DNA from: Elainella sp. Prado103
Lineage (GTDB): Bacteria; Cyanobacteriota; Cyanobacteriia; Elainellales; Elainellaceae
Direction of reading: 5' to 3'
NCBI GenBank assembly: GCA_025454395.1
Contig: JALOOM010000020.1
Span: forward strand, 1-64,000
DNA length: 64,000 bases
The position numbers and the translations under genes were made by a program. The notes beneath the pieces were generated by a model. It saw only the letters and a list, made by a program, of their open reading frames with translations, had not been told where the DNA came from and ran no database searches. Shown here in pieces: positions 1-64,000 of the stretch; positions within the stretch are counted from its first letter, which is position 1; the number at the start of each line of letters is the position of its first letter.

Positions 1-298
1 AGGGGCTTTCGAACCAGGATTTGATTGCAAGTCCCTTCGCCCCTAGTGGGAGAAGGGATTTAGGGATGAGGGGAAAAGATTTGTCAGTCAATCAGGTAGT
101 GACTCCTATAATGCTGCCCCTTGCTGACGAACCAGGGATCGCCAAAAGCAGTGCGCCTTGATGTGGTGCCTTGATGTAGTGCCTTGATGTGGTGCCCTGG
201 GGAATGAAGGGAAAAGATTTATTAGCCAATCAGCGTTAAACTCACAAACAGACTGGTTCTAATAGTTTGATACTTGTTTCAATTGACTAGGGCATGGT
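1..298. repeat. Non-coding spacer with dispersed and tandem repeats
   Basis: No gene is visible. Bases 1-41 are identical to bases 20437-20477, so this is one copy of a dispersed cyanobacterial repeat. A 13 bp unit (gccttgatgtggt) is repeated three times at 155-193 with one change. Two similar stretches containing ggggaaaagatt / agggaaaagattta followed by a CAATCAG motif lie near 70-95 and 207-232. The spacer precedes the histidine kinase gene and may hold its promoter, but I cannot assign -10/-35 boxes. Confidence 0.6.
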
Positions 299-2503
299 TT
301 GCTGTTTTGCAGCCCGATGCCTATTCTCTGCGGGATTCATTTACTGCTAAATCACTGGAATCACTGGCCCTTGCCTCACCCTATGAATGACTTTTTGAGT
401 CCTTTTTTGAGTGCTAGTTCGTTCATCCCCCATGGTCATTGCTACCTCTGGAAACCAAGCCTAGTCTGGCTTCATGCTTCCTCAGACACATTGATTGCGA
501 CTGCTTACTATTCCATTCCCGTCACGCTGTTCTACTTTGTGCGGAAGCGGCGTGATTTACCCTTCAACTGGATATTTTTGTTATTTGCCGCTTTTATTGT
601 GGCCTGCGGTACCACTCATCTTGCCGAAATTTGGACACTCTGGTATCCAACCTATTGGCTTTCTGGCGGTATTAAAGTCATAACAGCCGGAGTATCAGCA
701 TTTACAGCTATTCAGCTTGTGCCCCTAGTTCCTCAAGCCTTAGCATTGCCCAGCCCACAACAATTAGAGCAAACCAATCGGGCTCTACAAGAACAAATCC
801 AGCAACGGGTCAAGGTTGAGGAAAAACTGCGTCATGCTCAAGGTTTATTAGAACAGCGCGTCCAAGAGCGCACGGCTGAATTGATGGCTGCCAATCAGCA
901 ACTCCAGCAAGAAATTGAAGAGCGGCAGCGCACTGAAGTGGCTTTGCGCACCAGCATGGAACAACTCGAACTCACCCTGAGTGCAGCCCAAATGGGCAAC
1001 TGGAGTTGGGAGATGGCGACTGATGTGGCGACGTTATCAGAGCCCGCAGCTAAAATTTTTGATATTTTCCCGCACCTCACGCCCACTTGGACAGAAATTC
1101 GTGGCTTGCTGGTTGCAGAAGATCGGGATCGGGCCCAGGCTGCTGTGGCTCAATCGATCGCTAATCATAGCGATTATGCCATCGAGTATCGGGTCATCTG
1201 TCAGGATCAGTCCATTCGTTGGGCTTCGGCAAAGGGACGAGCCCAGTATGATAAAGACGGAACACCGATCGGAATGTTAGGTGTAATACAAGATATTACT
1301 GAACGAAAACAGGCTGAGGAGGAGCGAGAACAACTTTTAGAACGGGAGAGAATTGCCAGGGAACAAGCTGAAAGAGCCAATCGGGTCAAGGATGAATTTT
1401 TGGCGATCCTGTCTCATGAATTGCGCACCCCCTTGAATCCGATTTTGGGCTGGACAAGTCTCTTGCGTTCTGGCCGGTTGGATCGGCAAAAAACGGCTGT
1501 GGCGCTAGAAACGATCGAGCGGAATGCCAAACTGCAAACCCAGTTAATTGAAGACTTGTTAGATATCTCGCGGATCTTACAAGGCAAATTAAATCTAGAA
1601 ATTGCTTCAGTTAATATCACATCCACCTTAGAGGCAGCAATCGAAGCCGTTGCCTTAGCGGCCGAAGCCAAAGGCATTCACCTCGAAAGGGATTTTGTTT
1701 TACCTGCGCCTTATGTGATGGGCGATGCCAACCGCCTACAACAGGTCGTATGGAACTTGCTCTCTAACGCTGTGAAATTTACCCCAACGGGTGGGCAAGT
1801 GCAGATTCAGTCAACGTTGATCGAACAGCAGGTCAGAATCACCGTATCTGACACTGGGAAAGGGATCGCAGCAGGCTTTCTCCCCCATGTGTTTGATTAT
1901 TTTCGCCAAGCCGACAGCTCAACCACCCGATCGTTTGGGGGCTTAGGGCTAGGCTTAGCCATCGCACGTCAGATTGTGGAATTACATGGCGGAACGATCC
2001 AGGCTGCGAGTGCGGGAGAAGGACAGGGCGCAATCTTTACGGTTCAGTTGCCTCTTAGTCCAATCGCTATGCCAGTCCAGATTGCCCTCCCTACTGCTAC
2101 CGCTTTGCCAGCCCAATCTATCCTGGCTCAAGTGCGGATTCTGGTTGTAGATGACGAGGTTGATACAAGAGCATTAGCAGCCTATGCCCTGGAACAGTGT
2201 GGTGCCCAAGTCCAGTTAGCCGCTTCGGCGCAAGAAGCCTTACAGATCGTTCAACAAGAACCACCCGATTTGTTAATTACTGACATTGGTATGCCCGATA
2301 TGGATGGCTATGAGTTAATTCATGCAATTCGTCGGCTCCCAGTAGGTGGATCGATCGCTGCAATCGCGCTCACAGCGTATGCCGGGGAGTCCAATCAACA
2401 GCAAGCCTTAAAAGCCGGGTTTCAAATGCATCTGTCAAAGCCGATCGAGCCAGCCGATCTGATTCAAGCCGTACTTCATCTGGTTCATCCCAATTCCAAA
2501 TGA
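299..2503 (+). CDS. Ethylene-receptor-like hybrid histidine kinase (membrane sensor, PAS, HisKA, HATPase, receiver)
   Basis: Membrane sensor kinase that probably binds ethylene through Cu(I) and signals by phosphorelay. The N-terminal three-helix region (about residues 55-145) has D63, Y70, C103 and H107 in CGTTH. These match D25, Y32, C65 and H69 of plant ETR1 with the same spacing. A coiled coil (about 155-215), a PAS domain (about 225-340), HisKA with phosphoacceptor H373 in SHELRTP, an HATPase domain with NLLSNAVKF and DTGKGI boxes, and a receiver with phosphoacceptor D662 follow. No GAF domain, present in plant ETR1, is visible. The start shown is TTG; ATG at 317 in the same frame is an equally possible start. 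The ethylene ligand is inferred from the residues; no response-regulator partner lies next door. Confidence 0.93.
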   Translation: MLFCSPMPILCGIHLLLNHWNHWPLPHPMNDFLSPFLSASSFIPHGHCYLWKPSLVWLHASSDTLIATAYYSIPVTLFYFVRKRRDLPFNWIFLLFAAFIVACGTTHLAEIWTLWYPTYWLSGGIKVITAGVSAFTAIQLVPLVPQALALPSPQQLEQTNRALQEQIQQRVKVEEKLRHAQGLLEQRVQERTAELMAANQQLQQEIEERQRTEVALRTSMEQLELTLSAAQMGNWSWEMATDVATLSEPAAKIFDIFPHLTPTWTEIRGLLVAEDRDRAQAAVAQSIANHSDYAIEYRVICQDQSIRWASAKGRAQYDKDGTPIGMLGVIQDITERKQAEEEREQLLERERIAREQAERANRVKDEFLAILSHELRTPLNPILGWTSLLRSGRLDRQKTAVALETIERNAKLQTQLIEDLLDISRILQGKLNLEIASVNITSTLEAAIEAVALAAEAKGIHLERDFVLPAPYVMGDANRLQQVVWNLLSNAVKFTPTGGQVQIQSTLIEQQVRITVSDTGKGIAAGFLPHVFDYFRQADSSTTRSFGGLGLGLAIARQIVELHGGTIQAASAGEGQGAIFTVQLPLSPIAMPVQIALPTATALPAQSILAQVRILVVDDEVDTRALAAYALEQCGAQVQLAASAQEALQIVQQEPPDLLITDIGMPDMDGYELIHAIRRLPVGGSIAAIALTAYAGESNQQQALKAGFQMHLSKPIEPADLIQAVLHLVHPNSK

Positions 2504-2671
2504 GTTATACCGACTTTCCATAGGGGATCTAGCATGGATTTCACTTCGCGATCGTTGTCTAATACAGTCTGTGCTGCCCATCAGACGGATTCAAGCACAA
2601 ATGCTCAGAAATGAATTACATCCATGCTAGATATCACCTCACTAGCTGACTACCCAGTCTATGCGTCGTGG

Positions 2672-3304
2672 CTAGAGCGCGAAGTTGGGCGGTAAAATTA
2701 CTTGATCGATCACATGCACCACCCCATTTTCTGCCAGAATATCGGGCTGGGTCACGTTGGCCGTATTGACTCGAACTTGCTGGGTTGCACTATCTACTTG
2801 CACATCCACTGACTCACCAGCGGCGGTTTCAACGGCACCTGCTTGAAGTTGCTGAGCCGTGACTTGCCCTGGCACAACATGATAAAGCAACAATTGCCGT
2901 AATGTTTCTTGATTCTCAGGCAGAAGCAACTGCTGGCGGGTTTCTGCCGGAATGGCCTCAAAGGCTGCATCGGTAGGTGCAAAAACCGTATAAGGTGTAG
3001 TTCCCTCTAAAGTTGATTTGAGGTCGGCCGCTTCCAATGCTGATGCTAGGGTGCTCAAGGATGGATTAGTCTCAACAACACTGACAATATCCTCTGCATT
3101 GGTCGCTGTCGTGCTATTCGGTGCAGTTGCATTCGGTGAGGTAGTTACAGGAGACTCTGAAACCGGGGATTCTGTAACCGACGAGTCGGGCACTGTAGCC
3201 TGAGGTGTTTCGTTACAGGCAGCAACAATGGGTAGGAGCAGCAAACCTGCCATCAGCCCTGTCAGTTTATGTCTTTTAATTGAAAATGCCATGAGATACC
3301 TCAA
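2672..3304 (-). CDS. Fasciclin (FAS1) domain lipoprotein
   Basis: Predicted secreted, lipid-anchored adhesion-type protein. A signal peptide ends in the lipobox IVAAC with C30 as the lipidated cysteine. A Ser/Thr/Pro-rich linker follows to about residue 70, then one FAS1 domain (about 72-208) with the typical TPYTVFAPTDAAF and LLYHVVPGQVT segments and VHVIDQVILPP at the C-terminus. The start may be the ATG at 3304 or the one four codons in (3292). It stands alone, convergent with the histidine kinase. FAS1 proteins act in cell-surface adhesion; its partner is unknown. Confidence 0.88.
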   Translation of the reverse strand: MRYLMAFSIKRHKLTGLMAGLLLLPIVAACNETPQATVPDSSVTESPVSESPVTTSPNATAPNSTTATNAEDIVSVVETNPSLSTLASALEAADLKSTLEGTTPYTVFAPTDAAFEAIPAETRQQLLLPENQETLRQLLLYHVVPGQVTAQQLQAGAVETAAGESVDVQVDSATQQVRVNTANVTQPDILAENGVVHVIDQVILPPNFAL

Positions 3305-4133
3305 ATTATTTCATTACTGATGCTTGATCGCTGTTGCCCGGAAGTGATGGGTTGAGTGATGTACTGAGATGTATTCCAATGTTGCAATGTGAATCGCCTG
3401 CCATGAATTACTCAATTTGAATCACTCAATTTGGATCACTCAATTTGGATCGCTTGATATTGCTTGACCTTGATATAGACTACTGATTCCATTGGCTTAA
3501 CCGGCGTTTCACTACAGCGATCGAAACCCAACGGCTTCAGGACAACGTTAAAAACAAACTGCCGCTTTCACCCTCTGTCTTTAGTTGGACTTTACAGTTA
3601 GGCTTTCTTTACAGTTAGGCTTTCTTTACAGTTAGGCTTTACAGTTGGGCTCTACTGCCATCAAGCAGAAGGTAACTGCTGCAAGGTAACTGCAAGGTAG
3701 GGCGTGGCGATTTGGCTCTCAACCCAATGCCCCGGAGAAAAGCGGTTTTGGAATGCTACCGTCTGGGATGCAAATGATTACAATAGTGCCTAGTTGAGTA
3801 ACACCTAGCTCAGCCGAGAGTTAAGAATCGATCTCCGGAAGAGCGATCGGATTCGCTGTATCTGTCTAATTCAGATGGTCGGTAGTCCAGATGGTCGGTA
3901 GTCCAGATGGTCGGTAGTCCAGATGGTAGGTAGTCCAGATGGTAGGTAGTCCAGACACAGGCAATTCGGATGATGAGTAGTCCAGATCATGGGCAGTTCA
4001 ACCAATCCAGGTAATAGGTCGTTCAACCAATCAGTCGTTCAGACGATCGATTCTTCCCTACCTGATACACTCCACTGCCAATCACTCCACAAATGTTCTA
4101 TCAATGTTCCACAATAGTCCCTAGCTCTAATGC
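3305..4133. repeat. 829 bp spacer with three tandem-repeat blocks
   Basis: No coding region is supported. It holds three distinct direct-repeat blocks. Three copies of a 14 bp unit (actcaatttgRatc) lie at 3410-3451. About three copies of a 17 bp unit (tttacagttaggctttc) lie at 3591-3637, with a diverged fourth. Five copies of a 16 bp unit (agatggtcggtagtcc, the last two with g for c) lie at 3873-3952. The divergent promoters of the fasciclin and PBP genes must lie here. The repeats are not CRISPR-like: units are adjacent, with no spacers. Confidence 0.8.
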
Positions 4134-6476
4134 ATGACCTCTTCGCCACCGCCTAACCAACCCCCCAAATTGCCATCCCCACCACCAGCTCAGCCACCAG
4201 CTCAGCCACCGGCTCAGCCGCCAACTCAGCCGCCAACTCAGCCGCCGAAGACCTTGCTGGGTGCTTTGACGCAGGCTGTGCGGACTGTACAGGCTAAAGT
4301 CGATTTTTCAAAACTCCAGTTGAAGCCAAACGCGAGGGTGCCAGAACTCTGGGTGCAGGACGCTGATTCTCCAAAGGCGGAAGTCTATCCACTGCTGGGG
4401 GAACGCTATCTATTAGGGCGGAGTTCGAAGTCCTGTGACATTGTGGTTCGGAATCCCGTCGTAAGTCAGGTACATTTATCCCTGACTCGTGATCAGCGGC
4501 AAGGGAATACTCCATTTGTGTTAAGAGATGAAAACTCCACCAATGGGATCTATCGGGGCAAACGTCGCTTAACGAAACTCTCACTGCGGCACGGAGATGT
4601 ACTCACCCTCGGCCCACCGGAATTGGCAGCAGCCGTTCGAATTCAGTATCACAATCCGCCACCTTGGTACGTCAAAACGGCTCGGTATGGGCTATACGGG
4701 TTTACTGGGCTCACTGCTTTAACGGCGGTCTGGATTGGACTGGAATGGCAGCGCTTTGCCGTTCGCCCTTTGCCCGCTTCGGTTCAGGGCCCAGTCGTTG
4801 TTTATGCCAGAGATGAAGCCACGCCCCTACGAGCGATCGAAACTCGAGCTCATCTGGAACTCAAGAGCTTGAGTGATTTCTCTCCCTATTTGGCTAAGGC
4901 CGTGATTGCCTCAGAAGATTCCCGTTTTTACTGGCATCTGGGAGTAGATCCGATCGGGATTTTCCGAGCGCTGGTGACAAATCTCCGAGGGGGTGAAATT
5001 CGCGAGGGTGGCAGTACAGTCACTCAACAGTTGGCCCGCAGTATTTTCAGAGAGTATGTGGGTACGGCCGATTCAGCAGGTCGGAAACTGCGAGAAGCGG
5101 TTGTGGCCTTGAAGCTGGAGACTTTCTACAGCAAAGACTTTTTGATGTTGACTTACCTGAATCGCGTTTATTTAGGGAATGGCAACTATGGGTTTGAGGA
5201 TGCTGCCCAATTCTATTTTGGTAAATCTGCAAAGGATCTAACCCTCTCAGAAGCCGCAACCCTAGTGGGAATCTTGCCTGCCCCTAATGCCTTTAACCCA
5301 GTGCGGGACTATGATACAGCGGTTGAATTTCGCGATCGAGTGCTCAATCGCATGGTGGTGTTGGGCATGGTCAGTGCGGATGAAGCCCAGCGGGCCAGAC
5401 GATCGCGTATTGAAATTAACCCCAAGGCGATCAAGGAATTGGAAAGCACGATCGCTCCCTATTTTTATGCAGAGGTATTTGCCGAGATTGAGACTTTGCT
5501 AGGCGATCAGCTAGCCCAAGAGGGGAATTTTATCGTCGAAAGTAGTCTAGATCTGAATGTACAAGCTCAGGCCGAAGCTTCCCTGCAAACGGCGATCGCC
5601 ACAACCGGCAACGTGAAAGGGTTTTCCCAAGGTGCAGTCGTCACCTTAGACTCCGGCACGGGCGGAGTGTTAGCAATGGTGGGCGGGCTGGATTTTCGCG
5701 AGAGTCAGTTTAATCGCGCCACACAAGCTTACCGCCAGCCTGGATCGACCTTCAAAGTATTTGCCTATGCTGCGGCATTAGACCAAGACATTTCACCTGG
5801 CAATGTCTACTCCTGCGCTCCCCTCAATTGGCAAGGGCAGTTTTTTGAAGGGTGTCGATCGGGGGGTGGCAGTCTCGATATGTATAGCGGCTTAGCCCAA
5901 TCTGAGAATGTGGTAGCGCTCCGAATTGCCGAGCAGGTAGGGTTGGAGTCCGTCATCCGATTGGCTAAAACCCTGGGAATCACTGCCAAGCTTGACCCGG
6001 TGCCGGGGATGGTACTCGGACAAAATGAGGTCACCTTACTGGAATTAACGGGTGCTTATGGAGTCTTGGCCAACGAAGGTGTGCGAAATCGCCCTCACAC
6101 CATTAATCGGATTTTAGACAGCAGCGATTGTGAGAACTTGAATGATCACCGGACTTGTCGGGTGATCTACGATTATCAACAAGATGCTGAAATCAATCGC
6201 CCTGTACTTTCCCCTCAAATTGCGTCAACAATGACGACTCTGTTGCAGGGAGTCACTCAATCTGGAACAGCAAGCAATGCTTTTTTGGGATTGGGGGAAG
6301 CAGGCAAAACCGGCACAACCAATGACTATGTCGATTTATGGTTTGTCGGTTACATTCCAAGCCAATCGCTCGTCACGGGCATTTGGTTTGGGAACGACGA
6401 CAATACCCCCACGCTGGGCACCAGTGCAGATGCTGCTCAACTGTGGGCGGACTATATGCGAAGAATTACGCCTTGA
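4134..6476 (+). CDS. Class A penicillin-binding protein with N-terminal FHA domain
   Basis: Bifunctional peptidoglycan synthase, anchored in the inner membrane with its catalytic part in the periplasm. Order: a proline/glutamine tail with five 12 bp coding repeats (4185-4244); an FHA domain (about 85-170) with LLGRSS, VSQVHL and NSTNG; a membrane helix (about 185-205); a GT51 glycosyltransferase with E261 in ASEDSRFYWH and GGSTVTQQLAR; and a transpeptidase with S538 in PGSTFK, SEN at 590 and KTGTT at 725. All catalytic motifs are intact. The cytoplasmic FHA domain suggests control by binding a phosphothreonine protein, which is inference. The start is ATG; no good ribosome site is visible. 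A 9 bp inverted repeat follows the gene. Confidence 0.95.
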   Translation: MTSSPPPNQPPKLPSPPPAQPPAQPPAQPPTQPPTQPPKTLLGALTQAVRTVQAKVDFSKLQLKPNARVPELWVQDADSPKAEVYPLLGERYLLGRSSKSCDIVVRNPVVSQVHLSLTRDQRQGNTPFVLRDENSTNGIYRGKRRLTKLSLRHGDVLTLGPPELAAAVRIQYHNPPPWYVKTARYGLYGFTGLTALTAVWIGLEWQRFAVRPLPASVQGPVVVYARDEATPLRAIETRAHLELKSLSDFSPYLAKAVIASEDSRFYWHLGVDPIGIFRALVTNLRGGEIREGGSTVTQQLARSIFREYVGTADSAGRKLREAVVALKLETFYSKDFLMLTYLNRVYLGNGNYGFEDAAQFYFGKSAKDLTLSEAATLVGILPAPNAFNPVRDYDTAVEFRDRVLNRMVVLGMVSADEAQRARRSRIEINPKAIKELESTIAPYFYAEVFAEIETLLGDQLAQEGNFIVESSLDLNVQAQAEASLQTAIATTGNVKGFSQGAVVTLDSGTGGVLAMVGGLDFRESQFNRATQAYRQPGSTFKVFAYAAALDQDISPGNVYSCAPLNWQGQFFEGCRSGGGSLDMYSGLAQSENVVALRIAEQVGLESVIRLAKTLGITAKLDPVPGMVLGQNEVTLLELTGAYGVLANEGVRNRPHTINRILDSSDCENLNDHRTCRVIYDYQQDAEINRPVLSPQIASTMTTLLQGVTQSGTASNAFLGLGEAGKTGTTNDYVDLWFVGYIPSQSLVTGIWFGNDDNTPTLGTSADAAQLWADYMRRITP

Positions 6477-6511
6477 TAATCAACCCTGGGCTGACTCTGA
6501 AGTGACTCTGA

Positions 6512-6540
6512 GTTTTCAGCGGCTACTCTGAGCTGAAAAC
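6512..6540. terminator. Hairpin downstream of the PBP gene, possible terminator
   Basis: A perfect 9 bp stem (gttttcagc / gctgaaaac) with an 11 nt loop starts about 35 bp after the PBP stop. On the plus strand no T-run follows, so an intrinsic terminator is possible but weak. Confidence 0.4.
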
Positions 6541-6979
6541 AAGAGATTGAGCTAGGCGATTCACCAAAAATTCACTTTCTCGTGGCATTATGAGGGTGAA
6601 TCGAAGCTATACAGAATTTAATAATCGCTGCTAAGAGACTGACAACAGAGCATCAAACTATCAGAAGCTTACCAGATCATTGCTGCCAGTAGATTGCTAG
6701 CAAAAAGTGCGCTAGAACAATAGAGAGCCAGATGCGCCGTGACCGCTTTGTCCTTGGGTGGATCGGATTGGGTTTCGGGTTGGGTTGTTCGAGCATTCAT
6801 GCAGTTCGTTGCGAAAAGTTAAACAAAGATGTTTTTCATTTTGCTGCCATTTGCTTATAGATCGGATATGATCACGAGCAAAGCAGTTTTCGGTAGCAGA
6901 GTGTAGAGGAATTCAATTGGGTTCCTTCAGTTCTTCTCCGGCCTGCATGCCCCTTGTGTCGAATGGTTTGGAGAGGATC
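6541..6979. other. Spacer upstream of the RNA-binding protein gene
   Basis: About 440 bp with no supported gene. It should contain the promoter and a long 5' leader of the RRM gene, whose relatives in cyanobacteria are often cold-regulated. I see no clear promoter boxes or repeats. Confidence 0.4.
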
Positions 6980-7270
6980 GTGACTATTTACGTTGGCAAC
7001 CTGTCTTTTCAGGCAACTGAGGATGATTTGCGGGAAGTCTTTGCCGAATACGGGAAGGTAAGCCGAATTAGTTTACCAACCGATCGCGAAACTGGCAGGA
7101 AGCGAGGATTCGCATTTGTAGAAATGGAAGATGAAGCCCAGGAGGATCAGGCAATTTCCGAACTTGATGGCGCTGAGTGGCTGGGTCGAGAGATTCGAGT
7201 AAATAAAGCGAAACCGCGTGAAGGTGGCGGCGGTGGCGGCGGCGGTGGTCGCCGAAATGGTGGTTTCTAA
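6980..7270 (+). CDS. RRM RNA-binding protein (Rbp family), glycine-rich tail
   Basis: Small cytoplasmic RNA-binding protein of the cyanobacterial Rbp family, 96 residues. One RRM domain starts at once: RNP2 is IYVGNLSF near the N-terminus and RNP1 is KRGFAFVEM near residue 42. A short tail with a run of nine glycines follows. The open frame reaches back to a TTG at 6917, but family members begin directly at the RRM, so GTG at 6980 is preferred; GGAGAGG lies just upstream, though very close. Family members take part in cold adaptation and mRNA binding or localisation. The gene is alone on its strand. Confidence 0.9.
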   Translation: MTIYVGNLSFQATEDDLREVFAEYGKVSRISLPTDRETGRKRGFAFVEMEDEAQEDQAISELDGAEWLGREIRVNKAKPREGGGGGGGGGRRNGGF

Positions 7271-7570
7271 CTCTGGTGCTCTTTAGCAATAGTCAAGCGC
7301 TCAAGCAGATTTAATGGATGAGCCCCGATCAGAAAGCGTAAATTGGTAGCCGAGTGAAGAAAACCGGCCATAGTTCAGCCAATTGATGGTTTTGCGATTG
7401 ATGGGCCTGTTCTGAGGTAGTAGCGTAGATGCTAGCATCTTTGACTCAAAGATAGCATAGTGGTGCTTGCGGTATCTTGGCCGCCACACTGCTATGCGGT
7501 TTGGATTGAAGAATCGTTAGAATCGAGACGGCGCTCAGTTGCCGTTTTATCTGCTCGTTTGACTGTATCT
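7271..7570. other. Spacer before the GTPase gene, with two overlapping palindromes
   Basis: Exactly 300 bp. The only clear structure is a 14 bp perfect palindrome AGATGCTAGCATCT at 7427-7440, overlapping a 17 bp one, ATCTTTGACTCAAAGAT, at 7437-7453. They lie about 120-145 bp before the chosen GTPase start and could be an operator. Confidence 0.5.
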
Positions 7571-9073
7571 ATGCTCCGAATGCGTTGGATTTTGATTGCC
7601 GTTGCGGTGTTGCTGACCTTAGGGTTAGCTTCTTCCCTATTCGACTCATTGCAGCGACTTTATTTTGGGCTGGCTGTTCTCTCGCCCCTGTTGGCTAGCC
7701 TGTTGTTGGTTGTTTTGGTAGGCGCTTTGATTGCGGGGATCGCCGCGCTGGTTTACTACCTACTGATTTTTGGTCGCCCCGTCAAGCCTAAGTCAACCCA
7801 GATTCGCCTCCCCACTGAAAAATCTGCTGTGGCAGAGCAATCGTTACGAGCAGTACAACAGCAAGTGAGCCACATCCAGGATGAGGTAGCCCGCAAGGCT
7901 TTGTTGGAGCGATCCGAGGCAATTGCCCAGTCTTTAGAGCAGCGGGATTTCACAGTGGTGTTTTTCGGGACTGGCTCAGCCGGAAAAACCTCTCTCATTA
8001 ACGCCATTCTGCAGGAAATCGGGGGGAGTGATGCAACGCAGCCTCAAGGGGGGAGAGTGGGTGCTGCAATGGGGATTACCATTCATGAGCAAACTTATCG
8101 GTTGAGCTTAGAAGGGTTCGATCGAGATATTGTTCTGGTAGATACGCCGGGCATCTTGGAGGCAGGCGCAGCAGGAGCGCAACGAGAGCAACAAGCCAAA
8201 CAGTGGGCAACTGATGCTGATCTGCTTATTTTTGTGTTGGATAATGACCTGCGGCAGTCGGAGTATCAAGCGCTTCAGATCCTGACTGAAATGGGTAAGC
8301 GGCTACTGGTGGTCTTCAACAAAATTGATTGCTATTTAGAGTCGGAAAGGCAACAGATTTTAGCTGCGCTTGATCGCCGCTTACAGGGAATGATTTTGGC
8401 AGATGACTTAATCGCAGTTGCTGCTAATCCCCATTTAACGATGCCCTATCCTGAAATCTTGCCACTGTTAGAACGCATGGCAACCGTCTTGCGCGCCGAG
8501 GGGGAAAACCTCATTGCCGATAATATTTTGCTGCAATCTCAGAGATTAGGGCAAGAAGCTCGTCAGATGATCGACCAAGAACGCCAGCATCAGGCTGAAA
8601 AAATCGTCGATCGGTTTCAGTGGATTGGAGCAGGAGTCGTGGCTGCCACGCCTTTACCCCTTGTTGATCTGGTCGCCACCGCCGCGATCAATGCTCAGAT
8701 GGTGGTTGAACTGGGACGAGTCTATGGTTGTGAGATGAACCTCGATCGCGGCAAGGAACTGGCCATTTCTTTAGCAAAAACCCTGGTCAGTCTGGGGGTT
8801 GTGCGAGGAGCCATCGAAATTTTCTCGATCGCCTTGCAGACAAATGTTGGCACTTTTCTGGTTGGGCGAGCCATCCAGGGTGTCACAGCCGCTTACCTGA
8901 CTCGAATTGCTGGCAAAAGCTTCATCGAATATTTCCGACAAAACCAGACTTGGGGAGATGGTGGCATGACGGAAGTTGTACAGGAGCAATTTCGGCTCAA
9001 TCGACGAGATGACTTTGTCAAAGCCTTTTTGCAAGAAGCGCTGGATCGGGTTGTGAAACCACTCGATCGCTAA
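7571..9073 (+). CDS. Membrane-associated Era-like GTPase with C-terminal DUF697-type domain
   Basis: Predicted membrane GTPase of 500 residues. Two N-terminal membrane helices (about residues 5-25 and 33-65) are followed by a G domain: Walker A GTGSAGKT at 133-140, DTPG at 191-194 and NKID at 250-253. The C-terminal half (about 340-490) has hydrophobic helices typical of the DUF697 (YcjF-like) family common in cyanobacteria. The frame is open back to 7460, but the ATG at 7571, just before the first helix, is the more likely start. The cellular role of this family is not established; membrane traffic or stress roles are guesses. It is followed by an 11 bp tandem repeat. Confidence 0.88.
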   Translation: MLRMRWILIAVAVLLTLGLASSLFDSLQRLYFGLAVLSPLLASLLLVVLVGALIAGIAALVYYLLIFGRPVKPKSTQIRLPTEKSAVAEQSLRAVQQQVSHIQDEVARKALLERSEAIAQSLEQRDFTVVFFGTGSAGKTSLINAILQEIGGSDATQPQGGRVGAAMGITIHEQTYRLSLEGFDRDIVLVDTPGILEAGAAGAQREQQAKQWATDADLLIFVLDNDLRQSEYQALQILTEMGKRLLVVFNKIDCYLESERQQILAALDRRLQGMILADDLIAVAANPHLTMPYPEILPLLERMATVLRAEGENLIADNILLQSQRLGQEARQMIDQERQHQAEKIVDRFQWIGAGVVAATPLPLVDLVATAAINAQMVVELGRVYGCEMNLDRGKELAISLAKTLVSLGVVRGAIEIFSIALQTNVGTFLVGRAIQGVTAAYLTRIAGKSFIEYFRQNQTWGDGGMTEVVQEQFRLNRRDDFVKAFLQEALDRVVKPLDR

Positions 9074-9103
9074 ACGAGGCTATCTTCCGAATTTCCAAGT
9101 GAT

Positions 9104-9147
9104 CTTCGAGTCACTTTCGAGTCACTTTCGAGCCACCTTCGAGCTAT
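9104..9147. repeat. 11 bp tandem repeat, four copies
   Basis: The unit tttcgagtcac occurs in four adjacent, slightly varied copies, starting 31 bp after the GTPase stop. Confidence 0.75.
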
Positions 9148-9250
9148 CCTCAAGTCATCTTTCAGTCTAGTGGTGTAATCCTCGAATTTGCGTGTCTTGT
9201 TCTGCGTATCTTGTTCTGCGTTCTGTATTATTTCTCAGGTATTCTTTAAA

Positions 9251-9290
9251 GAAAAAATTGCCTGACCTCATAAGCCCCCAAGGTCAGGCA
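9251..9290 (-). terminator. Intrinsic terminator on the minus strand
   Basis: Stem of 10 perfect pairs, tgcctgacct / aggtcaggca, then ATTTTTTC reading leftward. It would end the candidate RNA described above; read rightward there is no T-run. Confidence 0.6.
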
Positions 9291-9500
9291 GGTCACCTGT
9301 AAGGACGCTTTTTGAACCGGAAGAACCTCAAACAACTCAATTGCCCCCTAGTTGTTCAGCCCTTCCGAATCGCGTTCTCCAGAAGTGAGTTCATTGTGTC
9401 TTTTGGAACCCCTTAGTCACGTCGAAAAATCCACGGAACTTTCTAATCGCAGCCAATCCCACTCCAGAAAAAATCAGTGAGCCTACGTAGCGCTTTTTGA
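9251..9500 (-). ncRNA. Candidate small RNA with its own intrinsic terminator
   Basis: A perfect 10 bp stem (9259-9268 with 9281-9290, 12 nt loop) is followed, on the minus strand only, by a T-rich run (complement of 9251-9258). That is a good intrinsic terminator, yet no minus-strand gene lies upstream of it. The preceding minus-strand sequence can fold: aacaact pairs with agttgtt, and an outer cggaag pairs with cttccg (both within about 9305-9370). A structured transcript of roughly 200-250 nt is inferred; the 5' end shown is a guess. It is not recognised as tmRNA, RNase P RNA or SRP RNA; a 6S-like RNA is possible but unproven. Confidence 0.35.
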
Positions 9501-9558
9501 GGCTTCTGGGGTAGAGCTTTGTAGAGTAGGATCAATCAGGCACCTGAGGTGAGCCATC

Positions 9559-10323
9559 ATGCTGATCCCGATTACCCGAAAAAAATTTGAAGAGCTAATT
9601 CCTGTCACCGCCACCGCCAACCAGTATCGCTATTGCTGGGGCAATTTTTCCGATATTCTCCGGCGCGTGCTGATTTCAGTGGCAGGCGTTGTGGTAGTCG
9701 CCCTCTTGTCCTACTTTGCAGGGAGCCGGTTTGAGATTGTACTGGCATTTTTGGGTAGCGCCACTGGACTGTACTGGCTCTGGTATCCGGCTTATCAAGC
9801 AACTCGGCGGAACCTGGAATCACGAAGATATAAGTACAGCGGCTTTTTATTCGGTGAAGTGCTTGATATTTTTGTGACTGAAACGTTAGTGGGTAAGGAA
9901 GAAACGGTCAACAAGCAGGGTGAGCTGGTGATTATCGAGAATCGAGAACGGCGCATCAATCTGGAGGTGGGAGATGACACCGGCTTTGTGGCCACCGTTC
10001 AAGCTCCCTTGCTGAAAGTCCATCGATCGATCCGCCGGGGCGATCGGGCTGAACTATTGGTGATGTCGAATCGTCCCGACCTGAGCCGAATCATGCAGGT
10101 TTCTGATGTTTATGTTTCGGATGCAGATTTATGGGTGTCGGATTATCCCTATCTGCGCAAAGACATTTTTCTGGAAGTGGGTCGTCGCATTGAGCAACAA
10201 GAAGCAGGCTGGGACGATCGAGAACCGCCAGCAGCACGGCAGCAGAACTCCGATCGCTACCCACCCTCTCAAGAACTGCGTCGATTGCCAGGACATCGTC
10301 CTAACCGCGATCGAGCCGATTAA
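9559..10323 (+). CDS. Cyanobacterial conserved membrane protein of unknown function
   Basis: 254 residues with two close membrane helices at about 34-80 and a soluble remainder. The C-terminal 35 residues are charged and probably disordered (many Arg, Gln, Asp). Relatives are sometimes annotated as phosphate ABC transporter permease, but no permease signature is visible, so I do not use that name. The ATG at 9559 has a GAGGTGAG ribosome site upstream. The 3' end overlaps the convergent ATL gene by 4 bp, so the two transcripts are mutually antisense at their ends. Confidence 0.75.
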   Translation: MLIPITRKKFEELIPVTATANQYRYCWGNFSDILRRVLISVAGVVVVALLSYFAGSRFEIVLAFLGSATGLYWLWYPAYQATRRNLESRRYKYSGFLFGEVLDIFVTETLVGKEETVNKQGELVIIENRERRINLEVGDDTGFVATVQAPLLKVHRSIRRGDRAELLVMSNRPDLSRIMQVSDVYVSDADLWVSDYPYLRKDIFLEVGRRIEQQEAGWDDREPPAARQQNSDRYPPSQELRRLPGHRPNRDRAD

Positions 10324-10685
10324 GCGTTGGAATTGGGTTCAAAGGATAAAGCTGTAAGCAATTCTGGTTTCCAGCGACTAGGTTTCCAGCGATAGGTTTG
10401 CAGGCTAATTTTTCCTGCTGACGAAAATTCAATTCCTTCTTGCTCCAACAAGTCCCGCTGCAAATGATCATCACCATGCCGCAATGGCGATTGAGAGATT
10501 TCTCCTTTGGCATTAATGACACGATGCCAAGGCACCTCCAGATCATGGGTAACGCGATAGAGGGCATAGCCCACCAGACGCGCCTGTCCCGGCATATTCG
10601 CCAATTCAGCAACCTGACCATAGGTGGCAACTCGCCCCGCTGGGATTTGGCGCACGACTGCATAGATCACTTTATAGGCAGACAT
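10320..10685 (-). CDS. Alkyltransferase-like DNA repair protein (ATL), MGMT family
   Basis: Small DNA-binding protein of 121 residues that resembles the C-terminal domain of O6-methylguanine methyltransferase. The active-site motif PCHR is PWHR (W53, H54), so the acceptor cysteine is missing. ATL proteins with Trp here bind O6-alkylguanine, flip it out and flag it for nucleotide excision repair without removing the alkyl group. The helix-turn-helix with TYGQVAELAN and the VGYALYR segment carrying the Arg finger are intact. The frame is open to 10730, but the ATG at 10685 fits the family. It converges on and overlaps the membrane-protein gene by 4 bp. Confidence 0.9.
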   Translation of the reverse strand: MSAYKVIYAVVRQIPAGRVATYGQVAELANMPGQARLVGYALYRVTHDLEVPWHRVINAKGEISQSPLRHGDDHLQRDLLEQEGIEFSSAGKISLQTYRWKPSRWKPELLTALSFEPNSNA

Positions 10686-10734
10686 CGATCGAACTCCTGA
10701 TCCTCGCTCGCTTGTCCAACCATCGTCCAATCAA

Positions 10735-10833
10735 ATATAGTCCAGACCTAGATATAGTCCAGACCTAGATATAGTCCAGACCTAGATATAGTCCAGACCT
10801 AGATATAGTCCAGACCTAGATATAGTCCAGACC
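10735..10833. repeat. 17 bp tandem repeat, 5.8 copies
   Basis: Five perfect copies of atatagtccagacctag and a sixth of 14 bases, with no spacer between them. It lies between the divergent starts of the ATL gene and the next membrane-protein gene, where promoters are expected. Confidence 0.95.
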
Positions 10834-10919
10834 AGCGTAGAAAGTTGAATCCGATCGTTGAGGGCAATTTGATGCCGAGCTAGATTGCTGTTACATGGAT
10901 TGCTCTCTAGCGAGCCAAT

Positions 10920-11879
10920 GTGATGGGAGAGATGCAGAGTCAGAGTCAGCCTTGGTATGCTTTTGATCGAAGCGTATTGAAGCGTTCTGCCCAGCCATTA
11001 GCAAATGCCGTGAAGCCTGATATCCTAACCCAAATTTCTGCCGAATTAAGTACTTTGACAGGTCGAGTACTCATCAAGCCGCCCATCAAACTGCCCATCA
11101 AACCGCCCATTAGACTACCCATCAAACTGCCAACCGCGACCCAAAAACGCCTTCAGCGTTGGTCACATCGTCTGGTAAGGCACAGAAACTGGTTATTGAG
11201 CGGGGTTGGGGTACTGCTGCTCTGGGTTTGGCTGTGGCAATGGCTCTTGGCGATTACGATCGGGCTAACGGTCACCGTTGCAGTGTATTTAGCGCAGCAG
11301 GGCCAGTTGCGATTACCAGGGCGCAGAAGCTGGCAAAAGTTGTGGAAACCAACGAATCGATCGCTCACCTTGTCCTGTCTGGCAGGCGGGTTGGCGCTGG
11401 CTTACACCTATCTGGCTACCGCAGTATGGCTAGAATCAGAGCAGCACTGGCTGGTGTCTACCATTCTGCTGCAAGGGCTGGGGATGCTGGCGATCGGAAG
11501 TTGGCTCTTGTGGCGCTGTCAATCTGCGGCTCAGGAGGCTGGATCGTCCAAAGCTGTGGGTGAGGCTGGTCGATCTTGGCTGCTCGCACTCTCTGATGCC
11601 GATCCGTTACAGCGGTTGATTGCAGTGCGCCAACTGACTCGTCAGGCTCTGTCGGTTCAAACTGCTTCTATGACCGCTGCTGAACTCTCCGACTGTTTTC
11701 GTCTCATGCTCGATCGAGAAACGGAATCTGTAGTCTGCAATGCGTTGATTGAAAGCCTGCAAATGCTCGGTTCGACGCGGCAAATCACAGCAACTCAGCT
11801 CTCTGGGGCTGAATTTTCCCAGCCATTGGCGCGATCGATGCAACAAGATGAAACACTTATTCATGCCGATCAGGGATAG
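10920..11879 (+). CDS. Hypothetical membrane protein with Pro/Ile/Lys repeat
   Basis: 319 residues, not assigned to a named family. A hydrophilic N-terminus carries a short I-K-[PL]-P repeat (residues about 51-71), encoded by five 12 bp repeats at 11072-11131. Membrane helices follow at about 94-125, 149-170 and 178-197. The soluble C-terminus (about 220-319) contains PLQRLIAVRQLTR, a segment like an armadillo/HEAT helix pair, which is only suggestive. The ATG at 10920 is chosen; an in-frame ATG follows at the second codon. A neighbour link to thyX downstream is not evident. Confidence 0.65.
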   Translation: MMGEMQSQSQPWYAFDRSVLKRSAQPLANAVKPDILTQISAELSTLTGRVLIKPPIKLPIKPPIRLPIKLPTATQKRLQRWSHRLVRHRNWLLSGVGVLLLWVWLWQWLLAITIGLTVTVAVYLAQQGQLRLPGRRSWQKLWKPTNRSLTLSCLAGGLALAYTYLATAVWLESEQHWLVSTILLQGLGMLAIGSWLLWRCQSAAQEAGSSKAVGEAGRSWLLALSDADPLQRLIAVRQLTRQALSVQTASMTAAELSDCFRLMLDRETESVVCNALIESLQMLGSTRQITATQLSGAEFSQPLARSMQQDETLIHADQG

Positions 11880-11893
11880 ATCGGTGGGAAGCG

Positions 11894-11915
11894 GTAAAAG
11901 TTGCGTAAAAGTTGC
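11894..11915. repeat. 11 bp direct repeat, two copies and a part
   Basis: gtaaaagttgc is repeated in tandem and followed by gtaaaa, just after the membrane-protein stop and about 85 bp before thyX. Confidence 0.6.
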
Positions 11916-12000
11916 GTAAAAACTCTTGGTGCAGCAAAAAAAATCTGAGGTACGATAACGAACTCGAACGCTACTTTTCGCATCGTAACCGCCCAGACCC

Positions 12001-12768
12001 ATGCAGTTAATTTCCCAAGAGTCCAAATCCGCCGCCCAACCGATCGATCCGTTCTTTCGGGTGGAAGTGCTATCGCAAACCGCCAATCCCCAGCAATTGA
12101 TCTATGCTGCCATGCACCAAGACTATGCGGAAGCTTTCATTTGGGATGAGCGCGATCGATTTCCAGATGAAGCCAAGGCTGGCGATTTGGTAATTAAGCA
12201 CCTGCTAGCAGGCAACCGGGGGCACTATGGGCCGTTGGAGCATCCGCAGATCGTCTTGAATTGTGGGTTCTTTCCCCATTCCACCATGCAGCAAATGCGG
12301 ACTCACAGGGTTGGTGTATCTTTCGATGTGCAATCATTTCGTTATACCGGCCAGCGCATCATCGATGTGGCAGAAGGCAAACGTAATATCGAAGAAGTCT
12401 TTTATCTTCGTCCGATCGGTTTCTATAGCGATCGGCAAGGCAAACGCTATGAATATACTGAAGCATTACGCCAGCAAGATCTAGAATGGTGTTTGAAAGG
12501 TTGTCATCGCTATACAGAACGGATTCACCAAGGTTTTTCTGAAGAACATGCCCGTGGATTAATTGCCTTTGATGTGCGGCAGCATTGGGTGATGTCTGCC
12601 AACGTTCGCTCTTTTATGCATTTACTCGATCTGCGCTGGAAACTTGATGCTCAGCAAGAAGCCCAGCAGTTGTGTGAGTTGATGTGGGTACATTTCGCCA
12701 ACTGGGCACCGCAGATTGCCGCCTGGTATGAAGCCAACCGCGCCAAAAAAGCTCGCCTCTCGCCCTAA
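12001..12768 (+). CDS. thyX: FAD-dependent thymidylate synthase ThyX
   Basis: Makes dTMP from dUMP with methylene-tetrahydrofolate and NADPH, using FAD; it replaces ThyA. 255 residues. The region around residue 100 reads MRTHRVGVSFDVQSFRYTG, which is the ThyX motif in a variant form: THR replaces RHR, and the spacing to the SxRY serine is one residue longer than the classic RHR-X7-S. The glutamate-rich N-terminal helix, the GPLEH segment and the C-terminal NVRSFMHLLDLRW with DAQQEAQ fit the family. ATG 12001 is the first codon of the frame. Monocistronic on present evidence. Confidence 0.93.
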   Translation: MQLISQESKSAAQPIDPFFRVEVLSQTANPQQLIYAAMHQDYAEAFIWDERDRFPDEAKAGDLVIKHLLAGNRGHYGPLEHPQIVLNCGFFPHSTMQQMRTHRVGVSFDVQSFRYTGQRIIDVAEGKRNIEEVFYLRPIGFYSDRQGKRYEYTEALRQQDLEWCLKGCHRYTERIHQGFSEEHARGLIAFDVRQHWVMSANVRSFMHLLDLRWKLDAQQEAQQLCELMWVHFANWAPQIAAWYEANRAKKARLSP

Positions 12769-12780
12769 AGTGCGGGAAAA

Positions 12781-12855
12781 GATCCTGATGGAAAAGATCT
12801 GGATGAAAAAGATCTGGATGAAAAAGATCTGGATGAAAAAGATCCTGATGGAAAA
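12781..12855. repeat. 15 bp tandem repeat, five copies
   Basis: Unit gatctggatgaaaaa (three perfect copies) flanked by one variant gatcctgatggaaaa on each side. It begins 12 bp after the thyX stop. Because the unit is a multiple of three without stops in several frames, it creates spurious open frames on both strands. Confidence 0.95.
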
Positions 12856-12921
12856 GATCCCGATCGCCCCACCCATCTCTTACGCTGATAGTTGCTGATA
12901 GTTAAAGATCGGGAAGAGGCA

Positions 12922-14160
12922 ATGGCAATGCGGTTAAGCCTGTGCATGATCGTTAAAGATGAAGCGTCGAATCTACCTCGCTGTTTAGATAGCGTCAAAG
13001 GGGTGGTGGATGAAATCATCGTGCTTGATACCGGCTCAACCGATGCAACGCCTGACATTGCCCGATCCTACGGGGCGAAGCTGCATCATTTTGCCTGGTG
13101 TCATGATTTTTCGGCCGCCCGCAACAAGGCATTGAAGTTTGTCACTGGCGACTGGGTGCTGGTGCTGGATGCAGATGAAGTACTGGTGGAGACGATCGTT
13201 CCCGTGCTCCGGCAGGCAATGCGGCAGCCCCATACGCTGGTGGTTAACCTGGTACGGCAAGAGATCGGCGCAACCCAATCTCCCTACTCGTTGGTTTCTC
13301 GCCTGTTTCGCCATCATCCTGACCTCTACTTTGCTCGTCCCTATCACGCCATGGTGGATGACAGTGTAGGGCTGCTGCGGCAACAAGAACCAGATTGGCA
13401 GATTATCAACTGCCCGGATGTGGCGATCCAGCATTATGGCTACCAGTCTAGCGCGATCACCAGCCGCGACAAGCTGCGTAAAGCTCAAACTACCATGGAG
13501 GGCTTTTATACGGCTCATCCTCAGGATCCCTATGTATGCAGCAAGTTAGGGGCGCTTTACACCGAAACAGGTGATGGGCAGCGTGGCATTCGGGTCTTGG
13601 AACAGGGACTTCGATCGCTAGAGGCTGAAGACTCAGAAGGTCGATCGATCCGCACTCCCGATCCTCAAGATGCGCCGGTACGCTATGAGCTGCACTACCA
13701 TCTCGGTATTGCCTACAGCCGATCGCAACAGATCGATCGCGCTATCCATCATTACCAGCAGGCCATGGCTCAACCAATCCTCGATCGCCTCAAATTAGGG
13801 GCATACAATAATCTCGGCAGTTTGTTGATCGCCCAGAATCGGCTGCCGGAAGCTCAGCAGTCCTTCCAAACCTGCGTCACGATCGATCCCAAATTTGCGA
13901 TCGGGCAGTTTAACCTGGGTGCCACCCTGAAGGCAATGGGGCAGTTTGAGGCGGCAATCCAGCATTATCAACGAGCCATTCAACTCCAGCCCACCTATGC
14001 CGAAGCTTACCAAAACTTAGGAGTGGTCTTGTTGAAACTGGGTCGAGTCACAGAGAGCCTGGCAGCATTTCGGCGGGCGATCGAACTCCATGAAGCGACC
14101 CATTCGACTGAGGCGCAACGGTTGCAAAATAGTTTGCGAGATCTGGGGTTTCCGATATAA
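12922..14160 (+). CDS. Family 2 glycosyltransferase with C-terminal TPR repeats
   Basis: 412 residues. The GT-A domain at the N-terminus begins LSLCMIVKDEASNLPRC and has the metal-binding DAD at 83-85 and TGSTDATPDIA earlier. Several TPR units fill about residues 245-400, for example AIQHYQRAIQLQPTYAEAYQNLG. Such proteins are usually annotated SunS/tetratricopeptide glycosyltransferases; the sugar and acceptor are unknown. The frame opens at 12892, but ATG 12922 with GGAAGAGG upstream is the better start. No membrane helix is seen, so it should be cytoplasmic or peripheral. Confidence 0.9.
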   Translation: MAMRLSLCMIVKDEASNLPRCLDSVKGVVDEIIVLDTGSTDATPDIARSYGAKLHHFAWCHDFSAARNKALKFVTGDWVLVLDADEVLVETIVPVLRQAMRQPHTLVVNLVRQEIGATQSPYSLVSRLFRHHPDLYFARPYHAMVDDSVGLLRQQEPDWQIINCPDVAIQHYGYQSSAITSRDKLRKAQTTMEGFYTAHPQDPYVCSKLGALYTETGDGQRGIRVLEQGLRSLEAEDSEGRSIRTPDPQDAPVRYELHYHLGIAYSRSQQIDRAIHHYQQAMAQPILDRLKLGAYNNLGSLLIAQNRLPEAQQSFQTCVTIDPKFAIGQFNLGATLKAMGQFEAAIQHYQRAIQLQPTYAEAYQNLGVVLLKLGRVTESLAAFRRAIELHEATHSTEAQRLQNSLRDLGFPI

Positions 14161-14281
14161 CCTGCAAGCTTTGCTGGAACTTGGGAATCAAAGCAAATGA
14201 GCAACTCAGCGTAGGCTGAAACCATTCCACCAGAATTGGCAGTTGCTATCATCAGGCAGATTCCTCTCAGGTACAGCCTCC

Positions 14282-15004
14282 CTATTCTTCCGCAAGCCGA
14301 GGCGATGGTAGGGATAACACCTGCTGCACCCAATCTAAATCGACATCCGACAGGTAATCGACAACCCAGTTAGCCGATCGATGCATCATGTGAAATGGAT
14401 AGGAATTGGCTACCCCCACCACAGCAATTCCGGCCGCTTTAGCCGCTTGAATCCCCGCAAACGTATCCTCGATCGCCAAGCAGTTACCAGGTTGAAGTTG
14501 CAAGTCGGGAAAGCGCTGATTCAACCGTTCGATCGCTAACAAGTAGCCCATTGGATCGGGCTTACTGGTGGGAATATCATCGCCTGCCACAATTACCGCA
14601 AAATAATCGCTCAGTTCTAAGCGGTTTAGCACCAAGTCAATCTCCGAGCGGATTGCCCCACTCACCACAGCCATGGGTAACTGAATCGATCGGGCTTTGA
14701 AAATGAGATCGGTTAAACCAGGATAGGATGGGATCTGCTCGATCACCGCAAGCTGTTGGGCATAGGCCTGGGCTTTGCGGGCAATCAGCCCATTGAGATA
14801 ATCTTCAGTAACAACTCGTCCTCGCCGAACGAGCAGGTCAGTTAAGCAAGCTCGATCGCTCCGCCCCAGACATAGCTCTCGGAATTCTTCTGGCTTGGGA
14901 CGTAAGTTTTCTTCGATCAGGAGTTGTTCGATCAGCTTTTGATGGAGCGGTTCATCATTGATAATGACCCCATTGAAATCGAACAAAACCGCCTTTAGAG
15001 CCAT
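14282..15004 (-). CDS. HAD-superfamily phosphatase / beta-phosphoglucomutase-like protein, Asp to Asn in motif I
   Basis: 240 residues, cytoplasmic. HAD subfamily IA layout: motif I DFNGVI with nucleophile D9, motif II VVSGA, motif III TSKPDP with the lysine, and motif IV AIEDTFAGI. In motif I the second aspartate (general acid/base) is N11, so phosphatase or mutase activity may be altered. The helical cap runs about residues 18-85. The substrate cannot be told; small phosphosugars are typical. ATG 15004 is the only sensible start. It converges on the glycosyltransferase gene. Confidence 0.87.
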   Translation of the reverse strand: MALKAVLFDFNGVIINDEPLHQKLIEQLLIEENLRPKPEEFRELCLGRSDRACLTDLLVRRGRVVTEDYLNGLIARKAQAYAQQLAVIEQIPSYPGLTDLIFKARSIQLPMAVVSGAIRSEIDLVLNRLELSDYFAVIVAGDDIPTSKPDPMGYLLAIERLNQRFPDLQLQPGNCLAIEDTFAGIQAAKAAGIAVVGVANSYPFHMMHRSANWVVDYLSDVDLDWVQQVLSLPSPRLAEE

Positions 15005-15440
15005 GCTGAGCCACTCAACCAGAACAAACGATAGATCGCAAAATCTGAACTCATACTTCGATCTGTTGAGAATTATACCGTTTTATCCCTTCTGCCCAAA
15101 GAGTGCCTTGGTATCCCTTACGACAATGACCTTAGCAACGACATTAGCAACGACATTAGAGCTCTCTCATGCTTTCTAGGGCTACTCCTGGCAAGCTAGA
15201 AATAACAGCATCAACTCCTGAATGAATCGAGAGATCCGATAAAAGGCTGAAGCAAGTTGCCAGATGAAGCTGTATATGTAGGTCTAGCATAGGGCTAGCA
15301 TAATATGTGAGTCATGATATGAGGGCAATGACCTGGGGATCTGGCATGATATGCAGGGTGGCATCAAGATTCATGGGCATCGGGATTCATGGGCATCAGG
15401 ATTCAAACCGTTAAAAGCAATTCTAAAGCGATATGAATTG
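15005..15440. other. Spacer with two short tandem repeats
   Basis: About 435 bp between the divergent HAD and XRE genes. A 12 bp unit (ttagcaacgaca) is doubled at 15131-15154 and a 16 bp unit (attcatgggcatcRgg) at 15369-15400. The second lies inside the open frame upstream of the chosen XRE start, which argues against the longer protein. Confidence 0.6.
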
Positions 15441-16175
15441 ATGGGTAAGCCACAGATTCCAGAAGAACCGAAGATTGCAATACCATCAGACAGCGATCGG
15501 ATTGCTAAAGAACGGTTAGCTCAACTGATTAAAGACCTCAGGGGAGACAGCACGCAACGAGAATTCGCTCGGCGATTAGGGACATCCTATACGGCTGTGC
15601 AAGATTGGGAAAAGCAAATTCGTTTGCCTGGAGAGAAAAACCTGAAACGAATTGCTGAGGCGCAGGGATGGACGCTACAAAAGCTGAGGCAACATATTTT
15701 CTTTCCTGATGGTCAGGTTCAAGGCATGGAGACTCAAGATCTACTGGCACAGATTGTGGCACAAACTGGCGGTTTGTCTCCAGAGCAGATCGAGCAGTTA
15801 ATGAATCACCTTGCTGCCCAGTTAAGCGCAGTCCGAACGAAGAAGGAGAAGTTGATGAGGAGTTGCCTCAATACCAAGCAAAAGCATAATTTACACCTAC
15901 TGCTGCGAGCATCACTCCGAGCCCATAGTCCTAGAGCAGCCATGCTCGAACATGAGGTGAGCCCTGAACTCTTTACAGATATTTTTCTCAGGGACGATCA
16001 CAGTCGAGTGGTGACGTATGCAGATCTAGAAAATCTCAGTAGTTTGTGCTGTCGAGTACTCAGGTGGCAAGGTGAACAGTTACCCAAAATTGACTGCACC
16101 CAAACCTACTTGGGGCAAACCGATCGCTTATTCAATGATTTACTCGCCGAAGGACATCGGGCGGAAATTGATTAG
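15441..16175 (+). CDS. XRE-family helix-turn-helix protein
   Basis: 244 residues. A Cro/CI-type HTH lies at about 25-85: STQREFARRLGTSYTAVQDWE is the helix-turn-helix and is followed by GEKNLKRIAEAQG. The rest is of unknown fold; a Cys pair, LSSLCCRVLRW, lies near residue 205. ATG 15441 is chosen; the frame is open to 15351 through a 16 bp repeat. Likely a DNA-binding regulator with an unknown target. Its 3' end overlaps the convergent PAS-like gene by 44 bp. Confidence 0.82.
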   Translation: MGKPQIPEEPKIAIPSDSDRIAKERLAQLIKDLRGDSTQREFARRLGTSYTAVQDWEKQIRLPGEKNLKRIAEAQGWTLQKLRQHIFFPDGQVQGMETQDLLAQIVAQTGGLSPEQIEQLMNHLAAQLSAVRTKKEKLMRSCLNTKQKHNLHLLLRASLRAHSPRAAMLEHEVSPELFTDIFLRDDHSRVVTYADLENLSSLCCRVLRWQGEQLPKIDCTQTYLGQTDRLFNDLLAEGHRAEID

Positions 16176-16668
16176 GGATAAGATAGCAAATTCCCCACTG
16201 AGGATAATGGGAATCTAGCTGGAGCCTGCCCTGACATTCCCTAGAGTTACCATCTGCATTTTGCACCAGAATGGATGGGGATGGGGATGGAGATGGTTGA
16301 TTAAGCGTGTCACGCAGTTTCTGGTAATTTTCAAGACTGACTATAAAATCTGAGATCTTGAATCCAATGGCGTGGATCGCAAACAATTCAAATCCGGCTA
16401 GATTCATTGATAAAATCCGCTCAGATTCAAGATCGATAATTAAAGCAGGGTAAGGTTTTTGGTCAAGAGAAGCCCGGAGACAGAAAAAATAGGCTTTCAA
16501 GTGGGCTTCTGCTTTTGTACGACAAACTTGCTGATAGATATACTGCTGTTTGCGAGTTTTTGAATTAACGATCGCAAAGGTGTAGCAAGTCGAATCCTGA
16601 TGTTGGATCGGGAAGAATTTCACCATCCAACCATCCGAGCAGATAGTTTCCAAATAGAGAGTATTCAT
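16132..16668 (-). CDS. Hypothetical protein with PAS-like domain
   Basis: 178 residues, no named family recognised. Residues about 74-112 (ALIIDLESERILSMNLAGF and on) look like the core of a PAS fold. A short Pro-Ser repeat (PSPSPSPS) follows near 130, then the C-terminus ICYLIPNQFPPDVL. No output domain is visible. The frame is closed a few codons upstream of the ATG, so the start is firm. Tail-to-tail overlap of 44 bp with the XRE gene suggests either antisense interference or a shared regulatory role, which is inference. Confidence 0.6.
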   Translation of the reverse strand: MNTLYLETICSDGWMVKFFPIQHQDSTCYTFAIVNSKTRKQQYIYQQVCRTKAEAHLKAYFFCLRASLDQKPYPALIIDLESERILSMNLAGFELFAIHAIGFKISDFIVSLENYQKLRDTLNQPSPSPSPSILVQNADGNSRECQGRLQLDSHYPQWGICYLIPNQFPPDVLRRVNH

Positions 16669-17180
16669 GGGGCTGCGAGTTACTTTCTTGAGGCGAAGTC
16701 GGTAGTGACTGGTTCATGAGATGAGCACAACAGCAAGCAACCTTTGGGGAAGCCATCATTTGGAAACACAACTCTTGCCAGAAATACGGATATGCCGCCA
16801 GAGAGTATCTCTCCCACAGTCCCAAAAACTAGACAATGGAATTCTGTCAGCTTTGATTAAGAATGGATTGAAAAGTTGGATTAGAAGGCCTAAATCTTTC
16901 ACAGGAACTCCGAGAGTAGATGCCCAACTGAAGGAGTGGTAGCATATCTTGTAATTTACCTTCTATTTATACCAGGCTTCCTTTTTTTTGACCATCACAC
17001 TTAATTTTAATAGTTACTCAATTTATGCGTGGTTATTGAAGTTTAGCGATCCTCTATTACGATCGGCACGAAAGATAGTGTTTTTCGTCACCTCCGTAAG
17101 CTCAATTAACTTGAGTCATCTCCATCTCTTCGAGGTGCTCCAGATTGCGTATATCAGTTCATGACCTCCTGAACAGTTTT

Positions 17181-17196
17181 ATGAGAAATTTCTCAT
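17181..17196. promoter_or_regulatory. Perfect 16 bp palindrome, possible operator
   Basis: ATGAGAAATTTCTCAT reads the same on both strands. A near-identical copy lies 171 bp downstream. It does not match known NtcA, LexA or Fur boxes that I can recall. Confidence 0.4.
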
Positions 17197-17351
17197 TGAC
17201 TCCAGAAATCAAACAAAGTTCATTGAATTGAAAAAAGTTTCTAAAGCGCAGTTTATCTGGCTATTCGATCGATTTGAAGCGGATCAGGCAGTCAGCCAAG
17301 CATTACGGATGATGCCGTATAACTCCTTTCAGACAAGGCTTGAACTGATTT

Positions 17352-17367
17352 ATGAGAAGTTTCTCAT
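17352..17367. promoter_or_regulatory. 16 bp imperfect palindrome, second copy
   Basis: ATGAGAAGTTTCTCAT, one central mismatch from perfect symmetry and one base from the copy at 17181. Confidence 0.4.
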
Positions 17368-17885
17368 GATTCGACATTTCTAATTTGTCAGTATTGAAGA
17401 TTGTTGACATATTTAACTTGTCATTATTAGATATTGATGAAGCCACGGTTCTTCATAGTCAGAATTCGCTTTCACAAAGAAAGCCTCTGTAGAAGCTCCT
17501 TCGTATGAGTTAGCGAAAATTCAGGTAACTAGAATTAGTGATTTCTTCACTGGTTCAAAAGTTTTAATACTTGAAGAAAACAAGAGAAATCTCACCGTGT
17601 ATTTTGGATGCCAGCATTGTGACTAAAGGGGTTTTGCAACATTTATTCGAAATACTAGAGGCATTAGTTTGATGTTTTTAGTAGTGGAAATTCTTGGCAA
17701 AATCTGACTCCCTAATTGATTGAAATCCGATCGCTCAACCGATCGGCTGACATAGCTTAGAAGTCCCTGATCGATATCCGCGATCGGTTATCTTACGCTG
17801 TCAAAATCTGCCTGAATTCAGTTTGAAATCCAGGTAGAAGCTCACTTTGAACATTTTTACCCTAGATTCTTGGAGTGAATGGAAT

Positions 17886-19130
17886 ATGGTCGCCCTCAAT
17901 TTCAATGAGCAAGTTTTAGTAGGAAATATCTTTAATGGTCAAAACCTCAATGGTTCAACTTTTTTCAAAACCAGTCTTACTGATGTTCAATTTGTAAATA
18001 CCTTTTTAAGAGGTACCAATTTTATTGAATCTGTTTGGTTAAATGTGAACGCATCTGGAGCAGTCTTTGCAGCCAATGCTAGCTTTACAACAGCAGATTT
18101 ATCCCTGGCTCAATTGCAAAATGTGAATTTTAGTGGTGCCAATCTGCGGGGAGCCAATCTATTTAAGGTCAGCACATCCAATGTTAATTTCTCTAATGCC
18201 AACCTCACAGATGCCATTTTGACTGAGGCCAATCTCGGTGGTGAACAATCTGAACGCCCCATCTTCACAGGCGCAAATTTAACCCGAGCGAATCTATCTC
18301 TGGCAAATTTGAAGGCTGCGGATTTAACAGGCGCAACACTGACCAATGCCAACCTGTCAGGTGCGACCCTTGAAGCAGTTATCTTGCAAGATGTCGTTGC
18401 AACTGGGGCAGATTTCAGAAACACCAACTTCACTGATATTTTCCTGCTGAATGTCAACTTTAACCGCGCGAATTTTGAAGGGCTCTCCATTAGTGATGTC
18501 AACTCTTCGATTCCAGAAGGTGTGCCGCTGACGACTCTGCCCACGGATTTTAACCTCAGTTTCCGGGGTGCTGATTTGAGCAACCTGGTTGCTGATGATG
18601 TCAATTTTGCTGGGGCTGATTTTCGATCGCTCCCCAATGCCATTACTGAATTAGACGGTGCCAGTTTTGTGGCTTCTACCCTTTCTGGAGCAGACTTTAG
18701 AGGAGTTGCTGCGCAGAATGTCAGCTTTGAAGGGGCTGATTTAACTGGAGCAAACTTTGAAGGAGCTAATTTAGCCGGTGCCAGCCTCAAAGGAGCCGAT
18801 CTGACCAATGCTGACCTCACGGGTGTGGATCTCACAGGTGCAGATCTCACTGAAGCGATTTTGATCGGTGCTCAACTCGACGATGCCATCCTGAATGGTG
18901 CCAACTTGAGTAAGGCGAACCTCACCAATGCCCTCTTAGCAGACGGTGCGGATGCAAATACGATCGGCGCTAACCTCACAGGGATTACATTTGTCGATGG
19001 AATTGCCAATAATGCCAACTTCACGGCGGCGCTCCTGATCAATGCAGATTTGAGCAAAGCTAACTTTACCGGGGCCAATCTGACTGGAGCTGACCTGACG
19101 GGGGCCATCACCGTAGACACCATTTTCTAG
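17886..19130 (+). CDS. Pentapeptide-repeat protein
   Basis: 414 residues, almost wholly made of A(D/N)LxX-type pentapeptides, which form a right-handed four-sided beta-helix. Repeats are degenerate in the first third and near perfect toward the C-terminus (GADLTGANFEGANLAGASLKG). No signal peptide or extra domain is visible. The frame is open from a TTG at 17847, but ATG 17886 has TTGGAG ten bases upstream and is preferred. Function of such proteins in cyanobacteria is largely unknown. A strong terminator follows. Confidence 0.9.
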   Translation: MVALNFNEQVLVGNIFNGQNLNGSTFFKTSLTDVQFVNTFLRGTNFIESVWLNVNASGAVFAANASFTTADLSLAQLQNVNFSGANLRGANLFKVSTSNVNFSNANLTDAILTEANLGGEQSERPIFTGANLTRANLSLANLKAADLTGATLTNANLSGATLEAVILQDVVATGADFRNTNFTDIFLLNVNFNRANFEGLSISDVNSSIPEGVPLTTLPTDFNLSFRGADLSNLVADDVNFAGADFRSLPNAITELDGASFVASTLSGADFRGVAAQNVSFEGADLTGANFEGANLAGASLKGADLTNADLTGVDLTGADLTEAILIGAQLDDAILNGANLSKANLTNALLADGADANTIGANLTGITFVDGIANNANFTAALLINADLSKANFTGANLTGADLTGAITVDTIF

Positions 19131-19191
19131 GAGCCTGGACGTTCTTTCTAAGAGTCTAGCCAAGAATCTAGAAATTCTATTGAGTACAACT

Positions 19192-19244
19192 CCGATCGAT
19201 CGTCAAGTAGGTTTTGCCTATGGGACGATCGATCGGTTTTTGTT
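19192..19244 (+). terminator. Strong intrinsic terminator
   Basis: A perfect 13 bp stem, ccgatcgatcgtc with gacgatcgatcgg, closes a loop that can itself pair (tagg/ccta). It is followed by TTTTTGTT. It lies 62 bp after the pentapeptide-repeat stop. The stem is built from overlapping CGATCG, the HIP1 core. Confidence 0.85.
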
Positions 19245-19303
19245 GACCCGATTTTAGGCGGGCAGGATCGGGCGATCAATCTCCCTGTCCCTTTCAAGCT
19301 TTA

Positions 19304-19341
19304 ATAGTCTTCAGAAATAGTCTTCAGAAATAGTCTTCAGG
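19304..19341. repeat. 13 bp tandem repeat, three copies
   Basis: Unit atagtcttcagaa, the last copy ending in gg instead of gaa. It lies about 60 bp before the ROK kinase start. Confidence 0.8.
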
Positions 19342-19399
19342 TTTTGATCCACCGACCGGATCAGAAAAACACCCGATCGCGGACTGGGAAGGAGAAGGA

Positions 19400-20362
19400 A
19401 TGCAGCAAAAAAATGTCAATCTAAAAAATGTCAATCTAAAAAATGTCAATCTAAAAAATGTCAATCTAGCAGAGGTGATTGGCATTGATTTAGGTGGCAC
19501 TGCCATCAAACTGGGGCGATTTGACCAGGATGGCAACAGTCTTCAGTCCTTAACTTTGCCAACTCCCCAACCAGCAACTCCTGAAGCAGTTTTGGCGGCG
19601 ATCATTGCAGCGATCGATCAGCTTGATCCAGAACAACAAGCCGTGGCGATCGGCGTGGGAACACCTGGGCCCACTGATGCAGCCGGTCGGATCGCCCGAG
19701 TTGCCATTAATTTGGCAGGCTGGCGGGATATTCCCCTGGCAGATTGGCTAGAAGCCAAAACCGGACGAGCCACTGTGCTAGCCAATGATGCCAACTGTGC
19801 CGGTATGGGCGAATATTGGCGTGGTGCCGGTCAGCATTTTCAGGATTTGATTTTGCTCACCTTAGGCACAGGCGTAGGCGGAGCTGTGATTCTGGATGGC
19901 AAGCTTTTCGTCGGCCGGGACGGCACAGCCGGAGAACTGGGACTGATCACCCTGAATCCAGACGGGCCAGAGTGTAATAGTGGCAATCAGGGTTCCTTAG
20001 AGCAATATGCCTCCGTGCGGGCGATCCGACGGCAGACGGGTTTAGAACCCGATCAATTGGCAATCAAAGCGCAACAGGGCGATCCAGAGGCACTGGCATT
20101 TTGGCAAAACTACGGCCGCAACTTAGCAGCCGGGTTAGCCAGTTTAGTCTATGTTTTGACACCGGAAGCGATCCTGCTAGGGGGCGGAGTCAGTGCCAGT
20201 GCTGAGTTTTTCTTGCCGACGCTGAAAGCCGAGTTAGATCGCCGCGTGTTGCCCAGTTCTCGATCGGGGCTACAAATCTTAATCGCAGCACTGGGGAATC
20301 AGGCTGGTATGGTAGGAGCCGCAAAACTAGCCTGGCAGAGGTATGAGGAACAATTACATTGA
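19400..20362 (+). CDS. ROK-family sugar kinase (glucokinase-like)
   Basis: 320 residues, cytoplasmic, phosphorylates a sugar (probably glucose) with ATP. ATP-site motif IGIDLGGTAIKLG, catalytic Asp in VLANDANCAG, and LTLGTGVGGAVI are intact. The ROK zinc motif CxCGxxGCxE is CNSGNQGSLE here, so two of its three cysteines are lost. The N-terminus has four KNVNL repeats from a 15 bp tandem repeat (19409-19468), absent from usual ROK proteins. AAGGAG lies 5 bp before the ATG, so translation through the repeats is likely. Confidence 0.88.
   Translation: MQQKNVNLKNVNLKNVNLKNVNLAEVIGIDLGGTAIKLGRFDQDGNSLQSLTLPTPQPATPEAVLAAIIAAIDQLDPEQQAVAIGVGTPGPTDAAGRIARVAINLAGWRDIPLADWLEAKTGRATVLANDANCAGMGEYWRGAGQHFQDLILLTLGTGVGGAVILDGKLFVGRDGTAGELGLITLNPDGPECNSGNQGSLEQYASVRAIRRQTGLEPDQLAIKAQQGDPEALAFWQNYGRNLAAGLASLVYVLTPEAILLGGGVSASAEFFLPTLKAELDRRVLPSSRSGLQILIAALGNQAGMVGAAKLAWQRYEEQLH
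19409..19468 (+). repeat. In-frame 15 bp tandem repeat, four copies
   Basis: aaaaatgtcaatcta repeated four times, nearly perfect, encoding KNVNL at the N-terminus of the ROK kinase. Confidence 0.95.
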
Positions 20363-20916
20363 CCCTATCCCTCACCACCTGATTGACTGACAAAACTCAA
20401 ACTACCCTCACCCCAACCCCTCTCCCAGAGCGGGCGAGGGGCTTTCGAACCAGGATTTGATTGCAAGTCCCTTCGCCTCGAAATTGCCCTAGCGCTATCT
20501 CAGCATTGCTCTAGAACGTCAGCGATGATGCGATCGAGATGATGCGATCGAGAAACTGGCACATGCTTGGCATAGAACACCCATTGGGACAGTTAAATTC
20601 AAATTATCAAGGCACTTAGGTTGATAGCTCTCAGGTCAATCGTTTTGAGCCGCAGCCCGATTTAGAACCGACAGTCACTTATTCACCTGCTGCTGTGCTT
20701 GATTGCTGGTACTGGCTGATGGCTGAAAGACGCAAAGTATATTAAGTACCCGTTCAGCATGGCCTATTCAGCATCGCTAATTCAGCAGGTTGCGCAACGT
20801 TGCACCCGAACCTATTGAAATCTAAGTTGAATAAGTTGAAAACGCACTCGGTTAATCTCTTGTCTCTGGACAGTTTTCAGAGGTTACCAGTGATTGCTCG
20901 ATCGGAGGGGAGTGAA
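20363..20916. repeat. Spacer with dispersed repeat copy
   Basis: No gene. Bases 20437-20477 are a perfect copy of window bases 1-41. They are preceded by a C-rich arm (20403-20428) that can pair with the following GCGAGGGG, the form of a palindromic cyanobacterial repeat. A short doubled unit, gatgatgcgatcga, lies near 20523-20553. The rest holds the promoter region of the secreted-protein gene. Confidence 0.7.
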
Positions 20917-21309
20917 ATGAAACGATTAATTGACTGGACGATTTTGCCAACAGCTCTAGCAGCCACTTTTGCTACCATTACGATGGCGGCTGCTCAAACA
21001 GTACAAACTCCGTTATCCTCAGCCGTAACAGTGACAGGAAGTTCGGGACAGGTGCAAAGCGAATGTGGGTTTAACGCAGGCTCGCCCTCCCAGGTTGTCG
21101 TCGTAAACCAACCCACAGCCCTGCGATTTAGTGTCCAGGGTGAGGGGCAACCGACCCTGTGGATTCAAGGCCCGGTCAGCCGCTGTGTCATGACTCCTGG
21201 TTCCTCGATCGAAGTACCTGGCATGTGGGAACAGGGCACCTACTCAATTTTTGTCGGCAATCAGAGCCAGGGTAGTTATGCCTATACCCTCTCGATTCGA
21301 CAAGAGTAG
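20917..21309 (+). CDS. Small secreted protein of unknown function
   Basis: 130 residues. A signal peptide with a hydrophobic core (about 8-24) and an AAAQ cleavage site leaves a mature protein of about 104 residues, rich in Ser, Gly and Thr. It has two cysteines (SECGF and SRCVM) that could form a disulfide in the periplasm. Beta-rich sequence such as TYSIFVGN and YAYTLSIRQ suggests a small beta-sandwich. The start is ATG 20917 with GGAGGGGAG just upstream, not the earlier in-frame codon at 20800. Confidence 0.72.
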   Translation: MKRLIDWTILPTALAATFATITMAAAQTVQTPLSSAVTVTGSSGQVQSECGFNAGSPSQVVVVNQPTALRFSVQGEGQPTLWIQGPVSRCVMTPGSSIEVPGMWEQGTYSIFVGNQSQGSYAYTLSIRQE

Positions 21310-21395
21310 AAATTTGAGTGGTTGCCCAGTTTAGGGTGCTCATCGAGACTACCGATTTATTGAGACTACCGATTCATCGAGACTGCTAATAAAAA

Positions 21396-21653
21396 CTATT
21401 CCCGATCCTGGAGTTCGAAGGTGATTTTGATCCGCTTGTCCTTAGGCGGGTTTTTTTCGTATTTGGCGATCGCTTCCATCAGCTCTTGTTCAGGGGATTT
21501 TTCTTCCTCCTTATCGCCATCTTTCTTCTGATCATCTTTTTTCTTTTCCCCTTTCTTGTCTCCTTTTTTATCGGCTTCCTCTTCCTCCGACCCAAACGCA
21601 TTAGTCGCGCCAAGGGTTACCAGTCCTAACATGGCCAATACCAGGAACTCCAT
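21396..21653 (-). CDS. Short membrane-anchored, highly charged protein
   Basis: 85 residues. One N-terminal hydrophobic helix (about 3-20), then a Lys/Glu/Asp-rich stretch of about 40 residues, likely disordered, and a short C-terminus (RIKITFELQDRE). A strong AGGAGG ribosome site sits before ATG 21653, which supports translation. I recognise no family; it resembles small cyanobacterial hypothetical proteins. Confidence 0.65.
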   Translation of the reverse strand: MEFLVLAMLGLVTLGATNAFGSEEEEADKKGDKKGEKKKDDQKKDGDKEEEKSPEQELMEAIAKYEKNPPKDKRIKITFELQDRE

Positions 21654-22051
21654 AGGTTCTTCCTCCTACTCCTGAGCATGTTGTTAACTGCAATGAACGA
21701 TCTTCTAAATGAACGATCTCCTGACCGCTACGAACAACTTCACTGTCCCGGTCTACTCTTCCGTAATGCTTGACCAAGGAAACCTATGCAACCCGATCGT
21801 ATGATACCACTTAATGATACTTAGATGCTATCAAAATGTTTAGTGATTAAAGATACTTTTATATGGTATCTAAGGAGAGTTGATTGGGGGATCGATGGTA
21901 AACAGAAGATGCAACGCATCCCGACATCGCTGCCAAGATCACCAAGGTGGAGCGGCAAACACAGCTTTTTGCTGTTTAGCGCTGTTACAATCCAGCTAAA
22001 TTGGAGTCCTCTTGAACTTCGACTGGAAGTTCCCTACTTACTTGCTAACCT
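21654..22051. other. Divergent spacer before the ABC transporter gene
   Basis: About 400 bp. It must hold both promoters. No repeats or clear motifs were seen; a short frame at 21825-22055 lacks any recognisable protein and is not called. Confidence 0.4.
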
Positions 22052-23971
22052 ATGAGCCAGCCGATCCTGCAAATTTGTGACCTAGAAGTGCAATTTCACA
22101 CGAATGAGGTGCCCATTCGAGCCGTTGATCGAATTTCGTTAGAGGTGAAGCGAGGTCAAACGATTGGCATTGTGGGTGAATCGGGATCGGGGAAGTCGGT
22201 GACGGCTTTGGCTGTGATGGGGTTAGTGCCGAGCCCCCCTGGGCAGGTGGTTGGGGGTGAAATCTGGTTTTGGCAATCTGAGAATGCCGAGCCCGTCAAT
22301 TTGCTAGCCCTTTCGCAGGAGCAACTCCGCCAGTATCGCGGGGGGCAAATTTCGATGATTTTTCAGGAGCCGATGAGTTCGCTGAATCCGGTCTATACCT
22401 GCGGCTATCAAATCATTGAAGCGATCCAACAACACTGCCCCAGCCTCTCGATCGCCGAAGCACGACGGCAGGCAGTGAGTCTGTTGCAAGAAGTGAAGCT
22501 GTTGCCTGGTGATTCAGAACTGCAACAACGCTGTCTGGAAGAATGGCAGAAAGCCAATCCGGAGGGTGAGCTAGGCGATCGGGAACTGATGCAACAGGTG
22601 AATCGCCAAAAACAGGCTTTCCTCGATCGCTATCCCCATGAATTATCTGGCGGCCAGATTCAGCGGATTATGATCGCGATCGCCATTTGCTGTAATCCAG
22701 CAGTGCTGATTGCCGATGAGCCCACTACAGCTTTAGATGTCACGGTGCAAGCCACCATTCTAGATTTGCTGCGGGAGTTGCGCGATCGACGAGGTATGTC
22801 GATTTTGTTTATTACCCATGATCTGGGCATCATTGCGGAAATTGCCGACCAAGTTGCTGTGATGTATCGGGGTCGCATTGTCGAATCTAACTCCGTTTGG
22901 GAAATTTTTGCCAATCCCCAGCACCCCTACACCAAAGGATTATTGGCTTGTCGGCCCCAATTGGATCGGCGGATGCGGCAACTTCCAACAGTTGCTGATT
23001 TTATGGAGGTCAGTTTTGATCCAACGGGTCAGCCATTGATTCAAGAAAAGCCATTGAGTTTAGAACAAGCCCTTCGCTTTAACACAGAAATGAGTGGAGA
23101 TGATGCCGATCGACGGTGTCAGCAACTCCTGCAGCAAGATCCTTTACTCACGGTTGAGCAACTGCAAGTGGGGTTTCCGATTCGGAATGTGTTTGGGCGG
23201 ACTCAGCGGTATGTCATGGCGGTCAATGGCGTTTCGTTTCAAGTTTATCCGGGCGAAACCTTGGGGCTAGTGGGTGAGTCGGGTTGTGGCAAGTCTACCC
23301 TGGCCCGCACATTGCTAAGACTGATTCAAGAAATGGGTGGCAAAATCCAGTTTGATGGACGAGAGATCACCCATCTCAATCCCCAACAACTGCGGCAATT
23401 ACGCCGAGAAATGCAAATTATTTTTCAAGATCCGTTTAGCTCCCTCGATCCCCGTTTGTCGATCGGAGCGGCGGTGATGGAACCCTTAAAGATTCATCAG
23501 GTGGGTAGCAGTGAACGGGAGCGGCTCGAACGGATGTCTTACCTGCTCGATCGAGTCGGCATCGATCCATCCTGTAGTCGGCGGTTTCCCCATGAGTTTT
23601 CGGGCGGGCAACGGCAGCGGATCTGTATCGCACGGGCTCTGGCCTTGAATCCTAAGTTTATGATCTGCGATGAGTCGGTTTCAGCTCTGGATGTGTCGGT
23701 GCAGGCGCAGGTGTTGAACTTACTCAAAGAGTTACAAACCGAATTCAATCTCACCTACATTTTCATCTCTCATGATTTGAGCGTGGTCAAATTTATGAGC
23801 GATCGAATTATGGTGATGAATCGCGGCAAGATTGAAGAAATCGGATCTGCCGAACAGATTTACCGCCAACCCCAACAAGACTATACCCGCCAGCTCATTG
23901 CAGCGGTGCCGACCGGCAACCTGGCAACCATTCGCGATCGGCAGACTCAACGGGGATTTGCCGTGGGTTAG
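22052..23971 (+). CDS. Peptide/oligopeptide ABC transporter, double ATP-binding protein
   Basis: Fused pair of ATP-binding domains of the DppD-DppF type (GsiA-like), 639 residues, on the cytoplasmic face of an importer. Domain 1: Walker A GESGSGKS at 42-49, signature LSGGQIQR near 199, Walker B AVLIADEPTTALD. Domain 2: Walker A GESGCGKS at 408-415, signature FSGGQRQR near 516, Walker B FMICDESVSALD. Between them is the usual oligopeptide-family linker. Both sites look active. Permease and substrate-binding genes are not adjacent. Start ATG 22052. Confidence 0.95.
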   Translation: MSQPILQICDLEVQFHTNEVPIRAVDRISLEVKRGQTIGIVGESGSGKSVTALAVMGLVPSPPGQVVGGEIWFWQSENAEPVNLLALSQEQLRQYRGGQISMIFQEPMSSLNPVYTCGYQIIEAIQQHCPSLSIAEARRQAVSLLQEVKLLPGDSELQQRCLEEWQKANPEGELGDRELMQQVNRQKQAFLDRYPHELSGGQIQRIMIAIAICCNPAVLIADEPTTALDVTVQATILDLLRELRDRRGMSILFITHDLGIIAEIADQVAVMYRGRIVESNSVWEIFANPQHPYTKGLLACRPQLDRRMRQLPTVADFMEVSFDPTGQPLIQEKPLSLEQALRFNTEMSGDDADRRCQQLLQQDPLLTVEQLQVGFPIRNVFGRTQRYVMAVNGVSFQVYPGETLGLVGESGCGKSTLARTLLRLIQEMGGKIQFDGREITHLNPQQLRQLRREMQIIFQDPFSSLDPRLSIGAAVMEPLKIHQVGSSERERLERMSYLLDRVGIDPSCSRRFPHEFSGGQRQRICIARALALNPKFMICDESVSALDVSVQAQVLNLLKELQTEFNLTYIFISHDLSVVKFMSDRIMVMNRGKIEEIGSAEQIYRQPQQDYTRQLIAAVPTGNLATIRDRQTQRGFAVG

Positions 23972-23978
23972 GTTTAAA

Positions 23979-24902
23979 CTACCGTCGTACTGCAATATCG
24001 GTTTTGTCGGGGCTACCTGTTGGCGTTTGATCTAGAGCTGGGTCAGAGTCCGGGGCTCGGATAGCGGTGAATTGCCGATCGGATGGCGGGAGTTCGCAGA
24101 AGCGACCCACCTTCGAGAGTTGCCAACCACAGATTTTGCAATAGCGGGCATCCAGATCGTGGGTTTCTTGTCCGCAGTTGGTGCAGAGGGTCTCCACCTG
24201 ATTCGAAGTTTTGACCAATTGCTTGATCAACTCCCCGATCTGCCAGGGAATTAGAGCAATCCCCGTTAAAATCATTAATACAGCAAGCAGTCGCCCCACT
24301 TCAGAGGCAGGTGTAATGTCGCCATAACCTACGGTCGTCATGGTGGCGACCGAAAAGTAGACGGCATCTAGAAAGGTAGCAAATTCATCAGAATTGATCG
24401 GATGTTCAACCTGATAAATCAGACCCGAATAAATAAAAATAATCGTAAAAATCGTGAAGAGAATGCGGGCAAAAATGGCACTGTCTTGGCGGGTCACATA
24501 GCCAAAAACCGTTCTGCCTTCAAAAAAGCGGATGAGCCGTAGAATTCTAAACCAGCGAAAGATGCGAATGAAGCGAATATCCAGCGCTGTAAATAAGAAT
24601 GGCAGGATGGCAACGAGATCGATCAGGGAATAGGGGTTTAAACAAAAGCGCAACCGATGTTCTGCACTCCACAATCGCAGCCCATACTCGATCGTGAATA
24701 GCACCAGAATGAGGTTGTTCAGCCCATCCAGTCCCATGCGGATCACATCCGGCAGAGGGTAGGTTTCTGCCACAAAGGTTGCGGAGGACAGCAGCACTAA
24801 TCCAGTCACGAGCAGATTGATGGCTCGACCGATCGGCGTTTCAATATCCTCAAAATAAAATCGCACTTGCTGCCGCCACTTGAGGCTTAGCGATTCAGCC
24901 AT
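23979..24902 (-). CDS. Voltage-gated potassium channel-like ion transporter with zinc ribbon
   Basis: 307 residues, six-helix Kv-type channel. S4 carries regularly spaced arginines (107-126: IRFIRIFRWFRILRLIRF). The pore filter is TVGYGD at 190-195, which fits K+. After S6 comes a cytoplasmic tail with a zinc ribbon, C240-x2-C243 and C255-x2-C258. The start ATG follows directly on the TGA of the upstream VOC gene, so the two are translationally coupled. The role of the zinc ribbon in a channel is not known to me. Confidence 0.92.
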   Translation of the reverse strand: MAESLSLKWRQQVRFYFEDIETPIGRAINLLVTGLVLLSSATFVAETYPLPDVIRMGLDGLNNLILVLFTIEYGLRLWSAEHRLRFCLNPYSLIDLVAILPFLFTALDIRFIRIFRWFRILRLIRFFEGRTVFGYVTRQDSAIFARILFTIFTIIFIYSGLIYQVEHPINSDEFATFLDAVYFSVATMTTVGYGDITPASEVGRLLAVLMILTGIALIPWQIGELIKQLVKTSNQVETLCTNCGQETHDLDARYCKICGWQLSKVGRFCELPPSDRQFTAIRAPDSDPALDQTPTGSPDKTDIAVRR

Positions 24903-25391
24903 TCAAGTTCGATCCCCAATCTGCGTAAACTCCACTTCGCCAAAGATAGCAGAGGGATGGGCATAGTGTTTGAATTCCATTAAGTTGTGGAACGGATCCT
25001 GCAGGAAAAAGGTGCGATGTTCCAGCAGGGAGCCGACAAACCGGGTTTTAGGAGATTGATAAAATTGCAACCCGTAATGTTGAGAGCGGGCAATGAGAGC
25101 GTCCCAATCGGCCAACTCAGTGAACACCAGCCCAAAATGACGCGGATAAATGCCAGTTTGGATCGGTAGGGGTTGCTCGACTAGATGAGCCACCAGTTGA
25201 TGCCCATAGAGGTTAAGAATCACAGACTTAGCATTTTCTCGTCCAATCCGACAGCCCAACCCTTCTCCATAGTAAGTTTTGGCCGCAGCAATGTCGGTGA
25301 CCGGAAAGGCTAGGTGAAATAGCACTTGCCCCATCAGGGGTTGCCCTATAAGGGCTGGATCGGTTGAGATCTGGCTCACTGGCGGCTGCAT
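24903..25391 (-). CDS. VOC (glyoxalase/bleomycin-resistance) family protein
   Basis: 162 residues. Two beta-alpha-beta modules: FHLAFPVTDIAAAKTYYGEGLGC opens the first and RHFGLVFTELADWDALI the second, with FLQDPFHNLMEFK at the end. H and E metal ligands are present (LFHLAF, NLMEFK). The substrate is not known; similar cyanobacterial proteins are annotated as glyoxalase/dioxygenase. It is the first gene of a two-gene operon with the ion channel. Confidence 0.88.
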   Translation of the reverse strand: MQPPVSQISTDPALIGQPLMGQVLFHLAFPVTDIAAAKTYYGEGLGCRIGRENAKSVILNLYGHQLVAHLVEQPLPIQTGIYPRHFGLVFTELADWDALIARSQHYGLQFYQSPKTRFVGSLLEHRTFFLQDPFHNLMEFKHYAHPSAIFGEVEFTQIGDRT

Positions 25392-25445
25392 AGTAGCTCG
25401 GTCGGTAGCGATCAGGAGAACCTAGGCGTTGCACAGGCCTAAAAT

Positions 25446-25460
25446 ACACTTTAGAAGTGT
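25446..25460. promoter_or_regulatory. 15 bp palindrome upstream of the VOC-channel operon
   Basis: acactt-tag-aagtgt, perfect 6 bp arms, 55-70 bp upstream of the VOC start. It could be an operator; no regulator is assigned. Confidence 0.3.
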
Positions 25461-25622
25461 GCTTTTATGCTAGCAATCTCCAACTCGATTCAACTGTTCG
25501 CCCTTCACGATTTGATTCGGATCACCTGCCTATCGTCGCGCCGCATTCTAAAGCATCCCTGGCCGCCTAAAGCGAAAGCCACCTGAAGCGAAGTCCAAAC
25601 TGTAGCCCAGCCCCCGTAGGAT

Positions 25623-26174
25623 TTAGGAGCGAGCCGGAATGATTTTGGCTGGAATGCCGACGGCAGTAGCACCAGGGGGCACATCCGTCAGAACAACGGC
25701 ATTGGCTCCAATTTTGGCATGGGCTCCGATCGTAACAGGGCGAATAATTTTGGCTCCTGCGCCCACATCAACATGTCCTTCCAGGCAGACCCCATCGACA
25801 ATAGTGACCTGTTGAGCAATCAGGCAATTTGCTCCCATTTTGACTGCTGGCCCAAGCACCACCCCATTGGGATGAATCAACAGTAAACCACCCCCCAATT
25901 GGCAATTTAGAGGAATATCAGCGCCCGCGACCACACTCCAAAATCGGTACTCCAGCACCCGATATTTACTGATCAGGTTGCCCAAGATGCCTCCTTTCGA
26001 CTTCCATTGCTGGTAAGAGCGGATGGATTTAATTAATTGTCGGCTGGGATCCCACCAAGCGCGTAGCTTCTCCCGATCCCAATCGGGCTCTGTGGCGGAG
26101 ATGGGTTCGGAGGTTTCGACCAAATCGAAGCCAATTGTCGTTGCAGGCGCGAGAACATCCATAAATTTGCTCAA
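25623..26174 (-). CDS. Left-handed beta-helix acyltransferase (serine acetyltransferase-like)
   Basis: 183 residues. The C-terminal two thirds are hexapeptide repeats (ILIHPNGVVLGPAVKMGANCLI-type, then GAGAKIIRPVTIGAHAKIG). The HP of LLLIHPNGVVLG matches the catalytic His region of CysE and similar acetyltransferases. The N-terminal part is short compared with CysE, so a sugar or amino-acid acetyltransferase for surface polysaccharide is as likely as cysteine synthesis. Start could be 26174 or the next ATG three codons in. Confidence 0.8.
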   Translation of the reverse strand: MSKFMDVLAPATTIGFDLVETSEPISATEPDWDREKLRAWWDPSRQLIKSIRSYQQWKSKGGILGNLISKYRVLEYRFWSVVAGADIPLNCQLGGGLLLIHPNGVVLGPAVKMGANCLIAQQVTIVDGVCLEGHVDVGAGAKIIRPVTIGAHAKIGANAVVLTDVPPGATAVGIPAKIIPARS

Positions 26175-26324
26175 GTTAGCTCAACAGTCTGAATGACTAC
26201 AGGGATTCACTTCTCTCAATTATTCCCGGCAGTTGTTGAACAAATGGCAAGTTTCGCTTGAAGCTTTGATGTAGATGTGAGGATGCAGACCGCCCATCCA
26301 TCTCGCCCTGCAGGGCAAACTGGC

Positions 26325-27236
26325 TTAAACCCTCAAAATGTTACGGGGATCGAATTCATCTCGATCGCGACGGGTAGCATGGGTGATATCAGGGAATTCG
26401 GGCTGGCAGCGGGGACGAAATACGCATTGGTCGCATTGCTGGAGGAGTTTGCCGGACTGGGGGAGTTGTTCTCCTTGTTCGTAGGCTGCTATCCACCGAT
26501 CGATCTGTGCCAGTTGTGTTCCTAAAGACTCCTGAATCTGGCGATGCCAAGTCCGGTTATAGGAAAACTGAAGAGACTGGGGTGATTGCCCTGATTGCCC
26601 TGATTGCCCTGATTGCCCTGATTGCCCATTACCCGCAACAAACCAATAGGTCATGCTGACTTGTTCCGGCTGGAACTGACTGGTTTCGACCAGGAGATAT
26701 AAGTAGAGCTGCGTTTGCCAATGGTGTTTCAGCCGATCGATCGACTCAGGCCGGGGGTAGGTTTTCCAGTCAATGATGTCAGCCCGATCGGCCGTCAAAA
26801 TCAGCAAATCATAAATAGCCGTCAGAATATGACCTTGGTAGGACAGGGTACGACGATGCTCGCTGTACCGTCTGGTGTCAGGCTGCGGCTGAAATAGCTG
26901 AGGATGACTGTGGATCAGTTGCTCAACAGCTCCAAGCATCTGAGCTTCTACAGGATTGATTGGATCGGTCGCTGGATCGGTCGCTGGCTCATTAGGTAGC
27001 TGCTCATTAGATACCGGCTGATTGGAAGCTTGCTGACTCGGTAAGACAGGGGGGGCATTGCAGATAAATTCTATTAATCCCAGTTCATGGCGTTGCAGCA
27101 ACCGATGAAACCAGGTGCCCCAGTCTAACCGCTCTTGTTGCTCAGTCGGGATAGGAACCGCCAGCCGATCGAGGTAGAGGTATTGGAATTTACGGGCGCA
27201 GGAAGCTGTATTGAGAAGTCCCTGAGAAATCTGCAT
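26325..27236 (-). CDS. PD-(D/E)XK nuclease with AddB/Cas4-like iron-sulfur cysteines
   Basis: 303 residues, standalone RecB-type nuclease. D in AIYDLLI, then IDWKT, and QTQLYLY give nuclease motifs II, III and QxxxY. Four cysteines match the AddB staple: C13 near the N-terminus and C268-x2-C271-x5-C277 near the C-terminus. It should bind a 4Fe-4S cluster and cut DNA ends. A GQS repeat (about residues 204-219) is encoded by five 9 bp repeats (26583-26627). It starts 5 bp after the fibrillin stop, so it is co-transcribed with it. No cas or helicase gene adjoins. Confidence 0.87.
   Translation of the reverse strand: MQISQGLLNTASCARKFQYLYLDRLAVPIPTEQQERLDWGTWFHRLLQRHELGLIEFICNAPPVLPSQQASNQPVSNEQLPNEPATDPATDPINPVEAQMLGAVEQLIHSHPQLFQPQPDTRRYSEHRRTLSYQGHILTAIYDLLILTADRADIIDWKTYPRPESIDRLKHHWQTQLYLYLLVETSQFQPEQVSMTYWFVAGNGQSGQSGQSGQSGQSPQSLQFSYNRTWHRQIQESLGTQLAQIDRWIAAYEQGEQLPQSGKLLQQCDQCVFRPRCQPEFPDITHATRRDRDEFDPRNILRV
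26583..26627. repeat. In-frame 9 bp tandem repeat, five copies
   Basis: tgattgccc repeated five times within the nuclease gene, encoding alternating Gly-Gln-Ser. Confidence 0.95.
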
Positions 27237-27241
27237 TCCAT

Positions 27242-27829
27242 CTATCTCATTTTGGTGAGCACAAACAGATTACCCTCATTTCCCCGACCAATGCGCAAGT
27301 CTTGATCGAGATAGGTGATCTCAAGCCAACCTCGCTGCTCGGTAGCAGTAATTCGAAAGTCAATGGCTGGAAAGCGTCTCCCAGATTCAATTTCCTGAAT
27401 GAAGGCTTCGGGCGATCGATAACCGATCAACCGTTGTGAACCCACAATACCCCGCTGAAATCGCACCTTGACTCGACAGGGAGAAACAGGTTCAAACCCG
27501 GCGACCACGCTCACCATCCCTTCTAAATAGGGAATGCCATACACCTCAGCAATGTTGTAGAGCATTCCGGTCTCAGCACGAATGAATTGATAGATCTGCC
27601 CTAATTTCAAGAAGGGGATCTGATCAATTCGCAGTAATTCCTCGCTCGTGGTGTAGAGCAGTCGCCAGTTGCCGTCTAACCAATCCAGCGCTGAAAGAGG
27701 ATTGGGAGTCGGGTTGCGCTCCTCAAGCTGTACGATCGCAGCTAAAATAGCCTGTCGATCGGTTTCTGTTGCCAGTAAGCCGCGGTTCTTCCCAGCCAGC
27801 AGTTCCAGTAATGCGGTTTTTCCTAGCAT
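27242..27829 (-). CDS. PAP/fibrillin family protein (plastoglobule/thylakoid lipid-associated)
   Basis: 195 residues. Conserved fibrillin features: LDGNWRLLYTTSEELL near residue 49, FEPVSPCRVKVRF in the middle and LEITYLDQDLRIGRGNEGN at the end. The family binds lipids or carotenoids at thylakoid membranes and appears in stress tolerance. ATG 27829 has AAGGAG a few bases upstream and is preferred to 27883. It is the first gene of an operon with the nuclease gene. Confidence 0.88.
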   Translation of the reverse strand: MLGKTALLELLAGKNRGLLATETDRQAILAAIVQLEERNPTPNPLSALDWLDGNWRLLYTTSEELLRIDQIPFLKLGQIYQFIRAETGMLYNIAEVYGIPYLEGMVSVVAGFEPVSPCRVKVRFQRGIVGSQRLIGYRSPEAFIQEIESGRRFPAIDFRITATEQRGWLEITYLDQDLRIGRGNEGNLFVLTKMR

Positions 27830-28317
27830 ATTGTTCTCCTTCCTAGCAGCGATCGGAGCTTGACAAATTCGGAGCCCTATCAATTAAGAATGACTCAGAA
27901 CTGGCTGGACTGCTTAAGTCGATTCACAATAATCTCGTCCGGCATAATCTCGTCCGGGCTTGTCTGGGCAGGTCGTCGAACCGAGTCCCAGCTCCATCCC
28001 AGCTCCATCCCAGCTCAGTCCTAACTCAATCACCCAATTTCCAAGCAACCCGTCGCTGCCCAGTCATTTTCGATCGGGCTGAACCTGAACTCACCCGGAA
28101 TAGTATTGACACAAAATAACGGATAAGCTAGTAATAACCAGGTAAAGGTGCAGCTTTGACTGTCAGCGATTTGAGCGTTGTCGATTTGGCTGTTATCGAT
28201 TTGACTGTTATCGATCCGTTTGGGAATGAATCAGTTGAGCAATAAAATCGACCCAGTCATGCATTTTTCACCGGCTACTATTTATTGATTTCTGAGCATT
28301 ACCTGACACCATTTCCT
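27830..28317. other. Spacer between divergent fibrillin and DUF3134 genes
   Basis: About 490 bp with divergent promoters and no gene. Short direct repeats occur: ctccatcccag about 27990-28015, and tgttatcgatttgac twice near 28190. Confidence 0.5.
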
Positions 28318-28551
28318 ATGCATAATCCTGCATTACACGAAGTTCCTCGTAGCAAACCGGCCTCTCCTATTCCCTTACAACGGGATGCCTCAATCCTGGA
28401 TTGGTTGGAAGGCACTGGGCGATTGTTGGCACGGGAAACCACTGATTTCGACTTCCCTGAGGAAGAAGAAGAAATTAACGAATTGATGGCCGTCGATGAC
28501 GGATCTTTTGATATTGATGACGATGATGACTCCCTCGATCTGGATGACTAG
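28318..28551 (+). CDS. DUF3134 family small acidic protein
   Basis: 77 residues, restricted to cyanobacteria. The N-terminus MHNPALHEVPRSKPASPIPL and SILDWLEGTGRLLARE match the family. The C-terminus is very acidic (DDDDDSLDLDD). Function unknown. The frame opens at a TTG (28285), but ATG 28318 gives the family N-terminus. Confidence 0.85.
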   Translation: MHNPALHEVPRSKPASPIPLQRDASILDWLEGTGRLLARETTDFDFPEEEEEINELMAVDDGSFDIDDDDDSLDLDD

Positions 28552-28693
28552 AAAAGTTGACTCGGAAAGTTGGCTAGAAATTTGATCCAATTGGGGTGTT
28601 TTATGGCATCATTCCAGCACTGGTTCGGATCCTCAGAATATTAAAAAGTTTTTTGATTTCTGGGAAGCAGGCTGGTAGGCTTTGTAGTGTGGT

Positions 28694-29833
28694 GTGGAGT
28701 GTGAATCTAAGACTGTGGATGCCAAATTAACACCAGACCGAAAGACTCCGTTTGTTCCGCAACAGGCGGTGGGGTTGTCTGGATATCGTCTTTACTTAAC
28801 ATTAGGGGCTGGCTTAACCACTGCGGCACTGGTGCTGGATTGGCTTGGGGGTCGATCCCTCACCGCCGGATTCGGCATGACTTTGCCCCTGATCGTCAGT
28901 GCAATCGTAGCGGGTGGGCTGGGGTTTTGGGTGGTGCCTCTGCTCCGGGCTCTCAAGGCCGGTCAGGTGATTCGGCAGGAAGGCCCACAAGCCCATCTTA
29001 AAAAAGCTGGCACGCCAACCATGGGGGGCATTTTCTTTGTGCCTGCTGCGATCACGGTGGCATTATTGTGGACGGGGTTTGCACAAAATGTTGTGGCGGT
29101 TTCAGCCCTCACTGTGGCCTATGGGGCGATCGGTTGGTTGGATGATTGGCAGATTCTCAGCAAGAAGTCGAACAAAGGGATCTCTCCCAAGCTCAAACTA
29201 GCTTTGCAAATCCTGTTCGGTGGTTTGTTTTGTAGTTGGTTGCTCTGGAGTCAACCCGCCGAAATTACGACGATCGTCTTTCCTTTTGGATTGAAGCTGT
29301 CTCTCGGTTTCCTGTTTTTGCCATTGGCCTGGTTTGTACTGGTAGCTGAAAGTAATGCCACCAATCTGACCGATGGGCTGGATGGGTTGGCAGGCGGCAC
29401 CGTAGCGATCGCCCTCTTAGGTTTAGCCGCATTGGTCGCGCCTAGTTCGCCTGAACTGATGGTTTTTGCAGCTTGCCTGAGTGGTGGTTGCCTGGGCTTT
29501 TTGACCCACAATCACAATCCTGCCCGCGTTTTCATGGGCGATACAGGCTCTTTAGCGCTAGGTGGAGCCTTAGCTGGAGTTGCCCTACTGACCCATTCTT
29601 TGTTTGGCTTGCTAATTTTGAGTGGGCTATTTGTCGCAGAAACCCTCTCGGTGATTGCTCAGGTGGGCTATTATAAAGCCACCAAAGATGCCAATGGGAT
29701 TGGTAAGCGCCTGCTGAAAATGGCTCCCTTGCACCATCATCTTGAGTTGACTGGCTGGTCTGAAACCCAGGTCGTCTCTCGCTTTTATTTTACTGCTGCC
29801 CTTCTAGCCATTCTTTGTCTCATCCTGCTCTAG
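28694..29833 (+). CDS. mraY: Phospho-N-acetylmuramoyl-pentapeptide-transferase
   Basis: Transfers phospho-MurNAc-pentapeptide to undecaprenyl phosphate to make lipid I in peptidoglycan synthesis; integral membrane enzyme. Seen: KKAGTPTMGG, WLDDWQ, ATNLTDGLDGLAGG, GDTGSLALGG and MAPLHHHLE, all diagnostic of MraY, with about ten membrane helices. 379 residues from GTG 28694; GTG 28715 is an alternative giving 372. Not within a mur cluster here. Confidence 0.96.
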   Translation: MECESKTVDAKLTPDRKTPFVPQQAVGLSGYRLYLTLGAGLTTAALVLDWLGGRSLTAGFGMTLPLIVSAIVAGGLGFWVVPLLRALKAGQVIRQEGPQAHLKKAGTPTMGGIFFVPAAITVALLWTGFAQNVVAVSALTVAYGAIGWLDDWQILSKKSNKGISPKLKLALQILFGGLFCSWLLWSQPAEITTIVFPFGLKLSLGFLFLPLAWFVLVAESNATNLTDGLDGLAGGTVAIALLGLAALVAPSSPELMVFAACLSGGCLGFLTHNHNPARVFMGDTGSLALGGALAGVALLTHSLFGLLILSGLFVAETLSVIAQVGYYKATKDANGIGKRLLKMAPLHHHLELTGWSETQVVSRFYFTAALLAILCLILL

Positions 29834-30053
29834 CTAATTGCTTCGCTGGTTGAGTCTTGTCTTGAATAGGCATTTCTAGCCGTACCTGCCATTGCTGATC
29901 TCTGAAGTTGATTGGTTTCTTGGAAGACTTCTGTTCATCTTCTATGGTTGAAATTGGGCTTTGAATAGTTGACGGCCCTTCCAACCTAGCGATAGGGTAA
30001 AACTACCAACTGATTGATGTCAGTATCTTCATGAGTGCAGGTAGTTAAAACCA

Positions 30054-31214
30054 ATGGTGAAGCGATTGCTAATGGTGGGTGCGCTTTTGCTATTGGCGCA
30101 TGGGTTAAAAGGTGCTGCTGAAGAGATTGGTGAGTTTGACATCAGCAATGCCACAGCTTCGCTGATACCGGCGGGTCAATCAGAGCCCTCTGAGTATCCA
30201 TCCCGTTTATCCAGTTTAATTTTGCCATTGCCGCCGCTGGTTCTGCCAGATTTACTGCTGCCCCCCTACAATTTTCCATCTTTTGAGAGTGAGCGGCTGG
30301 ATCAAGAGCTGCAACTTTATTTGCAGTATCTCAGAACCCATGGTAAGCCTGACATTTTGATTATGGGTAGTTCCCGATCGCTCCAAGGGATTGATCCGGC
30401 TGCTTTGGAAACAGCTTTGGCAGAGCAAGGATACGCCAACTTAAAGGTTTACAATTTTGGGATCAACGGTGCGACTGCCCAGGTGATGAATCTGCTAGTG
30501 CAGGAAATTTTGACACCTGAACAACTCCCTCGGTTGATCATTTGGGGTGATGGTTCCCGTGCTTTCAACAGTGGCCGCCCCGATCGCACTTATCAGCAAA
30601 TTGTCACTTCGCCAGGGTATCAACGGCTTGCCAGCGGCGATCGACCTATTCCTGCCCGCACAACCGATTGGGAGATTCCCACTTTTGTTACAACTGCGAA
30701 TAAAGAGTTAGCCAATTCAGCCGTGGCAGCCGTAGCTGAAACTGCGATTGAGACTGATTTGACTCCCCAGGGTTTTCAGGTTGTGACGGACGAATATGAC
30801 CCAGTTCGCTACTTTCAGCAGTTTCCGCGCGTTCCAGGGGACTATGATGCAGACTATGATAATTTCAGTCTACTGGGTGAGCAGATTTCCGCGACTGTCA
30901 ACCTGGCTAATTTTGCCAAACAGCATGGGATTACGCTCGTTTTCGTAAATTTACCGCTGACCGATGATTATCTAGATGCAATTCGGCGATCCTATGAGTC
31001 GCAGTTTCAACGACATATGTGGCAGATCGCCAATCAGCAGGGGTTCCTTTTTCGGGATTTGAGCCGAGTTCCTGATCTGATCAAAAATAATTATTTTGCT
31101 GATCCAAGCCATATTAATCAGCATGGGGCCAGGGCGGTTGCTTTTCATCTGGCCCAAGATCAAACCCTGCCCTGGTGGGTAGTTGCCAATAGAACCAGTC
31201 CAACCGAGCGTTAG
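30054..31214 (+). CDS. Secreted SGNH-hydrolase-like protein
   Basis: 386 residues with an N-terminal signal or anchor helix (about 3-22). The main part looks like the SGNH fold used by AlgX/DltD-type proteins: LIMGSSRSLQGIDP (block I Ser), IWGDGSR, and DPSHINQHGA near the C-terminus giving the Asp-His pair. A role in O-acetylation or de-acylation of a surface polymer is inferred. A 7 bp inverted repeat (aactacc / ggtagtt) lies just before the ATG. No partner acyltransferase is adjacent. Confidence 0.75.
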   Translation: MVKRLLMVGALLLLAHGLKGAAEEIGEFDISNATASLIPAGQSEPSEYPSRLSSLILPLPPLVLPDLLLPPYNFPSFESERLDQELQLYLQYLRTHGKPDILIMGSSRSLQGIDPAALETALAEQGYANLKVYNFGINGATAQVMNLLVQEILTPEQLPRLIIWGDGSRAFNSGRPDRTYQQIVTSPGYQRLASGDRPIPARTTDWEIPTFVTTANKELANSAVAAVAETAIETDLTPQGFQVVTDEYDPVRYFQQFPRVPGDYDADYDNFSLLGEQISATVNLANFAKQHGITLVFVNLPLTDDYLDAIRRSYESQFQRHMWQIANQQGFLFRDLSRVPDLIKNNYFADPSHINQHGARAVAFHLAQDQTLPWWVVANRTSPTER

Positions 31215-31342
31215 TTGCTGCCGAGTCACTCGATCGAGTAGTCAAGCGTCTTCTCTCAAATTCCTTCGCCTTCTCGCCATCGCATACTCCGAATCGATGT
31301 CAGTAAGGATACACTCAGATCAGAGTTTGATTTGCAAGGACT

Positions 31343-31735
31343 ATGTTAACCACCCATTCGTTAGCTGCATCTCTCGCTACGCTGGATGATCGGCTCTCCC
31401 ACCGCTACATCGAATTGGATCCCTTGGGATATTTTATTATTTATGTCGATCGAGAAGCAGGGTTGATCGGAGCCAAACACTATAGCAATGTCATTAATGA
31501 CCAAGGGTTAGCTTGCGATCCAGAAACGGGCGAGCCCCTGCCTTGTCATGGCAAATTAGAACGGCAGCCGATCGCAACCTACACGGCAAGAACGGCCAAA
31601 GAGCTTTGTATCAAGATTTTTGAAGAAACCACACCTGTACCCATGACCCGTTTGGATCATGCTGCCTATCTGGGACGGGAATTTGTCCGGGCTGAACTGG
31701 CACTATTGAGCGGTCAAGACTACATCCAGGATTAG
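31343..31735 (+). CDS. DUF4346 family protein
   Basis: 130 residues. YFIIYVDREAGLIGAKHYSN and TARTAKELCIKIFEE are typical of the cyanobacterial DUF4346 family, also found as the C-terminal domain of dihydropteroate-synthase-like proteins. Function unknown. AAGGA precedes the ATG. It ends 11 bp before glpK, so the two probably form an operon. Confidence 0.82.
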   Translation: MLTTHSLAASLATLDDRLSHRYIELDPLGYFIIYVDREAGLIGAKHYSNVINDQGLACDPETGEPLPCHGKLERQPIATYTARTAKELCIKIFEETTPVPMTRLDHAAYLGREFVRAELALLSGQDYIQD

Positions 31736-31746
31736 GCACAACCGCT

Positions 31747-33267
31747 ATGACAAGTCAGGCTGCCTACATTCTGGCTCTCGATCTCGGAACAACCGGCAAT
31801 CGCGCAATTTTGTTCGATCGATCGGGGCAGATGGTGTCTCAAGCCTACCGCGAACTGACCCAATATTATCCTCAACCCGGTTGGGTCGAGCATGATCCGC
31901 GCCAGATTTGGCAAGATACAACTTGGGCCATGCAGTCGGTCATTGCCAAGGCGCAGATTTCACCGCAACAAATTGCTGCGATCGGGATGGCAGTCCAACG
32001 GGAAACATGCCTCTTGTGGGATGCCACGACTGGGCGACCCCTCCATAATGCCATTGTCTGGCAGGATCGCCGCACAGCCCCCCAGTGCCAACAATTGGCT
32101 GAAGCCGGATACGCCCCAGAAATCTATCAACGCACAGGGCTCACCCTGGATGCCTACTTTTCGGCAACCAAGTTGCGGTGGCTCTTGGATCAAGTGCAAC
32201 AAAACGATCCCTTGATCGATTGGCAGCAGGTCAGGGCCGGTACGATCGATACCTGGATCCTCTGGAATTTAACGCGGGGTCAGGTTCATGCCACCGATCA
32301 TAGTAATGCTAGCCGCACATTATTAATGAATCTGCCAAGCTGTACCTGGGATGATTGGCTGCTCGATCGCTTCCAAGTACCCCGTGCCATGTTGCCGACA
32401 ATTCAGCCAAGCCTGGGATTGTTTGGGGTCACCGATGTAGACTTTCTCAACGCTGACATTCCGATTATGGCCATGTTGGGGGATCAGCAGGCAGCCCTGT
32501 TTGCTCATGGTTGCAATCAGCCAGGTTTATTGAAATGTACTTATGGTACGGGCTGTTTTTTAGTCGCCCATACCGGCTCACAAATTCCCCGCTCCCATTA
32601 TCAACTGTTGTCTACGATCGCCTGGACGACCACAACAACTACCGAGCACCCGATCGTTGGCTATGCCCTGGAAGGCAGCATGTTTACAACGGGAGCTTGT
32701 ATTCAGTGGTTGCGGGACGGTCTACAGATGATCACAACGGCAGCCGATACGGAAGCACTAGCATTACAAGCGGGGAGCAATGGCGGGGTCTATTTTGTGC
32801 CTGCCCTCAGTGGGTTAGGGACTCCCCACTGGGATATGACCGCAAGAGGGGCCTTTCTGGGAATTACGGCTGGTGTGCGGCGGGAGCATTTCGTGCGGGC
32901 TGTGCTGGAGTCGATCGCCTATCAGGTGAAAGAAGTGGTGCAGGCAGTACAGGAGGATATGGGAACCTCGGTTGCGGTGCTAAAAGTCGATGGTGGCGCT
33001 TGCCACAATAATTTTCTGATGCAATTTCAGGCAGATGTGTTGGGGATTCCGGTCGAACGGCCGGCTTTTTTGGAGGCTACGGCGCAGGGGGCGGCTTTTG
33101 CTGCTGGGTTGGCGATCGGCTTTTGGCAAGATTATGATGCGCTGATCCAGACCCGCCAGATCGATCGCTGCTTTGAACCGAGTAGGCAGTCGGCTGAGGC
33201 AATCCAGCAGTTTGATCGTTGGCAAGAGGCAGTGCGACGAGCCAAACACTGGGCAGTTCAGTCATAA
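31747..33267 (+). CDS. glpK: Glycerol kinase
   Basis: 506 residues; phosphorylates glycerol with ATP to glycerol 3-phosphate for lipid synthesis or catabolism. FGGY-family layout: N-terminal DLGTTGNRAILFDRSGQ (phosphate-1), DRRTAPQC, GDQQAALFAHGC, TYGTGCF, and C-terminal VDGGACHNNFLMQFQAD. Length matches the family. The G-D-Q-Q-A-A segment and WQDRRT support glycerol rather than xylulose. Probably co-transcribed with the DUF4346 gene. Confidence 0.93.
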   Translation: MTSQAAYILALDLGTTGNRAILFDRSGQMVSQAYRELTQYYPQPGWVEHDPRQIWQDTTWAMQSVIAKAQISPQQIAAIGMAVQRETCLLWDATTGRPLHNAIVWQDRRTAPQCQQLAEAGYAPEIYQRTGLTLDAYFSATKLRWLLDQVQQNDPLIDWQQVRAGTIDTWILWNLTRGQVHATDHSNASRTLLMNLPSCTWDDWLLDRFQVPRAMLPTIQPSLGLFGVTDVDFLNADIPIMAMLGDQQAALFAHGCNQPGLLKCTYGTGCFLVAHTGSQIPRSHYQLLSTIAWTTTTTTEHPIVGYALEGSMFTTGACIQWLRDGLQMITTAADTEALALQAGSNGGVYFVPALSGLGTPHWDMTARGAFLGITAGVRREHFVRAVLESIAYQVKEVVQAVQEDMGTSVAVLKVDGGACHNNFLMQFQADVLGIPVERPAFLEATAQGAAFAAGLAIGFWQDYDALIQTRQIDRCFEPSRQSAEAIQQFDRWQEAVRRAKHWAVQS

Positions 33268-33441
33268 GAATTCATGCCTACACCCGATCGGGTCAAAGTG
33301 GGAAATCCCTACTTCCCGGTGATTTGCAATTTAGAATAGAGTGGCGTATGAAAGAAACAATTGGTTGAAGTTGACCTCAGCCAACTCAAGTCAAACCCTG
33401 ATGCCTGCGCTGATCCACTCCTGTTTTCATCCGTTAGACCT

Positions 33442-33942
33442 ATGCTCACACCCGACGATCCGCTATACCGCGTTGAAGATGCTCAGCAAATTCTCCAGAT
33501 TGCGATAGCTCGACAAGTAGAAGCTGGGGAACTGAGTCGATCGCAGTTATTCGAGATTGCGGCTGAATTGAACATTGACACTGCCGATATTGTGGCCGCC
33601 GAACAGGAATGGCGCCTTCGGACGGGAGAGTTAGCCGAACAACAAGTATTTGATCAGATGCGGCATCATCAATTTCGCTCCCGCCTGATTCGGTTTGCGA
33701 TCTTCGTTGGTGGGCTAGTAGTCCTGAATCTGTTGTTGGGAAGTTCTTGGATTGGCTCGGCGATTTACTACCTCTCCCTTTTACTCGGTGGCATCAGTGG
33801 CATCAGATTAACTTTAGCAGCCTGGAAAACCTACGGATTGAGTGAAGAGGACTACCGACAGGCATTCCAGCGCTGGCGACAACGACAGCAATTAAAACGA
33901 TCGCTCACCAGTTGGGTCAATCGTCGTTTAGGGCTTCAGTGA
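33442..33942 (+). CDS. 2TM-domain membrane protein
   Basis: 166 residues. N-terminal helical part (about 1-70), then two membrane helices (about 84-103 and 105-127) of the 2TM domain family, and a basic tail. ATG 33442 is chosen; the frame is open to 33361. Function unknown. It stands alone between glpK and the convergent protease-like gene. Confidence 0.72.
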   Translation: MLTPDDPLYRVEDAQQILQIAIARQVEAGELSRSQLFEIAAELNIDTADIVAAEQEWRLRTGELAEQQVFDQMRHHQFRSRLIRFAIFVGGLVVLNLLLGSSWIGSAIYYLSLLLGGISGIRLTLAAWKTYGLSEEDYRQAFQRWRQRQQLKRSLTSWVNRRLGLQ

Positions 33943-34051
33943 ACCTTCAGCAAATCTTCAGTAAACCTTTCAGTAAACAATGAACCGCCGCATTCATTCT
34001 GTATGATGCCACGTTCTGCCGAATGATTGCTGTTTCAATTAAGCAATGCAA

Positions 34052-34093
34052 AATCAGCAACGCAGAATCAGCAACGCAGAATCAGCAATGCCT
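34052..34093. repeat. 14 bp repeat, three copies
   Basis: aatcagcaacgcag twice, then aatcagcaatgcct, ending at the stop region of the protease-like gene. Confidence 0.75.
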
Positions 34094-35103
34094 TACTGGC
34101 TTGAGCGGCGTTCTCGGAATTCAACTTCATGCTCCCGGATCGTCACGTCATACTTACCAAAGAAGTCATGCCCTAACAGCCCAATCTCTAGTTCTGGGCC
34201 AGCGATCGCCACTAGCAGATTATTTGCCCTTGCCCCGCCGAGTTCCATCGCCTGCACATAGCCCAAAGGAAATGCCACATTCTTTTGGCTAGCGGTATCA
34301 ACCTGGGCTTGAGCCACTGCCACGACTCCAAGCGCGTTGGCCATTTGGCGAGTGATTAACGTGCCGCTAGCACCTGTATCGACAATCATTTCAAACGGCT
34401 GACTGCCATTAAAGAGCACTTGCACCACAGGGGTATTTCCAGCTCGACGGACGATCGGCGCGTGGAAAACTCGCGCTTGCGACTCAGTCGATTTAGCAGC
34501 CTGAGCCGGGTTAGCAACTGGCAACACTGGCGGCGGAGCAGGAGGAGCAAGGCGAGCAGGCTGTGCCTGAGCTAAGGTCGAAGGCAATACAATGACACCA
34601 TCCGGATTTTGTAACTGGGTAGGGCGACCGGCTTGTTTTTGGGCATGGGCAAGATGCTGGCGATACTCCCCTAATTTCTGTTGCGCTTGGCGATGGTGAC
34701 TATTGGATGTTGGTACAGCTTTCATCAAATCGATCGCTTGTTGCCAACGGTTAGCTACGAGCTTCCAATCATCGCCAGACTGGGCCGATCGCCCCATCGT
34801 ATAAGCACTGGAGGCTCGGCCGATCGCAACTTGGTAGGGATCGGCCGCTGAGGCATGAGTGGCAGCAGAATTTGAGGTTGAGGCGATTGCTTGCCCAGGT
34901 TTACTAGGAGCTGGCGTGCCGGAAACCCGCTCTTTGGGGGTTGGGCTATCGCTAGAGGGCAGATTATCATCACTAGAGGGCACATTGCGGTCAGTTTTAC
35001 TGCTGGCTTCTAAATTTGGCAATTGACAAGCGGAGAGAAACCCCAACAGACCTATGCTCAGAAGCCCAGGAGTGATCCAATTCGGAAACCGCCGTAGCAT
35101 CAT
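34093..35103 (-). CDS. Retropepsin-like aspartyl protease lipoprotein
   Basis: 336 residues from ATG 35103 (next ATG one codon in; frame open to 35142). A lipobox GFLSAC near residue 25 points to a lipid anchor in the periplasm. A helical, Ala/Gln-rich middle precedes a retroviral-type aspartyl protease domain (about 228-330) with the single catalytic motif MIVDTGASGTLI and the later flap/hydrophobic GLLGHDFF. One active-site Asp means it must dimerise. The target is unknown. Lies 58 bp downstream of surE on the same strand. Confidence 0.85.
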   Translation of the reverse strand: MMLRRFPNWITPGLLSIGLLGFLSACQLPNLEASSKTDRNVPSSDDNLPSSDSPTPKERVSGTPAPSKPGQAIASTSNSAATHASAADPYQVAIGRASSAYTMGRSAQSGDDWKLVANRWQQAIDLMKAVPTSNSHHRQAQQKLGEYRQHLAHAQKQAGRPTQLQNPDGVIVLPSTLAQAQPARLAPPAPPPVLPVANPAQAAKSTESQARVFHAPIVRRAGNTPVVQVLFNGSQPFEMIVDTGASGTLITRQMANALGVVAVAQAQVDTASQKNVAFPLGYVQAMELGGARANNLLVAIAGPELEIGLLGHDFFGKYDVTIREHEVEFRERRSSQ

Positions 35104-35161
35104 TACCAGCTTGCTCCCACAAAAACGATAAATCCAACCCACGAATCTAGTCTTAATTCAC

Positions 35162-35884
35162 TCAGCACAGCACAGCAGTCAATGCGCCTTCTTCAGTTTG
35201 CCCCCAAAGTTGGATAGAAGTCACAGCAATATTGCCTGAGAAACAAACTTCCACATCCGAACCTGGATCACGAAGCCGCTTACCATATTCTCCGACATAT
35301 TTTAATCCGGTCGTTTCAGACGCATGATACGCCGCAGGCAGAGGTTGAGTACAAAGCGAGCAAAAAGTCAGGTGTGGTACCGGATCCGCCGCTTGCAGAT
35401 GGGGAAGGTTCACATTCCAGAAGCTGCCAACCGGAATCAGTGATCGCTGAAGTTGGTCAATCACCTGGGTAGTCAGGGTAGATGCTCGTTCCCAATCGAT
35501 CGGACGACGCTGGTGGATGTAGTGAGAAATGGCGATTCCAGGAATGCGATAAAGTGCCGCTTCTCGGACTGCCGCCACCGTGCCAGAAATATAAACATCT
35601 GCGCCTAAGTTGCCTCCGGCATTGATGCCCGACAGAACCAGGGTAGGTTGAAGTTGCAGATGGCTGAGGGCGATCCGAACGCAGTCTACCGGGGTGCCAT
35701 CTACAGCATATTCCCGGTCTGAGCGCTGTTCAATTGGGATGGGGCGATGGGTGGTGACTTGATGACTACAGCCCGAATGATGGTGCAATGGAGCCACAAT
35801 GATTGCAGGTTGACCGATCGCTTGTTGCAATGCCCGGAGTCCAGGAGCATCAATTCCATCATCGTTAGTCAAAAGAATGGTCAT
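35162..35884 (-). CDS. surE: 5'-nucleotidase SurE
   Basis: Survival protein E, a divalent-metal-dependent nucleoside 5'-monophosphate phosphatase; cytoplasmic. MTILLTNDDGIDAPGL places the metal-binding D8-D9 at the N-terminus; SGINAGGN and GTVAAVREA are conserved. 240 residues, normal length. Probably leads an operon with the protease-like lipoprotein. Confidence 0.95.
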   Translation of the reverse strand: MTILLTNDDGIDAPGLRALQQAIGQPAIIVAPLHHHSGCSHQVTTHRPIPIEQRSDREYAVDGTPVDCVRIALSHLQLQPTLVLSGINAGGNLGADVYISGTVAAVREAALYRIPGIAISHYIHQRRPIDWERASTLTTQVIDQLQRSLIPVGSFWNVNLPHLQAADPVPHLTFCSLCTQPLPAAYHASETTGLKYVGEYGKRLRDPGSDVEVCFSGNIAVTSIQLWGQTEEGALTAVLC

Positions 35885-36081
35885 GCGATCACACTACTGA
35901 TAGATCAATAAGATCAGCAGAGTTGCCGAATGGCGAACCTGTCAATTCCATCCTAACGGTTGATTTCAACCTCGCGCATTACGTCTACGTAGATTTTGCT
36001 GAGGTTTTGCTGAGATTGAACCGTGATTTGTTTTTGGGGGTTAAGCGAACTTCCAGACAGATTTCACGCTTGCCCAGTGAT

Positions 36082-36645
36082 CTAACCCTGGCAGATCACT
36101 TGCCGCATCGATCGCATATTGGTGGGTAAATCGAGCCGAATGCCTTCTTGAATAATTTGGGTGGGAATGGGCAAAGTTGGAGTTGCCTTCACTCCATAAG
36201 TCAGGAGGGTGCCCCGGTGGAGATCTTGCAGCTTCAGTTCGGCAGAGAAATCCTGAAAACTGCCTTGCTCAAACTCAAACTGAATCCGATCGCGCTTCAA
36301 ACCTGGGATTTCAAATACCTTGAGATAAATTTCAACTTGAGCGGTAAAACAGAGCAGCGACTTGCTAGCCACTTGGTATAGCCGTTGATAGGGTTGATCG
36401 ATCGAGAGGGAGGAAGAGAGCAGGACACTCTGCGTCAAGCTGGGGAAATATTCAACCCAGCGCGCGTAATGAGTGACCTGTCGCCAGACTGCTGATCGTT
36501 CTAAGGGGAGGTACATCTGAGCCGTGACTGCCCCACCCCATGCAGAATGAGGGCGAGTATGCAGCAAGATTTCATGACTCAATAAGGCAGCTTGGTCAGC
36601 TTTATTTCCCACAAGATCGATCGGATCCACGAGCGCTAAGGTCAT
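36082..36645 (-). CDS. DUF1997 (START/SRPBCC-like) protein
   Basis: 187 residues. Sequence such as FSAELKLQDLHRGTLLTYGV and PTQIIQEGIRLDLPTNM fits the DUF1997 family of cyanobacteria and plastids, a lipid-pocket fold. Function unknown. A GGGCAA-ga-TTGCCC hairpin (36662-36675) lies just upstream of the ATG. Confidence 0.78.
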   Translation of the reverse strand: MTLALVDPIDLVGNKADQAALLSHEILLHTRPHSAWGGAVTAQMYLPLERSAVWRQVTHYARWVEYFPSLTQSVLLSSSLSIDQPYQRLYQVASKSLLCFTAQVEIYLKVFEIPGLKRDRIQFEFEQGSFQDFSAELKLQDLHRGTLLTYGVKATPTLPIPTQIIQEGIRLDLPTNMRSMRQVICQG

Positions 36646-37143
36646 ATCAATAATCTCTATCGGGCAAGATTGCCCTAAAGGACAGGTGAATTAGCAGTAC
36701 AGGGCTCAAGTCTGGCTAGTCATCAGGAGAGGGAAAACCATGGGCAGATCGAAAGAAGCCATTGAGGAGAAAACTACTAGGAGTGGAAAACCATGGGATG
36801 AGAAAACCATGGGATGAGAAAAAAATAGACCAAAACCCGGACGAATTGTGAGAACTTCTATGGGCTTCTACAGGCTTCTATGTGCTTCTACGGATCTTTC
36901 CTCCTAGTTGTAAGAGGTTGTGGTTGAAGATACAACGGGTGAAGTTGGACTTCCTGTAAAGATCCAGACAAATTTTTCCATAGTGGGTTCCAAAGTCACT
37001 CACCTAGAAGGAGACCCTGTGCAAGGCAAGTCTGTGTCAGAATGGGTCTGCGATTACCGATCGTTGATGCTGCCTATTAGGTTTTAGGGGCGATGGATCG
37101 AGTTTATTCTGGTTTGTTTTAAGTGACTCACGAGGAGGAGCAT
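36646..37143. other. Spacer with small repeats
   Basis: About 500 bp without a gene. A 14 bp inverted repeat (gggcaagattgccc) at 36662-36675 flanks the DUF1997 start. gatgagaaaaccatgg-type 16 bp units recur at about 36781-36820, and gcttcta units about 12 bp apart at 36857-36893. It also holds the promoter of the next, short membrane-protein gene. Confidence 0.55.
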
Positions 37144-37332
37144 GTGAAGCAATCCCCAAACTTCGGGATCCAAATTTTCCTTTATATTGCGGGTATTCTG
37201 CTCGTCATGTTGGCAATTTTGCTGCTGTTTCAGGCATTTGGCTATTTAACCAATATTCCCCAATCAGCAATCTGGGCTTTAGTGCTGCTGGCGATCGGAA
37301 CGGGTATTTTGGCCGCTCTCCGGAGTCGCTAG
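37144..37332 (+). CDS. Tiny membrane protein A
   Basis: 62 residues. Two hydrophobic helices, about 9-30 and 38-57. GTG 37144 with AGGAGG five bases upstream is chosen; the frame is open to the GTG at 37123. LTNIPQSAIWALVLLAIGTG matches the end of the next small protein, so they are paralogues. Function unknown. Confidence 0.65.
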   Translation: MKQSPNFGIQIFLYIAGILLVMLAILLLFQAFGYLTNIPQSAIWALVLLAIGTGILAALRSR

Positions 37333-37548
37333 GGCTGTCTTTTCCGTCCGTGATCAAGATTAAACGCTCTCGTGACCTATCTATTCAGCCATCGCTCGCC
37401 AATTTCTATCGGGATTCATCCCCTGTCAGTCTCGTCAGTTCATCTTGCCAGTCAGTCTCGTTAGGGATCACGCAGTGTCAATTGGCTAACACAGCTATGA
37501 AAAACTTTTTGGGGATTGGCTTCAGTCTTTTTTCGTTGAGATCAACCC

Positions 37549-37734
37549 ATGACTCGTAAATTGCTCCGACCGACTACACAACTTTTCTTACTCACTTTGG
37601 CTGTAACGATCGCAGTTTGGGTGTTGCGAGGATTAGGACTCTTGACCTTTGTTCCTGGGGGGCTCATTTGGTTATTGATTGTGATGTCGATCGGTACAGG
37701 CGTGGTGAATGGGTTGATGGGAACCCGCCGATAA
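37549..37734 (+). CDS. Tiny membrane protein B
   Basis: 61 residues, one or two hydrophobic helices (about 10-29, 35-53). LTFVPGGLIWLLIVMSIGTG is similar to the equivalent part of protein A, which supports both as real genes from a tandem duplication. Function unknown. Confidence 0.6.
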   Translation: MTRKLLRPTTQLFLLTLAVTIAVWVLRGLGLLTFVPGGLIWLLIVMSIGTGVVNGLMGTRR

Positions 37735-37769
37735 GGCACACTGGGCAAAGATTGGCAGGTGCAGACGCT

Positions 37770-38144
37770 ATGATCATCCTCTCTCCTCAAGAAATTGCCC
37801 AATATCGTTCCGAGCTGTCCGGCAATGAGACGGCCCTTCAAGCTTTAGATATGATTGAAGACTGTGAAGGAAATTTAGAAGATGCTGCTATCTCTTTGGC
37901 GCTTCAGGTTGGGCAAGAACCCGATCGATCGGATCAATGGCTCGATGGGATGGCTAAGCGTTGGCGGGTTTTCCTATGTCAGATTGGCATCCGAGAGGCT
38001 CTTATGCAGGGGTCGATCGCGAGTTCAGTTGCCCTGTTAGCTCAAGAAACTTCTATTCCAGCTCTGCTAGCCACCCCGGTTGTGCTTTATGTAGTCAAAA
38101 CTGGGATTAGCGATTTCTGCAAACCTTTGCAAGAAAAACTCTAA
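37770..38144 (+). CDS. Cyanobacterial hypothetical protein
   Basis: 124 residues from ATG 37770. The N-terminal half is acidic and helical (EIAQYRSELSGNETALQALDMIEDCEG) and may be a small protein-binding helical domain; the C-terminal half is more hydrophobic (SIPALLATPVVLYVVKTGI). No known function. Lies 24 bp before the acylphosphatase gene, so co-transcription is likely. Confidence 0.65.
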   Translation: MIILSPQEIAQYRSELSGNETALQALDMIEDCEGNLEDAAISLALQVGQEPDRSDQWLDGMAKRWRVFLCQIGIREALMQGSIASSVALLAQETSIPALLATPVVLYVVKTGISDFCKPLQEKL

Positions 38145-38168
38145 TACCTGCAAAGCGATGAATCAGGT

Positions 38169-38477
38169 ATGAATCAGGCACTTAAACCGCTAGAAAATGA
38201 TCTGCTACGGGCTCATGTTTGGGTTTCTGGCAAGGTTCAGGGGGTCGGCTATCGCGCTTCGACCTGGGATATGGCCCAGTTACTCAAACTGAATGGCTGG
38301 GTGCGCAATTTACCTGATGGCCGGGTGGAAGCTGTCTTTGAGGGGAAATCCAGTCGCGTTGCAGAAATGCTGCATTGGTGTCATCAAGGCCCGCCTGCGG
38401 CTGTGGTGCGAGAAGTTGCTGTGGAATATGAGCAACCCCAGGGGCTACAAACTTTTGACGTGACTCGTATCCGATAA
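38169..38477 (+). CDS. acyP: Acylphosphatase
   Basis: 102 residues; hydrolyses carboxyl-phosphate bonds such as acetyl phosphate. The signature VSGKVQGVGYRAST with catalytic Arg and GWVRNLPDGRVEAVFEG with catalytic Asn are complete. Cytoplasmic. ATG 38169 is the likely start; it follows a small hypothetical gene. Confidence 0.95.
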   Translation: MNQALKPLENDLLRAHVWVSGKVQGVGYRASTWDMAQLLKLNGWVRNLPDGRVEAVFEGKSSRVAEMLHWCHQGPPAAVVREVAVEYEQPQGLQTFDVTRIR

Positions 38478-38949
38478 ATCGCTAGACAAAACTATTTGCT
38501 AGATAAAACTATTTGCTAGATAAAACTATTTACAGATCCGGACAAACCTATCAACCGCACCTCAGAGGGATCAGCACTCGCGATCGGAGCATTGACCAGT
38601 CTGACCCCGAAGTGCATTGATCGAATTATCTCCTACCGGATCTGCCGAATCCCTGAACCATTCGATCGCTGCATGGACTGATCCGGAAGTAACCTGCTTG
38701 TAGCAGGATCAACTTGTAGCAGACTCAACTTGTAGCAGACTCAACAGAGCCTCTCTGACTTCATCTCCATTCGCGATCCCGCTATCAGTCAGTTTGGTGA
38801 AGGCGATCGAACTCTCCAACTGCTAAGGTTAAGTCTAATCTTTGCCACCTATTTGATCTTTGTCATGATCTTTGCCACCCATTTGCCACCCATTTGATCT
38901 TTGCCAGAGTTGATCATTCTGAATCCTTTCATCCCCCTCTAAATTTGAT
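38478..38949. repeat. Spacer with three tandem-repeat blocks
   Basis: About 470 bp. A 17 bp unit (gctagaYaaaactattt) occurs three times at 38481-38531. A 16 bp unit (cttgtagcagactcaa, first copy varied) occurs three times at 38697-38744. Around 38835-38905, pieces with tttgccaccYatttgatc recur irregularly. No gene; the HlyD promoter must be in the right part. Confidence 0.8.
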
Positions 38950-40320
38950 ATGCAGCCTCAAGATACTGCCTCCGCTCAAACTCGCCAAACTCGCCAACAA
39001 TTTGTTTCTCCTGAAGATTATCTTTCCTATGAATTGGGCAAAGCGGTACGAGAATTGCCGCCGCTCTATACGCGCTTACTGGCAGGCACCGTTACTGCAC
39101 TGGTGCTAGGGGCGATCGGTTGGGCTTATTTCAGTCAAGTGGATGAGGTAGCCACCGCTCAAGGTGAGTTAATTCCTTCGGCTCAGGTGCGACCTGTCCG
39201 CGCTCTAGAAGGGGGAATCATTAGCGAAATTCGGGTGAAAGAGGGCGATCGGGTGCAGCAGGGTGATGTGCTTTTGGTGCAAGATCCAGCTCTCAATCAG
39301 GCAGAGGTCGATCGGTTACAGAATCTGGCAACCTCCATTCAGCAAGATCTGACCCGTCTCCAGGCTGAAAAAACAGGTCAAACGACTGCTGGGAATGCCC
39401 TACAAGACCAATTGTTAGCAGCTCGCTTACAAGAATTTGATACCCGTCAGGCAGCCGCTACGGCAGAGGCACAACGGCAGTTATCCGCTATTGAAGAATC
39501 TAAGGTGCAGTTCACTAAGTTGCAGGGTAACTTTACCAATGCCCAAACTGCCCTAAAAAATGCTCAAGAACGCGAAGCTAGCTTACGAGAATTGGTGGAT
39601 GGGGCGATCCCCCGTTTTGATTATCTGGAAGCCAAAGATCGGTTGACAGAAGCTGAGGATCGAGTCGCTTCTTTGCAACAGGAAATAGCGGCTCAACAGC
39701 AAACGATTCGGCAAGCAGAACAAGCCTACCAAGCTGCCCAACAGACTGCCAATCGTCTCAGCTCAGAACGTCAGACCGAAATTCTCAGCCAAATGCGGCA
39801 ACGCCAGGAAGAACTGACCAATATTGAGGGTCAACTCTCCCAAGCCCGGTTGCGTACAGCCGGCCAGACGATCACCGCGCCGGTTGCAGGCAAAATTTAC
39901 GATATTCAAACCACGATGGGAGAGCGAACCGTTTCGCCAGGGCAAGAACTGATGTCGATCTTGCCAGAGGATGAAACCTTAATGCTTGAAGTGAAAGTGC
40001 TCAACCGAGACATTGGTTTTGTCACCGAAGGAATGCGAGCAAAGGTGAAATTGGCAACCTTCCCGTTTCAAGAGTTTGGCACGATCAATGGTGAGGTAGA
40101 GCAGGTCAGCCCCAATGCCACAGTCGATCGTGATTTGGGCCCTGTCTTTGAAACCAAAATTAGATTAGATCGCAAAGAAATTAACGTTAACGGTCAGCCA
40201 GTGGAACTAACACCCGGTATGGCAGCAACGGCAGAGATCGTCACCCGGCAACGATCGGTCTTGACCTTCTTACTCGAACCCATTACTCGTCGCTTTAGTG
40301 AGGCCTTCTCAACGCGATAA
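38950..40320 (+). CDS. HlyD-family membrane fusion (adaptor) protein
   Basis: 456 residues, periplasmic adaptor of a type I secretion system. One N-terminal membrane helix (about 37-58), a biotinyl/lipoyl-like half (VRALEGGIISEIRVKEGDRVQQGD), a long coiled coil (about 115-295), the second lipoyl half (ITAPVAGKIYDIQT), and a beta-barrel at the C-terminus. No ABC exporter or TolC gene lies beside it in this window. ATG 38950. Confidence 0.92.
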   Translation: MQPQDTASAQTRQTRQQFVSPEDYLSYELGKAVRELPPLYTRLLAGTVTALVLGAIGWAYFSQVDEVATAQGELIPSAQVRPVRALEGGIISEIRVKEGDRVQQGDVLLVQDPALNQAEVDRLQNLATSIQQDLTRLQAEKTGQTTAGNALQDQLLAARLQEFDTRQAAATAEAQRQLSAIEESKVQFTKLQGNFTNAQTALKNAQEREASLRELVDGAIPRFDYLEAKDRLTEAEDRVASLQQEIAAQQQTIRQAEQAYQAAQQTANRLSSERQTEILSQMRQRQEELTNIEGQLSQARLRTAGQTITAPVAGKIYDIQTTMGERTVSPGQELMSILPEDETLMLEVKVLNRDIGFVTEGMRAKVKLATFPFQEFGTINGEVEQVSPNATVDRDLGPVFETKIRLDRKEINVNGQPVELTPGMAATAEIVTRQRSVLTFLLEPITRRFSEAFSTR

Positions 40321-40474
40321 TTGAGCAACCCCCCGATTGGAAGGAGGCGGGAAGTGAATTGGAAATGCGTTGACGGATCCCCCTCTACGGTAAGCTGATT
40401 AAATGGCCTGATTGATTCGGGTTATTAGCATTAACATTCTGTAACATTTTGTCGATATCGATCGCACTTTAGCA

Positions 40475-41437
40475 ATGGTTTCTAGTCCTCCTCGTTCCAT
40501 CCGCATTGGTTCTCGCAAAAGTCAGCTAGCGCTCGTGCAAACTCACTGGGTGCAAGAACAGCTTCAGCAGCACTTCGCCGATCGTAAGTTTGAAGTTCAC
40601 ACCATGAGCACGCAGGGTGACAAGATCCTGGATGTGGCGCTGGCAAAGATTGGTGATAAAGGACTATTTACGAAAGAGTTGGAAGTTGGGATGCTGCAAG
40701 GAGACATTGACTTTGCAGTTCACTCATTAAAAGATTTACCGACCCATCTGCCTGAAGGCTTGATTTTGGGCTGCGTCACTGAGCGTGAAGATCCAGCAGA
40801 TGCCCTCGTGGTCCATGAGCGGCATCGAGATCAGCAGTTAGAGACTCTGCCTGCAGGGACAGTGATTGGCACTTCGTCGCTGCGTCGTCTGGCTCAGTTG
40901 CGTTATCACTATCCCCACCTCACCTTCAAAGATATTCGCGGCAACCTGAACACCCGGCTGCAAAAGCTAGATGCTGGAGAATATGACGCAATCATTTTAG
41001 CGGTCGCAGGGCTGCGTCGTTTGAATATGGCTGATCGCATCCATCAGGTTATTTCTGCCGAAGTGTCACTCCATGCAGTGGGTCAGGGGGCTTTGGGGAT
41101 TGAATGTCGGGCGGAAGATAGCGAAATTCTCTCCCTGTTGAAGGCTTTGGAGCATCCTCCCACTGCTTATCGCTGCTATGCGGAGCGATCGTTCCTCCGA
41201 GAGCTGGAAGGGGGCTGTCAGGTACCGATCGGCGTGAATACCACGATCGAAGGAGACACCCTCAAGCTCACTGGCATGGTTGCTAGCTTGGATGGGCAAA
41301 AACTGGTTAAAGACAGTGTAGAAGGTGCTACTGAAACCGCAGAAGCTCTTGGTATTCAGTTAGCCCATCAGCTTCGGGAGCAGGGAGCTGCAGAAATTTT
41401 AGAGGCTATTTTTGCCGAAATTCAACGCGGTTCATGA
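40475..41437 (+). CDS. hemC: Porphobilinogen deaminase (hydroxymethylbilane synthase)
   Basis: Joins four porphobilinogens to hydroxymethylbilane on the way to heme, chlorophyll and bilins; cytoplasmic. 320 residues. [17 protein letters not shown] at the N-terminus, [11 protein letters not shown], and the dipyrromethane-cofactor Cys in [10 protein letters not shown] are present. ATG 40475. Confidence 0.97.
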
Positions 41438-41637
41438 CCTGTGAGCAAAGCCGCTAGTCGTTTGAGTGGGCGACCTCAGGTGAAAAATCTGCCGTTTGCC
41501 CCTGTGGCTTGACTCACTCAAGTGGCTCGACTCACTCAAATAAACTTGGAGTTTGGGTCTCAATGAGTTTAGGTATTAATGAGTCTGCGCATCCTGGAAT
41601 ACCCACCCATAATCCTCACGCTTTAAATTTATTAAAT

Positions 41638-42912
41638 TTAAATTTCTTCAGAAACTGCGTAGAGGCGATCGGAGATGAGGAGGGCTCGCAGGGAGCGATA
41701 AAGATCCTCTTCTGAGCAACCTTCTAGCTGGTCATTTTTGAGAGTGATGAGACCTGCGGCAAGTTCGTTTGCCCGTTTTTTGTATGTATTGTTGGCACTC
41801 AGCAGATCTAAAAAAACTTCCCGTTCGATTTGTGAACGATGAGCATCTTCACTGAGGGGAGTACTGTAAGCGATCGGATCAACCTCATATTTCAAGAGGA
41901 AAATCAGCGCATTACAGAGGGTTTTGAGCTGATGTTGTAAAGTTCGGATATCTAGCTCTAGCCGATCGAAGCCGACTGATCCTTCAATCCGAAGTTCAAC
42001 AATAGGCTGGGTTTCAGGTTGAATTTTGGGTAAAGCCTGTTCGATCAGGGCAACTGCTCTTGCCTCAACCTCTTCAGTCGTTTCTTGACCCGTGGTTTCA
42101 AGCCGTAACCGCACGATCGATCGTTGCTGGTAGTCTCGCTTTAACTCGGCGTGAATGTCTGCCTGATCGAGGGTGACCAAGTAAACGCCACGGTCATAGA
42201 TTGATTCTTCGATACTGTTGGCTTCAACCGAGCCTGGATTAAAAATCCAACCCTCCAGGGAATAGTTTTTATGGATATGGCCTAAAGCGAGATAGTCCAC
42301 ACCGGCTTGCCGCAAGGGCAACACATCACTGTAGCGCAACGCACCTTGATAACGAGCGATCTGCCCTTCCATGCCATGGTGAAACATTAGAATGTTAAAT
42401 CCAGGACTAGGCGGCAAATCTTGCATTGCCTCTGTAATTTGCTCGATCGCCTTGGGGGCTGATGTACCATACCAGCTTGACCCTAGCACGCGCACTCCGC
42501 ACTCCAGATCGATATAGCCCCCCGATCGACCATTCCAAGCTGTGTAAAATGGTTCACCTGCCACTACATTGCCCGGTTCCAGTAGGATCAGCAGTCCCCA
42601 ATCAGCCAAGTAGCGCAGCCAATTGGTCTTTGTGCCGTAGGGGCGATTATCGTGATTTCCTTCGATCGCTAAAACCGGAATTCCGGCTTTTTGTAACTCC
42701 TGTAAGCAGTATTGCGCCTGGTTCAAGGTAGCTGGCTGAATAGTGCGATGCTCAAATAAATCTCCAGCAATCAGGACAAAGTCAACCTGTTCCCCGACAG
42801 CATATCGCTCTAAGGCATCGTGGAAAGCATAGAAGAAATCTTGTGTTCTGGTTTTGTTATCGTAGCGATCGAATCCCAGATGAACATCAGCGACATGCAA
42901 AAATTTTGTCAT
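41638..42912 (-). CDS. SbcD-like metallophosphoesterase (DNA repair exonuclease)
   Basis: 424 residues. The calcineurin-type metal site is complete: HVADVHLGFDRY (D9, H11), LIAGDLFEHR, IEGNHDNR, LMFHHGMEG and LALGHIHKN. The last 100 residues are helical and probably form the partner-binding part. Related to the SbcD/Mre11 nuclease, though annotated in cyanobacteria as an exonuclease of its own; sbcC is not adjacent. ATG 42912. Confidence 0.9.
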   Translation of the reverse strand: MTKFLHVADVHLGFDRYDNKTRTQDFFYAFHDALERYAVGEQVDFVLIAGDLFEHRTIQPATLNQAQYCLQELQKAGIPVLAIEGNHDNRPYGTKTNWLRYLADWGLLILLEPGNVVAGEPFYTAWNGRSGGYIDLECGVRVLGSSWYGTSAPKAIEQITEAMQDLPPSPGFNILMFHHGMEGQIARYQGALRYSDVLPLRQAGVDYLALGHIHKNYSLEGWIFNPGSVEANSIEESIYDRGVYLVTLDQADIHAELKRDYQQRSIVRLRLETTGQETTEEVEARAVALIEQALPKIQPETQPIVELRIEGSVGFDRLELDIRTLQHQLKTLCNALIFLLKYEVDPIAYSTPLSEDAHRSQIEREVFLDLLSANNTYKKRANELAAGLITLKNDQLEGCSEEDLYRSLRALLISDRLYAVSEEI

Positions 42913-43054
42913 TGCCCAAGCACATCTTCAGTACAAGTGAACCAAGGCAATTGTAAGCGGTGATCGCTCAAGCGTCTAGTGAAGGGTCAAATGGGTTGAG
43001 AATCAGATGACCTATCTCCCAACCTCAGTCAATTCACAAGCCAATTCACAACAA

Positions 43055-44182
<1,128 letters not shown>

Positions 44183-44264
44183 TTAGCAAGCGTTGACCTT
44201 GCAAGATCAAAAACGGCAGTCAATTAAATAACTGACTGCAATCCAGATATCGCGAGAAACGATG

Positions 44265-44507
44265 CTATTTCTTTTTAGGATCTGGGGTGCCTTGCCCCCC
44301 CTCCATCATGCCGTACTTACGCAGGAAGCGTTCTACTCGACCCTCGGTGTCAATAATCTTTTGAGTTCCTGTGAAGAAGGGATGATTACCAGACCAAACA
44401 TCAACATGTAATTCTGGCTTGGTGGAGCCTACTGTCATCACCACTTCACCATTACAATAAACTTTTGCTTCCGGATACCACTCTGGATGAAGACCTGCTT
44501 TTGCCAT
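44265..44507 (-). CDS. rpmE: Ribosomal protein L31
   Basis: 80 residues from ATG 44507 (frame open to 44522). MAKAGLHPEWYPEAKVYCNG is the family N-terminus. Only one of the four zinc cysteines remains; NHPF follows VWSG where CSNC is usual, so it is a zinc-poor form, as in many cyanobacteria. Large ribosomal subunit. Lies between rpsI and prfA. Confidence 0.94.
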   Translation of the reverse strand: MAKAGLHPEWYPEAKVYCNGEVVMTVGSTKPELHVDVWSGNHPFFTGTQKIIDTEGRVERFLRKYGMMEGGQGTPDPKKK

Positions 44508-44591
44508 GATTGCCAAGACCAATATTACAAACTAAACAATGCCAACCCGTGCCAGTCAGTAATTGAGCGAGTGAGGGGCACCTGCTCAATT

Positions 44592-45005
44592 TTATCGTTT
44601 CGAGAACTGGGGCGCTTTCCGAGCCTTGTGTAAACCGTATTTTTTCCGTTCCTTCGCACGCGGATCACGAGTCAGATAACCCTCTACTTTCAGAGGCTTA
44701 CGATTGTCAGGATCAAGTTGACATAAGGCTCTTGCCACACCAAGGCGAATAGAGTCAGCTTGCCCGGTTAAACCACCGCCATTCACATTCACCAAGATGT
44801 CGTACTCTGATTCCAGACCCAGGGTCTCTAATGGCGCTTTTGTAACTGCCAAATAGCGAGGATTAAACTGAAGATATAAGTCGCCCGGTTTGCCATTGAT
44901 GGTCAGTTGCCCATTGCCGGGGACTAATCGGACTCGAGCGACAGAAGATTTCCGTCGTCCGGTTCCCCAATACATTACTCGCTCATTTTTTTCAGTGGCT
45001 TGCAT
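44592..45005 (-). CDS. rpsI: Ribosomal protein S9
   Basis: 137 residues, small subunit; its C-terminal tail ([17 protein letters not shown]) reaches the P site, and the final KR is present. [14 protein letters not shown] is the family start. The ATG shares one base with the rplM stop (TAATG), so the two are translationally coupled. Confidence 0.97.
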
Positions 45006-45460
45006 TAGTTACCTCCTCCAGGGACAGTATTAATCTCCATAACTTGCGGTTTTTGAGCCTGATGAGGATGCTCAGTTCCAGCATAAACTTTCAGCTTTGT
45101 GAAAAGTTGACGACCCAAAGTGTTCTTAGGCAACATCCCTTTCACAGCTTGCTCAACAATGCGTTCAGGTAGACGTGCTTGAAGCTGAGTAAAGGTTTCA
45201 GTCTTCATGCCACCTGGACGACCTGAATGGCGGCGGTATAGTTTCTGGCTACTTTTCTTACCTGTGACAAGCACTTTCTCTGCGTTGATCACAATCACAA
45301 AATCACCTGTATCTAGATGAGGCGTGAAGGTAGGTTTATTTTTGCCACGGAGCACCATAGCAATTTCACTGGCTAGTCGCCCTAGCCGTTGATTGGCGGC
45401 ATCCACTACAAACCAATTGCGCTCAATGGCATCTTGGGGAGGAAGATAGGTTTTATTCAT
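45005..45460 (-). CDS. rplM: Ribosomal protein L13
   Basis: 151 residues; assembly-initiating protein of the large subunit. [20 protein letters not shown] and [19 protein letters not shown] are diagnostic. Overlaps rpsI by one base; starts 41 bp after truA. The ribosome site is weak, consistent with coupling within the operon. Confidence 0.97.
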
Positions 45461-45501
45461 GATTCAGATGTTCTCTCAAACAAAAATATAAGAAGAGGGA
45501 A

Positions 45502-46389
45502 TCAGGTAGGACAAGCATACACGGAGCTACTAGATCTGAAATCTAAGTGGGGCTGGCTATCAAACCACAGTTCAGAAGAAATCGGGAAATCGGGGTAACC
45601 CACTCGCAATAAACACAGTCCTTGTGGAGGAGCAGCATACTTGACTAAATCGCGTCGCTGTTGCTGCCAGATTTCAGTAAAGGATTCAGGCGATCGATCG
45701 CCTCGGCCTACTTCAATCAACATCCCAACTAACAGCCGTACCATCCCATATAGAAAGCCACTGGCCTGTAGTTCAATCTCAATGAAAGAGCCTCGACGAG
45801 TACATTCAGCAACTTGAACATCAACCCAGGAGTGAGGACGACCAGAACCAGCCCGATGAAATGCGGCTAGATGATGGCGACCAACGAGTGGATCCAGACC
45901 TGCCTGAATTAAATTGACATCCATCGGGGCGTGATAATAGTGCCAGCAAAATGGACGAACAAATAAATTAGGACAGGCATCAGTGTAAATGGTATATCGA
46001 TAGCGTCGCCAAAGGGCTGAGAAACGAGCGTGCCAGGATGGCTCAACTCCTGCTGAAGCTCGGATCAGAACATCTGGGGGTAAGCGGCTATTTAAAATAT
46101 CAGCCCACCGATGGGCAGGAATATGCCTAGGTGCATCAAAATGAGCTACCTGCGCTGCAGCATGAACTCCCGAATCTGTCCTTCCAGCACCATGAAGGGT
46201 AATGAAGTATCCAGCAGCTTCATGGATTGCTCGCTCAATCTCCTCCTGTACAGTCCGATGATGAGACTGCCTCTGCCAGCCATGAAAGTGCGTTCCCAGA
46301 TACTGAATCACTAAGACAATTCGCTGAACGGATCGTTCTGAGCCGCTTTGCACAGTACCGAATGGGTGGGCTGGAAGACTGACAGACAT
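45502..46389 (-). CDS. truA: tRNA pseudouridine synthase A
   Basis: Makes pseudouridine at positions 38-40 of tRNA anticodon arms. 295 residues from ATG 46389, 9 bp after the rplQ stop; a TTG directly at that stop (46398) is an alternative. The catalytic Asp is in GAGRTDSGVHA, and YLGTHFHGWQRQ and FLYGMVRLLVG are conserved. Between rplQ and rplM, its common place in cyanobacteria. Confidence 0.95.
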   Translation of the reverse strand: MSVSLPAHPFGTVQSGSERSVQRIVLVIQYLGTHFHGWQRQSHHRTVQEEIERAIHEAAGYFITLHGAGRTDSGVHAAAQVAHFDAPRHIPAHRWADILNSRLPPDVLIRASAGVEPSWHARFSALWRRYRYTIYTDACPNLFVRPFCWHYYHAPMDVNLIQAGLDPLVGRHHLAAFHRAGSGRPHSWVDVQVAECTRRGSFIEIELQASGFLYGMVRLLVGMLIEVGRGDRSPESFTEIWQQQRRDLVKYAAPPQGLCLLRVGYPDFPISSELWFDSQPHLDFRSSSSVYACPT

Positions 46390-46398
46390 AAGGGGCAA

Positions 46399-46749
46399 TT
46401 AAGTCAACTCGATGATTGCCATTTCAGCATTATCGCCTTTACGATTGACCGTCCGGACAATCCTTGTGTAACCACCGGCTCGGTTGCCATATCGCTCTGG
46501 AGCCTGTTCAAACAAAGCATGGACGAGTTGCTTATCATAGATATATCCCATAGCTTGACGGCGAGCAGCCAGGGAGCCATCTTTGGCCAATGTAATCATT
46601 CGATCCGCTTCCGAGCGAACGGCTTTTGCTCGGATTTTAGTTGTTGTAATTCGTCCATGGCGAATTAACTCAGTAGTTAAGGCTCTCAGGAGCGCTTTTC
46701 GCTGATCAGCAGGTTTCCCCAGTTGAGGAACGCGACAACAATGACGCAT
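46399..46749 (-). CDS. rplQ: Ribosomal protein L17
   Basis: 116 residues, large subunit, near the tunnel exit. [21 protein letters not shown] is diagnostic. Directly follows rpoA (75 bp) and is close-coupled to truA, the classic alpha-operon end. Confidence 0.97.
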
Positions 46750-46824
46750 AGTTCTAGGTCTCGATTTAACTTAGTTCAACAAAGTAATGAGCTGACAGTG
46801 GAATTGGCTAAATCCAAATGGCTT

Positions 46825-47772
46825 CTAGCTAGGCCGTGAAGATTTATCATGGGGTAATGTGATCCCCAATCGATCTTGTAGAGCTTGAATGACTTCTTCC
46901 GCAGACTTAGCTCCAAAGTTCTTGATTTCTAACAGATCTTCCTGGGTATAGTCCAACAAATCAGCAACGGAATTGATTTGTGCCCGCTTTAGACAGTTGT
47001 ATGCTCGAACCGAAAGCTGAAGTTCTTCGATCGGAATTTGATTCGCCGGATCTTCGTCTGGTTCAATATCATCTCCAATGGGTGCGAAATCAATTTCACG
47101 CAAGGGATTAAATAACCCAACCAGAATATCGGCAGCTTGGCTCAATGACTCCTGAGGAGTTAAGCTCCCATTAGTCCAAATTTCTAGAATGAGCCGATCC
47201 TTCTCAACCGAGCCACCAACGCGGGCATCTTCCACAGTGTAATTCACTTTACGAACTGGCATAAAGATGGAATCAATCTGCAAGAAGTCTAGAGCAGTTG
47301 TTTCATCTCGACTCCTATCAATTGCCCGGTAACCGATGCCTTTTTCAATCCGAAACTCCATTTCCAGCGTAGAGCCCGCAGCTATGGTGGCAATATACTG
47401 GTCTGGATCAATGACCTGCACTTCAGGTGGCAGATCAAAATAACTTGCTGTCACAGTCAAGGGGCCCTCAACCCGCAACCGACCAATTTGGGGTTGGGAA
47501 GAGTAGCTTTTGAGTACGACCTCCTTCATGTTCAGTAAGATATCAAGTACGTCTTCCCTAACACCCGGAACAGTCATAAACTCATGCGTCACGCCGGCAA
47601 TCCGCACAGCCGTCACAGATGCCCCTTCTAAATTGGACAGTAGAACTCGCCGTAAAGCATTGCCTACTGTAATCCCTTGTCCTCGATCAAGAGGCTCTAG
47701 AACAAACTTACTGTACGAGCTGCGGTCATCGCCAGTATCGGATTCTACACACTCAACCTGAAACTGTGCCAC
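46825..47772 (-). CDS. rpoA: RNA polymerase alpha subunit
   Basis: 315 residues, the usual cyanobacterial length. The N-terminal domain (dimerisation; GNALRRVLLSNLEGASVTAVRI) and the C-terminal domain (LSVRAYNCLKRAQINSVADLL) are both complete. The start is GTG 47772, giving MAQFQVECVES, with GGGAGG seven bases upstream; the frame runs open to 47808. Between rpsK and rplQ. Confidence 0.97.
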   Translation of the reverse strand: MAQFQVECVESDTGDDRSSYSKFVLEPLDRGQGITVGNALRRVLLSNLEGASVTAVRIAGVTHEFMTVPGVREDVLDILLNMKEVVLKSYSSQPQIGRLRVEGPLTVTASYFDLPPEVQVIDPDQYIATIAAGSTLEMEFRIEKGIGYRAIDRSRDETTALDFLQIDSIFMPVRKVNYTVEDARVGGSVEKDRLILEIWTNGSLTPQESLSQAADILVGLFNPLREIDFAPIGDDIEPDEDPANQIPIEELQLSVRAYNCLKRAQINSVADLLDYTQEDLLEIKNFGAKSAEEVIQALQDRLGITLPHDKSSRPS

Positions 47773-47896
47773 AGTCAAACCTCCCTTCTCCTTCGCCCTG
47801 GAAAGCAAACTCTTTTTTCAATCAACACTCTGCTAAACGATCCCTTACAGATTAATGACAGATGCCAAAAAAGATCGGCTCAGAGAGGCTAATTCG

Positions 47897-48292
47897 TTAA
47901 ACTCGACGACGCTTTGGAGGGCGGCAGCCATTATGAGGGATAGGAGTAACATCACGAATGAGTGTAATCTCTAAACCAGCCGCTTGTAGTGCTCGAATTG
48001 CAGTTTCGCGACCCGAGCCAGGGCCACTGACCATGACTTCAATTTGACGCATACCTTGCTCAGTAGCACGGCGAGCCGCGTTCTCAGCAGCAGTTTGAGC
48101 AGCATAAGGAGTTCCCTTCTTAGCGCCCTTAAATCCACTCGCTCCCGAAGAGGACCAAGAAATCGTCTCACCGTTTGCATCCGTGATCGTAACGATCGTG
48201 TTATTAAAAGTGGATTGGATATGCGCCACCCCATTGGGTACATTGCGCTTTTGCTTTTTCGCCCCTGTTTTCCGGGTTGGTTGTCGTGCCAT
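47897..48292 (-). CDS. rpsK: Ribosomal protein S11
   Basis: 131 residues, small-subunit platform. [21 protein letters not shown] and the C-terminal [18 protein letters not shown] are diagnostic. 124 bp before rpoA. Confidence 0.97.
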
Positions 48293-48452
48293 ACTCTGTT
48301 GTCTCTCAACTAAACTTAAAACTGCTGCTCGCTCAGAAACCTAATACTCAGGACAACTAAGCGCTTTCTGAGATTCGCTCGCCTTAAGACAGGCAAAAAC
48401 AGCGACTAGGGCGACCCATCTCGCTGTCCGTCCCAGAGATCTGCTGTCGTGC

Positions 48453-48836
48453 CTACTTCTTACCAGGAGCCTTCTTCTTACCTGCAACGGTACGACGGCC
48501 ACCCCGTCGGGTTCGAGCATTAGTTCTGGTACGCTGCCCACGAACAGGCAATCCCAACCGATGCCGCCGACCGCGATAGGTACCAATATCCATCAATCGC
48601 TTGATGTTCATGGATTCCCAGCGTCGCAAATCCCCTTCAATCTGATAGTCACCCTCCACCGCTTCGCGCAGCTTCGCAATATCAGAATCACTCAAGTCCT
48701 TAACTCGCGTATCAGGGTTAACACCTGTCTTGGCTAGAACCTGCTTTGATCGAGTTAAACCAATCCCATAAATGTACGTCAGACCGATCTCAACACGTTT
48801 ATCACGTGGAAGGTCTACTCCGGCTATCCGCGCCAC
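48453..48836 (-). CDS. rpsM: Ribosomal protein S13
   Basis: 127 residues, head of the small subunit, contacts P-site t[23 protein letters not shown] and [20 protein letters not shown] are diagnostic; a basic tail follows. The start is GTG. 160 bp before rpsK. Confidence 0.97.
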
Positions 48837-48937
48837 TTTCGTATCTCCAACTTACTTGGGCTAAAATTCAAAAATGAGAGCTCAAAGTCAATTGAATACC
48901 CTTCCTATTCTGCAAAAGATGCAGAAAGGCAGTTCAC

Positions 48938-49051
48938 TTAACCTTGACGCTGCTTGTGCTTCGGATTAGAACAGATCACCATTACTCTGCCTTTGCGCCG
49001 AATCACACGACACTTTTCACACATCCTTTTGACCGATGCCCGGACTTTCAT
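48938..49051 (-). CDS. rpmJ: Ribosomal protein L36
   Basis: 37 residues, too short for most ORF callers. Translated from ATG 49051: [15 protein letters not shown] at the N-terminus, then a second part ending in KHKQRQG. The zinc ligands C11, C14, C27 and H32 are all present, so this is the zinc-binding form. Between infA and rpsM, its usual place. Confidence 0.96.
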
Positions 49052-49163
49052 GTCCAATTAACCAATGACTACAAACTTAATATAGTATCAAATCAGATTT
49101 AAAACGTCAATCTGAACGACTAATTATATGTGAAATTCAAAACAAGTGATCGCTGGCAGATCA

Positions 49164-49388
49164 CTATTTCTTGCGAAGCCGGTAAGTAATCCGACCTTTC
49201 GTCAAATCATAGGGAGTCAATTCTACCTTGACCCGATCGCCTGGCAGAATTTTGATGTAATTTCGACGAATTTTACCGGAGATATGGGCAAGCACATTGA
49301 ACCCATTATCCAGATCAACCCGAAACATGGCATTCGGTAGAGAGTCGGTAACTGTACCTTCCATCTCAATCAAATCTTGTTTAGACAA
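49164..49388 (-). CDS. infA: Translation initiation factor IF-1
   Basis: 74 residues, binds the A site of the 30S subunit during initiation. Starts at TTG 49388 (family [13 protein letters not shown]), with AAGGAG six bases upstream; the ATG at 49409 would add seven extra residues and lacks a ribosome site. An OB-fold protein with [21 protein letters not shown]. Confidence 0.95.
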
Positions 49389-49563
49389 GTGAATCTCCTT
49401 ACAATTCAATCAGTTCTAGACTCGCTGAGTTAAATAAACCTCTTCATCTGAAAACAGTCAACTAGGCTAAAGTTTCAGGTAAGCGCAATGCCTCTAGGCT
49501 AACAAACCTTTGAGAAATCGGGCGAGGCGAATCCAGCGTCAACCGTTGCTTACCTGGGTATAT

Positions 49564-50130
49564 TTAAGGTGAGCCAATACCTGAAACCAAATGAGCGAGT
49601 TGCTGGTTGACTTGCTCGATCGATTGTTTCCCATCAATAGATACTAACTGCTGCCGAGCTTGATAGAAATTGATTAAGGGAGCGGTTTGCTCATGGTAGA
49701 TCTCTAGACGATTGCAGATAACAGATTCAGTATCATCCTTCCGACCTCGCCCCAGCAAACGCGCCACCAATACTTCGTCAGGCACCTCAAAATTGACAAC
49801 ATAGTCACAAGATTGATTCATCTTGTGAAGCAGATTGTCAAGAAAAGTTGCTTGTGCTACGGTGCGCGGAAATCCATCTAAAATCCAGCCTGAAACTGCA
49901 TCCGACTGATTGAGACGCTCCTGAACCAGATCGAGAATCAATTGATCAGGAACCAGTTCACCCTGATCCATATAAGCTTGAGCTTTTCGACCTAACTCAG
50001 TTTTCTCAGCTACTGCTTGTCTCAAAATATCACCAGTCGATATATGAGGAATGCCGTGAGCCTGAGCCAAGACTTGTGCTTGAGTTCCTTTCCCCGCTCC
50101 AGGAGCACCTAGAAAAATCAGTCGAGCCAC
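49564..50130 (-). CDS. adk: Adenylate kinase
   Basis: 188 residues; interconverts AMP + ATP and 2 ADP. P-loop GAPGAGKGTQ at the N-terminus, GFPRT with AMP-site residues, and a short LID (GRGRKDDTESVI) without zinc cysteines. Start GTG, its last base position overlapping the TAG stop of secY by one base, so translation is coupled. Confidence 0.96.
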   Translation of the reverse strand: MARLIFLGAPGAGKGTQAQVLAQAHGIPHISTGDILRQAVAEKTELGRKAQAYMDQGELVPDQLILDLVQERLNQSDAVSGWILDGFPRTVAQATFLDNLLHKMNQSCDYVVNFEVPDEVLVARLLGRGRKDDTESVICNRLEIYHEQTAPLINFYQARQQLVSIDGKQSIEQVNQQLAHLVSGIGSP

Positions 50131-51440
50131 TATTGCTTCACCATCCCTTCATAACGCTGAGAAATCACATATGTCTGGATCTGTTTTGCTGTGTCGATCG
50201 CAACCCCTACCAGAATCAGTAGAGAGGTTGCACCGAGCCCCTGAAAGGTTCTCACTGTCGTAATGCTCTCAACCGCAGTGGGAATCACAGCAACCAAGCC
50301 TAAGAAAATAGCCCCAAGAAATGTTAAACGATTGAGCACCCGCTCGATATATTCACTGGTTGCCTTACCAGGACGGATTCCAGGAATACTAGCCCCCATC
50401 TTTTTGAGATTCTGCGACATATCCACAGGGTTAACGATGAGGGAGGCATAGAAATAACTGAAGAACAAGATTAATGTTAGATAGACGACGATGTATAGCC
50501 AGTGTCCTGGGCTAAGATATCGAATAATCTGGTTCAAGGTTTCATTATTCGGAACAAATTGCACGACCGAAGCGGGCAGAAACAGCACCATCGAAGCGAA
50601 AATGATTGGCATCACTCCACCCTGATTGAGGCGTAAGGGAAGATAACTACTTCTTTCGAGATATTGTCGTCGTCCAACTTGTCTTCGCGCTGAGATAATG
50701 GGAATCCGCCTTGTCCCCTCTTGCACAAAAACAATCCCTACAATCATAGCCAAGAACACGAGCAAAAGGATGACAACCCCTGTGACAACTCCTCGATCGC
50801 CCGTTTGAGCCAATTGGATCGTTTGTCCGAGGGAGCGAGGAAGGGTAGAGACAATACTAATAAAGATTAGTAGAGAAGCTCCATTGCCGATACCGCGTTC
50901 CGTGATCAACTCACCTACCCACATCACAAACATTGAGCCAGCCGTAAGAGCTAAAACAGTCTGTGCAATAAATGTAGTCCCCGGCGTTTCAGCGTAATTA
51001 CTAACAAACAGTGCAATTCCAAAACTTTGAAAAATAGCCCAGCCAAGCGCGACATATCGGGTGATCTGCGAAATCTTTCGCCGACCAGCCTCCCCTTCAT
51101 TCTTCTGCAAGTTTTCAAGGCTTGGAATAGCCTGAGCCATCAACTGCATGATGATGGAAGCATTAATGTACGGCAGGATCCCTAAGGCAAAGATCCCTAA
51201 AGCAGAAATGCCGCCGCCTGCCAAGATATCTAAAATACCGATTAAATTGCCTAAACCACTATTTTGTAAGCCTTGTTGAAAAGCAACCCGATCAATCCCC
51301 GGAACCGGGATATAGATGCCTAATCTAATGAGCAGCAACATCCCAATAGTGACAAGCAGCCGACCTCGAAGTCCAGCTGCTTGAGCCATCTGTACAAATG
51401 TTTCCTGAGCTGTCGGACTTTTATCTCGACTAACGACCAT
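50130..51440 (-). CDS. secY: Preprotein translocase subunit SecY
   Basis: 436 residues, ten membrane helices, the channel of the Sec translocon in plasma or thylakoid membrane. LGIYIPVPGID near the start and PGIRPGKATSEYIERVLNRLT in the long cytoplasmic loop are diagnostic. It follows rplO by 161 bp. Confidence 0.96.
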   Translation of the reverse strand: MVVSRDKSPTAQETFVQMAQAAGLRGRLLVTIGMLLLIRLGIYIPVPGIDRVAFQQGLQNSGLGNLIGILDILAGGGISALGIFALGILPYINASIIMQLMAQAIPSLENLQKNEGEAGRRKISQITRYVALGWAIFQSFGIALFVSNYAETPGTTFIAQTVLALTAGSMFVMWVGELITERGIGNGASLLIFISIVSTLPRSLGQTIQLAQTGDRGVVTGVVILLLVFLAMIVGIVFVQEGTRRIPIISARRQVGRRQYLERSSYLPLRLNQGGVMPIIFASMVLFLPASVVQFVPNNETLNQIIRYLSPGHWLYIVVYLTLILFFSYFYASLIVNPVDMSQNLKKMGASIPGIRPGKATSEYIERVLNRLTFLGAIFLGLVAVIPTAVESITTVRTFQGLGATSLLILVGVAIDTAKQIQTYVISQRYEGMVKQ

Positions 51441-51601
51441 AATTTACCCTCTAGGCAGCCGCAACGCAGAGTAATTGAAGTAAAACTTCCTAAATTTATT
51501 TTTAACTAAATTTCACTCCCAGTGAGAGTCAAAGTTTGAGGGCGCTCTCAGACCTATCACTCAGGGGAGACCATGCTCAAAGCTCTGACTATCACCAAAC
51601 C

Positions 51602-52051
51602 CTATTGTCCTACAAATTCACAGGTGCCACCAGCAGCCTCAATTTTTTGCTGAGCAGTTGCCGTAAAGGCAGCGGCTTGAACTTTCAGCGCAACCAAAAC
51701 TTCGCCATCACCTAAAACTTTGAGTGGGCCATCATCAGCCGTAACAATTCCCGCCTCCATTAAGGAGGTTAAATTCACTTCCGTGTTGGGGGCAAATTCG
51801 CTCAAATCATGCACATTGATAATAGTGAACCGCCGTTGATTAACAACTGGAAAGTGCTTAAGTTTCGGAATGCGACGATAAAGGGGCATCTGTCCACCTT
51901 CAAAGCCAGGACGAGTCGGGCGACCCGATCGAGACTTTTGACCTCGCATACCGAATCCACAACTAGCCCCCTGCCCTGCTGAAATACCCCGGCCAACTCT
52001 TTTCCGCCGTTTTTGGGAGCCTGACTTTGGAACCGCATCTTGCAATCTCAT
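51602..52051 (-). CDS. rplO: Ribosomal protein L15
   Basis: 149 residues, large subunit, late assembly. [21 protein letters not shown] with the basic N-terminus and [14 protein letters not shown] are diagnostic. In the bacterial spc operon rpmD (L30) usually precedes it; here rpsE comes directly before, as in other cyanobacteria. Confidence 0.97.
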
Positions 52052-52146
52052 GACTAGCCTCTTAAATCTTCAATAACGAATAAATCTGAATCGTGATCCT
52101 CTAGAACCTGCCACCTTCTAGAAGACGACTCAGCCAATCCAGCAGA

Positions 52147-52665
52147 TCAGGCATAGAGGTTTTCGATCGGTACACCGCGCTCCTCAGCCACTTCAGAGAA
52201 AGTTCGGAGAGATGACAACGCATTAGCCGCTGCTCTGGCATTGTTCAATGGATTACCGGAACCCAACTGTTTCGCCAAAATATTTTTTACGCCAGCCAGT
52301 TCCAACACCGTTCGAACCGCTCCTCCTGCGATTACCCCAGTTCCTGGCGCAGCAGGGCGCATCATCACCTTAGCACCACCACCAGCACCATTGACTGGAT
52401 GCGGAATGGAGTTAGCTTTTGTTAGCGGCACATCAACAAGATGCTTCTTGCCATCGGCGACTCCTTTCCGAACCGCTCCAATCACATCGCTAGCTTTACC
52501 AACGCCGACACCCACCTGTCCCCGTTCATTGCCTACAACAACAATGGCCCGGAAACTTAGTTTTTTACCGCCCTTCACAACTTTAGTGACACGACGAATT
52601 TGTACTACTCTCTCTTGCCAGTCAGTTTCCTTTTCTTTCGCTTTACCCTTGCGACGATTCGCCAT
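52147..52665 (-). CDS. rpsE: Ribosomal protein S5
   Basis: 172 residues, small subunit, decoding fidelity. [20 protein letters not shown] and [17 protein letters not shown] are diagnostic. 47 bp after rplR. Confidence 0.97.
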
Positions 52666-52712
52666 TTTGCCTTCCCTAAAATGCTCTACTGGTTTATCTC
52701 AAAGCAGGACAG

Positions 52713-53075
52713 TTAGAAGCTGAGTCCGCCTTCACGAGCAGCGTCAGCTAAAGCTTTAACACGTCCGTGGTAAAGATTGCCACCTCGATCAAACACAACC
52801 TGTTGGATGCCCTTTGCAAGTGCACGCTCAGCTAAAAGCTTACCCACCTTTGCAGAAGCTTCAGCATTGCTGCCCGAGGCAAGTTCTGAACGCAGATCTG
52901 GCTCTAGTGTGGATGCTGAAACCAACGTACAATGTCCACTATCATCGATTACCTGAGCATAAATGTGCTGGTTGGAACGAAAAACCGCCAGGCGAGGACG
53001 ATTGGAAGTTCCTACTACCTTGCGTCGAATCCGACCATGGCGACGCCGCGTTGAATCCTTGCGTGTCAATTTCAT
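52713..53075 (-). CDS. rplR: Ribosomal protein L18
   Basis: 120 residues, binds 5S r[21 protein letters not shown] and [21 protein letters not shown] are diagnostic. Starts 2 bp after the rplF stop. Confidence 0.97.
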
Positions 53076-53077
53076 AA

Positions 53078-53617
53078 TTACTTCTTACCTGTCTTACCCG
53101 CTTTACGTCTAACCACTTCGCCAGCATAGCGAATTCCCTTCCCTTTGTAGGGTTCTGGTGGACGTACAGCCCGAATCCGAGCAGCAAGATTGCCCACCAA
53201 TTCTTTATTGATGCCACTAACAATTACGTTTGTGTTGTTTTCGACAGCAAGCTGAATCCCATCAGGAGGTTCGATTTGCACAGGATGGCTATAGCCAACA
53301 CTTAGGACTAGATTCTGTCCCTGAACTTGAGCCCGGTAGCCTACCCCCTGGATTTCTAGACGGCGCTGAAATCCTTGAGATACTCCTTCCACCATGTTGG
53401 CAACCAATGTGCGGCAAAGACCATGGCGTTGCCGTGCTGCCCGCGATTCGTTACGACGGTTTACCAGGAGGGTTCCATCTTCTTGAACAACTTCTACCTC
53501 CGGCGGCAAAACTCGCTCTAGCTCACCCTTTGGACCTTTTACAGCAACCTGTTGATGGTTGATTGTCACCGTCACATTATTTGGAATGGGAATTGGGCGT
53601 TTACCAATACGAGACAT
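53078..53617 (-). CDS. rplF: Ribosomal protein L6
   Basis: 179 residues, large subunit near the factor-binding site. [12 protein letters not shown] and [20 protein letters not shown] are diagnostic. Almost touches rplR. Confidence 0.97.
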
Positions 53618-53707
53618 GATTTTTTCTCCTAGATATAATCATCTGTCGTTTCTCTATAAGTCAGCCTGATAAGAATTGATGGCTTATAACGACAACGATT
53701 CTCTCTA

Positions 53708-54109
53708 CTACCAGACGTAGCAAAGGACTTCGCCCCCCAGCCCTTGTCGCCGAGCATCGCGATCCGTCATGATACCGCTTGAGGTTGAGATAATCGCAAT
53801 ACCAATCCCGCCCAAAACCCGAGGCAACTCTTTGCGATTGGAGTAAACGCGCAGCCCAGGTTTACTGACACGTTTCAACGCACTGATGATAGGGCGACGA
53901 TTCTTCCCTTGATATTTCAGCGAGATTACCAGAATCTGTCTGACTCCATCCGCCTTCTCACTATATTCTGAGATAAACCCCTCCTCTTGCAGTACCTTCG
54001 CGATACTACGGGTCATCTTAGTTGATGGCACCTCAGTGGTTTGATGCCGCGCTAAGTTCGCATTTCGAATGCGCGTCAGCATATCTGCAATTGTGTCGTT
54101 AGCCGCCAT
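53708..54109 (-). CDS. rpsH: Ribosomal protein S8
   Basis: 133 residues, early-binding small-subunit protein. [19 protein letters not shown] and [20 protein letters not shown] are diagnostic. rpsN (S14) is missing between rplE and this gene, as in cyanobacteria. Confidence 0.97.
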
Positions 54110-54132
54110 AGCTTCCTCTTATTGAAACTGCC

Positions 54133-54684
54133 TCAATTTTCCCGAAACGGCATACCCAGCTCTTTCAAGAGCGCCCGTCCCTCTTCATCTGTGTTTGCAG
54201 TTGTGATGATGGAAATATCCATCCCCCGAATTTGATCAATGCTGTCGTACTCAACTTCCGGGAAGATCAACTGTTCACGAACTCCCAGTGTGTAATTTCC
54301 CCGCCCATCAAAGCTTTTAGGACTGATTCCTCGAAAATCTCGAATTCGAGGAAGTGCCAGATTGATTAAACGATTGAGAAAGGCATACATCCGATCAGAG
54401 CGCAGCGTTACCATAATCCCGACTGGCATTCCTTGACGAATCTTAAAGCCAGCGATCGCTTTACGAGCTCTGGTTACAACAGGCTTTTGTCCTGTGATGA
54501 GTGCGATCTCATTCAGAGAAGATTCCAGTGCCTTCGCATTTTGTGAGGCCTCTCCTAATCCACGGTTGACCGTAACTTTGACGAGTTTTGGCACCTGGTG
54601 GATATTTTCATACTTGAACTGTTCAATCAGTTTGGGGACAACCTTGTCGTTGTAAAGAGTCTTTAGACTATCTGTCATTACCAA
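54133..54684 (-). CDS. rplE: Ribosomal protein L5
   Basis: 183 residues, 5S rRNA-binding. [20 protein letters not shown] and [20 protein letters not shown] are diagnostic. ATG 54684 gives [11 protein letters not shown]; the internal ATG two codons on is an alternative. Confidence 0.97.
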
Positions 54685-54740
54685 TTACTCCTTAAAATTT
54701 CCCTGGGCTTGGTCAGGGCTGAACTAGATTACGGCTGATA

Positions 54741-55091
54741 CTAGTCAATAATTTCGCCCGTTTTCTTCAGCATGCGCACCTTTCGCCCATCGCTGTTAAA
54801 GGTGTAACAAACCCGACTCGCTACTTTTTGCTTGGTGGAGTACAGCATGACGTTGGAACTGTGAATTGGTGCTTCAACGGTTGTGATCTGCCCTGATTCA
54901 CCTTCTTGCTGAGGCTTCACATGCTTGGTTTTAACGTTGACTCCTTGCACAATCACCTTACTAGTTTCAGGGAAAGTTCGTAGTACCTCGCCAACTTTAC
55001 CTTTCTCGCTGCCTGCGATAATTTGAACGGTATCGCCCTTCTTAACATGCAATTTGTATCGAACTTTAGTGTTTTTTGCTTTTTGTGCCAT
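54741..55091 (-). CDS. rplX: Ribosomal protein L24
   Basis: 116 residues from ATG 55091, one base after the rplN stop, with GGAGG upstream; the frame is open for 45 more codons, which is a read-back artefact. [21 protein letters not shown] (KOW motif) is diagnostic. Large subunit, assembly initiator. Confidence 0.96.
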
Positions 55092-55092
55092 T

Positions 55093-55458
55093 TCAAAGTA
55101 CCTCCGGAGCCAGAGAGACGATCTTAGTAAAATTCTTGTCTCGTAATTCCCGTGCCACCGGCCCAAATACCCGTGTACCTTTGGGATTCCCTTCTGCATT
55201 GATAATGACGGCCGCATTGTCATCAAAACGGATACTCATTCCGCTTTCCCGGCGCAATCCCTTCTTAGTACGCACGACAACCGCACGTACTACATCTGAC
55301 TTTTTGACCCCCATGTTCGGGATCGCATCTTTTACAACCGCAATAATGACATCGCCCACATTGGCATAGCGGCGATTTCCCCCCAGCACTCGAATGCACA
55401 TCAGCTTGCGGGCACCGCTATTATCGGCCACATTGAGATAGGTTTCCTGCTGAATCAT
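55093..55458 (-). CDS. rplN: Ribosomal protein L14
   Basis: 121 residues, at the subunit interface. [20 protein letters not shown] and [12 protein letters not shown] are diagnostic. One base from rplX. Confidence 0.97.
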
Positions 55459-55491
55459 ACTTAGACTCCCTGGACAATCTTCTTTGACTTC

Positions 55492-55743
55492 TTAGGCTTC
55501 AGGGAGATGGCTCAGAACATCCACCACTTCCCAACGCTTCGTACGACTCAAGGGACGAGTTTCTTGAATGCGAACTCGATCGCCAACCTTGCACTTGTTT
55601 TCCTCATCATGCGCTTTATAACGCTTAGTCCGCACCATAATCTTGTGATACTTCGGATGGGGAGCACGGTTCTCAACGGCGACCACAACGGTTTTCTCCA
55701 TTTTGTCACTAACGACTAAACCGACACGTTGCTTAACTGCCAT
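55492..55743 (-). CDS. rpsQ: Ribosomal protein S17
   Basis: 83 residues, early-binding small-subunit protein. [17 protein letters not shown] and [18 protein letters not shown] are diagnostic. 3 bp after rpmC. Confidence 0.97.
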
Positions 55744-55746
55744 AAT

Positions 55747-55971
55747 TTACTTCTCCACTTCCGTATGCTCGGACTTAAGCTGGCGCTCTCGTTCTAAGGT
55801 CATTAGCTGAGCGAGACGATGCCGCAAATGTTTGAACTGATGGGGCTTGTCTAATTGACGAGTTGCCTTTTGGAACCGCAGTTGAAAGAGTTCTTTCTTG
55901 GTCTCAAGAATGCGATCGTTTATCTCTTGATCACTCAGCTCGCGGATTTCATCAATTTTCGGTAGAGGCAT
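55747..55971 (-). CDS. rpmC: Ribosomal protein L29
   Basis: 74 residues, exit-tunnel rim, docking site near trigger factor. KKELFQLRFQKATRQLDKPH is diagnostic. Gaps of 3 bp on both sides. Confidence 0.96.
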   Translation of the reverse strand: MPLPKIDEIRELSDQEINDRILETKKELFQLRFQKATRQLDKPHQFKHLRHRLAQLMTLERERQLKSEHTEVEK

Positions 55972-55974
55972 AAC

Positions 55975-56397
55975 CTACACTTCCTCCACAATTTGGCGTG
56001 CAATGAACTTAGTTTTAATGGGCAACTTGTACTGAGCCAAGCGCATTGCCTCACGAGCTGTCGCCTCTGGTACACCCGCAATCTCAAACAGAACCCGTCC
56101 AGGCTTAACTACTGCGACCCAAAACTCTGGGTTCCCTTTACCGGAGCCCATCCGGGTTTCAGCCGGGCGCATTGTAATGGGCTTGTCTGGAAAGATTCGG
56201 ATCCAAATCTTGCCACCTCGACGAATATAGCGGGTCATGGCTCGCCGACTAGCCTCAATCTGCCGAGAGGTAATCCAACAGGGCTCTAGAGCTTGTAGCG
56301 CAAAATCACCAAAATTAATTTCATTGCCAGCGGTCGCCATGCCTTTCATGCGTCCCCGCTGCTGCTTGCGAAATTTAGTTCTTCTAGGACTTAACAT
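55975..56397 (-). CDS. rplP: Ribosomal protein L16
   Basis: 140 residues, near the A-site t[22 protein letters not shown] and [20 protein letters not shown] are diagnostic. 8 bp after rpsC. Confidence 0.97.
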
Positions 56398-56405
56398 GGC
56401 TATCC

Positions 56406-57155
56406 TTATCCTTCGTTAGAGCGGTCTTCGTATTGCTGGCGGCGACGTTGCTGGCGACGACGAGGTTGAGTATTATTCGGCTGATTTGTTAATTCTTGGC
56501 CTGGAATAATTTCGCCTCGGAATACCCACACCTTGATGCCTAAAATGCCATAAATGGTCTGGGCCGTGCGATAGGCATAGTCAATGTCAGCTCGCAACGT
56601 GTGAAGCGGGACTTTGCCTTCCCGGGTATACTCCGTACGCGCAATTTCTGCTCCATTCAACCGACCACTGATTTGAATCTTGATACCTTCAATACCAGCT
56701 TTTTGAGCGCGTTGGATTGCCTGACGCACAACTCGTCGGAAAGAAACCCGGCGCTCCAGATCTCGTACAACATTTTCAGCAATTAGAGCAGCATCTGCAT
56801 CAATCCGAGCTACTTCAACGACATTGATGCGAATCTGGCGATTATTATCCTTGAGCACCTTTTGCAGATTTGCTCTCAGTTCTTCAATACCTTGTCCACC
56901 CCGTCCAACAACCACGCCTGGACGAGAAGTATGAATTTCCAAATCGATCTGATCAGCTTTACGCTCGATCCGTACCTTCGCAATCCCAGGGCTATCTAAA
57001 CTCTTCAGCTTGTAAGGGTTAGTCGCTAAGAAATTGCGGATGGTGTAATCCTCTTGCAGTAGCTTAGGATAGCGACCGGCATCAGCGAACCAACGAGACT
57101 GATGTTCTTGCGTAATTCCGAGTCGAAACCCAACTGGGTGAATCTTTTGTCCCAC
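56406..57155 (-). CDS. rpsC: Ribosomal protein S3
   Basis: 249 residues, mRNA entry tunnel. [22 protein letters not shown]-domain [15 protein letters not shown] and a glutamine/arginine-rich C-terminal tail (about 225-249) typical of cyanobacteria. 52 bp after rplV. Confidence 0.97.
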
Positions 57156-57207
57156 GATACGTCCCCTAGATAAAGGCAGTTAAAGATACTCAAACAAACA
57201 AAGCGGA

Positions 57208-57576
57208 TTAATCTTCGTCTCCAGCCCCAGGTGCAACTGCGATCGTGATGTGGCAGGTTGGCTTGCGGATCTGATAAGCCCGCCCTTGAGCACGAGGGCG
57301 GAACCGTTTCAACACTGGGCCTTGGTCTGCAAAGGCTTGAGTAATCACTAACTCTGAGGGGGTATAGCCAGCATTGTGTTCCGCATTCGCCACAGCCGAA
57401 CGCAGTACCTTCAAGATCGGCTCACAAGCTTTGTAAGGCATAAACTCTAGAATGATCAATGCCTCCCGATAAGAGCGCCCTCGAATCTGATCGAGCACTC
57501 GGCGTACCTTAAAAGGTGACATCCGGATGTAGCGAGCAATCGCTTTAATTTCTTCTCCACTAGCAGCAATAGCCAT
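57208..57576 (-). CDS. rplV: Ribosomal protein L22
   Basis: 122 residues from ATG 57576 with AAGGAG upstream; the open frame to 57630 is not needed. [20 protein letters not shown] and [19 protein letters not shown] are diagnostic. Lines the exit tunnel. Confidence 0.96.
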
Positions 57577-57646
57577 ATTTCTCTCCTTAAGCGATTCGCC
57601 TTCAGCTAACATCAGCTTGCCGATCGCCAATCATAATTTCTACTTC

Positions 57647-57925
57647 TTATCGACGAGCTTTTTTGTCACTCTTCGCATGCCCTCTAAAGGTGCGAGTCGG
57701 GGCGAATTCGCCCAGTTTATGCCCTACCATCTGCTCAGAAACATACACGGGAACATGTTGCCGTCCATTATGAACAGCAATAGTGTGCCCAATCATCTGA
57801 GGCAAAATTGTGGAGGCTCGAGACCAGGTTTTAATGACCTGCTTATCTCCCTTAGCATTAAGCGCCTCAACTTTACTAAGTAAATGATCGGCGACAAATG
57901 GACCTTTCTTGAGTGAGCGAGACAT
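57647..57925 (-). CDS. rpsS: Ribosomal protein S19
   Basis: 92 residues, head of the small subunit. [18 protein letters not shown] and [17 protein letters not shown] are diagnostic. Between rplB and rplV. Confidence 0.97.
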
Positions 57926-58001
57926 AGTTTCGGCTAACCTTTAACCTTTGTTCAAGACAAGTTCAAGATAAATAGAATCCAGGCAATACACAGTTCTATC
58001 C

Positions 58002-58865
58002 TTAGGACTCTCTACCGCCGCGACCGCGCTTCGAGGTTCGACGACGACGACGGACAATCAAGGCGTTGCTTGCTTTCCGCTTTTTACGAGTCTTAGCACC
58101 CAAAGCGGGTTTACCCCAGGGAGTGACTGGGCCTGAACGCCCAATAGGTGCACGCCCCTCACCACCACCATGGGGGTGATCCACAGGGTTCATGACACTG
58201 CCTCTTACTTCCGGGCGGCGACCTTTCCAACGCTTCCGCCCTGCTTTTCCAAGTTTTGTATTGCGAGCTTCAATATTGCCCACCTGCCCGATCGTGGCGT
58301 AACACTCTCGCCGTATCATTCGCACCTCAGTTGAAGGGAGCTTCAGAGTAACAAAGTTACCTTCCTTTGCAACAACCTGAGCTGAAGCCCCAGCAGCGCG
58401 GACGATCTGACCTCCTTTACCTGGCACAAGTTCAATGTTATGAACAGTAGTCCCTAGAGGCATATTGGCTAAGGGTAAAGCATTGCCAACCTCGAAGGGG
58501 GAATCTGGCCCAGAAATTACGGTCGCACCTACGGCTAAACCTGCCGGATGGAGAATATACCGTTTTTCTCCATCTTGGTAATGTAATAGGGCAATTCGGG
58601 CATTGCGGTTGGGATCGTACTCAATCGATGCCACTTTCGCAGGAATATTATGCTTGTTCCGGCGAAAATCAATAATGCGATAGAGGCGCTTGTGCCCCCC
58701 CCCGCGATGACGGCAGGTGACAATGCCACGGTTATTACGCCCTTTAACGCGATGCGCAGAGCGAGTTAGAGATTTTTCCGGCTCGGTACGAGTCACTTCA
58801 GAGAAATCAGTGACTACTCGCTCACGAGTACCAGGAGTATAAGGACGGTAGTATCGAATGCCCAT
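58002..58865 (-). CDS. rplB: Ribosomal protein L2
   Basis: 287 residues, peptidyl-transferase region. [21 protein letters not shown] and [18 protein letters not shown] are diagnostic, and the catalytically relevant His is in HPHGGGEG. Starts 25 bp after rplW. Confidence 0.97.
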
Positions 58866-58890
58866 AATTATCTATGCTCCGAAGACACAA

Positions 58891-59196
58891 CTAGACTTCA
58901 GGAAACAGGGTGATCGAATCCCCTGGAGCCAAAGTGACCACCGCCCGCTTGTAGTGAGGACGATGCCCCGCGAATCGCCCCATGCGGCGATCCTTTTTAG
59001 GTGGATTGGCAGTATTTACACTGACAACCTTGACATCAAACAACTGCTCGATGGCCGCCTTAATTTGGGGCTTCGTTGCTTGAGGCACGACTTCAAAAGT
59101 GTACTTATTTTCTTCAAGTTGAATCGTTGCTTTTTCAGTCACCAAAGGGCGACGGATCAAGTCAGGCAACTTGCGTGGATCGAGTTGATTAGTCAC
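58891..59196 (-). CDS. rplW: Ribosomal protein L23
   Basis: 101 residues from GTG 59196, with AGGAGG six bases upstream. [21 protein letters not shown] is diagnostic. The start overlaps the rplD stop by 8 bp (GTGACTAA), so translation is coupled. Docking site for SRP and trigger factor. Confidence 0.96.
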
Positions 59197-59821
59197 TGTA
59201 GACCTCCTGGATAGTGGCAAGGGCAGATCGAGTAACAACAACCTGATCGGCCGCAAGGATATCGAAAATGTTGAGATTGCCAGCAGAAATCATCTTTAAC
59301 CAGCTAATATTGCGTGCTGACAGATAAACATTGTCATCTCGCTGTCCAACAATCAGCAGCACTTTGGACTCTGGTTCAACCCCCCAACGAGTCATCGCCT
59401 GAACCAACTCCTTAGTTTTGGGACGAGGCAGATTCTCAGCAAATTCCTCAACCACGATCAAATCACTCGATCGGCTTTGCAGTGCGGTTCGGAGAGCCAG
59501 ACGACGCTCCTTCTTATTCATTTTGACAGAGAAATCTCTGGGTTTAGGGCCAAAGATGACACCGCCACCTTTCCATAGAGGAGAACGAATCGAACCAGCA
59601 CGAGCCCGCCCTGTGCCTTTCTGCCTCCAAGGTTTTCGCCCCCCTCCTCGCACTTCAGCGCGGGTCTTGGTAGAAACAGTCCCTTGGCGAGCATTATTCA
59701 TCTGACGCACTAAGGCGCGGTGAACAATATGAGCTGCACTCTCTTCTTTCGCGACGCGCAGATCAAGGGAGGCTTGCCCGACCTCCGTTCCTTGCCAATC
59801 TTTTACTACGCACTCAACCAT
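59189..59821 (-). CDS. rplD: Ribosomal protein L4
   Basis: 210 residues, exit tunnel. [20 protein letters not shown] and [20 protein letters not shown] are diagnostic. In enterobacteria L4 represses its own operon; nothing seen here proves that. Overlaps rplW by 8 bp. Confidence 0.97.
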
Positions 59822-59917
59822 GACTTACTATCCCTTCACCTCATGGGTGGCAAAATACTCAGAAACAAAACCTTGGTGTCAAACCTCTGATGAATCTAGA
59901 GTTTGATGAGAGAATCA

Positions 59918-60562
59918 TTAACCTTTTGCTCGTCCAACTGTTTTAGCAGGAACGATATTCAGTAGCGCGCCCGGCTTGCCAGGTAATGCGCCCTTAATTA
60001 ACAGCAGGTTCCGCTCAGCATCCACTCTGACAACCGTCAGCTTCCGCACTGTTACTTGAGTACTGCCGAGTTGTCCGGCCATGCGCTTGCCAGGATAAAC
60101 CCGACCCGGCGTGGTTCCCGCTCCAGTCGATCCAGGTAGCCGGTGGTTTTTAGAACCGTGAGCCATCGGACCACGCTTGAAATTGTGACGCTTTTGATAG
60201 CCAGCGAAACCACGACCAATACTTGTACCGATCACATCAACAACTTGCGTTGCCGAAAAAATATCAGCTTTAATTTGTTGCCCTATCTCAAACGCAGCAG
60301 AATCTTCAAGGCGATATTCTTGCAAGTGACGTAATGGCTCCGCGCCTGACTTACTGAGGTGCCCCAATTCAGGCTTAGTCAGTGCCTTAGCTGCCACCTC
60401 TCCATAACCAAGCTGCACCGCTGTATAACCATCGGTTTGCTTCGTCTTGATTTGAGTCACAGTACAGGGCCCTGCCTGAACCACAGTGACAGGAATGGCA
60501 ACCCCTGTTTCATCAAAAATCTGGGTCATGCCGAGCTTTGTGCCAAGAATCCCAATAGACAC
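59918..60562 (-). CDS. rplC: Ribosomal protein L3
   Basis: 214 residues from GTG 60562 (family [19 protein letters not shown]), with GGGAG upstream; the longer open frame to 60619 is not conserved. [20 protein letters not shown] is diagnostic. First gene of the cluster here: rpsJ is not upstream, as usual in cyanobacteria, where it sits with tufA. Confidence 0.96.
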
Positions 60563-61328
60563 AGTTTTGGTCTCCCTTGTTCTACTGTTTGCACCTTTTC
60601 CACACTGATAAAGCCGCAAGCGCGATCCAGCTTTACCAAACCCAGTTCCAAAATCAATTCACAGCAACATCAGCGAAGAGGCCAAGCTCGCTCAAAAATC
60701 GAGTCAGCCAACCCAAGAATGTGCAATCTGTGATCTCAAACTGAGAATTAACAAAACCAACTCCGAGTAATATCCGGAGCAGCATAAGCCCTAGGACTTA
60801 GATAGAGAGATGCAAAACTCGATCCAGTATCCTGCGCCGAAGAGCAAAACAAATATGTTCAAATCAACCTGAGTAATCTACCTTCAGAGAAGCTGATCGC
60901 TTTCGAAATTGCTCCGCAACTCGAAGACCGAAAGATGATCTGATTTCATGCAATTTCTGATTTCATACAATTGCTTTAGCTCAGACTATTTCAGCCTATC
61001 AACTTGACCCCAAGGTACCCAGCCCAATTTTGGCAACAGCTATTCATGATAGACCAAACTAATTGAGGTTGTCTAGTCCTAATTTTGTTTTTGTCGCTTG
61101 AGAGATGTTGCTTGAGAGAGATCGATAGGATGGCGAGAGCATTGAAGCCCTTGATTAAGCCAATAAGATGATTGGGTTAACTTATACGCGGCCTCAGTAA
61201 AATCGATCGGCTTCTCGGCTGAATTGGTCTATTTTCGACTTGAATCGGGTCAACCTCCCCCACTACAATCTAGGCTGGAGTGGATGATCAAGTATTGCAG
61301 TTCTTCTAAAGCCGAGGACAAGAATTTT
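60563..61328. other. Divergent regulatory spacer between rplC and ndhN
   Basis: 766 bp with no convincing gene. It should hold the promoter and leader of the whole ribosomal cluster on the left and the ndhN promoter on the right. A 17 bp unit, tctgatttcatRcaatt, is doubled at 60939-60972, and a gcttgagagag-like unit is doubled near 61097-61120. No riboswitch was recognised. Confidence 0.55.
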
Positions 61329-61805
61329 ATGGCACTGATCACAACCGGCAAGCAGTTTATTCGCAGCCTAGAATCCTCAGGGGCAGTGGGGGTATATGTC
61401 CCTTTAGAAGGTGGACATGAAGGGCGATATCAACGTCGGTTGCGAGCAACAGGCTATGAGATGTTGCACATTACTGCTCGAGGACTAGGAGATTTATCTG
61501 CCTATTTATTTGATGTCCATGGTGTTCGCCCACCTCATCTGGGCAAGAAAAATACTCAGCGGGAAGGGGCAGTCGGTTATCGCTACTATCTCCCTCCCGC
61601 AGCAACCTATCAGCTCGAGCACCTGCCTGCCCAATCTAAGGGAGTAGTGATTTGGATGCTAGAGGGAAACATTTTGTCTCAGCAAGAGCTTCAGTTTCTG
61701 GTGGCTTTGCCCCAACAGCACCCCAAAGTTAAGGTGGTAGTGGAGATGGGTGGAGGACGTAGTTTTGATTGGAAACCACTGTCTAGCTTTTTGGCGGCGG
61801 CTTAG
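61329..61805 (+). CDS. ndhN: NAD(P)H-quinone oxidoreductase subunit N
   Basis: 158 residues, oxygenic-phototroph-specific peripheral subunit of thylakoid NDH-1, used in cyclic electron flow and respiration. GKQFIRSLESSGAVGVYVPL and EGRYQRRLRATGYEM are diagnostic. ATG 61329 is chosen; the frame is open to 61224. Followed by ldpA. Confidence 0.95.
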   Translation: MALITTGKQFIRSLESSGAVGVYVPLEGGHEGRYQRRLRATGYEMLHITARGLGDLSAYLFDVHGVRPPHLGKKNTQREGAVGYRYYLPPAATYQLEHLPAQSKGVVIWMLEGNILSQQELQFLVALPQQHPKVKVVVEMGGGRSFDWKPLSSFLAAA

Positions 61806-61951
61806 CTTCATGAAGTGAGCTTTTGAGCAGTTCCGAATTTTCTCTGGTTGGGGAAGTGAGCGATACCCACGATACATTCCTTTCTAGAGTTTCCATAGTA
61901 GGCTAGTCTTGGGCATTCGCCTTTTTTGTGATAACCCTTTAGTATGAAAGG

Positions 61952-63124
61952 GTGACTAACTTGTATCGTCCCCTGCGATCATTAATGGAGGGGTGCTGGT
62001 TTAAGTTAATTTGCGGAGCCAGTTTCCAACACCTTCCAACCGTAAAAAGCTTAGTGCTGGCGTATGCTCTGGCTGGAGCTGACTGTGTGGATGTCGCAGC
62101 TGATCCGGCTGTGATTTCAACCGTTCGAGATGCACTAAAGTTGGCAATTGATTTGAAAGAGTCGGCTGATGAGCGAGGCTACGCGGTAGAGGGCTTACCC
62201 TGGCTAATGGTGAGTCTTAATGATGGAGAAGACCCCCATTTTCGGAAGGCCGAATTTGATGCCACGCAATGTCCTGCCAATTGCTCACGCCCCTGTGAAC
62301 CAATTTGCCCAGTTCAAGCAATTGTATTTGACTCAGTTCATCATGGTTCAGGTGTAATTGACAGCCTTTGTTATGGCTGTGGTCGGTGTTTGACCGTTTG
62401 CCCAGTTCAACATATTACTGCTCGCTCCTATGTCTCTTCTCCTGCGGCAGTTGCACCCCTAGTGTTGGCTGGAGTCGATGCGGTTGAAATCCATACCCAG
62501 GTAGGGCGTTTGGCAGATTTCAAGCGATTGTGGCAAGCGATCGAGCCTTATGTGGAGAATCTGAAGCTGGTCGCTATTAGCTGTCCGGATGACGATCAGC
62601 TTATTGATTATCTGTGGTCGCTCTACGATTTGGTTTCTCCCCTACCTTGTTCATTGATTTGGCAGACCGATGGTAGACCCATGAGTGGTGACATCGGGGA
62701 TGGGGCAACGCGAGCCGCTATCAAACTTGGACAGAAAGTCTTAGCTGCAAAATTACCCGGCTACGTCCAACTCGCAGGCGGGACAAATCGCTCCACCGTT
62801 GAGAAATTACGAGCTTTAAATCTTCTGAAACCGGCGCTGCAAACCACTAATGTGGCAGATTCCACCGCTTTTATTGCTGGTGTGGCTTATGGCAGCTATG
62901 CTCGATCGCTGTTGTTACCCCTAGTGGAGGAGATGGAAAAATCGGGTGCGTTGGTTCAGGAGATATCTCAAGACAGTATCTCAAGTATTCGTCTGCCGAT
63001 TCATCGAGCAATGCCGGCAGAATATGCGGATTTGCTGTGGCAGTCTGTCGATCGGGCTCATCAATTGGTGTCTGAGCTTAAGCAAACTGCATCTATCTCA
63101 ACCCTATTAAGGAGTGCCGAATGA
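61952..63124 (+). CDS. ldpA: Light-dependent period protein LdpA (Fe-S, circadian input)
   Basis: 390 residues. Two 4Fe-4S sets, CPANCSRPCEPICP and CYGCGRCLTVCP, lie at about 107-150, after WFKLICGASFQHLPTVKSL. Known in Synechococcus to bind iron-sulfur clusters, sense redox state and adjust the clock through CikA and KaiA. The long C-terminal half carries no known catalytic motif. GTG 61952 is the start; ATG 61985 is a poorer option as it cuts a conserved N-terminus. Confidence 0.93.
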   Translation: MTNLYRPLRSLMEGCWFKLICGASFQHLPTVKSLVLAYALAGADCVDVAADPAVISTVRDALKLAIDLKESADERGYAVEGLPWLMVSLNDGEDPHFRKAEFDATQCPANCSRPCEPICPVQAIVFDSVHHGSGVIDSLCYGCGRCLTVCPVQHITARSYVSSPAAVAPLVLAGVDAVEIHTQVGRLADFKRLWQAIEPYVENLKLVAISCPDDDQLIDYLWSLYDLVSPLPCSLIWQTDGRPMSGDIGDGATRAAIKLGQKVLAAKLPGYVQLAGGTNRSTVEKLRALNLLKPALQTTNVADSTAFIAGVAYGSYARSLLLPLVEEMEKSGALVQEISQDSISSIRLPIHRAMPAEYADLLWQSVDRAHQLVSELKQTASISTLLRSAE

Positions 63125-63219
63125 AGCAGATTTTTGATAATGATTTCTAAAACCCTTGCTTGAATCAGGTTGATCGTTTGCCTCAACGTTTTGACAATAC
63201 CCGTATTTCTTATTGATCC

Positions 63220-64000
63220 ATGACACTTAGTGGCGACAATTTTTCTGAGCAGCCCACCTACCCTGCGATTAGCTCCCTGCCGGATAGCCGAGGTTCCCGT
63301 CTTCATCCTGTAGACTCTGGTTCGCAGATTACGGATGACCTTCCTCAACTGTTAGAAATTCTACCTGAGCCCATTCGACAAACGTTAGATCACCATCCTC
63401 AACTCGATCGATTGATTGAGGTGGTCTTGGATTTGGGCCGCCGACCTGAGGCACGCTTTCCGAATAGCACCGAGTATCTCTCGGAAGCGGTAATTTCAAG
63501 AGCGGATCTCGATTATTGCATAGAACGAGTCGGTTTATTCAGCGGAGATAATCGAGCTGGGATTGAGCGGACTTTGCATCGTATCAGTGCCATTCGGAAT
63601 CGAGCCGGAGATGTGATTGGGTTAACCTGTCGCGTCGGGCGAGCGGTGTTTGGCACAATCGGCATGATTCGCGATCTGGTAGAGACGGGTCAATCTATTT
63701 TGATGTTGGGTCGTCCGGGTGTAGGGAAAACCACTGCCTTGCGGGAAGTAGCGCGAATCTTAGCAGATGAATTGAACAAGCGAGTGGTGATTATTGACAC
63801 CTCGAATGAGATTGCTGGCGATGGCGATATTCCCCATCCCGCGATCGGTCGGGCACGTCGCATGCAGGTGGCTCGCCCAGAACTGCAACATCAAGTAATG
63901 ATTGAGGCTGTGGAAAATCACATGCCGGAAGTGATCGTAATTGATGAGATTGGCACTGAATTAGAGGCTTTGGCTGCTCGTACGATCGCCGAACGAGGGG
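63220..64000 (+). CDS. Ycf45-like AAA+ ATPase, truncated by the window end
   Basis: First 260 residues from ATG 63220, no stop before 64000. P-loop GRPGVGKTT at about 164-172 and [13 protein letters not shown] (Walker B) are complete; [19 protein letters not shown] follows the P-loop. It matches the SpoIIIAA-like/Ycf45 family, which usually has a C-terminal R3H nucleic-acid-binding domain beyond this window. Cytoplasmic; role unknown. Downstream of ldpA. Confidence 0.87.

Follow-up and report, generated by a model that had tools for sequence, protein, structure and literature searches.

Several described RNAs are close enough to the one reported here to serve as comparisons. PsrR1 (SyR1), a high-light sRNA with targets such as psaL, is a cyanobacterial intergenic RNA of similar length that ends at an intrinsic terminator, and both fall in the range of 130-140 nt. 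6S RNA (RF00013) is likewise a structured intergenic RNA. CsrB/RsmY-type RNAs sequester CsrA, and the RNAs that act as decoys for CsrA/RsmA carry GGA motifs in their hairpin loops. Yfr2-type models are held in Rfam. Going by the main text of PMC2662882, RNAs of the Yfr2 family are conserved across many cyanobacteria and contain unpaired stretches of constant sequence, and our RNA resembles them in both respects. Yfr1 has a conserved unpaired CACUCCUCACACC (PMC4734099, main text). Published sizes are about 110 nt for NsrR1, 68 nt for IsaR1 and about 200 nt for Sye_sRNA1. We argue that the RNA described below most likely represents a new family of trans-acting sRNA, judged by a sequence comparison that covered Rfam 15, PsrR1, Yfr1 and Yfr2b.

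The locus lies between genes in a 64 kb stretch of DNA from Elainella sp. Prado103. This whole stretch is the window. The preliminary description had singled out a lone minus-strand terminator that points left, with no gene on its strand to the right until an alkyltransferase-like (ATL) gene. Both observations hold. The terminator runs from 9290 to 9259 as TGCCTGACCTT-GGGGGCTTAT-GAGGTCAGGCA followed by ATTTTTTCTT, and its stem has 12 paired positions if G-T pairs are counted. If a terminator is strictly required to have 9 or more perfect pairs, 5 or more of these G-C, then a loop of 3-12 and T5, 9259-9290 is the only one on either strand of the window, where it is found in two overlapping registers. 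Thirty dinucleotide shuffles of the window gave a mean of 0.13 such registers and a maximum of 3. A looser definition finds 9 terminator-like sites in 8001-12000, this one included, where 3.7 are expected. No ORF of at least 60 aa overlaps 9252-9558 on either strand. To the right, the first gene on the minus strand is the ATL ORF (10320-10730, PF01035), and a plus-strand gene at 9559-10323 stands between it and the terminator region. We argue that this solitary terminator very probably closes a gene for a small RNA, about 135 bases long, that is conserved in Leptolyngbya-type cyanobacteria. The features of the locus, with the evidence for each, are as follows.

9252-9387, minus strand: proposed sRNA transcript of about 135 nt (model match at 9252-9392, fold z of -4.0, DNA matches in 40/59 relatives)
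9252-9257, minus strand: T-run of the terminator, TTTTTT, read from the sequence
9259-9290, minus strand: hairpin of the intrinsic terminator, the model's helix 7 (alignment A3: 96.3% of cells paired, 7/12 pairs changed on both sides)
9271-9279, minus strand: terminator loop GGGGGCTTA with the invariant GGGGGCT (73/73 RNAs and both omitted G045 copies)
9294-9308, minus strand: 3' arm of the closing helix, GCGTCCTTACAGGTG (CCTTACAG in 56/73 RNAs)
9331-9356, minus strand: internal hairpin AACAACT-AGGGGGCAATTG-AGTTGTT, helix 5 (both sides changed in 8/8 pairs; pairing in 84.7% of cells)
9340-9349, minus strand: loop of the internal hairpin, AGGGGGCAAT (GGGGGCA in 73/73 RNAs)
9372-9385, minus strand: 5' arm of the closing helix, CTTCTGGAGAACGC (helix 1, 97.8% of cells paired)
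9393-9398, minus strand: -10-like box CACAAT (xAnAAT conserved; placed from CACAATGAACTC at 9387-9398)
9419-9442, minus strand: proximal upstream element AAAGTTCCGTGG...TCGACGT (upstream alignment, 71 loci)
9468-9486, minus strand: distal upstream element, consensus GTaaatnTACggAtt, in the window GTAGGCTCACTGATTTTTT (upstream alignment, 71 loci)
9559-10323, plus strand: divergent gene for a 254-aa protein, outside the RNA itself (in 36/73 loci a homologue stands next to the RNA in divergent orientation)

The fold of this segment is unusually stable. Positions 9252-9392 fold at -54.8 kcal/mol (z = -4.0) and none of 200 shuffles did as well. The whole stretch 9250-9558 is unexceptional, with z = -1.4 and 11/100 shuffles as good. 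The long folding arm of the preliminary description thus exists, but it is shorter than had been claimed. Its further proposal, an unlisted structured RNA of 200-250 nt on the minus strand, is supported in kind by conservation, covariation, a promoter-like box and the RNA's own terminator, but not in length, since the conserved RNA is about 135 nt. Six members folded singly gave z from -4.9 to -1.4, and not all are exceptional, as L101 (z = -1.4, 16/200 shuffles as good) and L089 (z = -2.4, 5/200) show. Alignment A3 holds 70 sequences, and 93.5% of its 2646 cells are paired. Double changes occur in 25/38 pairs, where shuffles average 17.0 and none of 500 reached as many. When the partners are slid by 1-3 columns only 34-48% of cells are paired. 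It must be noted that A3 was fitted to the model and so leans towards it. An unfitted alignment of 29 sequences (A1) has double changes in 14/38 of the predicted pairs. When 71 sequences were aligned without fitting and folded with L092 removed, the RNAalifold consensus consisted of the closing helix and the terminator only. The closing helix is almost constant, in its sequence and in its pairing alike. The comparison points to a conserved RNA structure that is kept by compensatory changes.

The loops are the other constant part. The internal stem varies on both sides in 8/8 pairs and the terminator stem in 7/12, yet GGGGGCA and GGGGGCT are each present in 73/73 RNAs. These 73 are the 70 loci of A3 together with L132-L134. 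The pattern scan supplied 28 of them; because its pattern contains GGGGGCAAY along with most of GCGTCCTTACAG, both are bound to be present in those loci. For the internal loop a fair count is obtained from the loci that this pattern did not pick, and both loop motifs are found in 45/45 of these. For GGGGGCA the count becomes 45/47 if two diverged copies from the genome G045 are added. The CCTTACAG of the closing helix is found in 30/45 loci chosen without a pattern that holds it. Of the 52 loci from the pattern scan, 21 were left out because their contig has the same length as one already in the set. We also omitted L041, which is cut by a contig end, and the duplicates L055, L087, L088 and one of L037/L099. 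The two G045 copies are outside the 73 too, as they have GGGGGCT without GGGGGCA. They are relatives of the RNA arranged in tandem in a single genome, at 1532-1667 and at 2148-2227 of L135 (G045:C19). Both keep GTCCTTGCAGGT from the closing helix and a terminator loop with GGGGGCTTT, and both are without the internal GGGGGCA loop.

The distribution of the RNA was examined by DNA search and with covariance models. A DNA search with 9240-9560 against 60 genomes, the window's own included, gave matches in 41/60, which is 40/59 relatives. In these 40 every match stops at query position 308-318, the end of the terminator, and starts at 115-271, so that the furthest any relative reaches to the right is about 9446. 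Thirty loci were fetched. All but one of them (29/30) align in one orientation across the RNA and the upstream block, and the thirtieth, L028, carries the RNA too. When a collection covering 84,980 species was scanned with a pattern, 52 contigs came up, and every title is cyanobacterial. The covariance model matches the window's copy at 9252-9392 with 148.7 bits (R1) and 139.2 bits (R2), the sequence being included in both models. Within the order 33/36 genomes, own included, have a single match apiece, as do 27/27 of the good-quality ones. Nearly all loci of these 33 genomes were members of the model, so the count speaks for presence and copy number and not for independent discovery. The three genomes with no model match are 68-82% complete, and the DNA search finds the same 33 genomes. 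A carrier that can be grown is Leptolyngbya sp. PCC 6406, where the RNA lies at L048:3638-3780.

In a sample of the class 16/39 genomes from 11 families match the model at E<1e-5. Twelve of these 16 were in the model already and four (G044, G045, G433 and G434) are new. G058 and G063 from the same sample were dropped as weak matches (E 0.4-0.7). A search of 386 genomes of the phylum matched 9, under strict filters and with 8 candidates scored per genome, a setting that may miss weak matches. Eight of these are true. The ninth, L092, was dropped as a false match at 29.1 bits, with 32% GC and no GGGGGC loops. A model search of 14 genomes found nothing (0/14; no positive control, 3 genomes shared with the class sample). 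Neither did one of 29 further genomes, which had the window's own genome as a positive control and shared 1 genome with the 14 (0/29). As far as these models can see, the RNA is confined to part of the class. Comparison supports a single-copy RNA gene that is inherited vertically. A single copy in 27/27 good genomes of the order, together with two invariant loops, implies strong selection, and the RNA probably regulates something central.

The RNA was not matched by the model search in the four Synechocystis-type genomes tested. This apparent absence would explain why studies of that model missed it. We did not find this RNA described in the main texts of the open-licence papers searched, which included PMC4734099, PMC6091082, PMC6202907, PMC6166021, PMC6778093, PMC2662882 and PMC5295598. 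It may be an unnamed predicted entry among the 627 segments of PMC4734099 or in the Acaryochloris list of PMC5295598. With the alignment and the covariance model at hand, a probe for Northern blots, mutants of the loops and a bait for pull-downs can be designed directly.

The region before the RNA looks like a promoter. The form xAnAAT (x not A) occurs within 14 nt around the model start in 67/73 loci, against 18/584 control windows shifted upstream. The -35 region is poor, and because of this the promoter is putative. Upstream of the RNA many loci conserve GTaaatnTACggA and then, about 30 nt on, AAnnTTnnGTA. The inverted pair ACGGA/ACTGA ... TCCGT/TCAGT, spaced 10-60 nt apart, is found in 26/71 upstream regions, against 1.2 in mononucleotide shuffles. 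We infer an activator-dependent promoter. The string GTAAATnTACGGA of the distal element has 49 exact matches in 26/36 genomes of the order, where the reversed pattern used as a control has 13; there is no exact match in the genome of Elainella sp. Prado103. Thirty of these sites were fetched. Seven precede this RNA and all 7 have the second half-element, which is found at 0/23 of the others. The neighbours of those 23 sites form no common group beyond two small clusters, and no clear regulon sharing the distal element emerges from the 30. Comparison across loci supports the gene, its structure, its terminator and the promoter-like box. The 5' end of the sRNA is predicted at 9386-9388 and the 3' end within the T-run.

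Other origins for such a segment have to be weighed. One can imagine a gene for a very small protein, and in the window and some relatives an ATG that overlaps the -10 box does open a frame, of 12 aa in the window. This ATG is not kept in the alignment. The RNAs are 133-147 nt long and their lengths do not vary in threes. The three sense frames hold stops in 68/73, 66/73 and 73/73 RNAs, and the longest internal sense ORF has a median of 12 aa (minimum 0, maximum 29). The RNA appears to have no coding capacity, and we regard the small protein as highly improbable. A leader or attenuator of the downstream gene would also be a structured RNA with an intrinsic terminator at its end. However, the gene downstream in the window (7460-9073, plus strand) is convergent, dapB is convergent in 21/21 loci where it is seen, and a same-strand downstream gene family was seen in 3/73 loci (L039, L063 and L072), so there is very little chance that the RNA is a leader. 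Another scenario takes the segment for the tail of a longer RNA of the minus strand, which either comes from the ATL gene or runs antisense to 9559-10323. Any transcript of this strand that arrives from the right would be served by the terminator, and the preliminary description had allowed that read-through from the ATL gene might explain it. This is disfavoured by the conserved -10-like box directly before the RNA, present at its start in 67/73 loci. Conservation also stops at the upstream elements, and within flanks of 1.5 kb an ATL ORF was seen beside the RNA in only 3/73 loci, the window included. We consider a longer transcript very unlikely.

Known RNAs fare no better as an explanation. 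The preliminary description had suggested a 6S-like RNA and a comparison with the 6S and other Rfam models. That comparison turned up no relevant family: at the gathering score none of Rfam 15 matches the RNA in the window. A 6S-like RNA would be an open-promoter mimic that binds RNA polymerase, and the long paired arm, the intergenic position and the single copy are all compatible with that. However, RF00013 has no match in 9074-9700 up to E 10, and the genome has its single 6S match on another contig (C26:110943-111130, 89.9 bits). The most constant parts of our RNA besides the closing helix are its hairpin loops, which argues against the 6S class as well. Its likelihood is close to nil. There is no tRNA or tmRNA in 8500-10500.

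A divergent homologue of PsrR1 deserves more space. The length (131 nt) and closing terminator of PsrR1 are similar, and its gene receives a full-length match to our model. But this match is weak, 6.7 bits, and the opposite strand at the same place scores 5.8 bits. A core, CTTCCATTGACATT, was derived from 5 fetched PsrR1 loci and is not a published definition. It has 0 mismatches in 5/5 of those loci and 3-8 in our 73 RNAs, against 2-7 in shuffles. In turn no GGGGGC lies within 70 nt of the core in 5/5 PsrR1 loci. As a query the SyR1 oligonucleotide, taken from the main text of PMC2662882, is exact in 2/386 genomes; a third match with 3 mismatches was taken as chance. A DNA search with the PsrR1 gene finds 10/291 genomes at E<=0.01, and six of these were taken as PsrR1 from match length and core. 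None of the six matched the sRNA model. In the order a DNA search for PsrR1 gave only short matches, in 13/36 genomes with a best E of 0.0017. Ten of these matches were taken up as loci, and nine have 4-6 mismatches to the core. The other, L244, has 1, but it falls within an open frame of 604 aa and its fold is not unusually stable. Since PsrR1 itself was not found in the order by DNA search, mutual replacement is possible in principle, and we found no genome in these searches with both RNAs. With the core absent from the 73 RNAs and no co-occurrence in the six PsrR1 genomes we reject the identity, and a divergent homologue seems most improbable. A comparison with published PsrR1 oligonucleotides led to the same rejection. 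The Yfr families can be treated briefly. The Yfr2b oligonucleotide scores at best 10 against the 73 RNAs and 11 against shuffles, with no Rfam match in the window. For Yfr1, 11 bases of CACUCCUCACACC were used; the best local score is 6/11 and the shuffled maximum is 7, so it was rejected.

We argue that the segment is a stand-alone minus-strand sRNA gene with a putative promoter of its own, a closing helix and two GGGGGC loops, acting in trans, and we give this reading a probability of about 0.58. RNA polymerase would start near 9387, just past the CACAAT box, and the two-part upstream element would probably bind an activator. The transcript of about 135 nt would end at the hairpin and its U-run (9259-9252). 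It would consist of the closing helix (CUUCUGGAGAACGC with GCGUCCUUACAGGUG), an arm that bears a hairpin (loop AGGGGGCAAU) and the terminator hairpin (loop GGGGGCUUA). Such an RNA would work in trans and not on its neighbours. Pairing in trans fits because there is a single copy, a promoter-like box and no fixed neighbour. The two loops are likely contact sites, because they present six identical bases on stems that drift. Their partners would most likely be GCCCCC-type sites, carried by mRNAs or by another sRNA. Bacterial sRNAs most commonly use loops of this kind to base-pair with targets in trans, and for these loops such pairing is somewhat favoured. A seed for base pairing is unusual in the loop of a terminator, which counts against pairing.

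A search for targets of the internal loop in the window's own genome was of little help. GGGGGCAAYT has 66 matches over both strands, where the reversed pattern has 16. Two fetched stretches overlap, which gives 67 counted site instances, the RNA's own excluded. Of these 36 are antisense within an ORF, 20 are sense within an ORF, 6 are intergenic and 5 lie near a possible start. None of these 5/67 is convincing as a target complementary to the loop.

The same loops could serve a protein. In this scenario the RNA is a decoy whose two identical GGGGGC loops sequester an RNA-binding protein, and the presence of GGGGGC on both hairpins in 73/73 RNAs while the stems vary fits a protein site as well as it fits a pairing seed. 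Repeated identical loops on several hairpins recall CsrB, RsmY and RsmZ, and a similar way of working can be imagined by analogy. However, our RNA has only two such sites, no Rfam match, and loops that read GGGGGC without GGA, on which ground the CsrA/RsmA decoy class was rejected. The tandem G045 relatives keep the terminator loop without the internal one, which also counts against a decoy. We know of no protein for a GGGGGC loop of this kind. We regard the decoy as possible though rather unlikely. A related and more speculative proposal is a new class of two-headed RNA, in which the GGGGGC loops of both hairpins form a bivalent docking site, either for an RNA-binding protein that is titrated or for a second copy of the RNA, held by a four-stranded G structure. 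We hold this to be doubtful. If it were true, the terminator itself would function as one of the heads, and the RNA would be a regulator with global effects in one large branch of the filamentous cyanobacteria.

The neighbours of the RNA change from locus to locus, and the counts are lower bounds, as flanks of 1.5 kb were used and some contigs end. Downstream the commonest neighbour is a convergent dapB, in 21/73 loci. In the window a DUF697 GTPase occupies the place that dapB has in other loci. A CbiC gene is found in 21/73 loci at a median of 1 kb upstream of the RNA. The 254-aa protein of the divergent gene has only a sub-threshold match to PF03899 (E 0.0042) and no accepted Pfam or NCBIfam match. 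Loci from other families (L027, L091, L093 and L098 for example) share the partial order dapB - RNA - divergent gene, and this shared order fits vertical descent. About 2 kb from the RNA, at 6917-7270, the window encodes an RRM RNA-binding protein with a glycine-rich tail. It was not found in those loci of relatives that were searched, many with 1.5 kb per side, and its closeness to the RNA is probably chance. Short tandem arrays are common in the window (41 rows). One of them, at 10735-10833 just upstream of the ATL gene, is a perfect array of 5.8 copies of the 17-mer ATATAGTCCAGACCTAG. A 15-bp tandem repeat at 12777-12864 comes right after the ORF 12001-12768, which looks ThyX-like by eye, and small overlapping ORFs read this repeat as repeated FFIQI-type or MKKIW-type peptides.
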